A stretch of DNA of 64,000 nt from an archaeon (GTDB taxonomy: Archaea; Thermoproteota; Nitrososphaeria; Nitrososphaerales; Gagatemarchaeaceae): contig JAKASL010000002.1 of assembly GCA_021819035.1 (NCBI GenBank), positions 310,001-374,000 on the forward strand, in the 5' to 3' direction. The first letter of the stretch is position 1. The number at the start of each line of letters is the position of its first letter. The notes beneath the pieces were generated by a model. That model saw only the letters and a program-made list of their open reading frames with translations, did no database searches and was not told where the DNA came from. The position numbers and the translations under genes are program-made. Shown piece by piece: positions 1-64,000 of this stretch.

Positions 1-12
1 TATGTAGTCCAT
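1..12 (-). CDS. Possible start of the next complex I subunit (NuoL or NuoM), truncated
   Basis: Only an ATG and three further codons (M-D-Y-I) lie inside the window, reading out of it on the minus strand. It follows nuoK in the same direction after about 70 bases. Complex I operons usually continue from nuoK into nuoL, nuoM or nuoN, so an antiporter-like subunit is expected here. That identification rests on gene order only, because too few residues are visible to assign a family. Confidence 0.35.
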
Positions 13-83
13 GCCCAAACCCTGCTATCGAAGTTCGACGGACCGGAAGCCGAGGGCGAGGCTGTGGTGGTTCTGGTCCAACT

Positions 84-401
84 CTATCCCTCCAGGGTCT
101 TCATCTCGCTCACGTCGATGTCGTTGTGCAGCCTGTAGGCCACGACCACTATGGCCAGTATCACCGCGGCTTCGGCGGCGGCCAGGGCGATCGAGAAGAG
201 CACGACCGTCTGCCCTACGGCGTTGCTCGCCTCCTGATAGGGCAGGTACTGGTTGAATGCAACGAAGTTGAGGTTCGCCGCGTTTATCATCAGCTCGACG
301 GCGAAGAGGAGCCTCATGGCGTTCCGCTTGGTCACCAGACCGTAGACCCCTATGCCGAAGAGGAGGGCAGAGACGACCACGAAGTCTGAGAGGGAGTTCA
401 A
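84..401 (-). CDS. nuoK: NADH-quinone oxidoreductase-like complex I subunit K
   Basis: Small integral membrane subunit of complex I, part of the proton-translocating arm. The 105 residues form three hydrophobic segments, the usual NuoK length. The two buried glutamates that relay protons in this family are present: E36 in the second helix (context FAVELMINAANLN) and E77 in the third (AEAAVIL). The start overlaps the end of nuoJ by 4 bases, so the genes are translationally coupled. It belongs to the minus-strand run nuoH-I-J-K. In archaea of this type the electron donor is usually unknown because the NADH-binding subunits NuoEFG are absent; none is visible here. Confidence 0.93.
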   Translation of the reverse strand: MNSLSDFVVVSALLFGIGVYGLVTKRNAMRLLFAVELMINAANLNFVAFNQYLPYQEASNAVGQTVVLFSIALAAAEAAVILAIVVVAYRLHNDIDVSEMKTLEG

Positions 402-880
402 CTGGCGTCCCCCTCCCTGTCGACCCTGGAGAGGGCCAGGGCGCCCACGATGGACGCGGCAAGGACCAGGGCGAGCACCTCCAGGACAGGCGCGTAGCCA
501 GTCGAGATTAGCCTGCCCACGTCGACATAGGTCGCGGTGTTGGCGACTATGGTATACCTCGAGAGGTCGGTGGCCAGGACGGCGAAGGTAAGGGCGAGTA
601 TCACCGCCACTGCTGCGATCACCCCGGCCACGGTCGTCGTCGACTTCGGCCTCACCTCCTTGGCCCAGCCCTCCTGCCTCACCAGCATCACTGTGAACAG
701 GATGAGGACCGCCACGGCCCCTATGTAGACCGCGAGCTGGAACGCAGCCACGTAGGGGGCGTTTAGTAGGAAGAAGAGCGTGGCTACCCCGAACAGCGAG
801 CCAGCGAGGCCGATGGCGCCGTAGACGAGCTCCTTTGCTTCCAGAGATACTATCGCGCCGCCGACTGTGACGACCGCCAT
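398..880 (-). CDS. nuoJ: Complex I subunit J
   Basis: Membrane subunit of complex I, 160 residues with five hydrophobic segments, the normal NuoJ topology. The conserved third-helix motif around residues 48-62 (AVYIGAVAVLILF) contains the tyrosine next to the pi-bulge found in this family. It lies between nuoI, whose stop is at 897, and nuoK, which it overlaps by 4 bases. Within the complex NuoJ packs next to NuoK and NuoH, at the junction between the peripheral arm and the proton channels. The ATG at 880 leaves a 16-base gap after the nuoI stop. Confidence 0.92.
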   Translation of the reverse strand: MAVVTVGGAIVSLEAKELVYGAIGLAGSLFGVATLFFLLNAPYVAAFQLAVYIGAVAVLILFTVMLVRQEGWAKEVRPKSTTTVAGVIAAVAVILALTFAVLATDLSRYTIVANTATYVDVGRLISTGYAPVLEVLALVLAASIVGALALSRVDREGDAS

Positions 881-896
881 GGCCAGGAAGACCGCG

Positions 897-2516
897 TCAG
901 TCGTAGGTGACGACCCCCTTTTCGGTGTCGAACTTCACCTTGTACTTCTTCCCCTCGAGCTTCGGTGGGACGGCGAGCATGTCCGGCGTGTACTTCAGCC
1001 CCATCTTGTCGTATGCGGCCAGCTCGTAGTCGTTGGTCATGTCGAGGGCATCAAAAGGACAGGCATCTACGCACAATCCGCAGAAGACACAGTTATGAAT
1101 TGCGATATTTGCCGCGACGTAACTGTTGTCCTCTTCGACCTCGATGTTCTGCACAAGGCAATCCTTCACTTCCTGAACTTCGATCTTGGTCACAGGAGTG
1201 ACGATCATGCCCTCCCTGAGATGGACGTAGCTGTGGAAAACTTCGTTGTCCTGCGCGGAGACTCCTACGAGTTCCCCCATCTTCTTGACGTACGGCGTGT
1301 GGACGGTCACGGAATAGCGCAACTTCCGGTCCTTCTGTTTCTGTGTGCTTATGGAGGAGACTATTCCTACTCTGCCGAGCATGAAGTGTGTTTGCAACGC
1401 TAGCGTCTTCGATGTTGTCCGGGCAGTGAAATAGTTGGGATGCATCGCCGTCTTGTACTGATAATTCTCGTCTGAATAATGACCGTCGCCTCGGAATTCT
1501 CCTTTGATGATTTCCTTGATGTTCTCTCTAGGCAGGAGAACCATCCACCAAGGAACTTGTTTGACGTCGCAATGGTGACCGAATTGAGAAAAGAATGAAG
1601 CGACGCGCACCGAGTCCACGACGAGCTTCGACCCCAGGGAGTCTGGGTCAGGCTTCAGGGAGACGTTCTCCCCGAAAACCTTCGAAATACAAGTGATGAT
1701 GTCGTCTCTAAGACCTTCTTCGTCCTTATGGATGTCGAATGACACCCGGTAGCGGTCAGAAGCGCCTTCCGCAAGATAGTAACCAATTAGCCTCATCAAT
1801 TCAGGAGTAGTCTGAAGCGTGACTAGTTCAGCTGTGATAGACCCCCCTCTGCCAGCAGGATGGTAGAGCTCGTATGTGAAGTGAATTTCGTTGAGCGGTA
1901 TTTCCTCGGCGATGACCGGCCTAGTAAGATATGTTCGACACTCAATTTGGTTGGCGAAGACCCAGGAGATGCCATTCTCTCCGTATGTAAGTATGGGATG
2001 GTCTTCGGTCGTAGTCAGCGGCTCGTAATTGCCCAGCGTCTTGAACGTGTAGAGCTTCCCGGTATACGATCGGCTAAACAGCCTAGTGACCCTCCTGAAT
2101 TTTCCGGTGTGGGTAAGCACCTTGTCGCCGACCCGAATTTCAGACATCGGCTTGACGCCATCCATGGTGAGGATTGGAGTGGAGGGCGGGACGCACCTCC
2201 CGTAGTCGACGGCCGGCCAGATCTCCTTCTTGTTCTGGGGCTTCCCCTTCTCGACCTTCTGCATGTCGATCGCAACGGCGACCCCGTCGCAGGCTATCGC
2301 GCAGAGCTGGCAGCCGGTGCACTTCTCGAACCTGAGCAGGTGCCTCCCTTTGAACCCGGGGAGCCCGACCCCCTGCCTGGCGTCGTACCTGTATCCTTGC
2401 CCCTCGAGATCCTGCTTCTGTTCGGGGTAGCGCAGGGTCATCCGGGGACGGAAGAAGTGCCTCACCCCAGACCACGTCGCCACTAACACCCCTTTGATGT
2501 AGCCCAAAGTCCCCAC
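897..2516 (-). CDS. nuoI: Complex I subunit I (two 4Fe-4S ferredoxin subunit), interrupted by an intein
   Basis: Peripheral-arm subunit that passes electrons through two 4Fe-4S clusters towards quinone. The open reading frame extends further upstream, but those codons are a shadow of nuoH. The likely start is the GTG at 2516, which overlaps the nuoH stop (TAGTG). The first cluster motif is C-T-G-C-Q-L-C-A-I-A-C. The second is C-V-F-C-G-L-C-V-D-A-C-P, and its first cysteine is the residue right after a 368-residue intein at 1092-2195. Without the intein the protein is about 171 residues, normal for NuoI. The clusters can only form after splicing. Confidence 0.92.
   Translation of the reverse strand: MGTLGYIKGVLVATWSGVRHFFRPRMTLRYPEQKQDLEGQGYRYDARQGVGLPGFKGRHLLRFEKCTGCQLCAIACDGVAVAIDMQKVEKGKPQNKKEIWPAVDYGRCVPPSTPILTMDGVKPMSEIRVGDKVLTHTGKFRRVTRLFSRSYTGKLYTFKTLGNYEPLTTTEDHPILTYGENGISWVFANQIECRTYLTRPVIAEEIPLNEIHFTYELYHPAGRGGSITAELVTLQTTPELMRLIGYYLAEGASDRYRVSFDIHKDEEGLRDDIITCISKVFGENVSLKPDPDSLGSKLVVDSVRVASFFSQFGHHCDVKQVPWWMVLLPRENIKEIIKGEFRGDGHYSDENYQYKTAMHPNYFTARTTSKTLALQTHFMLGRVGIVSSISTQKQKDRKLRYSVTVHTPYVKKMGELVGVSAQDNEVFHSYVHLREGMIVTPVTKIEVQEVKDCLVQNIEVEEDNSYVAANIAIHNCVFCGLCVDACPFDALDMTNDYELAAYDKMGLKYTPDMLAVPPKLEGKKYKVKFDTEKGVVTYD
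1092..2195 (-). mobile_element. Intein with LAGLIDADG homing endonuclease inside NuoI
   Basis: In-frame protein intron of 368 residues. It starts with Cys1 (CVPPSTPILTMDGVKP, splicing block A), has a TxxH block B (TTTEDHPILT) and ends IAIHN, followed by Cys+1 of the extein, as required for class 1 splicing. The endonuclease blocks are visible as LIGYYLAEG and FRGDG, so this is a full-length homing intein, not a mini-intein. The insertion point immediately precedes the first ligand cysteine of the second 4Fe-4S motif. Its base composition is visibly more AT-rich than the flanking nuoI sequence, consistent with acquisition by transfer. Confidence 0.95.
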
Positions 2517-3685
2517 TAGTGGACCACCCCGAGGGAGACCAGGACCATCGTGAGGAAGATGTTGGCGAAGGAGACCGCGAGGAGCTTCACCCACCCCGCC
2601 CTGAGCAGCATGTCGATCCTGAGCCTGGGCATTATGCTGCGCGGGAGCATCAGGAAGATGTCGACGATGGTGACCTTGATCAAGAACCAGGCAACTGGAG
2701 GGACGGGGGCGGGCCCCAGCCAGCCGCCGAGGAAGAAGGTGGTGAAAAGGCCGGCCATGACGTACATCCTCGTGAAGTTGGCCAGCTGGAAGCTGCCGAA
2801 GAGCATGCTCGAGTACTCCGTCTGCCAACCCGCCACGAGCTCGCTGTCAGCCTCCGGCAGGTCGAAAGGTATCCGTTCCAGCTCCGCTAGGGCCCCGATG
2901 TAGAAGACCACCGCCGCCAGGAACTCCGGGATGATGTTCCAGAGCCCCTCCTGGGCGGTGACTATGTCCATGAGGTTCAGCGAGCCTGCGAGGACCACCA
3001 CCCCGACCAGGGAGAGAATCATTGGGATCTCGTATGCTACAAGCTGGTGGAGCGCCCTCAGCCCGCCCAGGAAGGGGAACTTGCTGTTGCTGGCCCACCC
3101 AGCGACTAGCACCGCCAGCGGGGTGAACCCTAGGATGGCGAACGCCAGGACCGCCCCCACCGGGGGGTTGGCGATGAATATCGTGGGGGAAAGCGGAAGG
3201 AGGGATACGAGGGCGCCCGCCACCGCCATGAGAGCGAGCGGGACGGCCACGAAGGTCGCTTTGTCCACGCCGTTGGGGATCAGCATCTCCTTGAACGCGA
3301 GCTTGAGGAAGTCGGCCACGTTCTGGAGGATCCCTTCGACCTTCCCAGCATACATCGGTCCGGTCCTCAGCTGGATCTTTGCGGTCATCTTCCTTTCGAC
3401 CCACCCCATGAAGATGGTACCGTAGATTGCGACGAACGAGAAGCCAGGGAAGACGACCAAGGCGAAGATGGTCTTGAAGGGCTCGATGGAGAGGAGGTGA
3501 AGGACGAAGGCGAAGACCAGGCCTGGGTTGCGGGCTATCCTGATGAAGTCGACGGGGAGGTGCAGGTAGGAGCCCACCACATAGTATACAGGAAGTCCGA
3601 CGACGGCCAAGATCAGCAGCAGGAAGATTACTACGACGATAACCCGTCTTACGAAGCCTTCGAAGGTCACAATCGGCTTCGACAT
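2516..3685 (-). CDS. nuoH: Complex I subunit H
   Basis: Large membrane subunit (389 residues, about eight transmembrane helices) that forms part of the quinone chamber and links it to the proton channels. The diagnostic acidic loop PEADSELVAGWQTEYSSM is present, as is the early WVERK motif. It is the first nuo gene of this run, with TTTAAAAG about 32 bases upstream of the ATG. The gene upstream is aIF1 instead of nuoD, so nuoABCD must lie elsewhere. Its stop overlaps the GTG start of nuoI. Confidence 0.95.
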   Translation of the reverse strand: MSKPIVTFEGFVRRVIVVVIFLLLILAVVGLPVYYVVGSYLHLPVDFIRIARNPGLVFAFVLHLLSIEPFKTIFALVVFPGFSFVAIYGTIFMGWVERKMTAKIQLRTGPMYAGKVEGILQNVADFLKLAFKEMLIPNGVDKATFVAVPLALMAVAGALVSLLPLSPTIFIANPPVGAVLAFAILGFTPLAVLVAGWASNSKFPFLGGLRALHQLVAYEIPMILSLVGVVVLAGSLNLMDIVTAQEGLWNIIPEFLAAVVFYIGALAELERIPFDLPEADSELVAGWQTEYSSMLFGSFQLANFTRMYVMAGLFTTFFLGGWLGPAPVPPVAWFLIKVTIVDIFLMLPRSIMPRLRIDMLLRAGWVKLLAVSFANIFLTMVLVSLGVVH

Positions 3686-3716
3686 AGACTTCTAACTTCC
3701 GCGGCCAGGTTTACCC

Positions 3717-3724
3717 TTTAAAAG
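3717..3724 (-). promoter_or_regulatory. TATA-like box for the nuoHIJK operon
   Basis: Read on the minus strand this is CTTTTAAA, about 32 bases before the nuoH ATG. That distance suits an archaeal TATA box with a leaderless or very short-leader transcript. It lies in the 64-base gap after the aIF1 stop and suggests nuoH is transcribed separately from aIF1. Confidence 0.45.
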
Positions 3725-3749
3725 CTTGAACAGTCAGACAGGAGAGATA

Positions 3750-4046
3750 TCAAATCACTTCGATGGAGCTTTCAGAGAATCCGTTCTCCTTGAGCATCTT
3801 CGCCGCGGTCTCTCTGTGGTCTCCCTGAAGTATCATTATGCCATCCTTCACAGTCCCCCCGGTCGCCAGCGCCTTCTTCATCTTTGAATTCAGCCCGTGG
3901 AGATCCTTCTCGCTCATTTTAATCCCCTCAATCACCGTCGTAGGCTTGCCGAAGCGTCTCATCTCCATCCTGATCTTCACGCGCGCCTCTTCACGGTCGA
4001 GTTCGGCTAGGATATCGTCGAAACCCTCGTCTTGGTCCTTGCTCAC
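3750..4046 (-). CDS. Translation initiation factor aIF1 (SUI1 family)
   Basis: aIF1 binds the small ribosomal subunit near the P site and enforces start-codon fidelity. The protein has 98 residues with a charged N-terminal tail and the SUI1 core from about residue 20: a basic strand (RFGKPTTVIEGI), the KMKKALATGGTVKDG segment corresponding to the conserved LKKKFACGGTVKD region, and the terminal LQGDHRETAAKML helix. Length and motif order match archaeal SUI1 proteins. It is the gene upstream of nuoH on the same strand, apparently a chance or lineage-specific neighbour. Confidence 0.93.
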   Translation of the reverse strand: MSKDQDEGFDDILAELDREEARVKIRMEMRRFGKPTTVIEGIKMSEKDLHGLNSKMKKALATGGTVKDGIMILQGDHRETAAKMLKENGFSESSIEVI

Positions 4047-4129
4047 TGCTACGGGGTTTTAGACCTCCCCAGGGGTTATTTAGGTTTGGCCGCGGCGCTT
4101 AAAGGTGGCAGCCCAGGAGCCGCGAAAGT

Positions 4130-4235
4130 GGGCCCGTAGCTCAGAGCGTCTGCGAGGAGTTCGGTTAGAGCGACCGGCTCATAAGAGCCGCTCGGAGAGA
4201 CCGGTCGGTCGCCAGTTCAAATCTGGCCGGGCCCA
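4130..4235 (+). tRNA. tRNA with anticodon CAT (Met, or Ile2), with an anticodon intron and a D-loop insertion
   Basis: The acceptor pairs are GGGCCCG (4130-4136) and CGGGCCC (4228-4234), with discriminator A and a T-arm GCCAG-TTCAAAT-CTGGC. The anticodon stem is ACCGG/CCGGT with CAT at 4180-4182. The loop plus insert is 23 bases, implying a 16-base intron after position 37. The D-loop between GCTC (4139-4142) and GAGC (4168-4171) is 25 bases, about 15-16 more than normal, suggesting a second, non-canonical intron near position 15/16. The acceptor sequence resembles archaeal elongator tRNA-Met, but an Ile2 tRNA with modified C34 cannot be excluded. Confidence 0.88.
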
Positions 4236-4248
4236 TCCTTCTTCACCC

Positions 4249-4548
4249 CTACTCGTTCAGGAACCTCTTGATTGAGAAGCCGAAGTTCAGGACCATTAGC
4301 CAGAAGCCCAGCAGGAGCAAGACAATGGAGTAGGAGTCGTAGAGCCCCAGATAGGCCAGGGCCAGCCCGATGACGGTCGCCAGGACGAAGTTGGCGCCCC
4401 CCCACGCTACGTTGGTCTTCGGAGGCGAGCGCTGGCCGAAGGGGCTGCGGAAGATTTTGCCAGCCCTACCGAACACGAAGTGCGGCACGCCGTTAGCCAT
4501 CAGGAAGCCCATCACGAAGTACCATAGGTCATACAGGTCGAGGGACAA
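4249..4548 (-). CDS. Small membrane protein of unknown function
   Basis: A 99-residue protein with three hydrophobic stretches, at about residues 8-22, 48-68 and 72-92, separated by a basic loop (FGRAGKIFRSPFGQR). It ends with a charged tail. The gene ends 14 bases from the tRNA-CAT gene on the opposite strand, and lies downstream of the NTF2-like gene on the same strand. I do not recognise the family. It appears coding because of its continuous hydrophobic pattern and suitable spacing. Confidence 0.6.
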   Translation of the reverse strand: MSLDLYDLWYFVMGFLMANGVPHFVFGRAGKIFRSPFGQRSPPKTNVAWGGANFVLATVIGLALAYLGLYDSYSIVLLLLGFWLMVLNFGFSIKRFLNE

Positions 4549-4575
4549 CTGTCAGGCAGGCCTGACGCCCGCTAG

Positions 4576-5061
4576 TTAACCCTTGGTCCGGGGTCGCTGG
4601 TCTGGTCCCGGCGCGACCCAGTCTGGGTACCGGCTCAGGTGCTCGTGGGCGATCCTCCACCCCCTGGCGGTCTTCACCAGCACCATGGTGACCCTGGCCC
4701 GGCCGCTGACGGGGGACCCTTCGAAGGCGTAGTCGTTGACGAACATCCCTCCGTAGGTCAGATAGAACGTCGTCACGGCTGCGGTGTCGAAGATGTCGAC
4801 CCGGAGGTCGTCGATGGTGTAGCGGTAGTCGGATATGTTGGCGAAGGCAGCCTGCTCGTAGACGAAGGCCTCTTCGGAATTCTGGCGGGTGTATGGAGGG
4901 TTCTCGTCGAACTTGGTGAACGACTCCCTGGAGGAGTGGAAGTCGGCTAGGGCGGCGAGGTCCTTGTTCCTCCCCGCCTCGTAGAAGGCGCGGACGACCC
5001 CCTCGACCTCGTCCCTGTCCCGCCCCGGTCCCTGCGCTTTCATCCCTCCTATGGCCTGCAA
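4576..5061 (-). CDS. NTF2-like (SnoaL/DUF4440-type) fold protein
   Basis: A protein of 161 residues (155 if the second ATG at 5043 is used). The pattern is typical of the cone-shaped NTF2 fold: an N-terminal helix (VEGVVRAFYEAGRNKDLAALADF), a FTKFDE segment, and C-terminal beta strands ending with RGWRIAHEHLSRYP, the common SnoaL/DUF4440 ending in which Trp and His line the pocket. Family members include ketosteroid isomerase-like enzymes and many small-molecule-binding proteins of unknown role. Nothing nearby indicates the substrate. Confidence 0.75.
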   Translation of the reverse strand: MQAIGGMKAQGPGRDRDEVEGVVRAFYEAGRNKDLAALADFHSSRESFTKFDENPPYTRQNSEEAFVYEQAAFANISDYRYTIDDLRVDIFDTAAVTTFYLTYGGMFVNDYAFEGSPVSGRARVTMVLVKTARGWRIAHEHLSRYPDWVAPGPDQRPRTKG

Positions 5062-5110
5062 GCAGGAGTAAACAACGTTTTTCAGGGCATCTTCTTGCCC
5101 GTCGAAACGC

Positions 5111-5218
5111 GGCGACGTAGCTCAGAAGTCCAGAGACTGGGCAGCGTGGTAGAGCAATTGGCTGTTAGCTCGCCAGGCAGAGACCAATTGGCCGTCGGTT
5201 CGAGTCCGACCGTCGCCG
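5111..5218 (+). tRNA. tRNA-Asn(GTT) with an anticodon intron and a D-loop insertion
   Basis: The acceptor is GGCGACG/CGTCGCC with discriminator G, and the T-arm is GTCGG-TTCGAGT-CCGAC. A CCA follows at 5219-5221. The anticodon stem ATTGG/CCAAT encloses 22 bases with GTT at 5164-5166, implying a 15-base intron after position 37. The D-loop between GCTC (5120-5123) and GAGC (5152-5155) is 28 bases instead of about 9. Removing roughly 5126-5144 restores a standard AG-CGTGGTA loop. The insert can form a short hairpin (AGTC-CAGA-GACT), as expected for a bulge-helix-bulge intron. Confidence 0.9.
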
Positions 5219-5454
5219 CCAATTAGTGACCGCAGAGCAGACTCTACTTCCAGTGACGACCTATCGGGCCTATATAGTCCATCCTCCACTACAGGTCAAT
5301 CTAGGGCTGCGCCTGATGCGGACAGCCATACGAAAACCGTAAAATCGTACCGTGCAAGCCCAGACCCACGCAAGATCCCACCCCATACAGGCGCTCTGGT
5401 GCCAGAAAGGGCCGGAGGCACACCAGGACGCTCGGGTTCCTTTTCTATCAGTCG

Positions 5455-6456
5455 ATGTACGCGCCCACATACCTCTTCAAGGCGCTCTACAGGCAGTTGA
5501 TCATACTCGGAGGCATGTTCGGCCTCGGATCTGCCGTGTTCGCCTACTACAACGGGCTCCCGCCCTTGGGGGCGCTCCTCGCGTCCGTTTCGACCATCAC
5601 CACCATCGGTATCTACGTCCCCAACAACGGCAACTTCTACACGATCAATCAGACCGAGGAGGTGCTATTGATTGTGATGATCGTTGTCTCCGTCGGAGCG
5701 GCTGCGTCGCTGTTGCAAGCGACCGTGAACGTGGTCGTCAACGGGGACCTCGCCAGAGGCGAGGCGGAGAAGAGCCTCATCAAGAGGATGAAGAGGCACG
5801 TCGTCATATTCGGGTACGCCCACGTTGGAAGATACGTTGGCGACAAGCTTGATGAAATCGGGGTAGACTACGTCGTGATAACCCACGACCCCGCCATCCG
5901 CGACGTCCTTGCGAAGAAGAAGGTGAGGGTGGTTCTGCAGCAGGAGAACAGGCAGATGGCCGCCCTCAAAGAGGCTGGGATCGATGAGGCATCGACGCTC
6001 ATCGCGACCCATGACAGGGACTCGGAGAACATCCTCACGATGCTGAGCGCGCGGAGGCTGAGGCCAGACATAAGGATAGTCTCCGTTGTTCACGACGAGC
6101 AGCTGACTGAGACAGTCAAGAACGCCGGTGCCGACGTGATTATCCCTTCGTCCGTGTCAGTAGGGCACCTGCTCGCCCTCTCGGCGGTCACCAGAGACCT
6201 GGTGGGGATAGTGTTCTCAGAGAAGGTCGGGACAAAGGAGATCGCGCAGTTCTCGGTGTTCAAGGCGTCAAAGCTCATCGGAAAGAAGCTGCCAGACCTG
6301 ACCAGGCTCGCCCACGTCATCGGCCTGGTGAGAGGCGGAGAGCTCATCCAGAACGTGTTCGACCCCGGGCTGACAATCAAGGAGGATGACACGCTCCTCC
6401 TATTCGGGGACCCAGCAGGGCTCCATGAGCTCGAGGCCGAGGCAGAGGCATTATAG
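5455..6456 (+). CDS. Two-helix K+ channel-like protein with RCK (TrkA-N/TrkA-C) domains
   Basis: A 333-residue MthK-like ion channel. A first transmembrane helix lies at about residues 13-32, a pore loop at 38-56, a second helix at 68-92, then an RCK_N Rossmann domain (VVIFGYAHVGRYVGDKL, near 116-132) and an RCK_C domain from about 245. In such channels the cytoplasmic RCK ring gates the pore on ligand binding. The selectivity filter is unusual: TTIGIY (49-54) instead of the canonical TVGYGD, so the second glycine is lost. Ion selectivity cannot be assumed. It stands alone between tRNA-Asn and the convergent inositol phosphate synthase gene. Confidence 0.88.
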   Translation: MYAPTYLFKALYRQLIILGGMFGLGSAVFAYYNGLPPLGALLASVSTITTIGIYVPNNGNFYTINQTEEVLLIVMIVVSVGAAASLLQATVNVVVNGDLARGEAEKSLIKRMKRHVVIFGYAHVGRYVGDKLDEIGVDYVVITHDPAIRDVLAKKKVRVVLQQENRQMAALKEAGIDEASTLIATHDRDSENILTMLSARRLRPDIRIVSVVHDEQLTETVKNAGADVIIPSSVSVGHLLALSAVTRDLVGIVFSEKVGTKEIAQFSVFKASKLIGKKLPDLTRLAHVIGLVRGGELIQNVFDPGLTIKEDDTLLLFGDPAGLHELEAEAEAL

Positions 6457-6473
6457 CCTGGCGCCGAAGCGCT

Positions 6474-7514
6474 TCAGCGGACGTAGAGGGCGGCGAACTT
6501 CGTGAACGCTTCCTCGAAGCGCGTAGGCCGCGGCGGTGACTTGAACCCGTAGGCACAGATCTCCCCTACAGTCCCAAGCTTCCCCACCTTCATACACCTG
6601 TATGTCGCCCTTATGACGTCAAGGAGGACGTTCCCTCCGTTGGCCCCGTCCGAGGAGCGGAGGTACACGTCGACTGTCACACCGCTGTCCAAGAAGGTGT
6701 TTCCTGTGAACCAGAAGTAGCTGGTCCTGTCGTTGCCCATGTAGTCGACATAGTCGGTGGTGCCTGCAATCGTCTCGAACTTGTATGGGACCTCCTCGGC
6801 GACGGAGGAGGTCTTCACCCCCCTCTTGGCCATCTTTATTCCCTCGTCTATGGTGTTCATAGTCTCTGAGCCGCCGCCCACGTCAAGCTGGTAGCTCTTC
6901 GAGACTTTGATGCCCCGCTTCACCATGAGGCCTAGCAGGCCCTTGTGGAATATGGTCCCGCCGAACTGGCTCATGAGGTCGTCCCCCACGAGCGGGAGCT
7001 TGGCCTTCTGGAAGTCCGCGACCAGCTTGTTGTTCTTCAGGACCAGGGCCGGTGTGCAGTTGATGAACCCGCAACCTGCTCGCATGGCAGCCCTAGCGTA
7101 TTCCTCGGTCGAGGCGGTGCACCCGGAAGATATCATGTTGACCAGGAGGTCCGCCCCCGAGTCTTCGAGCGCCTTGGACACGTCGTCCGAGCTCGTACGC
7201 TCTAGCTTTACCCCGCTGAGGTGCGGTGCGACGTCTCCCCTTGAAATCCCGCCCCTGACGGTGACCTTGCTCCGAGGGAGCGAGACGTACTTCTTGGCCA
7301 CGCTGGGGGGCGCGAACACCGCCTTGGAGAGCTCCAGCCCCACCTTCCTGGAGTCGATGTCGAAGGCGGCGGTTATCTGTATGTCCTTGGGCTTGAACCC
7401 GGCTACGTTCGGGTGCCAGAGCCCCTTCTTTTCGTCTCCTGAATAGAACCTCAGGCCCTGGACCAGCACGGAAGCGGAGTTCCCTATCCCCGCTAGCGCC
7501 ACCTTGATGGGCAA
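6474..7514 (-). CDS. ino1: myo-Inositol-1-phosphate synthase
   Basis: Converts glucose 6-phosphate to L-myo-inositol 1-phosphate with NAD+. In archaea the product feeds archaetidylinositol lipids and some compatible solutes. The 346 residues are the short archaeal length. An N-terminal Rossmann motif (VALAGIGNSASVLVQGL) and the conserved central region with NCTPALVL, GDDLMSQFGGTIFHKGL and LDVGGGSETMN identify the family. A 69-residue membrane protein gene lies 6 bases upstream on the same strand and is probably cotranscribed. Its 3' end converges with the channel gene. Confidence 0.93.
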   Translation of the reverse strand: MPIKVALAGIGNSASVLVQGLRFYSGDEKKGLWHPNVAGFKPKDIQITAAFDIDSRKVGLELSKAVFAPPSVAKKYVSLPRSKVTVRGGISRGDVAPHLSGVKLERTSSDDVSKALEDSGADLLVNMISSGCTASTEEYARAAMRAGCGFINCTPALVLKNNKLVADFQKAKLPLVGDDLMSQFGGTIFHKGLLGLMVKRGIKVSKSYQLDVGGGSETMNTIDEGIKMAKRGVKTSSVAEEVPYKFETIAGTTDYVDYMGNDRTSYFWFTGNTFLDSGVTVDVYLRSSDGANGGNVLLDVIRATYRCMKVGKLGTVGEICAYGFKSPPRPTRFEEAFTKFAALYVR

Positions 7515-7520
7515 GCTATC

Positions 7521-7730
7521 TCACTTGAACTTCGCGAACGTCGTGATGACGCCCACCGCAGAGAGGACGAGGCCGAGAGAGTAGTTTATGGTGACTATCT
7601 CGGCGGCCTGGCCTGCCGCCCCTGCGTTGGCGTAGGTGTAGTAAAGCAGGAGGATGCCGAAAACTAACACGATGACGCCCATTAGCCTTACCAGTGCGTC
7701 CACCCTGGACTGTTCTGCTTCGAACGTCAT
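7521..7730 (-). CDS. Small two-helix membrane protein cotranscribed with inositol phosphate synthase
   Basis: A protein of 69 residues with two hydrophobic helices (about 15-31 and 47-66) after a charged N-terminus. It ends 6 bases before the ino1 start, so the two form an operon. I do not recognise the family. A link to lipid or membrane metabolism is only a guess from its neighbour. The start is the ATG at 7730, preceded by a purine-rich stretch. Confidence 0.65.
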   Translation of the reverse strand: MTFEAEQSRVDALVRLMGVIVLVFGILLLYYTYANAGAAGQAAEIVTINYSLGLVLSAVGVITTFAKFK

Positions 7731-7787
7731 TGGCCTTTTCAGGCGGAGGGGGAGGGTATTTTAGCGATTCTTCGTTCTTGAAGCAGG

Positions 7788-10484
7788 TCAGGTGCTCTTC
7801 ATCGTCTCCAGCTTCTCAGGGAGATAGGTATCCACGATGTAGCTGAGGCCGTACCTGGCGAAAGCCTCTTGCTCGCTCTTCCGCTTGTACTTTAGGAAGG
7901 TCTCGAGCTCGTCGTGCCACATCTTCTCGGTGTACCTCGGGTCGGACTTCAGCTCGTAGAGCCGCTTGATGTCGACTTCTGTCAGCTTGTCAGAAGGGAG
8001 TTTGTACTTCTGGATGTCGCTCGCGTACACCCCGAGCCACTTCGAGTTGGGGGTGGTCAGCTCTCGGAGGTGGGCCGCGTTAGCTGAGTTGTGAAGGAGG
8101 ATTCCAGAATGCCCTCCGATGAAGCGTTCCACTCCAGGGACTGAGACGTCATAGACGTATTCGTCCACCGGAGGAGTCTGTTCGATGCTGACAATGGGGT
8201 CGAAGCTGACGTCCGCTTTGACCAGCCCTAGCACGCTTGTCGCCAACTTACCCGCTTCCAGACCCAGGGGACTGGACTGGCATGAAAGCAGATGCGCCAG
8301 AACCGAAGACAGGTTATCCCTGTTCGTGCCGCCCTCCTTGCCAGACTGGGTTACTTCGCATATCCTCCCGTACAGGTTCCTGGACTTGGCGTCGTGCCGT
8401 ACATGCTTTCCGACCTCACGCTTCAGATTGACAACCCCGCTGGAAACTATTGGGAAGGCCTTGGGCATGAGGTATGAGCTATGGCTGGTCGATGCTATGT
8501 GGGAAACGATGGTAGCCCTATCGTCGTCATGGAGTACAGTTGAAACCAGCTTTTGCACCTCAGAAACCCCCGATACGATTAGGGAAATCTTGTCGCTTCC
8601 TATGGAACAGGCAATGCCGTTCTGGGCCATGAGGTAGGCCAGGTCGGACATCAACTCTGGGTTCTTCATCTTCCAGATCAATCCCCCCGAATTTGTGATG
8701 TATCCGTCACCAAAGCAGCCCTTGAGGAACTCTAGGACAAGCGCCTTTCTGGCAGAAAGCATCACCATGGGAATCCGTTTAAGTGCGAAACCAGTTCCGC
8801 ATAGTCTCAGGAAGAGCAATGCGGCGGGGGTGCCCCCAAACCGCAGGGTTACCCTGTTCCCCGGGGAATCGACAATCCTTTTGACGTTAGCGCGAGGAAA
8901 CACCGCCCGGATACAGGCCTCAGCGTCGTCGACTACCTCAGGCTCGTGCGGTCCGAACGAGAGCTCGACTGCCCTCGGGACCCCGTTCGCCTTCACTATC
9001 CTTCCCTCTGAGACGTAGTATCCGAAAAGGCAGGCCAGCTCCTTGGTGAGCCATATCCGCGCTGGCAGCATGTCGGGCGCCCTGCGGCTCCTGGAGCTGA
9101 CGAATAATCCGTGGAGATGCTTGCTCAGTTTAGGCTGCTGTCGCCCTTGCTCGAAGGTCTCGAGCCTTCTCCGGCTGTGGTATTTTGAACGCTCATCTTG
9201 GATGTGGATGAATAGCCGAGGAACCCGAACTTCCTTAGAGAGCGCCAGGAGTTCCTTGATGGAGTCTATGACTACCGGCCGGCTCCTTTGAATAGAATCG
9301 CCTCTTTCTATCACCAAAAGGTCTCCTGTGGTCAATTCGGTCGTGGGAACTGCCTTCAGCCGCCCCTCTCTCAGGACGAAGACGCTGTGGTTAGGCGTCA
9401 CGACGACTGTCCTACCGCTTGAAGTGGAAAGCCGATAAAGCGGTCCGGCGTGGCGATGACGGATTGCCGCCGACATGGGCTTGAACCGCACCCTATGGTC
9501 AGAGTCGACGCTTAGCGTTTCGAACGGGATGGCACCACATACCTCGTTTCCATTGGAATCATAGTAGTATCCGTAGTTGGCGATGCATTCATCTACGAAC
9601 TCCCCGATTTTGGTGATGCGGACCCCGCCTTTCGAATCCTTCACCACGATAGGTTCATCTCTTTGCACCGATCCTGATTTTATCACCATGGCTATGTGGG
9701 CCCCCCAGGGGTCAGCGTCGCAGAGGATTCCCACGGGGAGGCCGAGCTCCTGGTTCAGCCGCCTGATGAGGAAGCGCGTGGACCTTGGGGGCTGCCCTGC
9801 TGTATTGATGAGTATCGCTTTGTACTTTAGGTGCACCCTCTCCTCGATGAACCTCGTGAAAAGGCCGCCCTTCTCTATAGCCAGGACGACCTCCGCGTCT
9901 GTGTCCCTGAACTCAGCGGTGGTGAGCGCCGGTCCGATCATCACCCCATCGGGGTTCGCGGAGAGGTCAGCGGCCTTCCCCTCATAGCCTGGGACGGTAT
10001 ACTCTATTGTCATGTTCCCGAAGATCGCGCTCCTCTCTTCAGGGTAGATGTTCATCCCCTCCCTCGCCATCTGCATCAGGACCTCCAAGTCGGTGATCAG
10101 CTCGTCGGACTCGGCCTGGTCCTGGAACTCGACGTTGAACGCCTGGGCAGAATAGAACACGTCCCTGAGCGTGGAGGTGCGTTTCTCGTCCACCAGCTTC
10201 TTGGCGAAATAGGCAAGCCATACCAGCTGAGTGAACGGACGGATGTGCTTGATGTTCCCTGACGACTTCTTCACGGTGGTCGCGCCGAGCACGAACTGCT
10301 GCAGCTTCTTGTCGTAGACTATGTTCCGTACAGACCGGCTGGCCAGGGTCAGGCTTGGGAAGCGGCCTTCGTCCAGGTCGGCGTAGATGCTCGCTCCCAG
10401 CTCGTGGAGGAGCCCTTGGACGGCGTTCTGCCTCGTCTCAGCTGAACCTGTCGACTGCCTCTTTACTCTCTTCTTGGTTGACAT
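7788..10484 (-). CDS. top6A: DNA topoisomerase VI subunit A, interrupted by an intein
   Basis: Catalytic subunit of the type IIB topoisomerase and homologue of Spo11, which cuts both DNA strands through a tyrosyl link. The catalytic tyrosine lies in RDVFYSAQ. The Toprim metal residues are in AIEKGGLF (Glu) and CDADPWGAHI (Asp-x-Asp). I prefer the start MSTKKRVKRQ at 10484, which overlaps the end of top6B by 47 bases. The frame is open further upstream. A 528-residue intein (8088-9671) interrupts the protein shortly after the Toprim DAD motif. Without it the protein is about 370 residues, the usual size. Confidence 0.93.
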   Translation of the reverse strand: MSTKKRVKRQSTGSAETRQNAVQGLLHELGASIYADLDEGRFPSLTLASRSVRNIVYDKKLQQFVLGATTVKKSSGNIKHIRPFTQLVWLAYFAKKLVDEKRTSTLRDVFYSAQAFNVEFQDQAESDELITDLEVLMQMAREGMNIYPEERSAIFGNMTIEYTVPGYEGKAADLSANPDGVMIGPALTTAEFRDTDAEVVLAIEKGGLFTRFIEERVHLKYKAILINTAGQPPRSTRFLIRRLNQELGLPVGILCDADPWGAHIAMVIKSGSVQRDEPIVVKDSKGGVRITKIGEFVDECIANYGYYYDSNGNEVCGAIPFETLSVDSDHRVRFKPMSAAIRHRHAGPLYRLSTSSGRTVVVTPNHSVFVLREGRLKAVPTTELTTGDLLVIERGDSIQRSRPVVIDSIKELLALSKEVRVPRLFIHIQDERSKYHSRRRLETFEQGRQQPKLSKHLHGLFVSSRSRRAPDMLPARIWLTKELACLFGYYVSEGRIVKANGVPRAVELSFGPHEPEVVDDAEACIRAVFPRANVKRIVDSPGNRVTLRFGGTPAALLFLRLCGTGFALKRIPMVMLSARKALVLEFLKGCFGDGYITNSGGLIWKMKNPELMSDLAYLMAQNGIACSIGSDKISLIVSGVSEVQKLVSTVLHDDDRATIVSHIASTSHSSYLMPKAFPIVSSGVVNLKREVGKHVRHDAKSRNLYGRICEVTQSGKEGGTNRDNLSSVLAHLLSCQSSPLGLEAGKLATSVLGLVKADVSFDPIVSIEQTPPVDEYVYDVSVPGVERFIGGHSGILLHNSANAAHLRELTTPNSKWLGVYASDIQKYKLPSDKLTEVDIKRLYELKSDPRYTEKMWHDELETFLKYKRKSEQEAFARYGLSYIVDTYLPEKLETMKST
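8088..9671 (-). mobile_element. Large intein with LAGLIDADG endonuclease inside Top6A
   Basis: The intein begins with Ser1 (SVQRDEPIVVKDSKGG), has block B with TPNHSVFV, and ends GGHSGILLHN before Ser+1 of the extein. The joined extein reads VIKSG-SANAAHLREL, which matches uninterrupted Top6A proteins. The endonuclease blocks LFGYYVSEG and LKGCFGDG are both present, so this looks like a complete homing intein. At 528 residues it is the longest of the three inteins in the window. The insertion is within the Toprim fold, a few residues past the metal-binding DAD motif. Confidence 0.94.
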
Positions 10485-12068
10485 TTTCTCCCTCCGCTTC
10501 TCCCGCCAGTGCCTCCTCTGGCGTGCCTGGTTCATTAGTCTCATCCGCGCCGGGCTCACTGCCTATGAGCTGCCTGTACCTCGGGGGCGATTTCTTCCCT
10601 GCCAGCTCGGTTGAGAACTCGGCGATCAGGGGGAGGTATTTCCCGTAGATGTTCATCTTCTTCTGGACCGCTTCCATGCTCCCCTTGCGGGACAGGAAGA
10701 TCCCGAGCCTCCGCAGCGCCTCCCTCACCGCGTTCCTGATCTCCCTCTGAATCTCCGGCCTGTCCGCTATGTACTCCTTGCCGACTGTCTTGTACGGGAT
10801 CCGGGTGCTCGCGATGTGTGTTATCACCCCGACCGGGGCTTCGGCCGGGACATGGTACCTTCTCCAGTCCACCTCTTCGTTGAGGACCTCGAAGCTAACG
10901 TCTGAGCTCTCGTCGTATAGGAGAGGAATCCTGTTCGCGAACCTGAAGAGCTTGACCCCGGGCTGAAGTATCTTCCCTCCGTATGCGACCCCGACCTCGA
11001 CCAAGAATGGGAAGCCGGAGTACGACGAAGGGGGCCTCATGACCACCGTGGAGAACTCGGGCTGGAGCTCCTTGGCGATCCCGGCCATGAGGATCTCCTC
11101 GCCTATGGGCGAGAGCACCGCCGCGTCGGGCTGGAGGAAGTCTGGGAAGCGCTGTAGTGCGTCCACGACGGCGACTATCTGGTTTGTGCTGAGCCTTTTC
11201 GGAGGGAGTTTCGGGCTCACCCCCGCGAACTCAAGGAACTTCGTCGCTATTCTGTCTCCCACCCTGTGGAAGTGGGTGACCATGAACGTCTTCATGTCGT
11301 GCTCCTCCGACACCTTCACTATCCGCTTGAACGCCTCGACATCAACGCCGTAGGGATGCGGCAGCGTCTCCTTGGGAGCGGACGGCATCGAGGTGGTTGC
11401 CCTTTCGTAGTAGGTTATCTGGCCGGTGGGGTCGACGAACGTCAGGTTCGCGTAGCTGGCCACCAGCGCTGTCTGTTTGAAGTAGTCGCTTATCTTCTGG
11501 GACGCCCGGAGGTAGTCGCCTTCGAGGACAATGTCCACCCTGGTCCCCGTTGAGCCATTGGCCTCGCTGTTGAATCGCTTGAGGACTGTGGGCCTGTTCT
11601 CCCCTATGTCTATCATCATCTGGAAGCCGTACTTGCGCTTCCCGTCGGGGGAGGTCGTGATCGTCACAGGCTTGTTGGTGGTGATCTGGCCGTAGAGGAT
11701 GGCCATGGTCCCACCTAGACCGAACATGCCTCGAGACTGCCTCAGGACGTACTTGGACCCGTAGAAGACCTTCCCGAAGGCGCTTGGGACGTGCTGTGGC
11801 GCCACCCCCGTGCCGTTGTCGATGACGGTGAGTTTGTAGGGCTTCGGGTCTGGGAGCGACAGATTGGGATCCTCGGCGGTTATCCTGACGTAGATGTCCG
11901 GCGGAATCCCAACTATCTCCGCGGAGTCCAGGGAGTTCTCGACGAGCTCCCTGATGGCCATGTAGAGGGCGCGCGCGGGGTTTGTGAACCCAGCCAGGTC
12001 GCGGTTACGATAGAAAGAACTCTGAGGGCGAAATCTCCGCGAATGTGGCCTTGCTACTCAGTAGTCAT
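10438..12068 (-). CDS. top6B: DNA topoisomerase VI subunit B, 5' end frameshifted
   Basis: ATPase subunit that dimerises on ATP binding and drives strand passage by Top6A. The GHKL ATP site is clear: RELVENSLDSAE, DNGTGV and GMFGLGGTMA. The uninterrupted frame starts only at an ATG at 11961, inside the conserved core. Just upstream the expected N-terminus is present but split over frames: MTTE from the ATG at 12068, then SKATFAEISPSEFF, then YRNRDLAGFTNPARALY. Removing one T (near 12054) and one C (near 12012) joins them into a normal protein of about 542 residues. The residues after about 440 form a charged tail. It overlaps top6A. Confidence 0.9.
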
Positions 12069-12144
12069 CACCCCCGTAATCTCTGCTCTGCTGCTTCTCC
12101 AGTCGTCGATTCGCAAGTGAAAGTTTCAATCTAGCTGGTCCTAC

Positions 12145-12159
12145 CCCTTTTCAAAAGGG
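12145..12159. other. Perfect inverted repeat upstream of top6B
   Basis: CCCTTTT-C-AAAAGGG is a 7-bp palindrome with a one-base centre, lying between the end of the KH-protein gene (12195) and the top6B start (12068). It could be an operator for the topoisomerase genes or part of a terminator for the upstream gene. No T-run follows on the minus strand, which argues slightly against a terminator. Confidence 0.4.
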
Positions 12160-12194
12160 CCCGCCCGCAGGTATCGACCTGAACCGGATATATG

Positions 12195-12815
12195 CTAGTG
12201 CTCAAGCTTCCGGAGTTTTTCCTCCAGGGTCTCCGGCGAAGTGCCTTCCCAGAGGAACATCCTCTCCATCTTCTTCCTCGTTCTTGCCCTCTGGAGCGTG
12301 TTGTACACGGTCTTGTGCTGGCTCCCTGAGGCCAGGGACTTCACAGCGTCTGACGCCAGCTGGACCTCGCCGGCTTCGCCGATTATGGCCACTGTCCTGC
12401 CGTACACCGACAGGCTGCACGAAGTCAGCTCCTCGATCACCCGGCGAGACTTCCCCTTCAGGCCTATCACCCTCCCCCTTATCCTCTCGAGGGACTTTGC
12501 GCTCCCCCCTGCATAGCCGCGGAGGTCTATCACCTCCAGGGCAGTCCCCTCGTCTAACAGCCTGCGCGCCTTCTGAGGCGAGAACCCGCGCCCTATCGCT
12601 TCGATGACCCTGGTCGCCGAGAAAAGGTCTGCCCCCACGGCCGACCCTGACTTCAGAACGACCAGCCCCTCCTTGCTGTCCACCTGTAGGGTGACGCTCA
12701 TCTCGCTCTCGAGGTACCTCTTCGTCGCCCCTTCCTTGCCTATGACAGCACCCACCCTGTCGACAGGTATCCGTATCACCTGCTCAAAGCTCACGATAAG
12801 ATCACCCTCATCCAC
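12195..12815 (-). CDS. KH-domain ribosome biogenesis protein (archaeal Dim2/Pno1)
   Basis: Two KH domains in 206 residues. The GxxG loops are GKEG (26-29, in VGAVIGKEGATKRYLE) and GLKG (118-121, in GRVIGLKGKSRRVIEELT). This arrangement is that of aDim2p, which binds the 3' end of 16S rRNA during small-subunit maturation. The C-terminal segment MERMFLWEG is typical of the archaeal family. It overlaps the 3' end of the RIO1 gene by 25 bases. That pairing is widespread in archaea and matches the shared role in 40S/30S maturation. Confidence 0.93.
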   Translation of the reverse strand: MDEGDLIVSFEQVIRIPVDRVGAVIGKEGATKRYLESEMSVTLQVDSKEGLVVLKSGSAVGADLFSATRVIEAIGRGFSPQKARRLLDEGTALEVIDLRGYAGGSAKSLERIRGRVIGLKGKSRRVIEELTSCSLSVYGRTVAIIGEAGEVQLASDAVKSLASGSQHKTVYNTLQRARTRKKMERMFLWEGTSPETLEEKLRKLEH

Positions 12816-13570
12816 TCCTCTACTTCCTTCCCTCCTATCCCCCTCTTCCTAAAGAACCTGACCATGTTGTAGACGTCTCTCTTCAGGAACTCCTGTGCTT
12901 GTGGGTGCGACGAGAGGACCGCGGACCCCATGTCGAACAGGACAGGCCCCCCCTCAGCCCTGAACACGTTGAACTCGGAGAGATCGGCGTGGACCAGGCC
13001 GGCGCCGTCCCAGAGCGCGCGGACGGTCCTGAACGTCCATGTGTACTCCTCTTCACCGACCTCCGCCTCCGAGAAGGTGGGGGCTGGTTCGGGGGGGTTC
13101 CCGATGTACTCCATCACGAGTATGTTCTTCAAGAACGCGAGGGGCGCGGGGACACGGATCCCCGCTCGCTGGGCGAGCTGGAGGTTCTTGAACTCTTTCC
13201 TGGTCCAGAGGTATATGGTGTCCCTCGAGCCGGCTGGGAGTTTGCCGAATCGCCTGTCCCCTGCGATGTAGCCCATGCGCTTCCTGAAGTCAGAGGCAGA
13301 TGTGAGATAGATTTTCACCGCGACTGCCGTGCCCGCCCTGTCTTCCCCAAGGTAGACCCTGGCCTCCTTGCCTGCGCTTACCACGCCGCGGAGCTCGCGA
13401 ATGTCCTTCCTCGCTATCAGCTCCTCGACGGCCAGCATGGTAGACCTGTCGAAGACCTCCTCCAGCACCTTCCTATCGTCGGAGTCCCTCCTCAGGTACC
13501 TGTTCTCTCGCTCGAGCCGCAGGAGCCTCTCCCTCATCTTATCGCTTTCGTCTTCATTGGCCACGCCCAT
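12791..13570 (-). CDS. rio1: RIO1-type serine kinase
   Basis: Atypical protein kinase/ATPase of small-subunit ribosome maturation. The RIO1 signature elements are present: SAGKEARVY (P-loop equivalent), the lysine in AVKIY, catalytic HADLSEFNV and metal-binding FDMGSAV. An ATG exists at 13585 (264 residues), but a TATAAATTTT element centred near 13589 makes the ATG at 13570 (259 residues) the better start for a leaderless transcript. It is divergent from grpE and overlaps the KH protein gene downstream. Confidence 0.93.
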   Translation of the reverse strand: MGVANEDESDKMRERLLRLERENRYLRRDSDDRKVLEEVFDRSTMLAVEELIARKDIRELRGVVSAGKEARVYLGEDRAGTAVAVKIYLTSASDFRKRMGYIAGDRRFGKLPAGSRDTIYLWTRKEFKNLQLAQRAGIRVPAPLAFLKNILVMEYIGNPPEPAPTFSEAEVGEEEYTWTFRTVRALWDGAGLVHADLSEFNVFRAEGGPVLFDMGSAVLSSHPQAQEFLKRDVYNMVRFFRKRGIGGKEVEEWMRVILS

Positions 13571-13583
13571 CCATGAATCAATC

Positions 13584-13593
13584 AAAATTTATA
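13584..13593 (-). promoter_or_regulatory. TATA box between rio1 and grpE
   Basis: The plus strand reads AAAATTTATA; on the minus strand TATAAATTTT. It sits about 20 bases upstream of the rio1 ATG at 13570 and just upstream of the grpE ATG at 13597. The minus-strand form is the better match to an archaeal TATA box. The intergenic space is so small that the two divergent transcripts must start almost back to back. Confidence 0.5.
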
Positions 13594-13596
13594 CGT

Positions 13597-14172
13597 ATGA
13601 ATCGAAAAGCGCAGACTTCCCACCGGAGAGCTGAGCTGAAGTTGTCTGAGTTCGAAGAAACAGAGAAGGGCGCAGAGGACCAACTGGAGGCGCTCAAGAA
13701 GCAGCTCGCAGAAGAGAAGAAGCGGAGCGAAGAACTGATGACGCGCCTGAGATATTCCCAGGCAGACTTTGAGAACTATAGGAAGAGGGCAGAGAAGGAG
13801 ATGAAGGAGGCAGGGGAGTCGCTCGCGAAGGGGCTGGCCTCGAAGCTCCTCGTGGTGTCCGACGAGCTGGAACTTGCCCTGAAGCACGCAGAAGGGTCGG
13901 CAAACAACGAGCTGCTTGAAGGGATAAGGATGGTCAGGCGGAACCTCCGCGCCGCCCTTCAGTCGGTGGGGGTCGAGCCCATCGACGCCCTGGGGAAGCC
14001 TTTCGACCCGGCCGTTCACGAAGCGGTGGAGAGGGCCCAGGGCGAGGGTGAAGGGCCTGATCGGGTGGTCGAGGAGCTGAGGACGGGATACACGTTCAGG
14101 GGGCAGCTTCTGAGACCGAGTATGGTAAAAGTTGAATTGGTGCGTAAAACAGCCCGAGAGGAGGAAGTCTGA
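13597..14172 (+). CDS. grpE: GrpE nucleotide exchange factor
   Basis: Releases ADP from DnaK. The first 100 residues are a long charged coiled coil ([16 protein letters not shown]...), and the C-terminal beta domain carries the GrpE signature: [19 protein letters not shown], then [19 protein letters not shown]. The ATG at 13573 would overlap rio1, so I chose the ATG at 13597; a TTG at 13639 is also possible. The stop codon overlaps the dnaK ATG (TGATG), showing an operon grpE-dnaK-dnaJ. Archaea acquired this chaperone system from bacteria, and it is common in mesophilic lineages. Confidence 0.93.
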
Positions 14173-16025
14173 TGAGCAGCGCCAGGGAGAAGATCATAGG
14201 GATAGACCTAGGGACGACGAACTCCGCGGCAGCGGTGGTAGAAGCAGGGAGGCCGGTGGTGATTCCGAGCGCCGAAGGCGCGACCCCCGCAGGGAAGATG
14301 TTCCCTTCTGTGGTAGCCTACACCAAGGACGGGCAGCTCCTGGTAGGAGAGCCGGCAAGGCGCCAGGTGGTTACCAACCCCGACGGGACCGTCTTCGAGA
14401 TCAAGAGGAAGATGGGGACAGACTACCGGGTCAACCTATCAGGGAAGGACTACTCACCAGAGCAGCTCAGCTCCTACATACTCCAGAAGATCAAACACGA
14501 CGCAGAAGTGTTCCTGGGCTACCCCGTGAAGAAGGCGGTGATCACGGTACCGGCCCACTTCAACGATAACCAGCGTCAGGCGACCAAGGACGCAGGCGAG
14601 ATAGCAGGCCTCGAGGTCGTCAGGATAATCAACGAGCCTACTGCCGCGTCGCTCGCCTACGGCCTCGACAAGTCCGAGAGGGAGATGAAGATCCTCGTCT
14701 TCAGCTTCGGGGGAGGGACCCACGACGCGACCATAATGGAGTTCGGGAAGGGGGTGTTCCAGGTTCTCGCCACCTCCGGGGACACGCAGACGGGAGGGAC
14801 AGACGTGGACAAGGCCATCATCCAGGTCCTCCTCGACGACTTCCGTTCGAAGACAGGGATAGACCTCACCACCGACAAGACCGCCATGGCCAGGCTGAAG
14901 GAGGGGGCAGAGCAGGCGAAGATCCAGCTCTCTAACCTGATGTCGACCGATGTGGACCTCCCATTCATAGCCAGCGACGCCTCGGGCCCGAAGAACCTTC
15001 ACTACACGCTGACCAGGACCAAGCTGGAGGAGGTCGCCAGGCCCATAGTCGCAAAGACGGAGGATACAATACGAAGGGTGATCAACGACGCCAAGCTCAC
15101 CCCCGAGCAGGTGGACAAGGTGATACTGATAGGCGGCATGACAAGGATGCCGCTGGTCCGGAAGTTCGTCGAGGACGTTGCCAGGAAGCAGGCCGAGAGA
15201 GGGGTCGACCCAATGGAAGCCGTCGCCATAGGGGCGGCGATACAAGGGGCGGTCCTGGCTGGGGAGATAAAGGACATACTTCTGCTGGACGTGACGCCGC
15301 TCTCGCTGGGCGTCGAGACCCTCGGAGGGATCACCGAGCACCTGATAGAGAAGAATGCCACGATTCCGACCAAGAGGAGCAAGACGTTCACGACTGCAGC
15401 GGACTTCCAGACCGCTGTGACCATCCACGTCGTCCAGGGAGAGAGGAGCATGGCGGCAGACAACGTGTCCCTCGGCATGTTCAACCTGACAGGGATGCCA
15501 CCTGCGCCCAGGGGGGTCCCGCAGATCGAAGTGACATTCGACATCGACGCCAACGGCATCCTCACCGTAGGGGCGAAGGACATCGGGACGGGGAAGGAGA
15601 ACAAGATTACGATAACCGCGTCGACCAAGCTGTCAAAGGAGGAGAAAGAGAAGCTCATCAAGGAGGCTGAGTCCTTCGCCGACCAGGACAGGAAGAAGAG
15701 GGAAGATGCGGAGGTCAGGAACGACGCGGACTCGGTGCTCTACACGGCAGAGAGGACGAAGAAGGACCTGGAAGGCAAGGTCGACAGGGCGAGCATGGAC
15801 AGGATAGACGCTGCCGCTCAGGACCTCAGGAAGGCGGTCGGTGGGCAGGACACCGGAGCGATCAGGGAGAAGAGCGAGGCGCTGAAGAAGGTCCTCCAGG
15901 AGGTAGGCGCCTCGGTCTATCAGCAGCAGGCTCAGAAACAGCCGCAGGGGCCCCCTCCCGGTGGCCAGAACGGCGACCAGAAAGTCGGCGACGCCGACTA
16001 CAGAGTTGTGGACGAAGGAAAGTAG
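14172..16025 (+). CDS. dnaK: Hsp70 chaperone DnaK
   Basis: ATP-dependent folding chaperone of 617 residues. The ATPase domain shows IDLGTTNS (phosphate 1), [12 protein letters not shown] and the adenosine motif LIGGMTRMP. The substrate domain starts after the linker [19 protein letters not shown]. One departure: the phosphate-2 motif reads FSFGGGTHD instead of the usual YDLGGGTFD, so serine 178 replaces the aspartate that helps position metal, while the catalytic Thr183 and Asp185 remain. The C-terminal tail is glutamine- and proline-rich and ends DYRVVDEGK. It lies in an operon with grpE and dnaJ. Confidence 0.96.
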
Positions 16026-16037
16026 GGGATAGCCTCC

Positions 16038-17126
16038 GTGGCCACGAAGGACTACTACGAGGTGCTCGGCGTCCAGAGGGGGGCGACCAAGGACCAGATC
16101 AAGGACGCCTATAGGAAGCTCGCCCTCCAGTTCCACCCTGACAGGAACAAGTCCCCCGACGCAGAGGCGCGCTTCAAGGAGATTTCAGAGGCGTACGCCG
16201 TGCTCTCGGACGACGAGAAGCGCAAGCAGTACGACTCCTTCGGGCGGGAGGGCGTGTATCAGAGATACAGCCAGGAAGACATCTTCAGGGGCGCCGACTT
16301 CGGGGAGTTCTTCCGAGGTGGAGGGTTTGGAGGCTTCGATGACATCTTCGCACAGTTCTTCGGCGGAGGGACGGCGCGGCAGCCGAGCCGCGGCGAGGAC
16401 CTGACCTATCATCTGGAGCTGAACATGGAAGACATAGTCGGCGACACCGAAAGGGAGATCGAGGTCCCCAGAAGCGAAGTGTGCGCTACCTGCGATGGGA
16501 GCGGCGCTAGGCCAGGGACGTCGCCCCGCCAGTGCGCTACCTGCGGCGGGACGGGCCAGGTCCAAAAGGTTCAATCGGCAGGCTTCGCGCGCCTAGTCAG
16601 GGTCACCACATGCAGCAAGTGCGGAGGGAGAGGATACACTGTGGACAGCCCTTGCAGGGACTGCAGAGGCCGCGGGACAACGGAGAGAACAAGGAGGATC
16701 CGCGTCAGGATCCCCGGTGGGATCGAAGACGGATACACCCTCCGACTCAGGGGCGAGGGGAACGCCGGGGAGAGGGGGAGCCCACCGGGAGACCTATACG
16801 TCGTGGTGAACGTCGCACCGCACAGGGTCTTCGAGAGGATGGAGGATGACCCCAGCAACGTCTTCATGCAGGTGAAGATAGGCGCAGTGGAGGCCATGCT
16901 TGGGACCGAGCTCACAGTCCCGACCCTGCATGGCGACGTCAAACTTACGATACCTCACGGCACCCAGCCCGGCGAGAGGTTCACTATCAAAGACAAGGGG
17001 CTCCCAAAGTTCGGGGGATGGAGAGGGGGTTATGGGAACCAGTATGTGGTCGTCCGCGTCGAAGTCCCGAGGAAGCTGACTGAGCAGCAGAGAGAGCAGC
17101 TGAGGAAGCTCGGAACCCTCAGCTAG
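16038..17126 (+). CDS. dnaJ: Hsp40 co-chaperone DnaJ
   Basis: Delivers substrates to DnaK and stimulates its ATPase. Full type I architecture in 362 residues: J-domain with HPD ([11 protein letters not shown], about 30-40), a Gly/Phe-rich linker (around 85-112), four zinc-finger repeats [24 protein letters not shown] and CRDCRGRG, and a C-terminal peptide-binding domain. The start is GTG at 16038, 12 bases after the dnaK stop. Its 3' end overlaps the convergent DUF424 gene by 4 bases. Confidence 0.96.
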
Positions 17127-17434
17127 CCCGAGAACTTGTAGATCATAAGGAAGGGCACGTCCTGGATTTCCCGTATGGCCTCCGGTGCGCCGAACTTGTT
17201 ACTGACGGCCAGTGATACAGACCTGGAACCGGCGAGGTTCACAACGGAGCACGTCCTGATCAGCCTTAGTGCCTCGCCGCTGCTGACCACCTCGCCAGAA
17301 TAGAAGTCCTTGGAGAGATGCACCGTCAGCTCCCCTTCTGAGACCGTCCTCCCCACCAACTCTTCGTCGCATATGTTGACAAGTATCGAACCCCTGTACT
17401 CCGCGGTCCTGACTGAGAACCCCTTTTCGGCCAA
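17123..17434 (-). CDS. DUF424 family protein
   Basis: A 103-residue archaeal protein with the DUF424 pattern: an N-terminal strand, [30 protein letters not shown], and a conserved asparagine-rich segment near the C-terminus. Its function is unknown. It starts 3 bases after the aIF2-beta gene and is surely cotranscribed. DUF424 next to aIF2-beta is a recurrent archaeal gene pair, hinting at a translation-related role, but this is inference from neighbourhood. Confidence 0.8.
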
Positions 17435-17437
17435 GCT

Positions 17438-17854
17438 CTACGCAACCTTGGCGACCGACCTGGCCCCGCACGCCTCGCAGACCATGAACCACATCCGCTT
17501 CTCCTTGTCCAGGTGCGTGTCTGGGCTGCCGCAGACTGGGCATATCACACCGTCTTTGAGGTAGCGCTGTAGGAGCTGGGTGAAGGAGTCGCGGTCCTTC
17601 CGCCCTATGAAGATGGCGCGGTCCCCGTCGAGGGAGGCCGCCGTGGCGAGCTCTTTTGCGAGGTACATCAGGACGCGGCTGGATTCCCTCCTCAGAAGCT
17701 TGGGGAACTCGGCGTAGTTGCGGAAAATCGTCTTGTTACCCACCCAGATGACGTCAGGCTCAGGGAGCTCGAGCCTCAGGGCGCCTGACCGCTTCGCGTC
17801 CTTGTCCAGGCCCGACCTGGCCCTGGATAAGAGTTCTTCGTACGACCTGGGCAC
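17438..17854 (-). CDS. Translation initiation factor aIF2 subunit beta
   Basis: Subunit of the heterotrimer that brings initiator tRNA to the ribosome. The core motif RAIFIGRKDRDSF and the C-terminal zinc ribbon (CPVCGSPDTHLDKEKRMWFMVCEACG) are clear. The frame stays open far upstream over the MTA phosphorylase gene, so the start must be internal. GTG at 17854 gives MPRSYEELLSRARSG and 138 residues, the usual archaeal size; TTG at 17884 is an alternative. A TATA-like TTTAATC lies near 17921-17927. It is divergent from the MTA phosphorylase operon. Confidence 0.92.
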   Translation of the reverse strand: MPRSYEELLSRARSGLDKDAKRSGALRLELPEPDVIWVGNKTIFRNYAEFPKLLRRESSRVLMYLAKELATAASLDGDRAIFIGRKDRDSFTQLLQRYLKDGVICPVCGSPDTHLDKEKRMWFMVCEACGARSVAKVA

Positions 17855-17947
17855 TCTCCGAATCGTCAGACCAAGGTATTTCAAGTCTTCTGGGCCAAGA
17901 AGCCTTAGGGAGCCAAAGATTAAATCGGAAACCGGAAGGGGCGGGCT

Positions 17948-18754
17948 GTGAAGCCGGGGGCGGAGTTCGGCGTCTTTGGCGGCTCTGGGTTCTATAAGCT
18001 TGCAAAGGGCACCGGCAGCCTCTCTGTGACAACCCGCTACGGGAAGCCCAGCGGCAGGGTGACCCTGGCGGAAATCGAAGGGAGAAGGGTAGCCTTCATA
18101 CCCAGACACGGGGTTCACCACGAGTACCCTCCTCACGCGGTCCCTTACAGGGCGAACGCCCTAGCCTTCAAGAAGCTCGGGGTGAAAAGGGTGATCGGCC
18201 CCAACGCGGTCGGAAGCCTGAAGAGCGACGTGGCCCCCGGAGAGCTCGTCTTCTGCGACCAGTTCGTCAACTTCACGTCTGGGAGGAAGGACACCTTCTA
18301 CGACGGGCCTGAGACGACCCACGTCAGTACCGCGTCACCCTACTGCCCTCAGATGAGGAAGGCGGCAATCGAGGCCGCTGAGGGCCTGGGACTCGAGTAC
18401 CACCCTGCGGGGACCGTGGTCGTGATTCAGGGGCCCCGGTTCTCGACCAAGGCAGAGAGCAAGTTCTTCTCACGGCAGGGGTGGGACGTAATCAACATGA
18501 CTCAGTACCCTGAAGCTGTGCTCGCACGGGAGCAGGAGATGTGCTACCTCAACATATCTCTGGTGACCGACTACGACGCGGGCCTGGAGGGAGACCCTAG
18601 CGTCAAGCCGGTGTCCCACGAAGAGGTGATCAAGGTGTTCAACAAGAACCTGCAAAACCTGACGCGACTTATCGGAGAGATCGTGAAACGGGTGCCTGAG
18701 GAGCGCAGCTGCGAGTGCGGTTCCGCCCTAGAGCACGCGAGGTTGAACGCCTGA
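17948..18754 (+). CDS. mtnP: S-methyl-5'-thioadenosine phosphorylase
   Basis: Splits methylthioadenosine (from polyamine synthesis and other SAM-consuming reactions) into adenine and methylthioribose-1-phosphate. A 268-residue trimeric-type enzyme with phosphate-binding GGSGFY, IPRHGVHHEYPPHAVPYRAN, NMTQYPEAVLAREQEMCY, and the base-specificity loop TDYD. The aspartate of TDYD is the residue that recognises 6-amino purines. The start is GTG at 17948. The stop overlaps the APRT ATG (TGATG), so product adenine is handled by the next gene. Confidence 0.92.
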   Translation: MKPGAEFGVFGGSGFYKLAKGTGSLSVTTRYGKPSGRVTLAEIEGRRVAFIPRHGVHHEYPPHAVPYRANALAFKKLGVKRVIGPNAVGSLKSDVAPGELVFCDQFVNFTSGRKDTFYDGPETTHVSTASPYCPQMRKAAIEAAEGLGLEYHPAGTVVVIQGPRFSTKAESKFFSRQGWDVINMTQYPEAVLAREQEMCYLNISLVTDYDAGLEGDPSVKPVSHEEVIKVFNKNLQNLTRLIGEIVKRVPEERSCECGSALEHARLNA

Positions 18755-19284
18755 TGGGGAAACTTGAGGCTGACGTCAAGAAAGCGATCAGGAACATACC
18801 CGACTACCCGAAGAAGGGAGTGGATTTCAAAGACCTCACCACCCTCTGGGAGGACGGCAAACTGACCAGGCGTGTCACAGACGCCCTGGAAAAGAGGTGG
18901 AAGAGGGCGAAGCTCGACAAAATAGTCGGCATTGAGGCCAGAGGGTTCATAGTAGGCGCCCCCCTTGCCGACCGGCTCGGGATAGGGTTCGTCCCCGCGA
19001 GGAAGGTGGGGAAGCTCCCCGCCAGGAAGGTGAGCGTGAACTACGAGCTCGAATATGGCCGCCAGGGGCTGGAGATGCATGCAGACTCCATCTCCAAGGG
19101 GGACAGGGTGCTCGTCGTGGACGACCTTCTGGCGACAGGGGGGACATCGAAGGCTGCGGCAGCCCTGGCCGAGAAGCTTGGAGGAGAGGTAATCGGATTC
19201 GCGTTCGTGACCGAGCTCAGCGCCCTGAAAGGGAGGGAGAAGCTCGCTGGGCATGAGGTCTACGCGCTCTCCAAATATGACTGA
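18754..19284 (+). CDS. apt: Adenine phosphoribosyltransferase
   Basis: Converts adenine plus PRPP to AMP. The PRPP-binding motif VLVVDDLLATGGT and the N-terminal IPDYPKKGVDFKDLTTLW are typical of APRT. The start is the ATG overlapping the mtnP stop, giving 176 residues, the standard length; the frame is open 39 bases further upstream but that would overlap mtnP more. It completes adenine salvage from methylthioadenosine. Its last bases overlap the next gene's ATG. Confidence 0.94.
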   Translation: MGKLEADVKKAIRNIPDYPKKGVDFKDLTTLWEDGKLTRRVTDALEKRWKRAKLDKIVGIEARGFIVGAPLADRLGIGFVPARKVGKLPARKVSVNYELEYGRQGLEMHADSISKGDRVLVVDDLLATGGTSKAAAALAEKLGGEVIGFAFVTELSALKGREKLAGHEVYALSKYD

Positions 19285-20008
19285 CGGGAGGCCCGCGGCT
19301 GGGGTAATCGCGGGGACCGGGGTGACCCAGCACTTCGACCTGGGCCGCCCACGGAGCGTGAAGACAAGGTACGGCCGCGTGACGGTGTACGAGGACCGTT
19401 CTGGAGATTTCGTGGTCATCCCGAGGCACGGGCCAGGCCACAGGACGCCGCCCCACGCCGTCAACTACAGGGCGAACATAGCGGCGCTGGAGCGCCTGGG
19501 TGTGGAGGAGGTTATCGCGACCAGCGCCGTAGGCTCCATGAACGATGGATTCAGGGTGGGGGACCTCGGCCTGGCGGGGCAGTTCCTGGACTTCACGAAG
19601 AGCAGGGAGGGGACCTTCTTCGAAAGCGTGGCGGTCCACACGGACATGACCTACCCCTACAGCAGGAGGGTGAACGAGGCCCTGGTCAATGCCGCGAAGA
19701 AACTCAGGCTGGAGGTGCACGAGGGCCTCGTGTACGTCTGCGTGGAAGGCCCGAGGTTCGAGACCGCCGCTGAGATCAAGATGTACAGGACGCTCGGCGG
19801 CGATGTGGTGGGGATGACCGGGGTCCCGGAGGTCGTCCTTGCAAATGAGAAGCAGATGGAGTATTCGTCTGTGCTGGTTGCTACCAACTGGGCGGCGGGG
19901 CTGCAGCCAATCGTGAGCCATGAAGAGGTCTCGAGGGTGATGGAGGGGACCGGGAGGCTGGTGAAACAGTTGATAGAGGAGGCAATCGGGGGCCTGGGGG
20001 GACAATGA
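19277..20008 (+). CDS. Second MTAP/PNP-family nucleoside phosphorylase (probably 6-oxopurine specific)
   Basis: A paralogue of the MTA phosphorylase two genes upstream (243 residues from the ATG at 19277). It keeps IPRHGPGHRTPPHAVNYRAN, SAVGSMNDGFRVGDL and VEGPRFETAAE, but the specificity loop reads TNWA where the first enzyme has TDYD. In this superfamily Asn at that position favours hypoxanthine or guanine bases and Asp favours adenine. A role as methylthioinosine or purine nucleoside phosphorylase is therefore likely. Overlap with apt and a one-base gap to ahcY place it inside the salvage operon. Confidence 0.85.
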   Translation: MTDGRPAAGVIAGTGVTQHFDLGRPRSVKTRYGRVTVYEDRSGDFVVIPRHGPGHRTPPHAVNYRANIAALERLGVEEVIATSAVGSMNDGFRVGDLGLAGQFLDFTKSREGTFFESVAVHTDMTYPYSRRVNEALVNAAKKLRLEVHEGLVYVCVEGPRFETAAEIKMYRTLGGDVVGMTGVPEVVLANEKQMEYSSVLVATNWAAGLQPIVSHEEVSRVMEGTGRLVKQLIEEAIGGLGGQ

Positions 20009-20009
20009 C

Positions 20010-21239
20010 ATGAAGGTCGCAGACCAGAAGCTGAGCGGTGGAGGAGAGAGGAACTTCCTTTGGGCCAAAGCCCACATGGGAGCCCTCACCAGTCTAGAGG
20101 AGAAGTACGCGAAGTCGAAGCCCCTGGAGGGGGTGAGGATAGGGGTCTGCCTGCACATAACCAAGGAGACGTCTGTGCTCATCGACGCCCTGCTCTCCGC
20201 CGGCGCGGAGGTGAAGCTGGCGGCGGCCAACCCGCTCTCGACCCAGGACGACATAGCAGCGTACCTGTCCACCAGGACCGATGTGTGGGCATGGAGGGGT
20301 GAGTCGGCCCAGGAGTACTCTTGGTGCATCGAAAAAGTTCTGGGGAGCCGGCCGCAGCAGATAATCGACGACGGATCTGACCTGCATGTAGCAGCCCACC
20401 GCTCGAAGGCGAGGGGGATCGTGGGCGGGTCCGAGGAGACCACGACAGGGGTGGTCAGGCTGAAGGCGCTGGAGGCTGAAGGCGGACTGGCCTATCCGGT
20501 CATCGCGGTCAACGACGCCAAGACCAAGTTCATGTTCGACAATAGATACGGGACCGGGCAGTCCACACTGGACGGCATCATGAGGGCCACGGCCCTCCTC
20601 CTCGCCGGGATTAGGACGGTCGTGGTGGGCTACGGGTGGGTCGGCAAGGGGGTCGCCATGAGAGCCCGGGGGATGGGCTGCAGAGTGACTGTGGTGGAGG
20701 TCGACCCGATCAAGGCGCTGGAGGCGCATCTGGACGGCTTCGACGTCTCGAGCATAGACGACGCGGCAGCCGGAGGCGACCTGTTCGTCACCGCCACCGG
20801 GATGAAGGGGGTGATACCCTACACAGCGATAGAGAAGATGAAGGAGGGGGCAATCCTGTCCAACGCAGGGCACTTCGACGTTGAAATCGACGTGAAGACG
20901 TTGCTGGCCAAGGCGAAGAAGGTGAAGGAGGTCAGGACGAATGTGGACGAGGTGACGCTCCAGTCAGGCAAGAGGGTGTACCTGGTCGCGAAGGGGAGGA
21001 TAGCGAACCTGGTAGCAGCGGAAGGGCACCCTCCAGAAGTGATGCAGATGTCGTTTGCGAACCAGTTGATGGCGGCGATACGGATACACGCCGACCACTC
21101 GAAGATGGAGAAGAGGGTCTACGGGGTCCCGGCCGAGCTCGAGGAGGAGGTTGCGAGGGCTGCGCTGAAGTCCATGGGAATCTCGATAGGATCCATGACG
21201 AAGGAGCAGAAAGCGTACGCCCAGAGCTGGGAGACCTGA
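20010..21239 (+). CDS. ahcY: S-adenosylhomocysteine hydrolase
   Basis: Hydrolyses S-adenosylhomocysteine, the by-product of methylation, to adenosine and homocysteine. At 409 residues it has the shorter archaeal/thermophile length. Features include CLHITKETSVLIDAL, NDAKTKFMFDNRYGTGQS, the NAD-binding VVVGYGWVGKG and the SNAGHFDVEID segment. It is the last gene of the mtnP-apt-MTAP2-ahcY run, which together recycles both nucleoside products of SAM use. Start at the ATG at 20010, right after the preceding stop. Confidence 0.96.
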   Translation: MKVADQKLSGGGERNFLWAKAHMGALTSLEEKYAKSKPLEGVRIGVCLHITKETSVLIDALLSAGAEVKLAAANPLSTQDDIAAYLSTRTDVWAWRGESAQEYSWCIEKVLGSRPQQIIDDGSDLHVAAHRSKARGIVGGSEETTTGVVRLKALEAEGGLAYPVIAVNDAKTKFMFDNRYGTGQSTLDGIMRATALLLAGIRTVVVGYGWVGKGVAMRARGMGCRVTVVEVDPIKALEAHLDGFDVSSIDDAAAGGDLFVTATGMKGVIPYTAIEKMKEGAILSNAGHFDVEIDVKTLLAKAKKVKEVRTNVDEVTLQSGKRVYLVAKGRIANLVAAEGHPPEVMQMSFANQLMAAIRIHADHSKMEKRVYGVPAELEEEVARAALKSMGISIGSMTKEQKAYAQSWET

Positions 21240-21246
21240 GCTAAGG

Positions 21247-21252
21247 TTTAAA
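21247..21252 (+). promoter_or_regulatory. TATA-like box for methionyl-tRNA synthetase
   Basis: TTTAAA ends 28 bases before the GTG start codon at 21280, the spacing expected for an archaeal leaderless transcript. It supports GTG as the true start and an independent promoter after ahcY. Confidence 0.45.
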
Positions 21253-21279
21253 CTGAAAGCGAGGGCGCGGCTCCGAGCC

Positions 21280-22983
21280 GTGTCGAAGGATGTCAAACGG
21301 GAGAGGGTGCTCGTGCTCTGTGCGCTCCCATACACGAATGCGGTGCCTCATGTGGGCAACCTGGTCGGCTCCCACCTCCCTGCGGACATCTTCGCCCGCT
21401 ATTGCAGGCTGAAAGGCATAGAGACCCTCTTCATAGGGGCGACCGACGAGAACGGGACGCCGACCGAGGTGGCAGCGCTGGAGCTCGGCGTCACCCCCCA
21501 GGAGCTGACCGACACCATGTACCACGTTCACAGGGAGATCTACAAGTGGTTCGAGATATCGTATGACAACTTCTCCAGGACATCCACGCCCACCCACCAC
21601 AAGACGTCCCAGGAGTTCTTCCTGAAGATCTACGAGAATGGATACGTCAGCGAAGGAGTCCTCAGGCTCCCCTATTGCGAGAAGGACAAGCTCTTCCTCC
21701 CCGACAGATATGTCGAGGGGACCTGTCCTGTCTGCGGCTACGAGCTGGCCAGAGGGGACCAGTGCGAGAAGTGCTCCACCCTCCTCGACCCTATCCAACT
21801 GATCAACCCCAGGTGCAAGGTCGACGGGAGCGTCCCGGTCTTCAAAGACAGCAAACAGCTCTTCCTGGAGCTGGGAAAGGTGCAAGACAGGCTCCAGGCG
21901 TGGATCGGTTCAAACCAAGTCTGGAAGGGGCAGGTCACCTCGCTCGCCCTTGGCTGGCTGAAGGAAGGGCTCAAGAAGAGGTCCATCACCAGGGACCTCA
22001 GATGGGGGGTCCCGGTCCCCCTCGACGGGTACAGAGGCAAGGTGTTTTACGTATGGTTCGACGCGCCCATCGGATACATCTCGGCCACGAAAGAGTGGGG
22101 GGACGCGAGAGGGGACCCGGGGGCTTGGGAGAAGTTCTGGACTGATGAAAGGACGCGGATATACAACTTCCTGGGGAAGGACAACATACCATTCCACACC
22201 ATATTCTGGCCTGGCATGCTCTTCGCCCACGGAGGGCTCAGCCTCCCCTACGACGTGGTCGGGCTGCAGTTCTGCAACTACGAAGGAGACAAGATCTCCA
22301 AGAGCAAGAACTGGGGGGTGTTCTGCGAGAGCATCCCGCAGGCCGGCCTGGACCCGGACATCTGGAGGTACTATCTGATCGGCATCATCCCAGAGACACG
22401 GGACACGGAGTTCAAATGGGACGACTTCAAGAACAAAGTGAACAACGAACTGGTGGCGAACCTCGGGAACTTCATCCATAGGACGACCACCTTCGCTTGG
22501 AACAACTTTGGGGGCGATGTGACCGTCGACGGGGTGGCTGGAGACGAACAAGAGCTCATCGCCGGCGTCGCCCGCCTGGGTGAGGAGTCCCTCGCGCTCC
22601 TCGGCGAGGTCAAGTTCAGGGAGGCGATGAGCAAGCTGCTGGCCATGGCGGACCTCGGCAACGAGTATTTTCAGAGCAAGCAGCCATGGAAGCTGGTGAA
22701 GACGGAGAGGGAGGAGTGCGGGCGTGTCATCCATGCGTGCCTGACGGCGTGCGAATCGATCGCCACCGTGCTTCAGCCGTTCCTACCCGCCTCTTCGGCG
22801 AGGATCCTCGACCTCCTAGGCACCCATGACAGGGGGGTGTCAGGGCTGGGGAAGCACCGGCCCCGTGTGCGGCTCAGCGCGAAACCCGAAGTCCCCTTCA
22901 GGAAGCTGGAGGACGACCAGCTCGAGGCGGCGAAGAAGCTGGCTACGAAGAGCAGGCCTGTGAAGGACTACTTTCAGCGTTAG
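21280..22983 (+). CDS. metG: Methionyl-tRNA synthetase
   Basis: Charges tRNA-Met for both initiation and elongation. Class I signatures are present: PHVGN at residues 23-27 (HIGH motif) and KISKSKN near residue 337 (KMSKS). A zinc knuckle in the connective peptide is seen as CPVCGYELARGDQCEKC. At 567 residues it lacks the C-terminal dimerisation/tRNA-binding domain found in many bacterial enzymes, as in many archaea. The start is GTG at 21280, supported by a TATA box 28 bases upstream. Confidence 0.96.
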   Translation: MSKDVKRERVLVLCALPYTNAVPHVGNLVGSHLPADIFARYCRLKGIETLFIGATDENGTPTEVAALELGVTPQELTDTMYHVHREIYKWFEISYDNFSRTSTPTHHKTSQEFFLKIYENGYVSEGVLRLPYCEKDKLFLPDRYVEGTCPVCGYELARGDQCEKCSTLLDPIQLINPRCKVDGSVPVFKDSKQLFLELGKVQDRLQAWIGSNQVWKGQVTSLALGWLKEGLKKRSITRDLRWGVPVPLDGYRGKVFYVWFDAPIGYISATKEWGDARGDPGAWEKFWTDERTRIYNFLGKDNIPFHTIFWPGMLFAHGGLSLPYDVVGLQFCNYEGDKISKSKNWGVFCESIPQAGLDPDIWRYYLIGIIPETRDTEFKWDDFKNKVNNELVANLGNFIHRTTTFAWNNFGGDVTVDGVAGDEQELIAGVARLGEESLALLGEVKFREAMSKLLAMADLGNEYFQSKQPWKLVKTEREECGRVIHACLTACESIATVLQPFLPASSARILDLLGTHDRGVSGLGKHRPRVRLSAKPEVPFRKLEDDQLEAAKKLATKSRPVKDYFQR

Positions 22984-22987
22984 CTGC

Positions 22988-24019
22988 TCAGCCGCAGGAT
23001 GGGAGTGCCTCGAGGCCCCAGAGGAGAGAGGTGTCCATGTCGTCGTCCATGACCCGGCCCCCCAGTATCTTCGCTAGAGGGTCGTAGTCATCGTACTTCG
23101 TAGCGCCGAAACCTGAGGCCAAGACGCTTACCTGCAGCTGAGACGAGCCCGAGTAGTCGACGCCGTACTCCACGTCGACCGAATGGTTGTCGATCAGGGA
23201 CCCGAACCTGCTGACCGCGAGCCCCACTTCCTGGGCCGAGAGGCTGGAGTCTGCGTTGAGGCTAACTACGGCCCTGCTCGCCTCTCTAGCATCAGCGATC
23301 CTCCCCAGGGACACCACGGCACCTGCCAGGGCATCCTCTGCTTTCTCCACCCCCCCGTTGCTCGATACGCCCAGCAAGGAATACCCGTCCCTGAGGACGG
23401 CGCCTAGGAGCTTGTTGAGGCCCACAGACTTCGAGGCCGCGGTCGACTTCGCCAACAGCGAACCTAGCGCCTTGACGGCGGCCTTGTTGGCTGAGTCGTA
23501 GAGGTTGGCCAGGGTCGACTCCTCCGGGGAGGAGTGCATCAGGGTCTCGTTGTCCACGACCACCACGCCCCTCGATGCGGCTCGGAGGCGCCTCAGAGAG
23601 ACGCCGGCATAGAACTTCATCCTCTTCTCAAACTCGAACGGCATGACTGCCACCCCCACGGTCGTTGCACCGCACTCCTGGGCTATGGAGGCGACCATCG
23701 GGGCCAGCCCGCTCCCGGTCGCCCCGCCGAGGCCCGCTACCACGAAGACCACCTTGGAGCCTCCGACCGCCTCCCTAATCCTCCCGTGATAGGGCAGAGC
23801 GAGCCCGCGCACAAGAGACGGGGTGAGCTTCTGGTCTATGGGCGACTGGATGTGGATGGCGTCCCGAGGATCAACCGGTGAGAAGTCCTCAGCGTCGCAG
23901 GAGACATAGGCGTACCTGTCGACGAACAGAGGTTTCCTGCTGAGCAGAGAGACGATCCTGGTCCCTGCGCTACCTATTCCGATTACAGCGACTTCGTCCG
24001 TAGTCTTTTGGTCAAACAT
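22988..24019 (-). CDS. Divergent FtsZ/tubulin-superfamily protein
   Basis: A 343-residue member of the FtsZ/tubulin GTPase superfamily. The GTP-binding tubulin signature appears as GLGGATGSG (96-104, FtsZ consensus GGGTGTG), followed by APMVASIAQECGA and VAVMPFEFE. The catalytic T7 loop of FtsZ (NxDxxD) is not conserved: the corresponding stretch reads NLYDSANKA. It may bind nucleotide without efficient hydrolysis, as suggested for other divergent thaumarchaeal FtsZ-like proteins. The long variable C-terminal half has no clear match. It is transcribed alone from a promoter with TTTATT near 24046. Confidence 0.8.
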   Translation of the reverse strand: MFDQKTTDEVAVIGIGSAGTRIVSLLSRKPLFVDRYAYVSCDAEDFSPVDPRDAIHIQSPIDQKLTPSLVRGLALPYHGRIREAVGGSKVVFVVAGLGGATGSGLAPMVASIAQECGATTVGVAVMPFEFEKRMKFYAGVSLRRLRAASRGVVVVDNETLMHSSPEESTLANLYDSANKAAVKALGSLLAKSTAASKSVGLNKLLGAVLRDGYSLLGVSSNGGVEKAEDALAGAVVSLGRIADAREASRAVVSLNADSSLSAQEVGLAVSRFGSLIDNHSVDVEYGVDYSGSSQLQVSVLASGFGATKYDDYDPLAKILGGRVMDDDMDTSLLWGLEALPSCG

Positions 24020-24136
24020 CCTCGAAGCGCAGACCTACACCGCACTTCGAATAAACAAGCCAATCACTGAATTTAGTTGACGACAATGTAGTTTTTGTTT
24101 ACCCCCGTGCACGAAACCCTGGCGACGTGATGACGA

Positions 24137-24472
24137 TCAGTCTTGGTTGACGAGCTTGTTGACCAGCTCGTCCATCATGTGCCCCGAGCATTCGACCGTC
24201 ACCGTCTGGACCCCGTCCACCGAGAGCGTGGCGGCCCTGATGTCTCGTCCGATGTTCACGGCGATGGGACTGTAGGCGGAAAGCGGCTGGAACCTTATCC
24301 TTATGGTCCCCGTCGCCATCTCGGACACTTCGGTGACGATGTTGAGCTCTCCGAACTTCCGCTTCGTCTCCTCGTCGACCAGCTCGTTGAGCTTAGCCTC
24401 GACCCGCCTGGAAAGCTCGCTGGGCAAGCAGAACCACTCGGGTTTAGAGAGACTATAAGGCCTTTGGCTCAC
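24137..24472 (-). CDS. MIP18/DUF59-like small protein coupled to gcvPB
   Basis: A 111-residue protein whose C-terminal half resembles the DUF59 fold used in Fe-S cluster assembly: INIV-type entry (LNIVTEVSEM), an extended strand GTIRIRFQPLSAYSP, a helix, then VDGVQTVTVECSG. The cysteine usually found after the second strand is replaced, so the match is weak. The start overlaps the gcvPB stop by 4 bases, so it is the third gene of the gcvPA-gcvPB operon. A role in supporting glycine decarboxylase is possible but unproven. Confidence 0.5.
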   Translation of the reverse strand: MSQRPYSLSKPEWFCLPSELSRRVEAKLNELVDEETKRKFGELNIVTEVSEMATGTIRIRFQPLSAYSPIAVNIGRDIRAATLSVDGVQTVTVECSGHMMDELVNKLVNQD

Positions 24473-25944
24473 CAGTGGACTCGCAGGGTCAGCGGATGAG
24501 AGGCCTTGACTTCGTCTACCTTGCCTACGCTGGTGTTTTTGGGGACAGGGCCGAGGGTGCCATCCTTTATCTTCGCGTAGATACTGTTCAAAGCCTCCGC
24601 GTACTCGTCCAGCATCTCTTCGGGCTCGGACTCGGTAGGCTCGATCATCAGTGCCTCATGCACTATGAGGGGGAAGTAGACGGTCGGCGAGTGCATTCCG
24701 AGGTCGAGGATGGCCTTGGCAACGGTCATGGCAGACCCCGGGAGCTCGCCCTTGACGGAGACCACGGCCTCGTGCTTCCTGAAGAGCCCCGCCTCGTGGG
24801 ACGCCGGGAATGCCTCGGGGTCAAGGCTCTTCCACAGGTAGTTCGCCGCCAGGACAGCCATGGAGGATACGTCCTTCAGGCCGGATGCGCCGAGGAGGCG
24901 GATGTAGATGTAGGCGCGGAGGAGGACCGCGGAGTTACCGACGAAGCCTTTGAGCGGACCTATCGAACGCCTTAGCCCGTAGTCCAACGAGTAACCGGTC
25001 TTCCCCTTCGCGACGACCGGGACCGGGAGGTAGTCCGCCAGCTTCCGCGTCACCCCCACCGGCCCTGCGCCGGGGCCTCCGCCCCCGTGGGGGGTCGCGA
25101 AGGTCTTGTGGAGGTTCAGGTGCACTACGTCGAACCCCATGTCCCCAGGCCGGGCCCTTCCCAGCAGGGCGTTCATGTTGGCGCCGTCGTAGTACATCAG
25201 TCCCCCGGCCGCATGGACCGCGTCGCACACCTCCTTCACCTCCCCCTCGAAGAGCCCGAGCGTGTTGGGGACGGTGAACATCATCCCGGCCGTCCTCTCG
25301 GATGAGAGCTCCTGCACCTTGCTGGCCTTCACCTGCCCATTGGCTCCTGACGGCACCTTCACCACTTTGAAGCCAGCCATCGCCGCGCTGGCTGGGTTCG
25401 TCCCGTGGGCCGAGTCAGGCACCAGTATCTCGTCCCTGGCGCCTCCTCCGTGTTCTGCCAAGTACTTGCGTATCATCAGGACCCCCGCCAGCTCCCCCTG
25501 TGCCCCAGCCGCGGTGGAGAGGGAGAAGCGGTGCATGCCTGTGATTTCGCAGAGCGCCCGTTCAAGGTCGTAGAAGATTGACAGTATCCCCTGGACGGTA
25601 CCGGCGGGCTGGAGCGGGTGGGCCCCCTTCATAGCGTCGGATGATGCGATCATCTCGGAGACCTTGGGGTTGTACTTCATGGTGCAGCTCCCGAGAGGAT
25701 ACATGCCGAGCTCCACAGAGAAGTTCATCTGCGAGAGGCGATTGAAGTGCCTCAGGACCTGGAGCTCGGAGAGCTCAGGGAGGTTGAGCGAATCCCTCCT
25801 CATCGACTGCGGGATGAGGCTCTGCGGGTCCTTGAACCTCGAGCTGATGGTTGGGTCGGAAGGGACGCTGTTTCCGACCCTTCCTGGCCTGCTCAGTTCG
25901 TTGAGCAGCGGCTCGTCCCAGGAGGCCTGGACGTAATTCCTCAA
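24469..25944 (-). CDS. gcvPB: Glycine decarboxylase P-protein subunit 2
   Basis: PLP-containing half of the split glycine cleavage P-protein, which decarboxylates glycine and passes the aminomethyl group to lipoyl-GcvH. The PLP lysine is K280 in HLNLHKTFATPHGGGGPG. The conserved DSAHGTNPASAAMAGF segment is also present. At 491 residues it matches the archaeal/thermophile split form. It begins one base after gcvPA. No gcvH or gcvT is visible in the window. Confidence 0.96.
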   Translation of the reverse strand: MRNYVQASWDEPLLNELSRPGRVGNSVPSDPTISSRFKDPQSLIPQSMRRDSLNLPELSELQVLRHFNRLSQMNFSVELGMYPLGSCTMKYNPKVSEMIASSDAMKGAHPLQPAGTVQGILSIFYDLERALCEITGMHRFSLSTAAGAQGELAGVLMIRKYLAEHGGGARDEILVPDSAHGTNPASAAMAGFKVVKVPSGANGQVKASKVQELSSERTAGMMFTVPNTLGLFEGEVKEVCDAVHAAGGLMYYDGANMNALLGRARPGDMGFDVVHLNLHKTFATPHGGGGPGAGPVGVTRKLADYLPVPVVAKGKTGYSLDYGLRRSIGPLKGFVGNSAVLLRAYIYIRLLGASGLKDVSSMAVLAANYLWKSLDPEAFPASHEAGLFRKHEAVVSVKGELPGSAMTVAKAILDLGMHSPTVYFPLIVHEALMIEPTESEPEEMLDEYAEALNSIYAKIKDGTLGPVPKNTSVGKVDEVKASHPLTLRVHW

Positions 25945-25945
25945 G

Positions 25946-27328
25946 CTAGACTGCCTCCTCTAGGGCCGCTGCGAGCGCCTCGATGTCCTCCCTGGTATGG
26001 ACCTCGGTCACGCAGTATAGCCCGGACTGGGAGCCCACCTCTTTGTGGGTGGGCGAACCCGCCAGGACCCCCCGCTTCGCGAGCTTGCCGAAGACTGACT
26101 CCGCCTTCGCCTTCTTGTATGAGACTACGAACTCCTTGAAGAAGGCGCCCTTGAAGTGGGGCGAGACCACTCCATCTATCCGCGACAGTCTCTTCGCCGC
26201 GAAGTGCGAGTTGGCAATGACGGTCTCTCCGAGCCTCCGGAACCCGTCCTTGCCCAGGAGAGACAGGTAGCTGGCCGCCGCTATGGCCATCAACGACTGG
26301 TTGGTGCAGACGTTCGACATGGCCCCTTCCCTCCTTATGTGCTGCTCGCGAGCCTGCAGGACCATGGCGAACGCCTTCCTTTGCTGGTCTGCCACGGAGG
26401 TCGTGAGCCCTATCAGCCTCCCTGGCATGCTCCTGGCCAACTTGATGTCCTTGACCGCGAAGATTCCCAAGTGCGGGCCACCGTAGTTCATCGGTATCCC
26501 CAGAGGCTGACCCTCTCCGACCGCTATGTCGGCTCCGTAGGCCCCTGGCTCCCTGATGAGGGACAGGGAGATGGGGTCTACCCCGGCTACGACGAGTGCA
26601 CCGGAGCCATGGACCAGGGAGGTCACCTCTGGCGCTTCGTCCTCGATGACTCCGAAGTAATTGGGGTTCTCGAAGTAGAGGCAGGCGACGCCGTCAGAGA
26701 GCTTCTTCTTCAGGTCCTCGCTGTCCATCCTCCCTGTGGCGCGGTCGAAATCCACAGTTTCCAATGTCATCCCCATCGGCTCGGTGTATGTCCGTATCAC
26801 CCCCCTCCTCTGCGGGCCGATGTTCCCTCCCAGGAGAACCTTGTTGCGCCCGGTCACCCTCCCGGCCATCCTGACAGCTTCCCCGGCTGCGGAAGCCCAA
26901 TCGTAGAGTGATCCGTTACACGCCTCCATCCCAAGGAGGTCGCACATGAGGCTCTGGTACTCGAAGAGGGCCTGCAGGACGCCCTGGCTCGCCTCTGCCT
27001 GGTATGGGGTGTAACTGGTGTAGAACTCCTGCCTCGAGGTGATGGACTCCACGGCGGCGGGGACATAGTGAGGCCAGACCCCACCCCCCAGGAAGCACAG
27101 CGTCTCCGGGGGTGTCTTGTTCTGGCGGAGCCTGGCTTGGACCTCGCGCCTTACCGCGTACTCCGAGCCCCCCTCGGGGAGCCTGAGGGGCCGGCCCAGC
27201 TTCACCCCCTCAGGTATGTCAGAGAAGAGGTCTTCGACGGTGGCTGCACCCACCTTCCGGAGCATCCTGCGCACAAAGTCGTCGTCGAGGTTCGGGAGCA
27301 AGGGATGCCGCCGGCGGGCGCCGCTCAT
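25946..27328 (-). CDS. gcvPA: Glycine decarboxylase P-protein subunit 1
   Basis: Non-PLP half of the split P-protein; it completes the active site with gcvPB. The 460 residues carry the family segments FLGGGVWPHYVPAAV, FYTSYTPYQAEASQG and YEYQSLMCDLLGMEACNGSLYDW-like (seen as FEYQSLMCDLLGMEACNGS). It is the first gene of the operon gcvPA-gcvPB-24137. Its promoter shares a 57-base divergent gap with the membrane-protein gene at 27386. Confidence 0.95.
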   Translation of the reverse strand: MSGARRRHPLLPNLDDDFVRRMLRKVGAATVEDLFSDIPEGVKLGRPLRLPEGGSEYAVRREVQARLRQNKTPPETLCFLGGGVWPHYVPAAVESITSRQEFYTSYTPYQAEASQGVLQALFEYQSLMCDLLGMEACNGSLYDWASAAGEAVRMAGRVTGRNKVLLGGNIGPQRRGVIRTYTEPMGMTLETVDFDRATGRMDSEDLKKKLSDGVACLYFENPNYFGVIEDEAPEVTSLVHGSGALVVAGVDPISLSLIREPGAYGADIAVGEGQPLGIPMNYGGPHLGIFAVKDIKLARSMPGRLIGLTTSVADQQRKAFAMVLQAREQHIRREGAMSNVCTNQSLMAIAAASYLSLLGKDGFRRLGETVIANSHFAAKRLSRIDGVVSPHFKGAFFKEFVVSYKKAKAESVFGKLAKRGVLAGSPTHKEVGSQSGLYCVTEVHTREDIEALAAALEEAV

Positions 27329-27347
27329 TCCTTGACGGCCGAAAAAC

Positions 27348-27358
27348 GCTTAAAATAA
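27348..27358. promoter_or_regulatory. Shared divergent promoter element between gcvPA and a membrane protein gene
   Basis: The stretch CTTAAAATAA lies 20-30 bases from the gcvPA ATG (27328) on one side and 28-38 bases from the TTG start (27386) on the other. A single AT-rich core therefore seems to serve as TATA box in both directions. Confidence 0.45.
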
Positions 27359-27385
27359 GAACGTAGCGCCGCTGGCGAAGGTCTC

Positions 27386-29065
27386 TTGAGGAAATCCGCA
27401 TCGCTGGTGTTTCTGCTCTTGCTCGTCGCAGCCTTCATCCCTCTGCAGGGGGCGGTCCACGCCCAAGGCGCCGCGAGGGTCGAGGTGAAGAGCGTCTACT
27501 CGCTGAACAGATACGGTTTCGCGACGATAAGCGAGAACGTGACGTTCACGAACAATGGGACGTCAGCCATCCAGGTGCCGACCATCGCCATAGGTTTCGG
27601 GGCCCTGTCGTCGGACATCGTTGACGCGAACCTTACGGCCGGATTCTCGATGGGAACGCCCCCGTCGACAGGAGGGCCGTTCACAGTGAGCGGTGGCAAG
27701 CCAATCCCGGCAGGAGGGAACTCGAGCTACGTCCTTGAAGCGCTACTGAACAACATAGTCTCTACCGCGAAGAACGGCAGCCTTTCGGTGGATGTCCTGT
27801 CTTCGCCTTCGATCAGCACCAGGGTAGCGTCCTTGGTGAACGTGGTCCAGATGCCTACGCAGGCCTCGTTCACGTCGGCGCCGGCAGGGCTGAAGGCCAG
27901 TATACTGGGGACCAACAACACGTACTATTCCGTGCTCACCAACGTCCTCCCCACCGAGGCGAACACGTCGGTGAGGACCATGTCGTCCAACTCGGCCCAG
28001 GACTTCAATCCCCTCAGGGTCGTCGACGCCCTGCGGACGATATCCATCGCGCCAAATGGGACCCCGGAAGTGACAGACAAGATTGAGTTCGAGAACCTGG
28101 GGACCGTGGCCCTGGCCAGGCTCTACGTCTCGCTCCTCGCGCCTAATTCGACTCAAGTGACGATACTAACAGGGACACCCAACGAGCCAGTCCTAGAGAA
28201 CCCGTTCCAGATGTCTCTGACGGGCGGCGCCATAGACCTCAGGTCGTTCGTGGTAGGCTATCCGAGCGACGGCGTTCAGACGGGGACAGACTTCACCCTC
28301 ACCTACAGATATCAACTGGGGACGAGCTATTACTCCACCTCCGGTGGGAAGGTGACCATCAACATCCCAGAGACGCCCCCGGTGCAGGCTTTCGTCGACT
28401 CCTACTCGATCAACTTCTCGCTGCGCCAGGGCGCCAACGGCATCGAGGTGAGCCCTGTGAACCTCGGAGCGGTCACGCCCTGGCATACCGGGACGGCATC
28501 CTTCTCCTACGGCGTCTCCCTCGGATGGTTCCTGGACGGGGGGCTACCTTTCGCCTCGGTCACGTTTCTCTTCCTGCTGATCGGCCTGTTCGTCGTCAGG
28601 TCGTCGGCCCTCCCAGGGAAGGAGGCCGAGGAGGAAGAGGAGACCTCGTCCGAACTCACATCGGCCATGATAGCTGCCTTCGACGAAAAGACCAACGTGA
28701 TCAACGGACTCTGGCCGGAGATCGCGACCAAGGGAGCGAACGAACTGGACAAGGCATACTTCGACGAGGTCCGCGCCCGCCTGGATTCCTTCCGGAACAA
28801 GGCGCTGCAGAGGCTCAACGAAGTCAAGCAGAAGTCCACCAGCCAGAGGTTCGCCGACGTGGTGGGCCAGATACAGACCACGGAGAGGGAGGTGGACAGG
28901 GCAGCGAAGGACAAACTGAACCTCTACCAGCAGTACTACCTCCGCCAGATGAGGAAGGAGGTGTACGACAGGCTGCTCCCGCAGTACACCAAGAGACTCG
29001 AGAGGGCGCTCAACCAGCTCTCCGACGAGCTCCACACGGTCCAGAGGGAAGCGAAGCTGATCTAG
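27386..29065 (+). CDS. Type I membrane protein with large extracytoplasmic domain and cytoplasmic coiled coil
   Basis: A 559-residue protein with a signal peptide (LVFLLLLVAAFIPLQGAVHA, cleavage likely after A-x-A near residue 26), a beta-rich outside domain of about 360 residues with many N-glycosylation sequons (NGT, NSS, NTS), one transmembrane helix near 390-405 (VTFLFLLIGLFVV), an acidic linker (EAEEEEETSS) and a cytoplasmic helical/coiled region. The topology and the opening strands recall ribophorin I of the oligosaccharyltransferase complex, but I cannot confirm this by eye. The start is TTG, supported by the TATA position. Confidence 0.75.
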   Translation: MRKSASLVFLLLLVAAFIPLQGAVHAQGAARVEVKSVYSLNRYGFATISENVTFTNNGTSAIQVPTIAIGFGALSSDIVDANLTAGFSMGTPPSTGGPFTVSGGKPIPAGGNSSYVLEALLNNIVSTAKNGSLSVDVLSSPSISTRVASLVNVVQMPTQASFTSAPAGLKASILGTNNTYYSVLTNVLPTEANTSVRTMSSNSAQDFNPLRVVDALRTISIAPNGTPEVTDKIEFENLGTVALARLYVSLLAPNSTQVTILTGTPNEPVLENPFQMSLTGGAIDLRSFVVGYPSDGVQTGTDFTLTYRYQLGTSYYSTSGGKVTINIPETPPVQAFVDSYSINFSLRQGANGIEVSPVNLGAVTPWHTGTASFSYGVSLGWFLDGGLPFASVTFLFLLIGLFVVRSSALPGKEAEEEEETSSELTSAMIAAFDEKTNVINGLWPEIATKGANELDKAYFDEVRARLDSFRNKALQRLNEVKQKSTSQRFADVVGQIQTTEREVDRAAKDKLNLYQQYYLRQMRKEVYDRLLPQYTKRLERALNQLSDELHTVQREAKLI

Positions 29066-29122
29066 CGCCGGCGCCCGCCGGGGGTAGATTTATGAAGCCG
29101 TGCCGCCCCGAAAGCCTCGGAC

Positions 29123-30064
29123 ATGGAGAAGACAGAGAAGCTAGTGATAATTGGGTCTGGGCCCGCTGGCCTCACAGCGGCCATCTACGGGTGCAGGGCA
29201 GACCTCGAGCCCTTGGTATTCATGGGGACCAAGTATGGCGGCCAGCTGATGCTGACGAGCGAAGTGGAGAACTTCCCCGGGTTCCCTGATCCGGTCCTCG
29301 GGCCTGACCTGATATCAAAGATGAAGTCCCAGGCGGAGAGGCTCGGGGCCAGGCTTGTCCAGGAAGACGTCGTCAAGGTCAATTTCAGAAGCTACCCGTT
29401 TGAAGTCTACACCGGCGCAGGCGTGACGAAGGCCCTCGCGGTCATCATAGCCACCGGCGCCAACCCCAGGAGGCTGGACCTTCAGTCCGAGATGAGACTG
29501 ATGGGCAAGGGGGTATCCAACTGCGCCGTGTGCGACGGGTTCTTCTTCAGAGGGAAGAGGGTGGCCGTGGTCGGAGGCGGTGACACTGCGATGGAGGAGG
29601 CGACGTTCTTGACAAAATTTGCCTCGTCGGTGCAGGTGATCCACAGGAGGGGCGAGCTCAGGGCGAGCGCAGCCCTGAAGAAGGAGGCGTTCGAGAACCC
29701 GAAGATCAGTTTCATCTGGGACTCTGCCGTCACGGAGGTGATTGGGGAGAAGAAGGTGGAGGGAGCCAGGGTCAAGAACCTGAAGACCGGGAGCGAGAGC
29801 GAGATACCCGTGGATGGCCTCTTCGTCGCCATCGGCTATGAGCCGAACACGGAGATATTCAGGGGACAGTTGGAGCTTGACCCCAAGGGATATCTGGCGG
29901 TCCGCAATGGGACGGAGAGCAGCGTCCTCGGCGTCTTCGTAGCGGGTGACGTCCACGACTTCAGGTACAGGCAGGCGATAACCGCGGCGGCAGACGGATG
30001 CAAGGCTCTCCTGGATGCTGAGAAGTTCTTGAAGAACAAACTGGAAGTCAAAGCCGCTAGCTGA
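29123..30064 (+). CDS. trxB: Thioredoxin reductase
   Basis: FAD/NADPH flavoenzyme that reduces thioredoxin. The FAD motif IIGSGPAGLTAA is at residues 9-20, the redox pair CAVC at 134-137 (NCAVCDGFFF), the NADPH motif VAVVGGGDTAMEEA follows, and the C-terminal FAD motif GVFVAGDVHD is complete. At 313 residues it is the normal low-molecular-weight form. It ends overlapping the convergent radical SAM gene by 8 bases. Confidence 0.96.
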   Translation: MEKTEKLVIIGSGPAGLTAAIYGCRADLEPLVFMGTKYGGQLMLTSEVENFPGFPDPVLGPDLISKMKSQAERLGARLVQEDVVKVNFRSYPFEVYTGAGVTKALAVIIATGANPRRLDLQSEMRLMGKGVSNCAVCDGFFFRGKRVAVVGGGDTAMEEATFLTKFASSVQVIHRRGELRASAALKKEAFENPKISFIWDSAVTEVIGEKKVEGARVKNLKTGSESEIPVDGLFVAIGYEPNTEIFRGQLELDPKGYLAVRNGTESSVLGVFVAGDVHDFRYRQAITAAADGCKALLDAEKFLKNKLEVKAAS

Positions 30065-32345
30065 TCACAGTGACGAACCTGTCCCCGGATGCTGACTTGC
30101 TTAGCGGACCGACTATGGGGGTCTTGTAGCCGCAGGATATGCACCTGCTCCGGCTGTCCAGGTTGTACTCCAAAATCTCGTAGCTGTAGCGCCTTATCAG
30201 TACTGCGCCGCACCCGGGGCAGTAGGTGCTCTCGTCTCTGTGGCCGGGGACGTTGCCGATGTAGACGTAGTTCAGGCCCGCCTTCCTGCCTACAGCCACG
30301 TGCCTCTCGAGGGTCTCCACCGGGGTCGGAGGGAGGTCCATCATCTTGTAGTCTGGGTGGAAGCGGAGGAAATGGATTGGGACGTCGGGGCCGAGGTTGT
30401 CGTAGACCCAGGCGCAGAGATTCTCGGCGCTGGAGAGGGAGTCCCCGACTTCGGGGATGACCAGGTCGGTTATCTCGATGTGGACCTTTCCCCTGCGCTT
30501 CGTCTCAAGCAGGCTCTGGAATATGGGGTCGGCGTTCGGGATTCCGATGTAGCTTCTGACGAACTTCGTCTCTCCGCTCCCCTTGAAGTCGACGGTTACG
30601 CAATCCAGGAAGTCGTCCATCATGGCGACGGTTTCAGGGGTGTCGTACCCGTTTGATACGAAGATGTTGAAGAGCCCCTTCGACCTGGCGATCCTTCCCA
30701 CGTCCCGCGCGTACTCCATGAAGATGGTGGGCTGGTTGTAGGTGTACGCCATCCCCTCGCAGCCGTAGGCCAGGGCCTTGGAGACCATGTCCTCCGGAGC
30801 GGCTTCCACCCCCTCGATCTTCCTCCGCTGGCTGATGTCATAGTTCTGACAGTTGCTTACGGCCACGAAGCAGGCGGTGTAGGTGTGGTCTTCCTCGACC
30901 TCCAGATTGTAGACGTCCCCTTCGTAATCCTCGGAACGAATGGTCCGTATCGGCACCAGCCAGCCGTTCTCGGTCTCGATGATTTTCGTAGCGCGACCAA
31001 CGTTCTCAGAGTCGCTTGCCGTCAGGACTCTGGTCATGTAGTCATTGTGCCGGTTGACCACACGACCTTCAATTTCGTAGGCCGGTGGATTGTTCGAGAC
31101 GTAGAAGCGTGGGGCCAGCCCTTGCCGGAACATCAAATACCACACACCCAGCGTCAGCCCTTGGGAGACTGACGTCGTACCAATCCAGCTCTGTTTCCCG
31201 TTCTTGGTCTTGAAGCCGTCACCGCGCATGTAGCCTCGTAGAAACCCGCTGCGGATGGGCGTGGAAGTATTCAGGAGGACGAAGTCAGGCACCTTCTTGG
31301 AGTAGCAATCAGACCCCATGGTGTAGGCAAAAAGAGCCCCCAATTCGCCACTCCCCACTGTAACCCGCGTCACTGGGCCCTGGGTCACCCGGCGGGGATG
31401 GACCCCGAAGATTCGCACGAGGAGTTCCTCCGCTCTGCCTATCAGGTCTGCTTCGTGAGTACCGAAGGATAGACACAACGTCCAGCTGTTGGGACGGTTT
31501 GACGCCCGAATGCTAGATCCCTCTGCGGCGTAGAGACCTAATAACTCCCCGAAGTCTTCGTTCAATTCTAACGTTCTGGGCAGTCCGGTTCCCTTGGATC
31601 GTGAGAAACGGACGTGGCGATTATCGAAATCCAGCCTGGCATAATGGGCGTCCCCCATCAATTCGTCCATTACCGAGGTGAGGACCATTGCGACGTCCAA
31701 ATTGGGAGAGACTAGCGTGGCCTTGGCCCTAGGGACCATAAGGTAGTCTCCAGCACGCGCCTGGTCCGCCCTCCGCTTGACTGGCTCGCCCGACTTCTTG
31801 TCCGCCACTAGCAAGCCATGGTTGGGAGTGCAGCGCAGTTCAGGCAGATAGAACGGCCTGACTCTGAGCATCTTGCCGCGATACCTGTGTCTGAACGCCT
31901 TGTCCACGAACCTCCAGTGCCCCGTGTGGGAGAGGACTCTGATCGAGTCTGGAAACACGATTTCATCCGAGGACCCCGAGGATGAATAGATCTGGTCAAT
32001 TGACATGACTCCTCGGTCGGTAAGAACAGGTGTTCCAGGAGCAATGCAGTAGCGGCAGAGCCAATTGCACCCTGAGGTGGCCATGGAGAAGATCTTCGAG
32101 CCAGGTTTGAAGTGGACGACGGGCTTCTTTTCGATGGGGTCGATGTGACCGGCCATGACCCTGCCGTAGACCAGGAGGTAGAGCTTCCCGCCTACGACCC
32201 CCCTGACCCCGCACAGGCCCACCTGGCCTTCCCCCAGCTGGCAGAGCCTCGCGCAGGCGGTGCACTGGACCTTCCCGGCAGGCAGGTCGCGGAACAGCTC
32301 GGCGGCCTTGCCCGAGGGTTCTGTGAGACGAGGCTGTGAGGACAC
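30057..32345 (-). CDS. AmmeMemoRadiSam-type radical SAM enzyme, interrupted by an intein
   Basis: Resembles pyruvate formate-lyase activating-enzyme-like proteins of the AmmeMemoRadiSam group. An N-terminal cysteine-rich segment (CTACARLCQLGEGQVGLCG) precedes the radical SAM motif C-N-W-L-C-R-Y-C. A 399-residue intein starts at the third motif cysteine, and after splicing the sequence runs on as CQNYDISQRRKIEG. A C-terminal zinc-ribbon-like part (CPGCG, CISCG) follows. Without the intein it has 363 residues, the usual size. The start is GTG at 32345 with a TTAAT element about 30 bases upstream. The substrate is unknown; no Memo or AMMECR1 gene is nearby. Confidence 0.92.
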   Translation of the reverse strand: MSSQPRLTEPSGKAAELFRDLPAGKVQCTACARLCQLGEGQVGLCGVRGVVGGKLYLLVYGRVMAGHIDPIEKKPVVHFKPGSKIFSMATSGCNWLCRYCIAPGTPVLTDRGVMSIDQIYSSSGSSDEIVFPDSIRVLSHTGHWRFVDKAFRHRYRGKMLRVRPFYLPELRCTPNHGLLVADKKSGEPVKRRADQARAGDYLMVPRAKATLVSPNLDVAMVLTSVMDELMGDAHYARLDFDNRHVRFSRSKGTGLPRTLELNEDFGELLGLYAAEGSSIRASNRPNSWTLCLSFGTHEADLIGRAEELLVRIFGVHPRRVTQGPVTRVTVGSGELGALFAYTMGSDCYSKKVPDFVLLNTSTPIRSGFLRGYMRGDGFKTKNGKQSWIGTTSVSQGLTLGVWYLMFRQGLAPRFYVSNNPPAYEIEGRVVNRHNDYMTRVLTASDSENVGRATKIIETENGWLVPIRTIRSEDYEGDVYNLEVEEDHTYTACFVAVSNCQNYDISQRRKIEGVEAAPEDMVSKALAYGCEGMAYTYNQPTIFMEYARDVGRIARSKGLFNIFVSNGYDTPETVAMMDDFLDCVTVDFKGSGETKFVRSYIGIPNADPIFQSLLETKRRGKVHIEITDLVIPEVGDSLSSAENLCAWVYDNLGPDVPIHFLRFHPDYKMMDLPPTPVETLERHVAVGRKAGLNYVYIGNVPGHRDESTYCPGCGAVLIRRYSYEILEYNLDSRSRCISCGYKTPIVGPLSKSASGDRFVTVIS
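30852..32048 (-). mobile_element. Intein with LAGLIDADG endonuclease at a radical SAM cysteine
   Basis: A 399-residue intein beginning CIAPGTPVLTDRGVM (Cys1), with a block B TPNHGLLV, endonuclease blocks LLGLYAAEG and LRGYMRGDG, and the end CFVAVSN before Cys+1. The extein cysteine after the junction is the third ligand of the CxxxCxxC cluster motif, so the enzyme cannot bind its 4Fe-4S cluster until the intein leaves. Its composition is less GC-rich than the extein. Confidence 0.95.
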
Positions 32346-32422
32346 GTCGTTCTGCAGACGGCCCTCCTGCCATTAAGTTTTGCAGGGGCAAGCCTCAGAT
32401 TGGTAGACAAAGGCAAATTGTT

Positions 32423-32436
32423 ATAACATATGTTAT
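32423..32436. promoter_or_regulatory. Perfect 14-bp palindrome over the ZIP-like transporter promoter
   Basis: ATAACATATGTTAT is a perfect palindrome ending 15 bases before the ATG at 32452, overlapping the AT-rich TATAA stretch. A dimeric repressor bound here would block the basal promoter. Given the gene, a metal-responsive regulator is a reasonable guess. The sequence is not a recognised DtxR or Fur consensus. Confidence 0.55.
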
Positions 32437-32451
32437 TTTTTCAGACCGCCG

Positions 32452-33201
32452 ATGGTAGGGTTCTTGGACGCGATGGCTCTCTCTGCGGTCATCGGGTTCT
32501 CGATCTTCCTCTCTCTCCCCCTCGTCATGCAGAGGAACCAGGACAGAAGGAGGTTGAGCTTCCTCAACGCTGTGGCCGTAGGCATCCTCATCTTCTTGAT
32601 CGGAGACGTATTCCTCGATGCCGCCAGCTCCCTGTACAACGGGTCGCTCTACGGCTACGGCTCGTCCCCTGTCTACGACCTCGTGTTCGCCGTCTCCCTG
32701 ACCGCAGGGTTCCTCCTGCTGTTCGCGGCTGGTAACAGGAGGAAGATGGCCCTTACCCCCACACAACTGGCGCTGGTGATTGCCCTGGGGATAGCCTTTC
32801 AGAACCTCACCGAGGGGCTCCTCTTCGGCGCCCTGAGCGTGGGGATTGGGCTGACGGGCGCGGCCCTGGTGGTGCTGGTGGGATTCGTCTTCCAGAACTC
32901 TACTGAAGGGTTCCCCATAGCATCACCGTTCCTGGGCTCGACCGAAGGGAAAGGAGGGATAATCGCCGGCGCCCTGTTCATCGGAGGGGTCCCGACCATA
33001 CTCGGGGGGGCGATGGGTTACTTCTACAACGCGACCATACTCGACCAGGTGTTCTATGGCCTAGCAGTCGGGACGATGCTCTACGTCATCCTTCCGATGC
33101 TGAGGCACCTTTTGTCCGAGTCGGACTCTGGGAGGCTGGGGATAGCATACGCCGGAGTCTTCGTGGGGTTCATCCTCGGATTCGCGGTAAACCTTCTGTG
33201 A
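32452..33201 (+). CDS. ZIP-family-like metal transporter with altered metal-site histidines
   Basis: A 249-residue protein with about eight hydrophobic helices and the ZIP fold order. The two metal-site helices are recognisable but altered: QNLTEGLLFG where ZIP proteins have HNxxEG, and QNSTEGFPIAS where they have HNxTEGxAIA or HExxH. Both first histidines are glutamine; the NxxEG parts remain. It may move a different cation or use fewer ligands. The gene is preceded by a perfect palindrome over its promoter, so it is probably tightly regulated. Confidence 0.8.
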   Translation: MVGFLDAMALSAVIGFSIFLSLPLVMQRNQDRRRLSFLNAVAVGILIFLIGDVFLDAASSLYNGSLYGYGSSPVYDLVFAVSLTAGFLLLFAAGNRRKMALTPTQLALVIALGIAFQNLTEGLLFGALSVGIGLTGAALVVLVGFVFQNSTEGFPIASPFLGSTEGKGGIIAGALFIGGVPTILGGAMGYFYNATILDQVFYGLAVGTMLYVILPMLRHLLSESDSGRLGIAYAGVFVGFILGFAVNLL

Positions 33202-33642
33202 GTCAGATGGTCGGATGGGACGTGGTTTCGGGTCTTCTGGCGATACCAGACCTAGCCCTCCCTGAGCTCGCCTACGAGCACCTCCTCTTCGGAGGACGCG
33301 CTGTGCAGAAGGACGGCCACGAATATGACACGCAGCGTCAGGGTGCTGAGGGGACGAGTGCAGCCGAGTGGCTGGAGGTGAGGAACAAGACTGGGAGAAG
33401 GGCATCCGACATGGTCGAGGGGCCCGAGCCCTTGGCGCCGTTGCAAGCCGGATGCGATATCCAAAGGCATCAGGGCTGGAGTGGCCCGGCTAGGATTTGC
33501 CCTCATATGGGTTCGAATCCAGACCGCGAGGGCTTGCATCATATTGGACCCGGGCGACAGCCGAACAGTTTCGACCGGGTCCCAAGAGCCGGCCAGCTCT
33601 GATCGCATCACCCTTATATCGTGGCATTAACATGACATTAAT
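33202..33642. other. Gene-poor segment with a tRNA 3'-end-like fragment
   Basis: No convincing gene is seen. At 33484-33497 the bases GCCCGGCTAGGATT match the 3' acceptor/T-arm end of tRNA-Gln at 38323 in the same orientation. A T-arm-like GGGTTCGAATCC lies about 25 bases further on. The remainder has patchy open frames on both strands without a family resemblance. Confidence 0.5.
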
Positions 33643-33885
33643 ATGGTCAAGGCCATAGTGGAGATAGACAAAGAAGCGAACGAAGTGATCAACCTCCTGA
33701 AGGCGCAGTATGGTCTCAATGACAAATCGGAGGCGATTAACGAGATGGCGAAGCAGTACAAAGCTCTAATCCTCGAGTCCCCAATCAGGCCGGAATATCT
33801 TGCGCGGCTCGAGAAGATCAAGGCAGAGCCGATAATTAGGATTGGAAGTATCTCGGATTTCAAGGCAAGGTACGGGCTGAAATGA
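33643..33885 (+). CDS. Antitoxin of a RelBE-type toxin-antitoxin pair
   Basis: An 80-residue protein resembling the archaeal RelB/DUF2683 antitoxins: an N-terminal strand and helix (VKAIVEIDKEANEVINLLKAQYGLNDKSEAINEMAKQY) for dimerisation and DNA binding, and a C-terminal tail that would wrap around the toxin. The stop (TGA) directly abuts the toxin TTG start. TTATAT sits 24-29 bases upstream of the ATG. Two near-identical 10-base repeats, CATTAACATG (33625) and CATTAATATG (33636), one helical turn apart, precede or overlap the start and may be the autoregulatory site. Confidence 0.78.
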   Translation: MVKAIVEIDKEANEVINLLKAQYGLNDKSEAINEMAKQYKALILESPIRPEYLARLEKIKAEPIIRIGSISDFKARYGLK

Positions 33886-34149
33886 TTGTATTCCCTTGAA
33901 ACAAGGGAGCACGTGGACAGAGCATTCCGGAAGCTTGCGAAGAAGAATCCACGCCAGATGGAGATCCTGGGCAGGAAGATCCAGGAGATATTGGAGGACC
34001 CGCACAGGTTCAAACCGATGCATTTTCCCTTGTCTGGGATGAGGAGGGTCCACTTCGGCAGCTTCGTCCTCCTGTATTCCATTGACGAGCAGAGGAAGAC
34101 TGTCGTTCTCGAAGACTATGAGCATCACGACAGAGTGTACACTGGGTAG
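33886..34149 (+). CDS. RelE/ParE-superfamily toxin
   Basis: An 87-residue ribosome-dependent RNase-type toxin or relative. The segments HVDRAFRKLAKKNPRQMEILGRKIQEILEDPHRFKPM and RRVHFGSFVLLYSIDEQRKTVVLEDYEHHDRVY have the RelE layout, with basic residues and the terminal aromatic/His pair used in catalysis (HHDRVY). The start is TTG at 33886, right after the antitoxin stop. The pair lies between two tRNA-Gln-like repeats and is likely mobile cargo. Confidence 0.8.
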   Translation: MYSLETREHVDRAFRKLAKKNPRQMEILGRKIQEILEDPHRFKPMHFPLSGMRRVHFGSFVLLYSIDEQRKTVVLEDYEHHDRVYTG

Positions 34150-34218
34150 GTCTCGCCACGATGGCGAGTACGTCGGTTTCCAAGGTCCGGCGGGGTCTGT
34201 TCTAAGTTTCTTCAGAGT

Positions 34219-34232
34219 TAGCCCGGCTAGGA
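34219..34232 (+). repeat. tRNA-Gln 3'-end-like repeat
   Basis: TAGCCCGGCTAGGA is identical over 14 bases to the 3' end of the tRNA-Gln gene at 38323-38336, in the same orientation. A related copy is at 33484. Such duplicated tRNA ends are typical of attachment sites left by integration. Confidence 0.55.
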
Positions 34233-34311
34233 CCCGGTACCAGACGGGTTCTTTCCGATCTCGATGTGTTACTCATCTACTCGGGTTGAAGTCCCGGCGA
34301 CCGCAAGTTTC

Positions 34312-34340
34312 AACCTCTCTCTCCAGTAGGCTGAGAGGTT
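34312..34340. terminator. Stem-loop between the toxin gene and the surface protein gene
   Basis: AACCTCTC and GAGAGGTT form a perfect 8-bp stem with a 13-base loop. It lies between the convergent toxin gene (ends 34149) and the surface-protein gene (ends 34358). A T-rich stretch on the minus strand at 34360-34370 suggests termination of the surface-protein transcript there. Confidence 0.4.
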
Positions 34341-34357
34341 AACTGCTGCAGAATTTT

Positions 34358-37300
34358 TCAGAAAAAATAACGGCAGTTAACAGGAGAGACAGGTTGCCTA
34401 CTGGCGCTACTACGTGTGGGAGAGCGTGCCTGTGTGTATGCAGGGTTCATTGCGCCTCCGCCGGGAATGCCCCATCCTAGAGCCGGGCCGAGGCCATTCC
34501 ACCAAGACAGTGGGACTGCGGGAGGGGGCGGATCTGGGAGACTGAAGCTCAGGCGGGTTGTGGCGTCAGCCGCAAGTGTCACCATAGAGTTGGCGCTGTA
34601 GCCGTTGAAGGACGCGGTGATGATATAGGTCCCAGGCATCAAGGTGTAGCCTGAGCTGTATCCGCCGGTGCTGTTCGTCTTGAACTCCCTGAAGAACCCG
34701 CTCTGCTGTGTGATTGTTACGTTGGCGAAGGGCGCCGGGGACCCATTGTAGGACACTTCGATGGTGAGCGCGGCCATGAAGGTGAGGGTCACCTTGGTCT
34801 GGCTGCAAGCACTGACGCTCACCAGCTCGCTGTGGTAGACCTTCCCTGTATACCCGCTGTACGCGGTGACGTTGTAGGTTCCTGGCTGCAGGATGTAGCC
34901 CGTGCTGAACAGGCCGGTGGTCGTATTCGCAGAATACATCTTCGCCCCGTTGCCGTAGACAGTGATGTTGGCGTCCATGGGGAGGCCTCCGTCTGGGTTG
35001 AGCACTTCGCCTGTTATCTCCCCTGTCCCGTTGGTGCAGCTCTCAATCTTCAGGGTGAACGATGTGGTGTTGGTTACCGGCGGGAGGTAGTAGCCCGGCG
35101 GGGGTGCGCCTGACTCGTTCACCGTCACAGTGTAGGTCCCCGGAGCGACGCCGGACGGGATGGTGATGTTGAAGTTCGACAGGCGAGCGGCAGGGTTCGG
35201 GGTGAACGTGGAGCCCGCCCCTGGGGGCAAGCCGGTGACCGACAATGTCGTGTGGAGGGGTTGGAAGGGGTCGCACTCGAAGGCATAGCGGCCGGTGTTG
35301 GGATAGACGAGGGTGCAGCTCGAGAGTGTCACCGGGACGACGATGGTGGAGTTCTGCAGGGCGATGTACGGTCCGGTGGGCACGCTGGCGTTCAGTCTGA
35401 AGAGGGAATACGAGTTCGGGAATACTGCGACGGGCATGGAGTAGAAGAGGGGCCTGGTCCCGAGGCCCTGGGTGCTGAAGGAGGCATTGAAATCGCCAGG
35501 TGTGGTACCCCCGGTCCACTTGAAGGTGGCGACGCCGTTGGCGTCGGTCAACGCCTGGAAGGTTACGCTCCCAGAGTTCACACTTCCAGTTATAGGCCAG
35601 TTGGCTACCGGGGAGCCGTCTGGCCAGAAAATCTCGAAATACAACTGCACGCTGCTCCCTGCGGTAATCCCCTGGCCGAACCCTGCGGGCCCGTATGCCT
35701 GGGCCCAGAAGAAGTAGCGCTCGTAGACGTTGTCCACCTCGTTCCCGTCGATGCAGACCGGGTTGGATTCGGGCTGCAGATTGTACCCCTGCCTGTAGGC
35801 GGTGATGTTGTAGCACCCGGGCTGGAGGATGAATGGAGATGCGTACGTCCCATCCACTCCGCTCGTCGCTCTGAAGACGCTCTTTCCGTTCTGGGAGACC
35901 ACGACCGTCGCTCCCTGAATCGGGAGCCCGGTGATGTTGTTCCCGTAGGTATGGTAGAACTCGATCTTTCCTGTCAGGAGCCCGGGCTTCGGGGGGTTAT
36001 ACGGTGTGTAGACCGCCTCTGCTTGGGTGGGCCCAACTATCTCGAGGGTTGAGTTCGCCGAGTCGAAGGTCTGCTGGTAGGTATTGTTACCGACCTGGGA
36101 GTTGACGACCCACTGCACGAAGGCGTAGGTGCCTGTCTTGTTCGTGTACAGCGCCGGGGTGCTGAGGGTGAGGGGTTCGAAGAGGGCCGTGTAGTTGTAA
36201 CGGGCGCCGAAGGTGGCGTCGAGACCCTCGATGTTCGAGTAGGCGGTGACCAGCGGGTAGATCCCAATCGGGAAGTCTATCAGCGAAGAACAACTCGAGT
36301 AGCTGCAGGCTGCCTCGCTCGGGAGAGCCGTCGAGTAAGTAACTACTCCTGCTTCGAGCAGCTGCTTGATTGTGGTCAGGTTGGTGGGGACGTTGTACTG
36401 CTGCAGCAGCTGGGCGTAGAACCTCTCTCCTGCAAGGTAGCCAGGGCCGTAGGTCGTGCTGTAGCCGGAGAGCACCGTACCCTTGTTCCCTATGCAGTGA
36501 TAGAATAGCACTGAGCAATCCTGGGTATCGAGCTCAATCTTAGGCTGCTGCGTGACCCCCTGGGCGAAGCTGAATATCGGGACCGCGGAGTAGATTCCCC
36601 AGCAGATAGAAGGGCGCGCGAAGTCGAAACAGAGCTGAGAGCCGTGCGGGAGCTGGAACCCCGAGCCGTTCCATGAAAAGACGTACTCCTCCGTCACCTT
36701 AGTGCCGCCGTGCTCGACCTCAATCTCCCACGGAGCCTGGTAGAAGACGCTGGCGAAGTTCAGGTAGTATGAGTATGCGGAGGACGAGTTGAAGTACGGG
36801 TCGGATGGGTCGAGCAAGTAGCCCCCGTAGTTCGCCTCCAGCATCGGGTCGGAGGCGGTCCCGTTGACAAGCGTCACATTGACTAAAGACTCCCGCGGGA
36901 GAGCGACCGGGCGCCTTACGAAGAAGGCGTTCAGCGCCGCTGGGAGGCCCGACCTTGAGTATCCAGCGAGAACGAAGACAGTCTGGTTGCGCCTCCCGAC
37001 ACCGCGGTACGAGTAGGTGGAACCGCCCGCCTTGAGGGCGTAGGCGAGCCTGGAGCCGTTCAGGTAGGGGCTCGCGATGCTCCTGTAGGCTGCGGAGAGG
37101 GGCGTGGTCAGGGCGATGGCCATGAAGGAGGCGGACTCGACGGCCGAGAAGTTTGCGGCGTCGGCGTAGACGAACTTGTAGTACTCTTCCGCGAGCTTCG
37201 GGAAGCCGGGGTCGGCTGCCAAGACAGAGCTGGGAGCGACGAGAGCAATGGTCGCCCTCCCGATGTGAGCATAGGGGCTCGTCTGGCTGGCCGGTGTTGC

Positions 37301-37414
37301 CTGGAAGGCGTACAACGTGACGGTAGCTGCCACCCCGACAGCTAGAAGACCGACAACCAGGAGCGCCCAAGCCCGGGACACGGCGGACCTCCGTACCAAC
37401 CCCAAGGCGTGCAA
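34358..37414 (-). CDS. Large secreted/surface protein with carboxypeptidase-regulatory-like repeats
   Basis: A 1018-residue protein with an N-terminal signal or anchor helix (ALLVVGLLAVGVAATVTLY, about 17-35), rich in Tyr, Ser, Thr and N-glycosylation sequons. Three or more carboxypeptidase-regulatory-like beta modules are visible, each with GxYxSxxxLxPGxYxxTAxxxGY (for example YASPFILQPGCYNITAYRQGY, STGYILQPGTYNVTAYSGY, SSGYTLMPGTYIITASFNGY). After a proline run the C-terminus is short and low-complexity with no transmembrane helix. The exact start is uncertain: a CTTAAG box near 37425 would favour a TTG at about 37399-37405. It is probably a cell-surface structural or adhesion protein. Confidence 0.75.
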   Translation of the reverse strand: MHALGLVRRSAVSRAWALLVVGLLAVGVAATVTLYAFQATPASQTSPYAHIGRATIALVAPSSVLAADPGFPKLAEEYYKFVYADAANFSAVESASFMAIALTTPLSAAYRSIASPYLNGSRLAYALKAGGSTYSYRGVGRRNQTVFVLAGYSRSGLPAALNAFFVRRPVALPRESLVNVTLVNGTASDPMLEANYGGYLLDPSDPYFNSSSAYSYYLNFASVFYQAPWEIEVEHGGTKVTEEYVFSWNGSGFQLPHGSQLCFDFARPSICWGIYSAVPIFSFAQGVTQQPKIELDTQDCSVLFYHCIGNKGTVLSGYSTTYGPGYLAGERFYAQLLQQYNVPTNLTTIKQLLEAGVVTYSTALPSEAACSYSSCSSLIDFPIGIYPLVTAYSNIEGLDATFGARYNYTALFEPLTLSTPALYTNKTGTYAFVQWVVNSQVGNNTYQQTFDSANSTLEIVGPTQAEAVYTPYNPPKPGLLTGKIEFYHTYGNNITGLPIQGATVVVSQNGKSVFRATSGVDGTYASPFILQPGCYNITAYRQGYNLQPESNPVCIDGNEVDNVYERYFFWAQAYGPAGFGQGITAGSSVQLYFEIFWPDGSPVANWPITGSVNSGSVTFQALTDANGVATFKWTGGTTPGDFNASFSTQGLGTRPLFYSMPVAVFPNSYSLFRLNASVPTGPYIALQNSTIVVPVTLSSCTLVYPNTGRYAFECDPFQPLHTTLSVTGLPPGAGSTFTPNPAARLSNFNITIPSGVAPGTYTVTVNESGAPPPGYYLPPVTNTTSFTLKIESCTNGTGEITGEVLNPDGGLPMDANITVYGNGAKMYSANTTTGLFSTGYILQPGTYNVTAYSGYTGKVYHSELVSVSACSQTKVTLTFMAALTIEVSYNGSPAPFANVTITQQSGFFREFKTNSTGGYSSGYTLMPGTYIITASFNGYSANSMVTLAADATTRLSFSLPDPPPPAVPLSWWNGLGPALGWGIPGGGAMNPAYTQARSPTRSSASRQPVSPVNCRYFF

Positions 37415-37760
37415 TCCCGGCGATTCTTAAGACTTCGTCGCACCGAGCAAATGGGTCGAGGAAAGGGCAAAGCAGAAGGCTGTGGATTACTTGGGGATCG
37501 ATAAGACGGGGAAGATTACGAAGATTAACCGGAACACAGGGAAGCCGCTGACGTGGGGCTCTCTCGGGCGCTGTCTCGGTCTCGGTCTCTCGCGCGCGCA
37601 CACACACGCAAAGGGCAGGCAAGGAAAGGAGCAGGCGCAGGCGCAGACGAGAGAGAGCGCAAGTTTCAACACTGTTCGCTGGGTTCAAACTCATCTGACA
37701 ACCTAACATGCCGGGCGGAGTCCTTGCAGCCTTAACTATCACGTGGTGCTGGCGTGAGCC
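37415..37760. other. Low-complexity intergenic segment
   Basis: Between the surface-protein start and osmC. A CTTAAG promoter-like element lies at 37425-37430. The middle (37560-37660) is simple-sequence DNA: CT-rich runs, an alternating CG/CA stretch near 37588-37606 and GCAGGCGCAG repeats. CGCAAGTTTCAAC at 37658 also occurs at 34302, so this 13-mer flanks the surface-protein gene. A plus-strand frame at 37440-37560 gives a plausible but short peptide, possibly a gene remnant. Confidence 0.5.
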
Positions 37761-38179
37761 ATGCCACAGATCATCGTACACCTGAAGACGATCCAAGGGA
37801 AGTCTGCTGCCGTGGGTTGGTCAGGCCCTCACACAGTGATGATCGACCGTTCAGAACAGGCAGGTGGCCGGGTATTGGATTCAACGGAGGAGAGATGCTG
37901 TTGCTAGCGATTGGCGGATGCTACCTTAACGATCTGTATAGGGAGGCTGCCAAGCGAAATATAGATGTCAAGAGCGTCCAAGTGATAGTCAAGGGAGATT
38001 GGGGAGGGGAACCAGTCAGGGCACAGGGTGTCTCTTTCTCCGTGAGGGCGGAAGCCGCCGCATCTAAGGAGGAAATCACGGATTTGATCGAACACACAGA
38101 CGACGTATCTGAAATCCCGAATTCCCTTAGACTTGGGACTCCGGTTTCGCTAAGCGAGCGGGAAGCTGTTCCCGTCTAA
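37761..38179 (+). CDS. OsmC/Ohr-family protein, apparently frameshifted
   Basis: OsmC-like proteins detoxify organic hydroperoxides or bind thiol compounds. The C-terminal part is clear: GFNGGEMLLLAIGGCYLNDLYREAA with the conserved cysteine, then the GVSFSVRAEA strand. The expected N-terminus starts at ATG 37761 (MPQIIVHLKTIQGKSAAVG...MIDRSEQAGG) in another frame. The two parts would join if the G run at 37870-37872 had one extra G, giving about 140 residues. Either the gene is broken or a base is missing from the sequence. It lies inside the accessory patchwork. Confidence 0.75.
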
Positions 38180-38322
38180 AGACTGCACTGATTACTTGCT
38201 CTGGCGAAGTTTCCGCCCAGCATGCTGGGTTCAAATCCCGGCGACCTCAGAATTGGTTCTTGTAGATTAACCAGAATAAGACTCCTTTGGGCAATTAGAG
38301 TTTATTTTGGCTTATTACCGAA

Positions 38323-38396
38323 TAGCCCGGCTAGGATTCGAACCTAGGTCGCCGGCTCCAAAGGCCAGCATCCTTGACCAACTAGACGACCGGGCT
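38323..38396 (-). tRNA. tRNA-Gln(TTG)
   Basis: A 74-base intronless tRNA. The acceptor is AGCCCGG/CCGGGCT with discriminator A. The anticodon loop CTTTGGA on stem CTGGC/GCCGG gives TTG. The T-arm is CTAGG-TTCGAAT-CCTAG. Its 3' end is repeated at 34219 and 33484, marking it as a likely integration site. Confidence 0.95.
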
Positions 38397-38424
38397 GCGG
38401 CCGGACGCACTCGAGCGCCGTGTT

Positions 38425-39477
38425 TTAGGCTTGCTCGGCCGTCTTCTCTATCTGTCTCGCTATCGGAGGGACTGGGTCCTCCATCGAGCCCAGGACTTGC
38501 CGAGCCTTCCTGGCTATCCTGGCCCTGGTCGAGCCCGAGAGGAGGCGTCTGGCCTTGGAGACGACCGAAGAGGGCGTCCTGGCCTTCTCGAGCAGACCGA
38601 CCTTCATCAGGTACCTGTCGGTGTAGAGTGAACCTTGGAAAGCCGAGATGGTCGGCACCCCCATCAGGGCCGCCTCCGCGCTCATGGTCCCGCCCATCCC
38701 GACGAAGAGACTGGTGACCGCCAGCAGGTCGTGCCCTCCGACAACCTCCTCCGGCACGATGACCCTCGACCCGAATCTCCTCTTCACCTCCTCGACCTGG
38801 TAGTCATACCTGCACAGCGCCACTATGTTGGCGCCGGAGAACTCATCGGCAAGCAAGGCGAGGACCTTGTCAGACCAGCCGAGGTCCGCCCCGGCGAGAT
38901 AGGGCGCGTCGCTCTCCTGGAACCTGACTGTGACGGTGTCCTTCGAAAGGTCCAGCTTCGGGACAGGCCCTGAGACAGGCGGCCTCTTCAGCCATGCGGC
39001 AGGGTCCAGCGCCCGGTAGGTGATGACCTGGTCCCTCCGAAGGCCGTAGGGTGCCCAGGCCCCGTATGGTATGACCCATGGGCAGAGGAGGCGATGGCTC
39101 AGGGGGAGGGAGAGCCGACCAGCGACTTCGGAGTGGGGAGAGTCGTTCACGGCTACGTGCTTGATCCCGAGGCCGTAGGCGACTCTGGCGCAGACCGCCG
39201 ACGCTGTGGAGACGGCTACGCCCGGCCCGAACTTCTTCACCAGCGGTACCATCTCCTCCTGCCTCCTGGTAGCTGCGAGGAGCTGGTCCTCCCTCCCTTT
39301 CCGGCCCCTCTCTCCCACTAGGGTCATCTCCAGGCCCGCCCGGTCGGCGAGAGGCCCGACCTCCCTGTATCTCCGCGAAGTTACCAGGACATCCGCCCCC
39401 ATGGACCTGAGCTCGGCGACGATGGGACCGAAGAAAAGGACCTGTTTTGGGGTCAAGACGTCGAACCAGACTCTCAT
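38425..39477 (-). CDS. DUF354 family protein, predicted glycosyltransferase
   Basis: A 350-residue archaeal protein with the GT-B-like DUF354 pattern: an N-terminal MRVWFDVLTPKQVLFF, a central VAVSTASAVCARVAYGLGIKHVAVNDSPHS, and a C-terminal GMGGTMSAEAALMGVPTIS reminiscent of the UDP-sugar-binding region of MurG/WecB-type enzymes. The substrate is unknown. It lies at the edge of the glycan cluster, divergent from the dehydrogenase-like gene, with the promoter region between them. Confidence 0.85.
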   Translation of the reverse strand: MRVWFDVLTPKQVLFFGPIVAELRSMGADVLVTSRRYREVGPLADRAGLEMTLVGERGRKGREDQLLAATRRQEEMVPLVKKFGPGVAVSTASAVCARVAYGLGIKHVAVNDSPHSEVAGRLSLPLSHRLLCPWVIPYGAWAPYGLRRDQVITYRALDPAAWLKRPPVSGPVPKLDLSKDTVTVRFQESDAPYLAGADLGWSDKVLALLADEFSGANIVALCRYDYQVEEVKRRFGSRVIVPEEVVGGHDLLAVTSLFVGMGGTMSAEAALMGVPTISAFQGSLYTDRYLMKVGLLEKARTPSSVVSKARRLLSGSTRARIARKARQVLGSMEDPVPPIARQIEKTAEQA

Positions 39478-39590
39478 GGGGCACTCGCGTTTCTCGACCC
39501 CACGGCTGCATACTAATCCGTTTGCCTGGCTCCGTGCAGAGGGGACCCTTCAAAGTATAATACCAAACCGTTGCTTGGCGATGGGAGTCT

Positions 39591-40727
39591 TTGCCAAAGA
39601 TCAAGGTCGCGATGTACGGGCTCACCAGCGAAGCGTACAGGCTGGCAGCTGATCTTGTCGACAAGGCTCAGGTGACCATCATAGACGAGACGCTCCAGAT
39701 GGCCATGGACCTGGACCCGAGCTTCCTGAAGAAGAACCCGGACCTGCAGGCGGTGATGGCAGAGGAGCCTCTCCTCAGCTTCAAGCCCCTTGAACAGGTC
39801 CTGGGGGAGGCGCAGGTCGTCTTCTTCACCCCGAAGCTGAGGCGGCCGTCAGAGGAGACGCTCATCGAAGCGGGGTCCAAGCTGCGGGACCTTGCGAAGT
39901 ATCTGTCCAGGGAGGTGTGCCTGGTCAATGCGATCCCTTCAGGCCCTGGAGGTAATTCGGACAACATCATGCTGGTGGAGAAGCAGACGGGGCTGCAGGT
40001 CGGCGCCACCCTCACCTATGCCTATATGCCCCTCAGACCGAGTGAGCAGAAGCCAGCCGTCGTCGCCTTCGCCGGCGTCAGGGAGAAGGGGCCGCTGCAG
40101 GCGCTGGGGTTCTCCCAGAGCTCGCAGAACGTGTTCTCAGCCGAGCTCGAGTACGCCGAGGCGGTGATGAAGTCAGCGGTCGCCTCGGTGACTGAGATCG
40201 AGATGGCACGGAAGGCCCGGGAGGCGAAGGTCTCGCTTCAGGGCCCCTCGGGCGTCTACCTGGACGAGTTCACGAGGTACCTCTATGAGCTGAAGGCCAT
40301 CCAAGCGAGCGAAGAGGCGGGCGAAGCCGTAGCGTACCTGGCTGGGGCCGCCCTGAAGAGCTTCGACAACTATGTCAGGTACGTAGTTGACGAGACCAGG
40401 GAAGCCCTCAAGGAGAAGCAGCTGAAGGCCAGCAGGACGAAGATCTCGCTGATCTGGACGCTAGACAGATATGAGATGCGCGGCGAGAGGCTGCAGGTAG
40501 CCGAGAGCATACAGCAGAGGCTGAGGGACTACGTGACAGACGTCGAGCTTCTCGCGGGGAGGGCCAAAGGAGGGAAGGAGCCCTTCGACCCGCTCAAGCA
40601 CAATGTGGTGATCGCGTGCTCCAAAGACGACTTCGAGTCTCTGAAGTCGGCCAGGAGGGGCCTGGGGGGGGAAGAGACCACACTCATTTCGGCGACCCCC
40701 GACCTGAGGAGAGAGCGGGCGACATAA
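39591..40727 (+). CDS. Degenerate nucleotide-sugar dehydrogenase-like protein
   Basis: A 378-residue protein whose layout follows UDP-glucose/UDP-ManNAc dehydrogenases: an N-terminal Rossmann-like start (IKVAMYGLTSEAYRLA), a segment resembling the substrate loop (IPSGPGGNSDN...YAYMPLRPSEQKP), and a central helix with ELEYAEAVMKSAVASVTEIEMARK. The glycine-rich NAD motif is weak, and I see no G-x-C-x-P-x-D catalytic cysteine motif, so catalysis by the normal route is doubtful. The next genes (Gfo/Idh dehydrogenase, hexapeptide acyltransferase) suit a uronic-acid sugar pathway. The start is TTG, with TATAATA about 35 bases upstream. Confidence 0.6.
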   Translation: MPKIKVAMYGLTSEAYRLAADLVDKAQVTIIDETLQMAMDLDPSFLKKNPDLQAVMAEEPLLSFKPLEQVLGEAQVVFFTPKLRRPSEETLIEAGSKLRDLAKYLSREVCLVNAIPSGPGGNSDNIMLVEKQTGLQVGATLTYAYMPLRPSEQKPAVVAFAGVREKGPLQALGFSQSSQNVFSAELEYAEAVMKSAVASVTEIEMARKAREAKVSLQGPSGVYLDEFTRYLYELKAIQASEEAGEAVAYLAGAALKSFDNYVRYVVDETREALKEKQLKASRTKISLIWTLDRYEMRGERLQVAESIQQRLRDYVTDVELLAGRAKGGKEPFDPLKHNVVIACSKDDFESLKSARRGLGGEETTLISATPDLRRERAT

Positions 40728-40762
40728 CCCTAAATCATGTTTCCTGGTGGCGGCAGAGGTAG

Positions 40763-41701
40763 TTGGCGCGCATAGCCGTCGTGGGGACCGGAGGTTGGGG
40801 GAAGAACCACGTGAGGGTGCTGAACGAGCTCCAGTGCCTGGCCGCCGTATGCGACGTGAACGTGGACAGGGCCGGGGCGTTCTCCAAGAAGTACCGCGTC
40901 CCCGCGTATCCTTCGCTTGAGGAGATGCTCAAGAGGGAGCGGCTGGACGGCGTCACGATATGCACCCCCGCCACTACCCACTACCATGTCGCCACAAAGG
41001 CGCTGGCGGCGGGGCTCCACACCTTCGTAGAGAAGCCTCTATCGACTACGCTGAAAGACGGAGAAGCCCTGATCGACGCGGCGAAGAAGGCAGACAGGAT
41101 CCTGACGGTAGGCTTCATAGAGCGCTTCAACCCACCCATCACCGCCCTGAGACAGATGATATCAGAGAAGGAGCTCGGGGACCTCATCTTGCTGGAGTTC
41201 CATAGGGAGAACAGAAGAGGGGCGGGGATCAGCGACGTGGGTATCGTGCAGGACGCGTCGGTCCACGACATCGATACAGCCTGCTGGCTGTTCGGAGGAG
41301 TGCCGAAGGTGGTCTACTCGAGGGTCGGGTCCATGCGGGACCCCCCGGAACACGAAGACTTCGCGACCATCCTACTTGGATTCTCTGGCCAGAGGACCGC
41401 GTTCCTCGTCACCAACTGGATCACCCCTCACCGCGTGAGGACACTGAGCGCAGTATTCTCCGGAGGTGTGGTAGACGTCGACTTCGTGACGCAGCAGACC
41501 AGCATCCACGAGGGCGAGGCGACCACAATCCCGACGAGGCCGGTGCAGGAGCCCCTGACCCTCGAGCTGAAGGAGTTCGTCTCAGCGATCGAGGAGGGGA
41601 GGCAGCCTCTGGTCACGGGGAGGGACGGGCTGAACGTGCTCAGGGTGGCGGAGGCGGTGCTGGCGTCGAGCGCGTCGGGGGCGCCCATCTATCTCGGGTG
41701 A
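40763..41701 (+). CDS. Gfo/Idh/MocA-family oxidoreductase (sugar dehydrogenase)
   Basis: A 312-residue NAD-dependent sugar dehydrogenase. The N-terminal Rossmann motif VVGTGGWGKNH and the family EKP motif (HTFVEKPLSTT) are clear, as is the central GFIERFNP and a catalytic-type histidine in DASVHDIDTACW. Together with the following acyltransferase it resembles the WbpB/WbpD (WlbA/WlbB) pair that builds acetamido-sugar uronic acids, but no aminotransferase is visible here. The start is TTG. Confidence 0.87.
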   Translation: MARIAVVGTGGWGKNHVRVLNELQCLAAVCDVNVDRAGAFSKKYRVPAYPSLEEMLKRERLDGVTICTPATTHYHVATKALAAGLHTFVEKPLSTTLKDGEALIDAAKKADRILTVGFIERFNPPITALRQMISEKELGDLILLEFHRENRRGAGISDVGIVQDASVHDIDTACWLFGGVPKVVYSRVGSMRDPPEHEDFATILLGFSGQRTAFLVTNWITPHRVRTLSAVFSGGVVDVDFVTQQTSIHEGEATTIPTRPVQEPLTLELKEFVSAIEEGRQPLVTGRDGLNVLRVAEAVLASSASGAPIYLG

Positions 41702-41705
41702 GAGG

Positions 41706-42185
41706 ATGGCTGTAGTCAACTTCATCGCGCCGGATGCGAAGCTCGGGAAGAACGTGCGCGTGTGGCACTTCGCCTACGTAGGATCCAAGAGTGAGATAGG
41801 GGACGACGTGAAGATCGGCTCGCTGGCCCACGTCGACTACGACGTGAAAGTGGGGAGCGGGACCATGATCGAAGGGAGCGCGTACATCCCCCCGAAGTCC
41901 AGGATAGGCAGGGGCGTATTCATAGGCCCTGCGGCGGTTCTGACCAACGACCCGTACCCTCCGAGCAAGAAGATGGTCGGCGTCACGATAGAAGACGGAG
42001 CTGTCATCGGAGCGAGGGCGGTCATAAAGGCCGGCGTCACGGTCGGGCGACGCGCGGTGGTCGCAATGGGCGCGGTGGTGACGCGAGACGTCCCGGCGGA
42101 GAAGGTTGTGATGGGAGTCCCCGCCAAGGTCGTGTACAGCAGGAAGGGGTTCGACGCTAAGATGGCGGCCTGGGAGCGTTCCTGA
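41706..42185 (+). CDS. Hexapeptide-repeat acyltransferase (WbpD/WlbB-like)
   Basis: A 159-residue left-handed beta-helix protein. The repeating [LIV]-G-x4 units are visible throughout (GKNVRVWHFAYVG, GDDVKIGSLAHV, GAVIGARAVIKAGVTVGRRAVV), ending with the typical GVPAKVVYSRKG. Acyltransferases of this kind N-acetylate amino-sugar nucleotides. It begins 4 bases after the Gfo/Idh gene, and its 3' end overlaps the convergent 83-residue membrane protein gene. Confidence 0.87.
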   Translation: MAVVNFIAPDAKLGKNVRVWHFAYVGSKSEIGDDVKIGSLAHVDYDVKVGSGTMIEGSAYIPPKSRIGRGVFIGPAAVLTNDPYPPSKKMVGVTIEDGAVIGARAVIKAGVTVGRRAVVAMGAVVTRDVPAEKVVMGVPAKVVYSRKGFDAKMAAWERS

Positions 42186-42408
42186 CCCTGGTCCGCACGT
42201 AGAGGCTGGTCAGGCCGTCTAGGACGACGAACCAGAGGACGCCAAGTACGAGGATGAGGAACATCTTGAGGAGCGCAAGGGCCGTGTAGTCGGTGAGGGA
42301 GTGCGGGATAGGCCCCAGGGGGACGACGAATATGAAGAAAACATAGGTCTCCAGGATGATGAGCAGGAAAGCTGCGAGCTCGATTATGAAGAGAGGAAAG
42401 AGCCTCAA
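42157..42408 (-). CDS. Small membrane protein next to the GlcNAc-1-P transferase
   Basis: An 83-residue protein with two hydrophobic helices (about 4-32 and 44-70). It starts one base after the stop of the GPT-like gene upstream, so it is probably cotranscribed. Its last 29 bases overlap the convergent acyltransferase gene. The family is not recognised. Position suggests an accessory membrane role in glycan synthesis, which is inference. Confidence 0.6.
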   Translation of the reverse strand: MRLFPLFIIELAAFLLIILETYVFFIFVVPLGPIPHSLTDYTALALLKMFLILVLGVLWFVVLDGLTSLYVRTRVRNAPRPPS

Positions 42409-42409
42409 C

Positions 42410-43444
42410 CTAGATCGCCCAGGTCATTAGAGAGATGACGATAGAGAAGATGCAGGCAACCGCGGTCAGCGACACTATGTTCGCCACCAGCTCGTGTTCG
42501 GACATCGGAGACGTCAGGAGGACGAGCCTGACCAGGGTGTTTGGCGCGTCCTTCTCCATCGAAGCGTGGAGGAGGCCATCATCGCCGATGTAAGTCGGCC
42601 TGGACGTCATCTTCCTCCTTTCGACGAACCCCCTGACGCTGGAGAGCGTATAGAAGGAGTTCAGGATGGCAGGGACGATGGCGATCATTGCCGCTATCTC
42701 GACCCCTCCAACGACGGCAAGGCCCGCGAAGGCGGCCCCGAACATGAGGCTGCCGCTGTCGCCGTCGAAGGCCTTTGAGGGGTAGCGGTTGTAGACCAGG
42801 AACGCCGCCGCGACCGCCACCAGGGGGAGAGAAGCAGCGGCCCTGGAGGGCGACGAGCCGCTCTGGAACAGGACGCGGAGGGTGACCCCGACCAGCAGGG
42901 CTAGCGAAGTGAGCAGAGTGAACCACGATATCTCGCCGTTGAACGCGTCCATCATGTTGAACGCATTGGCGACCACAGGGAAGGCGACCACCGCCAGGAC
43001 GGTGTAGATGATGAAGTGAGGAGCGGTGTCCCCCAGGAATGGGAAGAAGATGTCTGCCCGGTAGAGCGTGGGCTGCAGGACGGACACGGAGACGAAGGCT
43101 ATGCCCGCGAGGAGGAGCAGAGCCGGCTTTGTCTTCCCCCCCAGGACATAGAGGTCGTCGACGAGCCCGACGACGAAGGCCACCCCGGCCCCGGCCGCCA
43201 CCGCCACCGGGACGAAGGTCCGGAAGCCGATGGCCACGGCCAACTCGCCGACCGCCAGGCCGGCGAAGAGCAGGGGCCCGGCGGGCATGGGGACCTTGGT
43301 CGGGGGGTTCTTGTGGGCGTCGTCGGCCACCCGCCCCAGCCTGGTGAGGGCCCTGAGATAGGATGGGAACAGAGCCATTAGGAGGAGGAAAGGCGCGGCG
43401 AACGCCAGGATGAGGAGACCGGCTTCTGCGGGACCTGCTGTCAA
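42410..43444 (-). CDS. MraY/WecA/Alg7-family glycosyl-1-phosphate transferase
   Basis: A polytopic enzyme (344 residues, about ten helices) that attaches a sugar-1-phosphate to a dolichol-phosphate carrier, the first step of N-glycan or surface polysaccharide assembly. The family motifs are present: GLVDDLYVLGGKTKP (DDxxGxxxxK type), NAFNMMDAFNGE and FDGDSGSLMFGA. It resembles archaeal/eukaryotic Alg7-like GlcNAc-1-P transferases more than MraY. The preceding cluster would supply modified sugars. Confidence 0.88.
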   Translation of the reverse strand: MTAGPAEAGLLILAFAAPFLLLMALFPSYLRALTRLGRVADDAHKNPPTKVPMPAGPLLFAGLAVGELAVAIGFRTFVPVAVAAGAGVAFVVGLVDDLYVLGGKTKPALLLLAGIAFVSVSVLQPTLYRADIFFPFLGDTAPHFIIYTVLAVVAFPVVANAFNMMDAFNGEISWFTLLTSLALLVGVTLRVLFQSGSSPSRAAASLPLVAVAAAFLVYNRYPSKAFDGDSGSLMFGAAFAGLAVVGGVEIAAMIAIVPAILNSFYTLSSVRGFVERRKMTSRPTYIGDDGLLHASMEKDAPNTLVRLVLLTSPMSEHELVANIVSLTAVACIFSIVISLMTWAI

Positions 43445-43508
43445 CTGGTGGGGCAGCCTAACTCTTTCTCATTAAACGGTTTCCGGAGGCGCCACTGGCA
43501 CTTCAATG

Positions 43509-43517
43509 TTAAATAAT
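43509..43517 (+). promoter_or_regulatory. TATA box for the OB-fold protein gene
   Basis: TTAAATAAT lies 25-33 bases before the ATG at 43542. This decides the start: an ATG at 43506 would lie upstream of the promoter element. Confidence 0.55.
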
Positions 43518-43541
43518 GCTGTCCTGCGCCCGTCTATTCGT

Positions 43542-43835
43542 ATGAACATACACGATCTGCGCGACGGCATGAGGAGGGTCGACGCAGAGGGCGAGATAGT
43601 CGAGATGGCAGAGCCACGAAACGTCAACTTGAGGACCGGGGGCGAGGCGAGGGTGGCCGACTGCATGCTGAAGGACGACACGGGCCAGATCAAGCTCTCA
43701 CTCTGGGACGACCAAATCGACATGGTGAAGCAGGGGTCCAAGGTAAGGATAACCAACGGCTACACGAACAGCTTCCGCGGGGAGCTGAGGCTCAACGTCG
43801 GACGCTACGGGCGCCTCGAAGTAGTCGAAGCCTAA
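43542..43835 (+). CDS. Single OB-fold nucleic-acid-binding protein (SSB/RPA-like)
   Basis: A 97-residue single OB fold. The pattern VDAEGEIVEMAEPRNV, then VADCMLKDDTGQIKLSLWDDQIDMVKQGSKVRITNGYTNSFRGELRLNVGRYGRLEVV is that of archaeal single-stranded DNA-binding OB domains and RPA-like proteins. There is no second domain or zinc finger. The start at 43542 is fixed by the TATA box upstream. It probably binds single-stranded DNA or RNA. It stands alone upstream of the phosphatase gene. Confidence 0.88.
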   Translation: MNIHDLRDGMRRVDAEGEIVEMAEPRNVNLRTGGEARVADCMLKDDTGQIKLSLWDDQIDMVKQGSKVRITNGYTNSFRGELRLNVGRYGRLEVVEA

Positions 43836-43870
43836 AGGTTCTAGAGCGGGGGGGACAGGGAAGGCCCGAT

Positions 43871-44401
43871 TTGGGCGCCGGAGGGGTCTTCCTAAGGAGG
43901 CTCAGAGCTGTTGTGGCTGACAAACCAACTGGTTTCGTCTGGGCCGAAGACACTTCACTCGCGGGGTCTGGGTACCCCGCGTCCAGAGAGCAGATAGGAT
44001 GGCTGGTGAGGAACGGCGTAGACAGCGTCCTCACGCTCACGGAGCAACCGCTCCCGGCGGCGTGGACAGCTGGGTTCCCCCTGGACATGGGGCACGTATC
44101 GATGCGCGACCACCTCCCCCCGACCGTCGAGTCCATGAAGAGGGCGGTAGGGTTCATCCTAGACCGCAGGAAGGAAGGGAAGACGGTCTTGGTGCACTGC
44201 CTCGCAGGGGAAGGGAGGACTGGGTGCGTGCTGGCCGCGTATCTCATTAGGACACGCCACATGGGGGCCGACGAGGCTATAGCCGCCCTGCGGTCGTTGA
44301 AACCTGAGTTTGTCGAGCGTAGGCAGGAGAGCTCGGTGAGGGAGTTCGAGGCAGCTGAAAGATCTGCGACCGGGCCGACAAAAACAGCTGCCCCGCCCTG
44401 A
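43871..44401 (+). CDS. Dual-specificity protein phosphatase
   Basis: A 176-residue cysteine phosphatase. The signature C-x5-R loop is VHCLAGEGRTG with C110 and R116, and an upstream aspartate (D80 in SMRDHLPP) can act as general acid. Such archaeal DSPs dephosphorylate proteins or small phosphoesters. The start is TTG. It follows the OB-fold gene after 35 bases and may share its transcript. The C-terminal tail is short and Ala/Pro-rich. Confidence 0.88.
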   Translation: MGAGGVFLRRLRAVVADKPTGFVWAEDTSLAGSGYPASREQIGWLVRNGVDSVLTLTEQPLPAAWTAGFPLDMGHVSMRDHLPPTVESMKRAVGFILDRRKEGKTVLVHCLAGEGRTGCVLAAYLIRTRHMGADEAIAALRSLKPEFVERRQESSVREFEAAERSATGPTKTAAPP

Positions 44402-44474
44402 TGCACCGCCGTAAGTACCCCTGATGGCTGCAGTGAAGAGCACGACGAGCAGGGCTTCTGAAGGCCGCGGGACG

Positions 44475-45347
44475 TCAGGCGCCGTGCGAGCGTAGGAAGC
44501 GAAGGACTCTCTTCATGAACGCGCTTCGCTCTTCCCAGAAGGCCATGTGGGAGCTTTTCGGGAAGATGGTCAATTCTGAGTCCTTCACGTGTTTGTGGAT
44601 CTCACGGGCGACCACGGGAGACACCTCGTCGTACTTCCCTCCGAGGACCAGGGTCGGGACCCTTATGGTGCGGAGCTGATCGGTTACGTCCCAGTAACGT
44701 ATGTCGCCTATTATGGTGAACTCGTTCGGGCCGTTCATCGTTCCATACACGGGCTTGCTGATGTGTTCCATGGAGTAGCTCACTTCGGCAGGCCAGGGGT
44801 CCAGCCTGCACAGGTGCTTCCTGTAATAGACCATGACCGCGTCGGCGTACTCCTGGTTGTCGTATTGCCCAAGCGATTCGTGCTTCGCCATCGTAGCCTG
44901 GACCCCGGCGGGGAGTCTCCTCCTCATCCGCTGCATTTCTCTTATTGTGAGAGGGACGTTGTGAAGGCCGCCCACGGTTGTCAGCGTCGACATGTTCCTC
45001 TGGTACTTCAGCGCATGTGCTATCGCGAGCATCCCGCCCCAGCTGGAGCCTATGAAGTGAGGCCTGCCCAGCTTCATCTCCTTCCTGAATGCGTCGACCT
45101 CCTCCACGTAGCGCTCCGGCACGAACAGGGCAGGGTCATTCGGGACCTGCGACCGCCCGCAGCCGAGCTGGTCGTAGAGGGTCACCCTGTAGCCGTGCTC
45201 CGCCAGGTCCGACAGAGGGAGCAGGTAGTCGTGGGTAGCCCCGGGGCCTCCATGGAGGCCGAGGACGTCCCCCTTCACGGGGTCGCCGAACTGCCGGTAG
45301 AAGAGGTCGAACCCTAGAACGGACACGTATCCCTCCCTGCTCTTCAC
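44475..45347 (-). CDS. Proline iminopeptidase-like alpha/beta hydrolase
   Basis: A 290-residue S33-family peptidase. It has the oxyanion motif HGGPG (32-36), nucleophile S102 in GSSWGG, the aspartate in GKYDEVSP and the histidine in SSHMAFWE. Members include proline iminopeptidase and the tricorn-interacting factor F1, which trim peptides from the proteasome/tricorn pathway. The cap domain spans roughly 130-205. It is transcribed alone. Confidence 0.9.
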   Translation of the reverse strand: MKSREGYVSVLGFDLFYRQFGDPVKGDVLGLHGGPGATHDYLLPLSDLAEHGYRVTLYDQLGCGRSQVPNDPALFVPERYVEEVDAFRKEMKLGRPHFIGSSWGGMLAIAHALKYQRNMSTLTTVGGLHNVPLTIREMQRMRRRLPAGVQATMAKHESLGQYDNQEYADAVMVYYRKHLCRLDPWPAEVSYSMEHISKPVYGTMNGPNEFTIIGDIRYWDVTDQLRTIRVPTLVLGGKYDEVSPVVAREIHKHVKDSELTIFPKSSHMAFWEERSAFMKRVLRFLRSHGA

Positions 45348-45491
45348 GCGGCTGTCGCCGTCAGGCTGTGGATTAAACCTTGGCTGGGCCGCTGGCCAAT
45401 CTTACCCCGCAGGGAGCCCGACACGAAGTCGGAGGTTCATACTCGGCACGACCACCTGTCTTGAAACAAGGTCTTGTCAGGCGGCATCTGG

Positions 45492-45576
45492 TGCGGGGGG
45501 AGGGATTCGAACCCTCGAACCCCTAAGGGATGGGAGCCTCAGTCCCACGCCGTTGACCATGCTGGGCGACCCCCGC
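45492..45576 (-). tRNA. tRNA-Leu(GAG)
   Basis: An 85-base class II tRNA. The acceptor is GCGGGGG/CCCCCGC with discriminator A. The anticodon loop CTGAGGC on stem TGGGA/TCCCA gives GAG, and there is a long variable arm (TCCCTTAGGGG). The T-arm is GAGGG-TTCGAAT-CCCTC. No intron. Confidence 0.94.
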
Positions 45577-45648
45577 GCGAGCGTCGCCTTCGACCAACGT
45601 TCTAAAAAGCCTGCGAAGGGTTAATGACCAGAACAGACGCGCGCGTGG

Positions 45649-46815
45649 ATGATGAGCAGCAGGGAACGAGCTGCTGGGGCATCCACCATCCTGGAGGTCA
45701 GATGCGTCTCCTGCGGAAAGGGATTCTCCCAAGACAGGACGCTCGGCACGTGCCCTGATTGCGGTTCGATTCTGAGCTGCCTGTATGACTATGAGAAGGC
45801 CAAAGAGACGCTCACCCGTCAGAGCCTCAGAGGGAGAGAGAAGACCCTCTGGAGATACCTCGAAGTCCTCCCAGATATCAACCCCCAGAACGTGGTGACG
45901 CTGGGGGAAGGCATGACCCCGGTGGTGAGGCTGAAATCTGGGCTGCTCCTCAAGGACGACGGGCTCATCCCCACGGGCACCTTCAAGGCGAGAGGGATGG
46001 CGGTGGCCGTGTCGAAGGCGAAGGATCTCGGCCTGACGAAACTGGCAGTCCCCTCCGCGGGGAACGCTGGCTCGGCCCTGGCCTGCTACGCCGCGCGTGG
46101 AGGGTTGGCAGCCCGGGTCTTCATGCCCACAGAGACACCGCAGTCGATAGTGAAAGAGTGCATCCAATACGGCGCGGAAGTGGTACAGGTAGAAGGGAAC
46201 ATAGGGGACGCCGGGGCGAGGATGAGGACGGAGATGGATGGTTACTTCGACATGTCCACCCTCAAGGAACCCTACAGACTGGAGGGGAAGAAGACGATGG
46301 GCTACGAGATCGCCGAGCAGACGGACTTTGAGCTCCCAGGGGCGATAGTCTACCCCACCGGTGGCGGGACGGGCTTGATGGGTATGTGGAAAGCGTTCGA
46401 TGAGATGGAAAAGCTTGGGCTCCTGGGGAGCGGGAGGCCCAGGATGTTCTCCGTCCAGCCAGAAGCTTGCGCGCCGATTGTAGACGCCTTGGCTTCTGGG
46501 AGAGAGGCCCCCGACCCTGGTTTCCATGACGGTACGACGGTCGCGGTAGGACTCAGGGTGCCGAGACCGTTCGCGGGGAAGCAGATGGTGGCCGTGCTTC
46601 GCAAGAGCGGGGGAGGCGCAGTCGCCGTCCCCGACCCCGAGATAGTCGAGGCGATGAAGTCGCTCGCGAGGGAGGGCGTGTTTGCGAGCCCAGAGGGTGC
46701 AGCCACGCTCGCGGGATATCGCAGGCTCCTCGAGACAGGCGCGGTCGCCAGGGACGAAGGGGCGCTCCTGTACAATACGGGCACGGGCCTGAAGTACCTC
46801 CACCTGGTCAGATGA
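45649..46815 (+). CDS. thrC: Threonine synthase
   Basis: A PLP enzyme that converts O-phosphohomoserine to threonine. The PLP lysine is K113 in PTGTFKARG, and the phosphate-binding loop PTGGGTGLMG is present. An N-terminal zinc ribbon (C19, C22, C35, C38) is typical of archaeal threonine synthases. 388 residues. Next on the plus strand, 52 bases downstream, is a tRNA-Thr gene. Confidence 0.93.
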   Translation: MMSSRERAAGASTILEVRCVSCGKGFSQDRTLGTCPDCGSILSCLYDYEKAKETLTRQSLRGREKTLWRYLEVLPDINPQNVVTLGEGMTPVVRLKSGLLLKDDGLIPTGTFKARGMAVAVSKAKDLGLTKLAVPSAGNAGSALACYAARGGLAARVFMPTETPQSIVKECIQYGAEVVQVEGNIGDAGARMRTEMDGYFDMSTLKEPYRLEGKKTMGYEIAEQTDFELPGAIVYPTGGGTGLMGMWKAFDEMEKLGLLGSGRPRMFSVQPEACAPIVDALASGREAPDPGFHDGTTVAVGLRVPRPFAGKQMVAVLRKSGGGAVAVPDPEIVEAMKSLAREGVFASPEGAATLAGYRRLLETGAVARDEGALLYNTGTGLKYLHLVR

Positions 46816-46867
46816 GCCTTGCATCCGGGTCAAGGCTTTATTGCATGACAAGCGGGGCCGAACTCGA

Positions 46868-46941
46868 GCCAGCGTAGCTCAGCCTGGTAGAGCGTTCGCC
46901 TCGTAAGCGAAAGGTCGCGAGATCGATGCTCGCCGCTGGCT
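46868..46941 (+). tRNA. tRNA-Thr(CGT)
   Basis: A 74-base intronless tRNA. The acceptor is GCCAGCG/CGCTGGC with discriminator T. The anticodon loop CTCGTAA on stem TTCGC/GCGAA gives CGT. It directly follows threonine synthase, which is probably chance. Confidence 0.94.
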
Positions 46942-46980
46942 CTCTTCTGTCGTGCCGAGATGCTGGCCTGCAGGCCTTCC

Positions 46981-47949
46981 CTAGGCGGTCCCGAAGGACA
47001 GGCCCAGGCTGCGGAGCCACTTCCTGTACGCCACGGCGATCCTGTCGGACCTGAGATGGAGCTCTGATTGGAGGTCGAGCGGGAGCCGCTCGGGGCGCTG
47101 CGACTCGACAACAGGTATGTCCTGCCCGGTGATCTCGTCCTGGCGCGCGATGATCTCGCCTTCAGGGATTTCCTGGCCGTAGTCCATGGCGATCCAGAAC
47201 CAGGCGACAGACTCGAACTCGTCGGCGGGACAGACAGCCGCGAATATCGAGAAGTTCCCTTCGACGGACGCCTTGGTGAGGTACATGGTGAGGGGGCGTA
47301 GCACCTTGTAGGTGTAGTTGACGTCCTTCCCCACACCCGTGCCATCGGGGTCAGGCTGCCAGATTCTCACGTCCCGGGCTACGATACCCTCCTCCGACAC
47401 CGTGACCTCGTAGTCCTGGATCTCAGCGTGGGCCCTTTCGCCGAGGATTCCCCCGTGCACGAACGGCAGGTGGGCGACGTCGAGGAAGTTCTCCACTGCC
47501 CTGGGACCGCTGGCGCGGTAGCGGTAGGGGCCGCAGGGGACCTTCCTGAAGGAGTCGGCCCCCCACTCCTCGAATTCTGGGACGTCGCGCCCCGGCTTTC
47601 CTAGGCACGCCCATACCAGGCCATAGCGCTCTGTGGAAGAGTATGTCCTCACCCTCGCCTTCTGGGGCGGCTTCTGCTCCGGGTGGGCGGGCATCTTCAC
47701 GCACCCTCCGCTCTGGTCGTAGGTCCAGCCGTGGTAGGCGCATTCCAGCAGGTCGCCCTGGAGGCGGCCTAGGGAAAGCTTGGTCCCCCTGTGGATGCAG
47801 AGGTCCTGCCAGACTTTCACGGCGCCGTGGACTCGCCAGGCGATCAGGTCTTCGCCGAGCAGTCGGACGGGGAGGATCGCGCCTTCAGGGACGTCGATCG
47901 ACCTGGCGATGGGGTGCCAGTCGTTGAGGAGAACCGGGTCCTCTATCAT
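46981..47949 (-). CDS. Rieske-type oxygenase large subunit
   Basis: A 322-residue ring-hydroxylating or demethylating oxygenase-like protein. The Rieske 2Fe-2S ligands are C51/H53 and C70/H73 (DLCIHRGTK, ECAYHGWTYD). The mononuclear iron site is in ENFLDVAHLPFVHGG (D157, H160, H165). The protein resembles single-component-type oxygenases of the vanillate demethylase/pheophorbide oxygenase branch. Substrate and reductase are not evident; an amino-acid permease follows upstream on the same strand, which hints at an imported amine or amino-acid-like substrate. Confidence 0.9.
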   Translation of the reverse strand: MIEDPVLLNDWHPIARSIDVPEGAILPVRLLGEDLIAWRVHGAVKVWQDLCIHRGTKLSLGRLQGDLLECAYHGWTYDQSGGCVKMPAHPEQKPPQKARVRTYSSTERYGLVWACLGKPGRDVPEFEEWGADSFRKVPCGPYRYRASGPRAVENFLDVAHLPFVHGGILGERAHAEIQDYEVTVSEEGIVARDVRIWQPDPDGTGVGKDVNYTYKVLRPLTMYLTKASVEGNFSIFAAVCPADEFESVAWFWIAMDYGQEIPEGEIIARQDEITGQDIPVVESQRPERLPLDLQSELHLRSDRIAVAYRKWLRSLGLSFGTA

Positions 47950-47959
47950 TGTGGTCGGG

Positions 47960-49567
47960 TTACTCTGGAGGGAGTTCCTTGTAGTTGATAGAGATGTCCA
48001 TCCCTCTCTTCTTGTGGTACCAGCTGGAGGCCAGGTAGATGAGGGCGCCGGCGACCAGGGTGCCTATGGAATATGCGTATGTGATGTTGTTGAGGCCGGT
48101 GAAGCCGGGATTGGAGAGGAACTGGTATGCGACGAAGCCGAACACCAATACGTTGAGGGACCCTGCCAGGGCGAGGAGCCCCCTGGACGAACCCGACTCC
48201 TTCCTGACGGCGTGCGCGACCGCAGCGAGGCCTACGAACATGAAGTAGATCATCGAGGCTATTATCGCTCCGAATATCCCTGCTATAGTCCCGTAGTAGT
48301 AGGCCGTGATGCCTATCAGAGAGACTGTGATGACCCAGTCGATGAGCATCGCTACGACGGGCGACCCGAACCTGGAACTGACATAGGACAGCCTGGCCGG
48401 GAGGAACCTGTCCAGAGACTGGGCCAGGATATACCTCGAGAAGATTATCACCGCGTAGGCTATGACGGCGAACTGCAGAGCTACCCATCCAAGCCCGATG
48501 ACCCAGGCGACCCACTGGTTGTTCGCGATGCCCATGGCGATGGAGAAGAAGTTCGGGCCGATGGTTGACTGATAGGCGTAGTCGTGGAAGAGGCCGTTGA
48601 TGTACGGCATGCCTCCTACGTAGTATAGCACTGCGAAAGTCGAGGTAGCGAAGATGAACGTGATTACCGCCGAAGCTGGGACGTTCCACTTCAGCGCGCG
48701 GGAGCCCTTCATCTCAGAAGCGACCGCGGGACCCGCGTTGAGCCAAGGATAGATGAAAGCGAACATCACGGGCATCATGTAGATCATGTTGCCGAAGTTA
48801 AGGTCGAATGGGAGGCCGGATGGCTGGTAGGTCGAAGCGACCGCGCTGTAGGAACCGGTGCCGTTGAGGGCGACGTTGTTGTTGCCTGCGTAGGCGCCCG
48901 TGCCGTCGGCATAGTTCACGAGCGCGGAGTGCCCGCCTGCGAGGATGACAGCCATGGCTACGACGAGCGTTACTGCACCGAAGGCCGCCAGGACGGTGAC
49001 GAGCTTGTACCCCGCCTTCGGCTTCACGATGTTAATGGCTATCACGATGGTGAATGCGATGGCACCTACCGCGAACTGCCAGAAGCCTGGACTGAAGAGC
49101 ACCGTCCACGAAGTGGTGGGGAAGCCGTAGGCGAAGCCCATCTCCGCGCCAACCCCACCAATCGAGTAGTCCAGCAGGATGGCTACAAGAGCTATGAAAG
49201 CCAGGGTCTCCATCGTGTATCCCCAAAATGAGAGGGTGCTTCCGGCGAACCCGCCGAAGTTCCTGGACAGCCAGACGTAGTCGCCCCCGGCCCTCGGATA
49301 CCGGCGGGACATCATGGTGTAGACGATTATCTGTGGTATGGACAGCCCGAAGGCGATCATGGAGGCGACCACCAGGTTTAGCCCCGCCACGTTGACGAAC
49401 AGCAGCGTCGCCGCCGCAGAACCGGCCACGGTGGTGAGCAGTGGCCCTACGGACATGTTGCTGAAGTTGAGCGCGATGCTGTCGAGGAAGGAGACGTTCT
49501 TCACTAGGCCCGTGCTCTCTCTGACGAATACTGTCTGTTTCTTTTCGTCAGGCTGGGTGCTGCCCAT
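47960..49567 (-). CDS. APC-superfamily amino acid/polyamine permease
   Basis: A 535-residue transporter with about 12-14 helices. The first helix segment (SFLDSIALNFSNMSVGPLL) and the conserved YPRAGGDYVWLSR are typical of APC amino-acid permeases. The open frame runs upstream to 49798, but a TATATA box at 49592-49597 sits 25-30 bases before the ATG at 49567, so I take that as the start. It lies 10 bases upstream of the Rieske gene on the same strand and is probably cotranscribed. Confidence 0.9.
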   Translation of the reverse strand: MGSTQPDEKKQTVFVRESTGLVKNVSFLDSIALNFSNMSVGPLLTTVAGSAAATLLFVNVAGLNLVVASMIAFGLSIPQIIVYTMMSRRYPRAGGDYVWLSRNFGGFAGSTLSFWGYTMETLAFIALVAILLDYSIGGVGAEMGFAYGFPTTSWTVLFSPGFWQFAVGAIAFTIVIAINIVKPKAGYKLVTVLAAFGAVTLVVAMAVILAGGHSALVNYADGTGAYAGNNNVALNGTGSYSAVASTYQPSGLPFDLNFGNMIYMMPVMFAFIYPWLNAGPAVASEMKGSRALKWNVPASAVITFIFATSTFAVLYYVGGMPYINGLFHDYAYQSTIGPNFFSIAMGIANNQWVAWVIGLGWVALQFAVIAYAVIIFSRYILAQSLDRFLPARLSYVSSRFGSPVVAMLIDWVITVSLIGITAYYYGTIAGIFGAIIASMIYFMFVGLAAVAHAVRKESGSSRGLLALAGSLNVLVFGFVAYQFLSNPGFTGLNNITYAYSIGTLVAGALIYLASSWYHKKRGMDISINYKELPPE

Positions 49568-49591
49568 CGGAACATGCCAAAAAGATGCGTG

Positions 49592-49597
49592 TATATA
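49592..49597 (-). promoter_or_regulatory. TATA box for the permease-oxygenase operon
   Basis: TATATA, 25-30 bases upstream of the permease ATG at 49567. It decides the start and suggests a leaderless transcript. Confidence 0.55.
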
Positions 49598-49644
49598 ACA
49601 AGGTCTTAGCACATAGTTGTGAATCCAGCTACAGGGTGTGAAAA

Positions 49645-49812
49645 TCAGTACCCTATCTCTGAACTGGGACGAAGGTGGCGCATGGACTTTACCCTGCCGC
49701 ACTTCTTGCATCTGTAGAGACCTCTCCCCCTGGGGTTGTAGTCCCTTGTGTCGACCACAGCATCGTGCTCTGTCCTCGTCCCGCACCTTTCGCACCACCG
49801 ATATTCTGCCAA
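49645..49812 (-). CDS. Small zinc-ribbon protein
   Basis: A 55-residue protein with two CxxC knuckles (WCERCGTRTEH and YRCKKCGRVKS), a typical zinc-ribbon spacing. I start at TTG 49812 (MAEYRWCERCG); the frame is open 10 codons further. Such proteins are often nucleic-acid-binding or partners of larger complexes. It is divergent from the DUF131 genes, sharing a promoter region with CTAAAGG. Confidence 0.55.
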   Translation of the reverse strand: MAEYRWCERCGTRTEHDAVVDTRDYNPRGRGLYRCKKCGRVKSMRHLRPSSEIGY

Positions 49813-49876
49813 GGGCCTTGTTCTCAGTCCCGACCCCCGCAAAAACCTTTAGCGGCAGGGGCGCAAAAGAGCGCCC

Positions 49877-50107
49877 GTGGCGGAGCTCGTCATCGCTGGG
49901 GTGTTTCTCATCGTGGCAGGGCTGGTGTTCGTGTTCGCTTCGTCGCTCTTTGGCGCCCGGGGTGAGAGAGGAAGGGTTAGAGGGGGCGCAGTCGTCATGC
50001 TAGGGCCGGTTCCAATCGTCTTCGGCTCTGACGCGAGGTGGGCCAGCATCGCTATCGCCCTGGCTCTGGTCCTGATGTTGGTCTACATCCTGGGGGCTCT
50101 CAGGTGA
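49877..50107 (+). CDS. DUF131 family membrane protein, copy 1
   Basis: A 76-residue archaeal protein with two hydrophobic helices flanking the DUF131 core GGAVVMLGPVPIVFGSD. Function is unknown. The start is GTG at 49877. The next gene, a paralogue, starts with GTG overlapping this stop codon, so the two are cotranscribed and translationally coupled. Confidence 0.82.
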   Translation: MAELVIAGVFLIVAGLVFVFASSLFGARGERGRVRGGAVVMLGPVPIVFGSDARWASIAIALALVLMLVYILGALR

Positions 50108-50352
50108 GAGGGGCGTTGCTCGCGGCGGGCTTACTGATGGTTGCCGTCGGGTTTGGGATGGTGTTCGCCGCCACACTGGGTGATGGGAGCACCTCGGTGG
50201 GAGGGGCTGTGTTCATAGGGCCGTTCCCGATCGTGTTCGGGTCGGGGAGCGACGGATGGCCGCTGGCCCTGGGGTCGCTGCTGGTCGGGGCGGTGATGGT
50301 GGGTCTCATCCTGATCTGGGGATATCACTTTGCGGCGAAGGGCGAAGAGTGA
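50104..50352 (+). CDS. DUF131 family membrane protein, copy 2
   Basis: An 82-residue paralogue of the preceding gene with the same core (GGAVFIGPFPIVFGS) between two helices. It starts at GTG 50104, which overlaps the previous stop (GTGA), although the frame is open further upstream. The two copies probably arose by tandem duplication and may form a heteromeric membrane complex. Confidence 0.8.
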   Translation: MRGALLAAGLLMVAVGFGMVFAATLGDGSTSVGGAVFIGPFPIVFGSGSDGWPLALGSLLVGAVMVGLILIWGYHFAAKGEE

Positions 50353-50787
50353 GCCAAGTGGATGAGGGGCGCGGAGTTCAGGAGAGCCGTCTTTGCCGTC
50401 GGCGCAGTGTCCTTCGTGGCTGCTAGATAGACATCGTCCAGCCATGTCAATCTAGTCTGACGTACGAACCAAGAAGCACATAGTGACGAAGAGCCCTCAG
50501 CCGCCGATGGGGCAGTGTCCTACAGGGGTGCGACTGCGGCTACAGCCTTCATTACTATGGGTCTACACTTCGGCAGCCGAGGGGCGCATCGCCGACTCCA
50601 TCTTCATGACTCCTGATTTTCAGAAGTCAATGTGGAGCGTGGTGCGTCTTTGTCTTTTCATCAGGCAACCGCCTGAGTCGTCAGCCGCGAGTCGACAGGG
50701 AGGAAAGTCTGTGAAGCCAACCGCCGACCCGTCCGTGGCCTGCGAGGGAAGCATTAAATAGAAAGCCGTGCGCAAGCGTTCTTTAAG
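50353..50787. promoter_or_regulatory. Gene-poor stretch ending in the promoter of the IscA-like gene
   Basis: No convincing gene is seen; a 92-codon frame at 50483-50761 has no recognisable features. The only clear signal is TTAAATA at 50754-50760, 28-34 bases before the ATG at 50788, a good TATA box for the downstream gene. Confidence 0.5.
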
Positions 50788-51135
50788 ATGCAGCAGGTAC
50801 AACCACTTGTAGTGATGACACCCGTCGCCAGGCAGAAGATTGGCGAGGTTCTGGAACAGGAGAAGGCGACGGATGCATATCTGAAGATAGAAGTCTACCA
50901 GGGGGGCGGATGTGCCTGCAGCGGCGGGTACAGGTACGCGCTGAGCCTGGAAAGGCAGCCCGGGACCACAGACGTCGTGGAAGAGGTCGACGGGCTCAAG
51001 GTGATGGCCGCCAAGGGCGACGCAGAGGTTCTCAGGGGGTCGAAGATCGATTACATCGATGGGCTGCAAAGGACAGGATTCAAGATAGACAACCCGAATA
51101 TTCGTTCGGATTCCTGCGGCTGCGGCGGGCACTAG
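50788..51135 (+). CDS. A-type Fe-S cluster carrier (IscA/HesB family)
   Basis: A 115-residue A-type carrier that passes Fe-S clusters to target proteins. The family core is present (VYQGGGCACSGGYRYALSLE with the first cysteine, and a C-terminal NPNIRSDSCGCGG with the CxC pair). There are extra cysteines around the first site (GCACSG). Relevant clients in this window include NuoI, the radical SAM enzyme and the Rieske protein. It has its own TATA box. Confidence 0.88.
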   Translation: MQQVQPLVVMTPVARQKIGEVLEQEKATDAYLKIEVYQGGGCACSGGYRYALSLERQPGTTDVVEEVDGLKVMAAKGDAEVLRGSKIDYIDGLQRTGFKIDNPNIRSDSCGCGGH

Positions 51136-51250
51136 TCGGAATCAGTTCCGTCAGTCTTGGCGCGTTCATTGCACATACTGCAAGGGACGCGATATTTATG
51201 CCCCAACCTTGGATTTGCTGGCACTTCGCTAGTGCTTGACTGGCACATTC

Positions 51251-51310
51251 AGCGCCGTTTTTGGTACTAGATTAGCCGCTGGTACTCGATTGGGAATTTA
51301 CCGCATATGC
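51251..51310 (+). repeat. 60-bp direct repeat, copy 1
   Basis: Sixty bases starting AGCGCCGTTTTTGGTACT that recur at 53160-53219 with three mismatches. Inside each copy TGGTACT-GATT occurs twice, 18 bases apart. The copies bracket the toxin-antitoxin and VOC genes. The surrounding 51136-51551 has no gene. Confidence 0.85.
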
Positions 51311-51336
51311 CACCTCGACTGGAGGTTCGGACATTA

Positions 51337-51380
51337 GAGGCCAAGGGTTCGAGTCGGCCCAGATACCAACCCTTGGCCTC
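51337..51380. repeat. Perfect 13-bp inverted repeat (hairpin)
   Basis: GAGGCCAAGGGTT (51337-51349) and AACCCTTGGCCTC (51368-51380) form a 13-bp perfect stem with an 18-base loop that contains a T-arm-like GTTCGAGTC. It lies 27 bases after the first 60-bp repeat. It could be a terminator or the end of a mobile element. Confidence 0.7.
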
Positions 51381-51551
51381 CCGTTGGGCATTCTCTCTTG
51401 AGTGATATGGTCTGGTCGGTATTTATCCGCCACTGAAAAAGTCGTGACAGAAACGCACTCCAACGGGTTCGATTCCGACGGGAATCGGTAGGAAAACCGT
51501 GTCAGAACCGGTATCGATCTTTGAACCCGATACGAGGCATTCCTGGCGAGG

Positions 51552-51887
51552 CTATCCAAGGAGAGAAATCAGTCCGTTCTTGACTTTGGCAAGCTTCTGG
51601 GGAGAAACCTTTCCGAGCCCTTTCAGGACCAAACCCTTCTCCAATGTGAAGATTTTGTCATACTTTATCCGACTTCGAACCGGAATGGAACCTTCAGTCA
51701 TCTCTGAAGGGTCGAGAAGCACAGAGTTTCTGCGGTTCTCGAGATTCGAGGTAATGCCGCAGGAGATGAAATCCTTGGAGGTTCTGTTATGCTTCTGACT
51801 CGACAAGACAAGAACCGGACGGCGCTTGATTTGTGAGAGGTCGGTGAAAGGAAATGGGACCAGCACCACTTCCCCGCTTTCAAGCAT
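51552..51887 (-). CDS. MazF/PemK-like endoribonuclease toxin
   Basis: A type II toxin. From ATG 51887 it has 111 residues (MLESGEVVLVPFPFTDLSQIKRRPVLVLSS...), with the MazF-fold signature GEVVLVPFPFTD and RRPVLVLS; another ATG lies at 51902. The start overlaps the end of the AbrB-type antitoxin gene by 8 bases. MazF enzymes cut mRNA, and the later SRIKYDKIFTLEKG segment fits the fold. The module lies between the two 60-bp repeats, in a lower-GC segment. Confidence 0.82.
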   Translation of the reverse strand: MLESGEVVLVPFPFTDLSQIKRRPVLVLSSQKHNRTSKDFISCGITSNLENRRNSVLLDPSEMTEGSIPVRSRIKYDKIFTLEKGLVLKGLGKVSPQKLAKVKNGLISLLG

Positions 51888-52146
51888 GGTCCCAAATGGC
51901 ATCCTGTTCGTTCTCCCATAGCGCCTTAGCGCCTTTCTCCGAAAGCGCAAGCAGGTGTTTGAAGTCGTCATTCATCAGCCGAGAAACGTCTTCGGATTTG
52001 GCAATCAACAGTTTCTCATCGCTCACCTGAAGCACCAATGTCTGACCCTTCCGTATGTTCAACCGCCTTCGAATATCGACGGGTATAGCCACCTGCCCCT
52101 TTTCGGATACGGTAACTGTTCTGAGTTGTGAGGGACTTCCGGCCAT
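51880..52146 (-). CDS. AbrB/SpoVT-domain antitoxin
   Basis: An 88-residue antitoxin with the swapped-hairpin DNA-binding pattern TVTVSEKGQVAIPVDIRRRLNIRKGQTLVLQV, then a C-terminal acidic tail (VSRLMNDDFKHLL) that would neutralise the toxin. TTTATAT lies 25-32 bases upstream. A palindrome at 52156-52171 sits between that box and the start, where it could repress the module. Confidence 0.87.
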   Translation of the reverse strand: MAGSPSQLRTVTVSEKGQVAIPVDIRRRLNIRKGQTLVLQVSDEKLLIAKSEDVSRLMNDDFKHLLALSEKGAKALWENEQDAIWDHA

Positions 52147-52155
52147 GCGTGGTTT

Positions 52156-52171
52156 GTAGGAAATTTCTTAC
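52156..52171. promoter_or_regulatory. Palindromic operator of the toxin-antitoxin module
   Basis: GTAGGAAATTTCTTAC is a 16-bp palindrome with one mismatched pair, between the TATA box (near 52173) and the antitoxin ATG at 52146. That position is ideal for autorepression by the AbrB-type antitoxin. Confidence 0.6.
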
Positions 52172-52359
52172 ATATAAATGTTCACCATGCAATCACCTGA
52201 AAGGAGCCCTGGGGTGGCTGAAACTACTTCCCTTCCTGAATCAAGGCCGCCGCGTTCTACCAAGATCGCTGGTATAGGCATTCCATGTCCCCCTGAGAGC
52301 GGGACAAAATCCCATAAGCTAGTCCAGCGTGTACTCGCCGTGACGGGTATGAATAGACG

Positions 52360-52785
52360 TCAGCGTTGAGCACGTCGATTGACAATCTGCACCAGGTTTC
52401 CATCAGGATCTCCAACCCATGCGCCGCGCAGAATGCCGCCAAAGTTGTGAGGTAGGCTGAGGGAAGGAACACCCTTGGCGGTCAGCCACGAGTACGCCGC
52501 GTCGACATCGTCCACCCAAAGAACTACTTCCGCACGCGGAGGTCCTCCACCCCCGGAAATGCCGTGGTCGCGCTTCAGGGCCTCGACTGTCACAACGCCC
52601 AACTTGAGGGGGCCCAGTTGCAATTCGACGTGAACTGGGGGCCCATCTTTTGGTGTTCGGAAGGTCTCGATGAATCCCAAGAGGTCGCGGTAGAATCGGA
52701 GCGATCTCTCGATGTCGCTCACGTAGAGGTTAATCTGGGGTTCCTTGAACGCAGGGGGAAGGATTGGCGCCGCCGTTTCCGACAT
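52360..52785 (-). CDS. Glyoxalase/bleomycin-resistance (VOC) family protein
   Basis: A 141-residue single VOC domain from ATG 52785, chosen because CTTAAGTAAT lies 27-37 bases upstream. The pattern PQINLYVSDIERSLRFYRDLLGF, AEVVLWVDDVDAAYSWLTAKGV and GAWVGDPDGNLVQIV is typical. VOC proteins bind metals through His/Glu residues and act on diverse substrates, or bind drugs. It lies between the two 60-bp repeats, so it may be cargo of the same element. Confidence 0.87.
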   Translation of the reverse strand: MSETAAPILPPAFKEPQINLYVSDIERSLRFYRDLLGFIETFRTPKDGPPVHVELQLGPLKLGVVTVEALKRDHGISGGGGPPRAEVVLWVDDVDAAYSWLTAKGVPSLSLPHNFGGILRGAWVGDPDGNLVQIVNRRAQR

Positions 52786-53159
52786 TGAATTCGGAAGTCT
52801 AAGGACCCACATTACTTAAGCGATACCGCGTGAATCGTCGTGTTCCGGTGGCTGTCAACTGGGCCAGTACTGCGGCTTCACGCCGAATGCCGCTATCGAG
52901 AGAGCGCGACGGATGGACCGCATGGCCGGCGAGGCTCATTGCACCTTCGTCAGCAATACCCTCATCCTATCGACGGAGTGAGGGCTATTCAACACTATGC
53001 GTGCAGTGATGTATGAATATGTGCTTGGTATCGAACCCCGGGGCATTCGATTCCGGCCCTTTTCCGGTGCTCCGGCAGCCAATGTAGCATCCTCATCGGC
53101 TGTGCAGGATAAAAGCACCACGGAGGATTCCCACGCCCCGGTCCTTGAATGGCGCGTTT

Positions 53160-53219
53160 AGCGCCGTTTTTGGTACTGGATTGGCCGCTGGTACTCGATT
53201 GGGAATTTACCGCACATGC
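53160..53219 (+). repeat. 60-bp direct repeat, copy 2, in a gene-poor segment
   Basis: Same 60 bases as 51251-51310, with three substitutions. It is in the same orientation, 1.9 kb from the first copy. The surrounding 52813-53293 has no convincing gene. Confidence 0.85.
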
Positions 53220-53293
53220 ACGATCGGGGGAGTCCCTCGGGACATGGGGAGGCCGAGGAAGTCTTCTCTCATGGAACGCCAAAGTATCAGGGT

Positions 53294-53560
53294 TTAGGTC
53301 TTCTGCTTCTTTTGCGCAGCTCCTACTTTCCTGGCATCGTACTCTAACATCTTCCAAATAGCAAGACCTAGCACCACTACCAGGGCAAATGCTATGACAC
53401 CCAGACCATACAATGCAGCTGGCGATTGGACGCTTGGGACTGCGAAGGCGATGGCCAGAGCGGCAATGACGAGCCCAAAGGCAACGCCGATAACAGCGGC
53501 AGAATCCCGATGAAATGTCGCCTTCGCGTCATTGAAATCCGGAGGATTCTCCTTCGCCAC
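53294..53560 (-). CDS. Small two-helix membrane protein
   Basis: An 88-residue protein with two hydrophobic helices (about 22-40 and 49-68) and a basic C-terminal tail (KVGAAQKKQKT). I do not recognise the family. It lies just outside the second 60-bp repeat, upstream of the fumarase gene on the opposite strand. Confidence 0.6.
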   Translation of the reverse strand: MAKENPPDFNDAKATFHRDSAAVIGVAFGLVIAALAIAFAVPSVQSPAALYGLGVIAFALVVVLGLAIWKMLEYDARKVGAAQKKQKT

Positions 53561-53835
53561 ATAGCCACATTTCGCTCTCTCTCATCAGATAAAAGGCCTT
53601 GTCCCGGTGAGCCCGATTCAGCCAAAGCCTTGACGAGAAGCCGATACTATGGGTTCAGACTGATGCCGTGAGCCAGGGGACCAGGTCAATCTTGGTCTCC
53701 CTACCTATCACAGAGACTCCAGCCGCGGGTTCCTTCTCCAGAACCCAAACGTCCCCGTAGGAGAATCCTGCGGCTGCGGCGGGCGCTGATTCGGACAAGA
53801 ACTTAAGAGCAGACGCCTCTTCCTCCCACCCCACA

Positions 53836-55161
53836 TTGAAATATGTGGAGGGTTCGAAGCGGGTGTTTCTCAGCACGGGCACGAGGTTCCCGCGCGAGGT
53901 AATCTGGGCCGTAGGCGCGATCAAGCTCGCAGCTGCAAAGTCCAACATGGCGCTCGGGCTCCTGAACGATGACATAGGGAAGGCCATCCATTCGAAGGCG
54001 AGGGAGCTGATGGAAGGAGCGCACGACCAGTCCATCGTCGTGGACGTGTTCCAGACGGGCTCGGGGACTGGATTGAACATGAACGCCAACGAAGTGCTCG
54101 CAGAGCTCGCGTCCGCTCAGCTTGGCAAGAAAGTCCATCCGAACGACCATGTCAACATGGGGCAGTCGTCCAACGACGTCGGGCCGAGCGCAGTGAGGGT
54201 CGCAGCTGCCGTGGCGGTGGAACGCGAACTTATCCCCGCACTCAGAGACATGAGCCGGAGCCTGGAGAAGGCATCCAGGAAGACCGCAAAGGTGTACAAG
54301 GCTGGGAGGACTCACCTCAGGGACGCCCTTCCGGTGACCATGGGGCAGGAGTTTGGGGCCTACGCGGACGAATTCTCAAGGGACACCCGGCTGGTACGCG
54401 AGACAATGCGCCACCTGCTCGAGCTCCCAATTGGGGGGACCGCGGTAGGGACCGGAATCAACACGGACCCCAAGTTCGGAGGAATGGTGGCCTCAGAGAT
54501 AGCCCGACTATCAGGGCTCCGGTTCAGGAGCGCGAGGAATAAGTTTAGACCCACCCGCCTGCTGACCGACATGTCCTCGCTGAGCGGAGCTATGAGGACG
54601 GTGAGCATAGGCCTCTACAGACTCTGTCAGGACCTCAGGCTCATGTTCTCCGGCCCGCTTACCGGCCTGGGGGAGATCGACATACCGACCCAGGAAGAGG
54701 TAGCTGGGAGCAGCATCATGCCCGGGAAGACGAACCCGGTAACTGTGGAGAGCGCACTGTTGGCGTCGGCTGAGGTCGCAGGGCTGGACAGCGCGAACGC
54801 CGTGGCGGCGTCCCTCGGGGAGTTCGAGCTTGCCATGGGGGTCCCCCTGATGGGCTACAACCTGGTCCTACAGGCGAAGCTGCTCTCTGAGGCGCTGCGC
54901 AAGGTCGCGAGCCTTGTGATAGACCACGTCGTACCGATGAAGGCAAGAGCGCAAAACTACGCGGAGACGAGCCAGGCACTAGTCACCCTGATTTCACCGA
55001 AGATAGGATACGACAAGGCGTCGGCCCTCGGGAAGAAGATTGCGAAGGGGGCGGCGATCAGGCCCGCGCTAAAGGAACTGGGACTCACCCCCAAGGAGAT
55101 AGAGTCGGTCCTAGACATGAAGAACCTGGTCAAGCCAGGAATACCTGCAAAGAAGATCTAG
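53836..55161 (+). CDS. Class II fumarase-type lyase
   Basis: Interconverts fumarate and malate in the TCA cycle. The superfamily signature GSSIMPGKTNPV is present. The substrate-site motif GRTHLRDALPVTMGQEF carries the histidine (H160) of fumarases; aspartases have glutamine there. At 441 residues it lacks about 25 N-terminal residues that bacterial FumC has (the YGAQT region). The start is TTG 53836, with AACTTAAGAG about 33 bases upstream. Confidence is higher for the superfamily than for fumarase specificity. Confidence 0.88.
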   Translation: MKYVEGSKRVFLSTGTRFPREVIWAVGAIKLAAAKSNMALGLLNDDIGKAIHSKARELMEGAHDQSIVVDVFQTGSGTGLNMNANEVLAELASAQLGKKVHPNDHVNMGQSSNDVGPSAVRVAAAVAVERELIPALRDMSRSLEKASRKTAKVYKAGRTHLRDALPVTMGQEFGAYADEFSRDTRLVRETMRHLLELPIGGTAVGTGINTDPKFGGMVASEIARLSGLRFRSARNKFRPTRLLTDMSSLSGAMRTVSIGLYRLCQDLRLMFSGPLTGLGEIDIPTQEEVAGSSIMPGKTNPVTVESALLASAEVAGLDSANAVAASLGEFELAMGVPLMGYNLVLQAKLLSEALRKVASLVIDHVVPMKARAQNYAETSQALVTLISPKIGYDKASALGKKIAKGAAIRPALKELGLTPKEIESVLDMKNLVKPGIPAKKI

Positions 55162-55189
55162 CGGGGTTTTCAGCCGCAAACGTGCGTAT

Positions 55190-55687
55190 TCAGCGGCGAG
55201 CCCTGACGCCGATCTTCTCCATCAGCTTCCCCAGCTCTGAGTCGTCGACGGCGTCCATCCTCAAGTACCTCAGGATTTCGTCCTCCTCCATGCCCACACG
55301 CCTCGCCTCGGCTACCGTCGTCCTATACGCTTCCAGTTCAGTCGGCCTTTCCACGTACTCGAAGGCCTGGTCGTAGAGTTCCTTCCCCTCGAGGAACTGC
55401 CTGACGTGCACGAGGACGTGAATGGCATCCAGGTACAGGAAGTCTGCCTTGGCTGTAGCGAGGTGTTTGGAGCCTATGCATATCGTGCCCGTGTCCCTAT
55501 CCAGCCAGAGCCCCGAGTCGCTGCGCTCCACCCTCGTCTTCAGGTGCCTCAGAATCTTGGTCATCTGGGCTTTGGAGCCGAACACTTTCGAGAGGGCAGG
55601 GGAGGACTCGAGCCCCGAAAAGACCTCCGATAGCTTGTATTCCCCCACGGCTGCGCCCCTCCTTACCTTAAATGACGTCACTCTCAC
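55190..55687 (-). CDS. Conserved-looking protein with a degenerate metallopeptidase-like motif
   Basis: A 165-residue protein. Its centre reads DAIHVLVHVRQFLEGKELYDQAFEYVERPTELEAYR. This resembles the HExxH...RPxExEAY pattern of small zinc metallopeptidases, but the first glutamate is valine, so catalysis is doubtful. The N-terminal part is a basic, helical region. I do not recognise the family. It is transcribed alone, facing the fumarase gene. Confidence 0.6.
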   Translation of the reverse strand: MRVTSFKVRRGAAVGEYKLSEVFSGLESSPALSKVFGSKAQMTKILRHLKTRVERSDSGLWLDRDTGTICIGSKHLATAKADFLYLDAIHVLVHVRQFLEGKELYDQAFEYVERPTELEAYRTTVAEARRVGMEEDEILRYLRMDAVDDSELGKLMEKIGVRARR

Positions 55688-55837
55688 GCTGGATTCTGAA
55701 AGGGCCGACGGCCAATCAAAAGTTCCGAACTCAAAAAGTCATATTGTCACGGTGAAGATTGGTTCACACGAGCGCGCAGAGGAACCCCAGGGATACGCTT
55801 ACGTTGTGCCGCCCATGACAGACTAGGGGGGACTCGG

Positions 55838-57139
55838 GTGATCGCCTCTCTAAGCGGCATCAGAGGGATTCTGAACCAGGACTTCTCGCTGGCGGACGTT
55901 GCTAGGTACGCCTCCAACTTCGCCGCGGCCACCGGAGGGAAGGAGTTCCTCCTTGCAAGGGACACGAGGAAGACGGGGCCGGCGATCTGCAGGGCGGTCG
56001 CCGCTGGCGTCATGTCTTCGGGCGGGACGGTCATTGATTATGGGGTGATTTCCACGCCGGCTCTCTTCAGGGAGAGCAGGACGAGGGGGGTCGCGGCCGT
56101 GATGGTCACCGCCTCGCACAACGAGCCCGAGTACAACGGCTTGAAGTTCATAACGGGAGGCGCCGGAATCGGCAAAGAGACTTTCGAGAAAGTAATCGGG
56201 AGCGAGCTGGCTGGAGGGAGATGGTCCGTCGGGGGGCGGTGGGGGCGGCCGGTGAAACCGGGCTATGTCGACAGCCTGGCCGCGAGGTACGGGGAGGGGT
56301 CCTGCGAAGGGGTGAGGGTGGTGGTAGACCTTGGAGGGGGGGCGGCCATCGCCCACGCTGTCCCCCTTCTGCGGCGGCTGGGGTGCGAGGTCGTCTCGCT
56401 CAATGACACCTACTCCGTCTTCACGCGTACCGTGGACCCCGTCGCAGATGACCTCGTCCTTCTCCGCCGGACGGTTAAGGAGAAAGGGCGCGCCATAGGG
56501 TTGGGCTTCGATTGCGACGGGGACAGGCTCGTCATAGTGGACTCGTCAGGGAAGAAGAGGAGCGGAGACTACATGCTGACCCTCGCGCTCCAGCGACTCA
56601 TCCTAGAGACGCGGGAGAGGCAGGTGGTCGTATCGACGGACACCACCCAGGCGGTAGATGACATCGCCGCGAAGGCTGGCTGCAGGGTGCTCCGGTCCAA
56701 GGTGGGGGAGGCCAACGTCGTGCGGGCTATGAAAGAGGCGGGAGCCCGTCTCGGAGGGGAAGGGAGCAGCGGGGGGCTGATCGACGGCGACTTCAACTTC
56801 TGCAGGGACTCCCTGCTGGCGGCCCTGACAATCATCAAGGCCCTGCGAGAGGAGGGGGACGCCCTGTACTCATCGGTCCCGTCATACCACCAGGAGAGGG
56901 TCGCCCTCCGCATCCCCAGGCAGAAGGCGGAGAAGGCGTTCAAGGCCTTGGCTCGCAAATATGATCACGCTGACCTCATCGACGGACTAAAAATCGCCCT
57001 CCCCGGTCGAGCTTGGGTCCTGATGCGTCCCTCGGGGACCGAGGACGTGGTCAGGGTCTCGGCGGAGGCTCCGTCGGTCGCCAGGGCGAAGAGCATCGCC
57101 GAGGACTTCGCCAGGGAACTGGACGGGCGGGGGTCATAG
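55838..57139 (+). CDS. Phosphohexomutase (PMM/PGM or GlmM-type), copy 1
   Basis: A 433-residue alpha-D-phosphohexomutase. The phosphoserine loop reads TASHNEPEYNG (normally TASHNPxxNG), the metal loop FDCDGDR, the sugar loop GGEGSSGG and the phosphate loop RPSGTEDVVRV. Substrates could be mannose, glucose or glucosamine phosphates. The start is GTG. It is followed by thiL after one base, and a second phosphohexomutase faces it at 58089. Confidence 0.88.
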   Translation: MIASLSGIRGILNQDFSLADVARYASNFAAATGGKEFLLARDTRKTGPAICRAVAAGVMSSGGTVIDYGVISTPALFRESRTRGVAAVMVTASHNEPEYNGLKFITGGAGIGKETFEKVIGSELAGGRWSVGGRWGRPVKPGYVDSLAARYGEGSCEGVRVVVDLGGGAAIAHAVPLLRRLGCEVVSLNDTYSVFTRTVDPVADDLVLLRRTVKEKGRAIGLGFDCDGDRLVIVDSSGKKRSGDYMLTLALQRLILETRERQVVVSTDTTQAVDDIAAKAGCRVLRSKVGEANVVRAMKEAGARLGGEGSSGGLIDGDFNFCRDSLLAALTIIKALREEGDALYSSVPSYHQERVALRIPRQKAEKAFKALARKYDHADLIDGLKIALPGRAWVLMRPSGTEDVVRVSAEAPSVARAKSIAEDFARELDGRGS

Positions 57140-57140
57140 C

Positions 57141-58103
57141 ATGCCCGACGAGTTCGAGGTGATAGCGGCTATGTCGAAGGCCGCTGGGACGCCCCCGAAA
57201 GGATACAGCCAGATAGGCGACGACGTCGCGGTCGTTCCTCCCAAGAGAGGCCGGGTGGTCCTGAAGACAGACATGCTGGTGGAGCACACCGACGTGCCTG
57301 CCGGGATGACGTACAGGCAGGCCGCGAGGAAAGCCGTGGCTATGTGCGTCAGCGACTTCGCGTCCAAAGGCGTGAGGCCAGACTCGTTCATGATTTCCCT
57401 AGGCCTCCGAAGGGGGGTGGACAAAGAGGACGTGGAGATGGTGGCGCTGGGGCTGAGGGACGCAGCGGAAAGGTGGGGGGTTCACCTCGTCGGAGGGGAT
57501 ACCAACGAAGCGGAGGAACTGATAGTCGGGTGCTCCATGGTGGGGTTCGCGAAGAGGGTGGTCGACAGGAGCGGGGCCTCACCGGGGGACGCGCTGGTGG
57601 TCACGGGAGCATTCGGGCTCCCCCCAGCCGGGCTCAGCATCATGTTGGGCGGCGCCAAAGCGAAAGCGAGGTTCGAACAGGAGGCGAGGAGGAGCGTCCT
57701 CGAACCTGAGCCAAGCCTCGAGGTCGGCGCCGCCCTGGCGCCTTACCTCACATCTGCCATGGACTCGAGCGACGGACTGGCCAGGAGCATCCACACGCTG
57801 GCCCGAGCGAGCGGCGTGGGCTTCGTGGTCGAACGGCTCCCCGCCGCAGCGGGGGTGAGGGATTTCGCTGACACCAACGGGCTGGACGGCGACAGGCTGA
57901 TACTCGAGGGAGGAGAGGAGTATGTGATAGTAGGGACCGTCAGAGCACAAGAGGTTCAGGCAGCCCAGAGGGCCGTGAAGAAGGCGGGGGGAGAGCTGAC
58001 AGTCGTGGGACGCACGACGAAGCAGAAAGAGGTGGCGCTGGAGGTAGAGGGGAGGCTCAAAGCAATCAGGGACGTGGGATGGACCCATCTAGGCCGTCGC
58101 TGA
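57141..58103 (+). CDS. thiL: Thiamine-monophosphate kinase (ThiL)-like
   Basis: Phosphorylates thiamine monophosphate to the active cofactor. A 320-residue AIR synthase-related fold with the N-terminal GDDVAVV, the MCVSDFASKGVRPDSFMISLG segment, VGGDTNEAEEL and SSDGLARS. Both acidic metal sites of the family are there. It begins one base after the mutase and overlaps the convergent mutase gene by 15 bases at its end. Confidence 0.88.
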   Translation: MPDEFEVIAAMSKAAGTPPKGYSQIGDDVAVVPPKRGRVVLKTDMLVEHTDVPAGMTYRQAARKAVAMCVSDFASKGVRPDSFMISLGLRRGVDKEDVEMVALGLRDAAERWGVHLVGGDTNEAEELIVGCSMVGFAKRVVDRSGASPGDALVVTGAFGLPPAGLSIMLGGAKAKARFEQEARRSVLEPEPSLEVGAALAPYLTSAMDSSDGLARSIHTLARASGVGFVVERLPAAAGVRDFADTNGLDGDRLILEGGEEYVIVGTVRAQEVQAAQRAVKKAGGELTVVGRTTKQKEVALEVEGRLKAIRDVGWTHLGRR

Positions 58104-59480
58104 CTTCACGACCTTCGCGAACCTGTTGACCAGGTGCTCCGCGTCCTCCTGGGAATCCGACTCGGCGAAAATCCTTACTATCGGTTCGGTCCCGCTCGGC
58201 CTGACTAGTACCCAGGAGTGGATGCCAGTCCATAGCTTGAGGCCATCGACCTTCTCGACCTCCCCGTTTGCATGCTTCTCGACCGCCTTCATTACCGCGT
58301 CGACCCTTTTCGGGTTCACTTCGACCTTGGTCTTGGCTTGGAAGTACTTCGGAACCATGAACGACAGCACCTTGGACATTGCCATCCCCTTCCTTGCGAG
58401 ACATTCGAGCATCAGAGCTGTGGTCATACCTCCGTCGCGGACTGCGATGTGAGGCTGATAGAGGCACCCTCCGTTCTCCTCGAAGCCGAAGACGGCGTTC
58501 CGCTCGATGATGGTCCTCGCGATCTCCACAGCCCCTACCTTGGTCCGGAGCACCCTTGCCCCGTGCTTCTTGGCCACAGCCTCGACCGCCTGGCTGGACG
58601 CGACTGACGTGACCAGTGTCCCTCCCGGGTGCCTGTCAAGGACGAAGTCTGCGATCAAGCAGCCGCTCTGGTCCCCCCAGAGTACCCTTCCCCCTTCGTC
58701 ACAGAATATGGACCGGTCCCCGTCCCCGTCGTAGGCCACACCTAGGTCTGCTCCTGTAGCCTTCACAGCCGCAGAGAGGTCGTTCAGGGTGTCAGGGGTT
58801 GGCTCAGGGCCCCTCCCCGGAAAGCTCCCGTCGACCGTCGAGTTCAGGGTGATCACCTTGCATCCGAGGGACTCGGCGATGTAAGGCGCTGCCACCGACT
58901 GCGCGCCATTGCCTGGGTCCATGACAACGGTGAACTTCCTGGCGGCTATCACCTTCGCGTCGACCTTTGAGAGGACGCCCCTCTGGTAGGCCCTTACCAC
59001 TGAGCCCTCCTGTCTCGCCACCCCGATCGACTTCCAGTCGGCCTTGGTCTGCGACTTGTCGAAGTAGATCTTCTCTATCCGCTGTTCGTCCAGCCTGGGG
59101 ACCTCGACCCCGTCTGGCCCGGACACCTTCAGGCCGTTGTACTGTGGAGGGTTGTGTGACGCTGTGATCATCACCCCGCCCCTGAAACCGAGGGCCTTCA
59201 CCGCGTACTGGAGCGCAGGGGTAGGCACCAGCCCCGCCTCGGCGACGTCGCGCCCTGAGCTGAGGAGGCCTGACGCGACCGCGTTCGCCAGGGCAGGTCC
59301 GGACAGTCGGCCGTCCCTCCCCAGCAGCACTTCCCCGCTTCCGAAGTAGGTCCCGACAGCCTCGGCCAGGCCGATAGCGAAGTCGAGGTCGTGAGACACC
59401 CCTGGCACGAACCGGACCCCGTTTGTCCCGAACAGCCTCTGCTGGAGCGCGGTCAACGGCCGAAGAGCGGCTCCGGACAT
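58089..59480 (-). CDS. Phosphohexomutase (GlmM/PMM-type), copy 2
   Basis: A 463-residue paralogue of the mutase at 55838, with a canonical phosphoserine loop TASHNPPQYNG, metal loop YDGDGDR, sugar loop GFEENGG and phosphate loop RPSGTEPIVRI. I use the ATG at 59480 (MSGAALRPLTALQQ); the frame is open 17 codons further. The typical N-terminal LFGTNGVR of phosphoglucosamine mutases suggests this copy makes glucosamine-1-phosphate for UDP-GlcNAc, used by the glycan genes at 38-43 kb. Confidence 0.9.
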   Translation of the reverse strand: MSGAALRPLTALQQRLFGTNGVRFVPGVSHDLDFAIGLAEAVGTYFGSGEVLLGRDGRLSGPALANAVASGLLSSGRDVAEAGLVPTPALQYAVKALGFRGGVMITASHNPPQYNGLKVSGPDGVEVPRLDEQRIEKIYFDKSQTKADWKSIGVARQEGSVVRAYQRGVLSKVDAKVIAARKFTVVMDPGNGAQSVAAPYIAESLGCKVITLNSTVDGSFPGRGPEPTPDTLNDLSAAVKATGADLGVAYDGDGDRSIFCDEGGRVLWGDQSGCLIADFVLDRHPGGTLVTSVASSQAVEAVAKKHGARVLRTKVGAVEIARTIIERNAVFGFEENGGCLYQPHIAVRDGGMTTALMLECLARKGMAMSKVLSFMVPKYFQAKTKVEVNPKRVDAVMKAVEKHANGEVEKVDGLKLWTGIHSWVLVRPSGTEPIVRIFAESDSQEDAEHLVNRFAKVVKSATA

Positions 59481-59563
59481 GATAAAACCTTCCGATTCTG
59501 GGCCTTTGCGGAAGGCTTGCCGCCGTGGCAAAGCTTATGTCGAAACCTGAGGCGGTGCAGGTT

Positions 59564-59676
59564 GGGCCCGTAGCGCAGATCCAAGCCGGGAGCGGAGTAC
59601 GGATAGCGTGGCAGCCTTCTAAGCTGTAGGGAGCTTAGGCTCGCAGAGGTCGTGGGTTCAAATCCCACCGGGCCCG
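59564..59676 (+). tRNA. tRNA-Arg(TCT) with D-loop and variable-loop insertions
   Basis: The acceptor is GGGCCCG/CGGGCCC with discriminator G; the T-arm is GTGGG-TTCAAAT-CCCAC. The anticodon stem GCAGC/GCTGT holds loop CTTCTAA (TCT at 59618-59620), with no canonical intron. The D-loop is 29 bases (59577-59605) instead of about 10, implying a 19-base insert. The segment between the anticodon stem and T-arm is 24 bases (59628-59651) instead of 5, implying another 19-base insert that can form GAGC-TTAG-GCTC. Position 45/46 is a known non-canonical intron site. Confidence 0.85.
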
Positions 59677-59738
59677 TTAAACATCTTCCGTTGTATTCGG
59701 GGCCCAAATGTACGTCTTTTGAGCGCCACAAATTGAGG

Positions 59739-60185
59739 GTGCCGCACCGGTACTACGTCAAGGAGCCGATCTACCTGCCCGAGGCGGTCGCCTGGGAGGC
59801 GTTCACCCAACCCCACCCTGGACGCGAAGATGGTGAAGGTCTTGAGGGAGAACCCGGGGCTGACGGAGAAGGAGATCGCGGCGAACCTGGGGAGGCAGCA
59901 CCGTTACGTCGACTCCATGCTCTGGAGGCTCAGGGAGCACGCCGGGGCTGGGGGGTCGAAGAATACCACAGGGGCATCAAACAGCGCTGCGGGATGAAGA
60001 AGTCTCAGGTGAGGGAGGCGATCAAGCAGCTCGCCCACATAGCCCTCTCGCTCAGGGCCTTCCTGCGCCTCGAACTCGAGAGGATCACGAACGACACAAG
60101 CTGGTACGAGCCGAAGATACCGGTGGTGAGAGGAGCGATCAGCGCCTGCCTCGTTAGCCCAGTCCTCGCTCTGGCAAGCGCGTGA
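59739..60185 (+). pseudogene. Degraded transposase and helix-turn-helix fragments
   Basis: Pieces in two frames. 59949-60185 encodes a C-terminal transposase-like end (GVEEYHRGIKQRCG, with the E and K/R of the DDE family, then LAHIALSLRAFLRLELERI). 59830-59997, in another frame, encodes a 55-residue winged-helix-like piece (VLRENPGLTEKEIAANLGRQ). 59739-59804 has a further fragment (VPHRYYVKEPIYLPEAV). No intact gene spans them. The debris sits just downstream of a tRNA, a usual insertion zone. Confidence 0.6.
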
Positions 60186-60237
60186 CTCCTACGAATATCG
60201 GATCAAATGACAGGCCGGGTACCGACAGAAACTCAGG

Positions 60238-60534
60238 ATGCGCGCGATGGAACTCTGTGGTGGTGCTCGTCATGTACGATGTGGCTGCACCGGTGTGCGA
60301 ACATTAGAGATTGATCATAAGAACGGTGGCGGTAAGAAAGAGGTTGAAGGTAAAGGTATTGCGTTCTACAACGCGATTGCGAGTGGTAGGAGAAGCACCG
60401 AAGACCTCGATGTCCGTTGTCGCGTATGTAATATCGCAGACTTGATCGAACGAACGCTCGGAACAACCTACGAAATAAAACAACTTTCGAGCCATAGACC
60501 GCATTGTAATTCTACTATGCTATCTGTTCCCTGA
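60238..60534 (+). CDS. HNH-endonuclease-like protein
   Basis: A 98-residue protein with an HNH/zinc-finger pattern: an N-terminal CGGARHVRCGC, the metal/catalytic LEIDHKNGGG, an FYNAIASGRRS linker and the closing cysteines CRVCNIADLIER. Small proteins of this build are common in phages and giant viruses. The DNA is noticeably more AT-rich than the neighbours, and it follows the transposase debris, so recent transfer is likely. The start could be the ATG at 60238 or the next at 60247. Confidence 0.6.
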   Translation: MRAMELCGGARHVRCGCTGVRTLEIDHKNGGGKKEVEGKGIAFYNAIASGRRSTEDLDVRCRVCNIADLIERTLGTTYEIKQLSSHRPHCNSTMLSVP

Positions 60535-60573
60535 CCAGTTGGGCTCTGACCTTCTACAAAGAAAAAACGGAGC

Positions 60574-61083
60574 CTAGGCCCAGATGGGCTTGTAGGCTAA
60601 CAGCGTCTCGCTTGACTCTACGCCCTGCACTTCGGCAATCTTTGAAACTGAGGAAAGGATCTCTTCGTGGTTCTTTCCGTATACAGTCGCTAGGATGTCG
60701 AATTCGCCCGGTACGACGGATGCATTGCGGATTTGTGGGTGCTGTTCCAGTGACTGGAGGACCTTCTGCACATTCTCGTTGACTTGCAATAGGACCAGCG
60801 CCAGAGCGTCAGTTGCCTGAACGTTCTTGCCGTTGGTGAAGCCTTCGAATGGCGAGTAGGTTCTTGTGCTCGTGATCCCGGATATGGACCGGATCTTGTT
60901 GACCAGGTCGTAGGTCTGCTTCTGGTCCGCGGCCTTTAGCTCGATCGCGAGATCGAACCGGCCGGCGAGTGGTGAAAAGTAGGTTATTCCCTGAGTGTGC
61001 TTTAGCTGCTCAGTCACTTGACCGAGCATCTTCGGCTGAACAGAGGCGGTGATGGTTGTTGGATTCATGTTTGTTGTTATCAT
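60574..61083 (-). CDS. Tandem RAM-domain (Lrp/AsnC ligand-binding) protein without HTH
   Basis: A 169-residue protein composed of two Lrp-type ligand-binding (RAM) domains: one at 5-80 (ITASVQPKMLGQVTEQLKHTQGITYFSPLAGRFDLAIELKA...) and one at 92-165 (ALVLLQVNENVQKVLQSLEQHPQIRNASVVPGEFDILATVYG). No DNA-binding helix-turn-helix is present. Such proteins may sense amino acids and act by pairing with full-length regulators. A TATATAT box is about 31-37 bases upstream. Confidence 0.8.
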   Translation of the reverse strand: MITTNMNPTTITASVQPKMLGQVTEQLKHTQGITYFSPLAGRFDLAIELKAADQKQTYDLVNKIRSISGITSTRTYSPFEGFTNGKNVQATDALALVLLQVNENVQKVLQSLEQHPQIRNASVVPGEFDILATVYGKNHEEILSSVSKIAEVQGVESSETLLAYKPIWA

Positions 61084-61113
61084 GGTATTTCAATTCTGGT
61101 ATACTTGTGACAG

Positions 61114-61120
61114 TATATAT
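61114..61120 (-). promoter_or_regulatory. TATA box for the RAM-domain protein
   Basis: TATATAT on either strand, 31-37 bases upstream of the ATG at 61083. The divergent gene at 61161/61176 uses a separate TTTATTAC at 61144. Confidence 0.45.
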
Positions 61121-61175
61121 GTGTATCTAATTACGATGGTATGTTTATTACACGCCACTCGTGGTCGTCGACTCT

Positions 61176-61868
61176 GTGGGTAGAGTTTCGGCGCCGCCAT
61201 CCAAAGTAAGCGGGGTTCCGGTTAGTGAAGCCGTCTCAACGGTCATCTCAAGGAATTACATCGTTCTCGAATCCTTGAAACTCAAAATAGTCAATTATCA
61301 CCGGCTCGCGTCCAGGATTTCACCAGAGGTGGAGGAGTTGACGGGGAGGAAGGCCAAAGCGGCAACCATCGTGGTCGCAATCAAGAGGTTCTCGGACGGG
61401 CTGGGTGAAGGGAGGATTGAAGAAATGTCTGCTAGCCTGAAGGGGTCCAAGCTGGACCTCGCCGGACGGATGGTCGAAGTGAGAGTCGAGGCGAAGTCTG
61501 CCCAGCATCGTCAGATATTGCAAGACTTCCTGAAGCTGGAGGAAAGATTCAACGCCATTCCCTACATCTTCCAGTTGTCCAACTCCGTCAAGCTAATCGC
61601 CGAGGAGGAAGACGCGGAACTTCTTGAGGAGGCACTGGGAGGGGACCACGAGACTACGGTTGTTAGGGATTTGGCCAAGATCACGATCCAGCTGTCTGTC
61701 TCGGCCAAGAAACTGCCTGGAATCGCATCCTTCATTACGGAATTGCTGTACCGGAATGGAGTGAGCGTCCTCGACGCGTTCTTGAGCTACGATGATGTCA
61801 TATTGGTCTTGCAGGAACGGCTCGGGCCTAGAGCCTACCAGGTGCTGAGCGAAGAGATTTCAAGGTAA
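61176..61868 (+). CDS. ACT-like domain protein of unknown function
   Basis: A 230-residue protein (235 if GTG 61161 is used). The N-terminal 100 residues are helical with the segment ISRNYIVLESLKLKIVNYHRLASRI, resembling an archaeal regulatory family; the C-terminal part (ITIQLSVSAKKLPGIASFITELLYRNGVSVLDAFLSYDDVILVLQE) looks like an ACT domain. I chose GTG 61176 because the TATA-like TTTATTAC at 61144 is about 25-30 bases before it. Divergent from the RAM-domain gene, with which it may share a regulatory role. Confidence 0.7.
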   Translation: MGRVSAPPSKVSGVPVSEAVSTVISRNYIVLESLKLKIVNYHRLASRISPEVEELTGRKAKAATIVVAIKRFSDGLGEGRIEEMSASLKGSKLDLAGRMVEVRVEAKSAQHRQILQDFLKLEERFNAIPYIFQLSNSVKLIAEEEDAELLEEALGGDHETTVVRDLAKITIQLSVSAKKLPGIASFITELLYRNGVSVLDAFLSYDDVILVLQERLGPRAYQVLSEEISR

Positions 61869-62290
61869 CGCCATCCGAGGCATTCCGTTCTAGCCTGCGG
61901 TCGCCGAGGCACCATCCTGACAGCTCCGCGGAATCCATTCTTCGAGCGCTCTAGGCCAGGTCCTCGGTGCTCGGGCCTGAATCGAAGTTGCTCTCGACTG
62001 CTGGCAAATTCAAGCTCAAATCAGACCCGCAGACTTGGACAGTCTAAACTCATGTTCGCAGAAGAATCCGAGCCTGCAGGTAAAACGCCTGCCCCAGGAC
62101 CAGTTTCCGCATGCAAAAAGCCCTGGGTTCATACCTAAAGGTGCTTGAAACCACGTCTCGTGCTACCGGGGCCGGATGAGTGTCAAAGACGGTTGACCTT
62201 TACTACCAGTCCCGTTTAGTCCTTGTACCTGCGGGCCATCCACCCTGCGCACTGTTTTTGAGCAAGCAGTGTGCCCCTGGGAACCCTAAG
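61869..62290. other. Gene-poor intergenic stretch
   Basis: No gene or RNA was identified. It contains a palindromic-looking GCAGGTAAAACGCCTGC at 62075-62091 and a T-arm-like GGGTTCATACC near 62123, neither with other support. A weak promoter-like GACCTTTACTACC lies at 62195-62207. Confidence 0.4.
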
Positions 62291-64000
62291 TTGTCAGGAG
62301 AAGAGCGCCGCCTGGCTGCCATAATGTTCACTGACATGGTAGGGTTCACCGCTCTTACCCAGTCTGACGAGTCGCAGTCTCTGGCTGTCCTAGAAAGACA
62401 CAACAGGCTCCTCCGGCCGTTCTTCGCGAAGTTCAGAGGAAGAGAAATCAAGACGATGGGAGACTCATTCCTGGTGGAGTTCGACAGCGCCCTAGACGCT
62501 GTCGACTGCGCCATCGAGGTGCAGCGCTTCCTCCATGACTACAACATCTCGTCCAGGGACGGGTGGAAGATAGCACTCAGGATAGGGGTGCACCTCGGAG
62601 ACGTTGTCCGTGCGGGGAGCGACATCCTTGGAGACGCTGTGAACATCGCCTCCAGGCTACAGCCCCTGGCTGAGCCGGAAGGGGTGTGCGTCTCTCAGCA
62701 GGTCTACGACCAGGTGAGGAACAAGATAGCACAGGAACTCGTGAAGCTGGAAACCCACGACCTCAAGGGGGTCAAGTTCGCCGTGGACGCCTATAGGGTG
62801 GTGATGCCGTGGGAAGAGAGCAGACAGGAGGAGACACAGCAAGGAGTCCCGCTGCTTGACCCGAGGAGGATTGCGGTCCTTCCCCTGGTCAGCATGAGCC
62901 CTGACCCCAACGACGAATACTTCGCCGATGGGTTGACCGAGGAGCTCATCACCAGGATTTCATTCGTCAAAGGACTGGAAGTGATTTCGAGGACCTCCGT
63001 GATGAACTACAAGAAGAAGGAGAAGAACGCCTTGCAGATCGGTCAGGAGTTGAAGGTCGGGACCCTCCTTGAGGGGAGTGTCAGGAAGGCAGGGAACAGG
63101 ATCAGGGTCACGGCGCAGCTCATCAACTCGAATGCCGAGGGGCATCTCTGGGCGGAGAGCTATGACAGGGACCTGGACGACGTCTTCGGGATACAGAGCG
63201 AGATAGCAGAGAAGGTGGCAGCGGAGCTCAGGATACAGCTCCTACAGTCGGAGAAGAAGACGCTGGAAAGGAAACCCACAGAAAACACCGAAGCATACAG
63301 CATCTTCCTGCGCGGGCGGGAGCTGCTGAGGGCGTTCACCGAGCCTTCTGTCCGGCAGGCGCTGGCGCTCTTCGAAAGGGCGGTGGAGCTGGACCCGTCA
63401 TTCGCGAGGGCACATGTGGGGATCGCGGAGTGCCACCAGTTCCTGGTGAATACCGGGTACGAGTCGTTCGACATCTCCCTTCCGAGGGTGAAGGCATCCC
63501 TCGAAGAGGCGCTCAGGCTGGACTCCGGCCTGGCAGAGGCCCACGCGGCACTTTCCGAGATGTACTTCAACATAGACGACAGCGCGCGCGCCGAGTCAGA
63601 GGCAAGGGAGGCGGTGAAGCTCAACCCTAACCTCCCCGACCCGTACTCCGTGCTCTCAGAGATTACAGGGATCAGAGGCGCAGTCGAGGAAGCAGTGAAG
63701 CTGATCGAGACAGCCTATCGCCTCGACCCGTTCAGCCCCGAGTACATCTGGCGGGTAGGCGACGCTTACGCCTGGACCGGAAGGGAGCAGGAAGCATTGG
63801 AACACTGGGCTAAGACCGAGAGGCTGGCTCCCGCAGAGGTCTTCAGGTCAATGACCGATCACTACCTTTCGAAAGGGGACCTCGCGAGGGCGAGAGAACT
63901 CCATTCGAAGTTCCAGCGGTTGCAGCCCACCCATCCCTGGGTCACTTACATGGGAGGGTTCATCGCTGCTCGCGCCGGGGACAAGGAAGGTGCCCTCCTC
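62291..64000 (+). CDS. Class III cyclase-TolB-like-TPR fusion protein, runs off the window
   Basis: At least 570 residues, truncated at the window end. The first 170 residues are an adenylate/guanylate cyclase catalytic domain with metal aspartates in FTDMVGFT and TMGDSFLVEF and the GVHLGDVV strand. Next is a TolB/FlgO-like N-terminal segment (IAVLPLVSMSPDPNDEYFADGLTEELI), then TPR repeats (ALALFERAVELDPSFARAHVGIAECH; LEEALRLDSGLAEAHAALSEMY). This architecture is common in bacteria and probably transferred. The start is TTG 62291; TTG 62258 is also possible. Confidence 0.85.
   Translation, partial: MSGEERRLAAIMFTDMVGFTALTQSDESQSLAVLERHNRLLRPFFAKFRGREIKTMGDSFLVEFDSALDAVDCAIEVQRFLHDYNISSRDGWKIALRIGVHLGDVVRAGSDILGDAVNIASRLQPLAEPEGVCVSQQVYDQVRNKIAQELVKLETHDLKGVKFAVDAYRVVMPWEESRQEETQQGVPLLDPRRIAVLPLVSMSPDPNDEYFADGLTEELITRISFVKGLEVISRTSVMNYKKKEKNALQIGQELKVGTLLEGSVRKAGNRIRVTAQLINSNAEGHLWAESYDRDLDDVFGIQSEIAEKVAAELRIQLLQSEKKTLERKPTENTEAYSIFLRGRELLRAFTEPSVRQALALFERAVELDPSFARAHVGIAECHQFLVNTGYESFDISLPRVKASLEEALRLDSGLAEAHAALSEMYFNIDDSARAESEAREAVKLNPNLPDPYSVLSEITGIRGAVEEAVKLIETAYRLDPFSPEYIWRVGDAYAWTGREQEALEHWAKTERLAPAEVFRSMTDHYLSKGDLARARELHSKFQRLQPTHPWVTYMGGFIAARAGDKEGALL

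Follow-up and report, generated by a model that had tools for sequence, protein, structure and literature searches.

The interrupted gene

The stretch of DNA analyzed here ('the window'; 64,000 nucleotides) corresponds to C2:310001-374000 of a three-contig genome of 1.67 Mb that is 88% complete. An open reading frame on its minus strand (30057-32345), beginning with GTG, encodes a protein of 762 amino acids (aa): the precursor of an AmmeMemoRadiSam-type radical SAM enzyme (AmmeMemoSam, below), interrupted by an intein. The extein halves match the AmmeMemoSam_rS model TIGR04337 (E=4.8e-97; 324.9 bits, over the cut-off of 220), and PF04055. All of the parts lie on the minus strand. The N-extein (32049-32345) ends ...SGCNWLCRY; the intein (30852-32048) runs for exactly 399 codons, from CIAPGTPV to FVAVSN, that is, from Cys1 to Asn399; and the C-extein (30060-30851) begins CQNYDISQ. 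The intein alone matches Intein_splicing (PF14890, E=4e-13), LAGLIDADG_3 (E=1.3e-9) and TIGR01445.

The residue that follows the intein (+1), encoded by TGT at 30849-30851, is the third cysteine of the CxxxCxxC motif; the first and second cluster cysteines are at -7 and -3. It is thus both a ligand and the predicted nucleophile in splicing. Read through the junctions, the spliced host sequence is CNWLCRY/CQN, and CxxxCxxC is intact after excision. Uninterrupted relatives have CNWLCRYCQNYDISQ, or close variants, at the insertion point. The first-pass annotation had placed an intein between CNWLCRY and CQNYD, with the third ligand as its +1 residue; its coordinates are right to the base, and the junctions and the uninterrupted relatives confirm the assignment of the ligand.

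Four hallmarks of class 1 inteins are present: Cys1, a block B TxxH, a terminal asparagine (Asn399) and Cys+1. Block B reads CTPNH (residues 73-77; 31818-31832, as computed from the intein start), and its Cys73, Thr74 and His77, like Cys1, are invariant in all 18 aligned inteins of this insertion site, the window's included. A penultimate histidine is a usual feature of inteins, and not an obligatory one. Here the penultimate residue is Ser398, and among the 18 aligned inteins it is Ser in ten, Lys in four, His in two, and Ala and Gly in one each; serine in place of histidine could slow the cyclization of the asparagine. The endonuclease region (residues ~169-279; 31212-31544) contains two LAGLIDADG motifs with an acidic residue, ELLGLYAAEG and FLRGYMRGDG (PF14528). 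Glu176 and Asp277, both kept, are what we take to be the catalytic acids of these two dodecapeptides.

Empty sites and the spread of the allele

We call the window's insertion site 'site b', and a neighboring one, described below, 'site a'. Among 61 genomes—the window's own and its relatives—58 have an AmmeMemoSam match, and in 13 the gene contains an intein: at site b in seven (G000, G017, G024, G027, G032, G035 and, partial, G031), and at site a in six (G005, G025, G036, G049, G052 and G057). The 31 genomes of the genus comprise four with site b, two with site a, 21 with uninterrupted copies (20 of which were read, G026 being judged from its match) and four others (G004, G021, G022 and G030). 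The uninterrupted copies have CNWLCRYCQN or close variants.

The allele is far from confined to this genus. Six site-b inteins, used to scan named genomes, returned 64 loci, of which we read 47; the other 17 have mostly Lachnospiraceae, Clostridia and Bacillota titles. Twenty-two of those read are AmmeMemoSam genes. By the titles of their records, five are thaumarchaeal, six are from Rokubacteria, five from Acidobacteria and Blastocatellia, three from Chloroflexi/Anaerolineales/Thermoflexales, and one each from Diapherotrites, Micrarchaeota and Falkowbacteria. The same allele therefore occupies the same site of the same gene in archaea and in bacteria, in about seven phylum-level groups. The nearest named carriers (L069-L073) are titled archaeon, Thaumarchaeota or Nitrososphaerales, and one 'bacterium'. 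The C-junction falls at C(Q/H)N, the third cysteine, in 21 of the 22 loci, and in the remaining one (L089) the frame is lost just before it; N-junctions were read in all except L080, L081 and L086. One member, L105, is an endonuclease-free intein of 172 aa.

In a tree of 49 inteins, the 17 full-length AmmeMemoSam site-b sequences form one clade (support 100/99). Outside it lie the inteins of NuoI, Tes, Hel308 and others, many on long branches; NadE, the sequences of 300 aa or less (L105, MoxR and two Tes mini-inteins) and the near copy L069 were left out. It would seem, then, that archaea and bacteria share a single intein lineage that has stayed faithful to one site. Viral contigs yielded 165 relatives of the site-b inteins, of which 80 were kept, with identities of 21-33%; none of the 43 of these 80 that were read has an AmmeMemoSam host. 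Among solved structures, only six distant inteins matched.

A second intein at the same motif

Site a lies three codons upstream of site b. Inteins at this position start with CHP and end with VHN, and CxxCQN follows, so that the +1 residue is the second cysteine of CxxxCxxC. Five of the six that were aligned are 353-354 aa long; the sixth, from G036, is a 193-aa form that is now without its nuclease. They match DUF559 and, below the cut-off, the restriction-type fold of REase_MTES_1575; none of the aligned site-a inteins matches LAGLIDADG. The site-a intein is, in short, unrelated to the site-b intein.

A search of 400 genomes of the class, 276 of which have an AmmeMemoSam match (E<=1e-15), with six site-a inteins found matches in 17. 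Fifteen of these lie in AmmeMemoSam genes: G087 was assigned from its two halves, which are on separate contigs, and the others from the C-junction CxxCQN. The remaining two (G009 and G084) are in a Mrp-like ATPase, at PPG/TGD; in L218-L223 and L226 the C-junction only was read. Two kinds of AmmeMemoSam copies carry the site-a intein, one with SGCSWA/TGCNWL and the other with VSCNWH. No relative of it was found on viral contigs, and none of the AmmeMemoSam copies examined holds site-a and site-b inteins together.

Recent movement of the intein

The window's genome (G000) and its congener G024 both carry the site-b intein, and over its length their DNA is identical at 1187 of 1197 positions (99.2%), with three synonymous and seven non-synonymous codon differences in 399. 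The surrounding sequences are much less alike. Exteins and flanks agree at approximately 93%: 277/297 for the N-extein, 738/792 for the C-extein, 835/898 upstream and 841/899 downstream. Of the 363 extein codons, 39 show synonymous and 20 non-synonymous differences.

The first 392 nucleotides of the C-extein look co-converted with the intein. They include three mismatches, whereas elsewhere the exteins differ at 10.2% of positions (binomial P=8e-15, Fisher 2e-11, for a stretch picked post hoc). In successive segments of 99 nucleotides, the differences number 2, 0, 1, 2, 25, 2, 11 and 11 in the C-extein, and 7, 2 and 11 in the N-extein; because divergence is this uneven, quiet short stretches exist elsewhere, too. 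On the N-extein side, the last 95 nucleotides of G024 are identical to those of an empty allele (L044), and the three 99-nucleotide segments, from far to near, contain 15, 11 and 1 differences. G024 is thus a mosaic on this side also, and more than one exchange must have occurred. We read the whole as a site-b intein that has recently moved, with a pattern suggesting that a homing site underwent gene conversion more than once; either genome might have been donor or recipient.

A model for splicing and homing

The reading that we favor, with a probability of about 0.87, is that an intein of the Cys1/Asn/Cys+1 type, carrying a LAGLIDADG homing endonuclease, sits before the third cluster cysteine, excises itself, and homes at conserved codons, and that in doing so it follows the known rule for inteins rather than a rule peculiar to iron-sulfur proteins. 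Until the intein had been excised, the precursor would be unable to bind its [4Fe-4S] cluster properly. Excision would begin with an N-S acyl shift at Cys1, proceed by transesterification onto the +1 cysteine, and end with cyclization of Asn399; the +1 cysteine, once freed, would become the third ligand of the cluster. Because its thiol is needed for transesterification, splicing probably comes before cluster binding at this ligand. At the level of DNA, the endonuclease would cut empty alleles at the conserved CxxxCxxC codons, and repair would copy the intein into them, together with some flanking DNA. Such a site may suit an intein in several ways: few parts of the gene would vary as little in their coding DNA, a cysteine would stand ready as the +1 nucleophile, and imprecise loss of the intein would kill the enzyme.

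Other radical SAM enzymes

The AmmeMemoSam family is not alone in this respect. The next-scoring NCBIfam model on the window's protein is NF045703, that of the intein-bearing tetraether lipid synthase, Tes. Four Tes loci (L342, L343, L344 and, from Thermococcus, L417) read CNFSCWY or CNLNCWY / C...SN / CFF, with the intein before the third cysteine, as in the window; L417 scores 2097.7 bits on NF045703, versus a cut-off of 1700. In L343 and L344 the intein is endonuclease-free, and 235 aa long. In a fifth locus (L418, from G457) the intein precedes the first cysteine instead, VTNR / C...VSN / CNMACPVC. Between them, Tes and AmmeMemoSam use all three CxxxCxxC cluster ligands as +1 residues. Tes is, however, a different host family; its inteins, unlike those of AmmeMemoSam site b, have no cysteine before block B; and the one Tes sequence in the tree lies outside the AmmeMemoSam clade. 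A single lineage for the third-cysteine inteins of Tes and AmmeMemoSam was rejected on this last ground, the 17-row clade being without the Tes row, whose long branch calls for some caution.

A third radical SAM family, Rv2578c, provides another NCBIfam model of an intein-bearing protein (NF038136). It aligns with a site-a precursor (L049) from before Cys1 through the +1 cysteine (E=4.7e-9), and so, to judge by the alignment with the model, it possibly represents the same kind of site in the motif, although the host family is a different one. Several separate, close insertion sites in one gene are reported also for the MCM inteins of haloarchaea (PMC10643990). The host there is a replicative helicase, whereas in AmmeMemoSam a single metal motif holds both sites, separated by three codons and used by inteins of two nuclease families. 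A literature search by title and the start of the abstract, mostly outside subscription journals and under names other than AmmeMemoRadiSam, found no paper on inteins in AmmeMemoSam enzymes. The window's intein adds one more allele to a known class, and what is unusual is the pattern of repeated insertions at one metal motif.

A switch or a parasite?

Where an intein abuts a cluster ligand, self-splicing and the assembly of a metal site are coupled, one thiol serving first in splicing and then in the binding of iron. Three ligands used by different inteins, two neighboring alleles, and a spread over archaea and bacteria make for a compact natural system in which to ask whether such inteins are parasites or sensors.

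MoaA is a radical SAM enzyme, too, and its intein in Pyrococcus abyssi reportedly precedes the third cysteine, the N-extein cysteine concerned being numbered Cys(-3). According to a review, this redox trap was tested in the MoaA intein: under oxidizing conditions a disulfide between an N-extein cysteine and Cys1 blocks the first step of splicing (PMC10663303). The window's intein resembles it in having an N-extein cysteine near Cys1 in sequence. By analogy, Cys(-3), Cys1, Cys73 and Cys+1 might gather round one active site, where a disulfide or a metal ion would hold the oxygen-sensitive enzyme as a precursor until conditions became reducing. The host motif does put cysteines at -3 and -7, near Cys1 in sequence. 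Cys73, beside the Thr and His of block B, is invariant in site-b inteins (18/18) from two domains of life, with identities to the window's intein down to ~30%, and it is present in the endonuclease-free form as well, one of the 18. Among 35 other inteins, in which block B was located by pattern, with some doubt in a few cases, two have a cysteine at the position preceding it: that of GlmS, from the window's own genome, and that of an epimerase (L091).

We nevertheless consider such control unlikely. The host motif imposes Cys(-3), whose presence is therefore no evidence of selection; Cys73 may itself serve splicing; and the patchy presence of the intein, its mobility and its fresh transfer fit a parasite. 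In the family of G537 (Thermococcus), archaeal MoaA scores over the cut-off in 58 of 61 genomes, and is uninterrupted in every one. It is quite doubtful, likewise, that two things hold together—that CxxxCxxC is a hotspot at which each ligand has been taken by independent lineages, with two nuclease families, and that Cys73 of the AmmeMemoSam third-cysteine lineage makes a redox or iron switch, such that enzyme forms only under reducing, iron-replete conditions. With Cys73 invariant throughout the lineage, the question of parasite versus sensor can be tested directly.

Are iron-sulfur ligands favored?

The window contains another intein at an iron-sulfur site, in NuoI (1092-2195, minus strand; 368 aa). 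Its junctions are DYGR/C...HN/CVFCGLCVDACP, and the +1 residue is the first cysteine of a ferredoxin-type CxxCxxCxxxC motif. The first-pass annotation had seen the same placement logic in these two unrelated hosts, and rightly so: a ligand cysteine is the +1 residue in both, and the placement recurs in other unrelated hosts. For example, a NifU/IscU-like scaffold protein (L107; NifU_N, E=5.6e-42) has an intein at GNPV/C...HN/CGDLMW, and a radical SAM/SPASM protein from a viral contig (L137; SPASM, E=6.8e-9) has one at DVIL/C...HN/CCMDW, in its auxiliary-cluster domain. The comparison with the NuoI intein that the annotation had proposed puts the two in separate places in the intein tree; because they separate, the placements look independent, and a common origin was rejected.

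From this coincidence the annotation had gone on to suggest selection for, or tolerance of, sites at which loss of the intein restores a metal site exactly, and had proposed a survey of inteins at iron-sulfur ligands. Any intein, wherever it is inserted, leaves an exactly restored site when it is lost, and so this property does not explain the choice of site. For the survey, TIGR01445 was run against 61 genomes of the class, giving 107 matches in 34 genomes; 106 matches were placed by eye, the exception being L306, whose contig has no C-junction. With four further inteins from the window's own genome, these amount to about 43 host/site alleles, tallied by eye (one MCM site, HN/TRFDTIF of L269, was read at the C-junction only). 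Nine are at Walker A loops. Eleven have Cys+1: those of a Vps4-like protein, MCM Walker B, KlbA, ribonucleotide reductase (NPCGE), ribosomal protein S12, RtcB, release factor aRF1, an epimerase, NuoI, and the radical SAM sites a and b. Iron-sulfur ligands are thus 3 of 11.

As a null, we took conserved cysteines in 159 reciprocal best pairs from stretches of G000 and G045, two genomes of the order. There are 201, of which nine are in linear iron-sulfur motifs (4.5%, CI 2.1-8.3; a slight undercount, as motifs split by inteins are miscounted, the window's third cysteine, for instance, being scored as non-iron-sulfur) and 77 are CxxC-like. On this basis P(>=3 of 11)=0.011, or 0.001-0.057 over the CI. 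A smaller null of 39 pairs (3/39, 7.7%) gives P=0.047, and one without conservation (32/1606, 2.0%) gives P=0.001. The apparent excess in the survey does not outlast removal of the window's own genome, however: the window, from which the question arose, itself contributes two of the three iron-sulfur alleles, and in the other 60 genomes the count is one of seven Cys+1 alleles (P=0.27).

Enrichment of iron-sulfur ligands among intein sites is, then, possible. The stronger claim, that these cysteines are specially favored through selection or tolerance where loss restores the metal site, is unsupported, and we judge it improbable. Seven such +1 positions can be assembled (the second and third cysteines of AmmeMemoSam, the first and third of Tes, NuoI, L107 and L137), but they do not amount to an unbiased sample: the window itself supplies two, searching with radical SAM models led to three, and scanning with the window's intein as seed led to the other two. 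The 4.5% expectation, moreover, covers linear motifs only, and 77 of the 201 conserved cysteines are CxxC-like. Other Cys+1 sites look no less functional without being iron-sulfur ligands, among them those of RtcB, ribonucleotide reductase (NPCGE), release factor (YxCxxxF), a C5-methyltransferase (PC) and IMP dehydrogenase.

That inteins occupy conserved functional sites is a published rule, and under it the window's intein is an ordinary one. In a 2012 analysis, native intein sites are more conserved, and nearer to active sites, than are other C/S/T positions (mean 8.3 vs 21.1 A; PMC3359363). A review states that catalytic and ligand-binding sites coincide with sites of intein insertion (PMC7765530). 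A survey of eukaryotic inteins finds them often in active sites and conserved domains, and cites, for bacteria and archaea, a figure of 70% residing in ATP-binding proteins (PMC5784728).

That the locus is a pseudogene, with its intein or its host gene in decay, is very improbable: the missing penultimate histidine and some broken-looking relatives (L089, whose frame is lost near the end, and G025, which has an in-frame TAG downstream of its site-a intein) would suit such an account, but the 762-aa frame is open, C1, T74, H77, N399 and the +1 Cys are intact, and the preponderance of synonymous over non-synonymous differences between the exteins of G000 and G024 (39 vs 20) is consistent with a constrained frame.

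Other inteins of the genome

Fourteen inteins were read in the window's own genome, in the radical SAM enzyme, NuoI, topoisomerase VI subunit A, an actin-like protein, MoxR, PolB, GlmS, a Vps4-like protein, eIF2-gamma, RadA, CDC48, Hel308, an epimerase and NadE; host names, here and elsewhere, are readings of motifs unless a Pfam or NCBIfam match is cited. Four are at Walker A loops (MoxR, Vps4-like, eIF2-gamma and RadA) and two at iron-sulfur ligands. The intein of topoisomerase VI subunit A, which is also in the window (8088-9671, minus strand; 528 aa), is followed by a +1 serine, and its site is not a cysteine site.

Inteins with DUF559-type nucleases

At the second cysteine of the radical SAM motif CxxxCxxC of AmmeMemoSam (site a), the inteins have a nuclease of the DUF559/restriction type rather than a LAGLIDADG one, and are distributed across several families of the class (loci L049, L051, L056-L059 and L213-L227); L056 is the single nuclease-free form among them. 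Their profile also matches the inteins of two Mrp-like ATPases (L228 and L229). A DUF559-type nuclease (E=3.9e-6) is present, too, in the intein of an epimerase from the same genome as the window (L067:1054-3027, + strand); this intein adjoins a YxxxK motif (YGASKLA/C...HN/CEAW; here and below, slashes mark intein junctions).

The intein junctions in the Mrp-like ATPases of L228, L229 and L305 read PPG/...HN/TGD.

Other inteins

Among Tes (tetraether lipid synthase) radical SAM enzymes, the intein of L418:643-3783 (+ strand) precedes the first cluster cysteine, whereas all other Tes inteins read precede the third. In a radical SAM/SPASM protein on a viral contig (L137:2188-4254, + strand), the intein is situated at a cysteine of the auxiliary-cluster domain. 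The first conserved cysteine (GNPVCGD) of a NifU/IscU-like Fe-S scaffold is the intein site in L107:2806-4383 (+ strand), from an assembly titled Candidatus Njordarchaeum guaymaensis. The window's third intein, of 528 aa, interrupts topoisomerase VI subunit A (8088-9671, - strand; IKSG/S...HN/SANAAHL), and has serine as its +1 (first C-extein) residue.

Serine is also the +1 residue in L318, a SufB-like protein by our reading (DGNIG/C...HN/SKITMKYP); the intein studied in mycobacterial SufB occupies a different site. A rokubacterial AmmeMemoSam intein (L089:1514-2810) loses its frame directly upstream of the C-junction, through either sequencing error or decay. In L269 (genome G084), a single MCM-like frame of >2200 aa contains approximately five intein sites.
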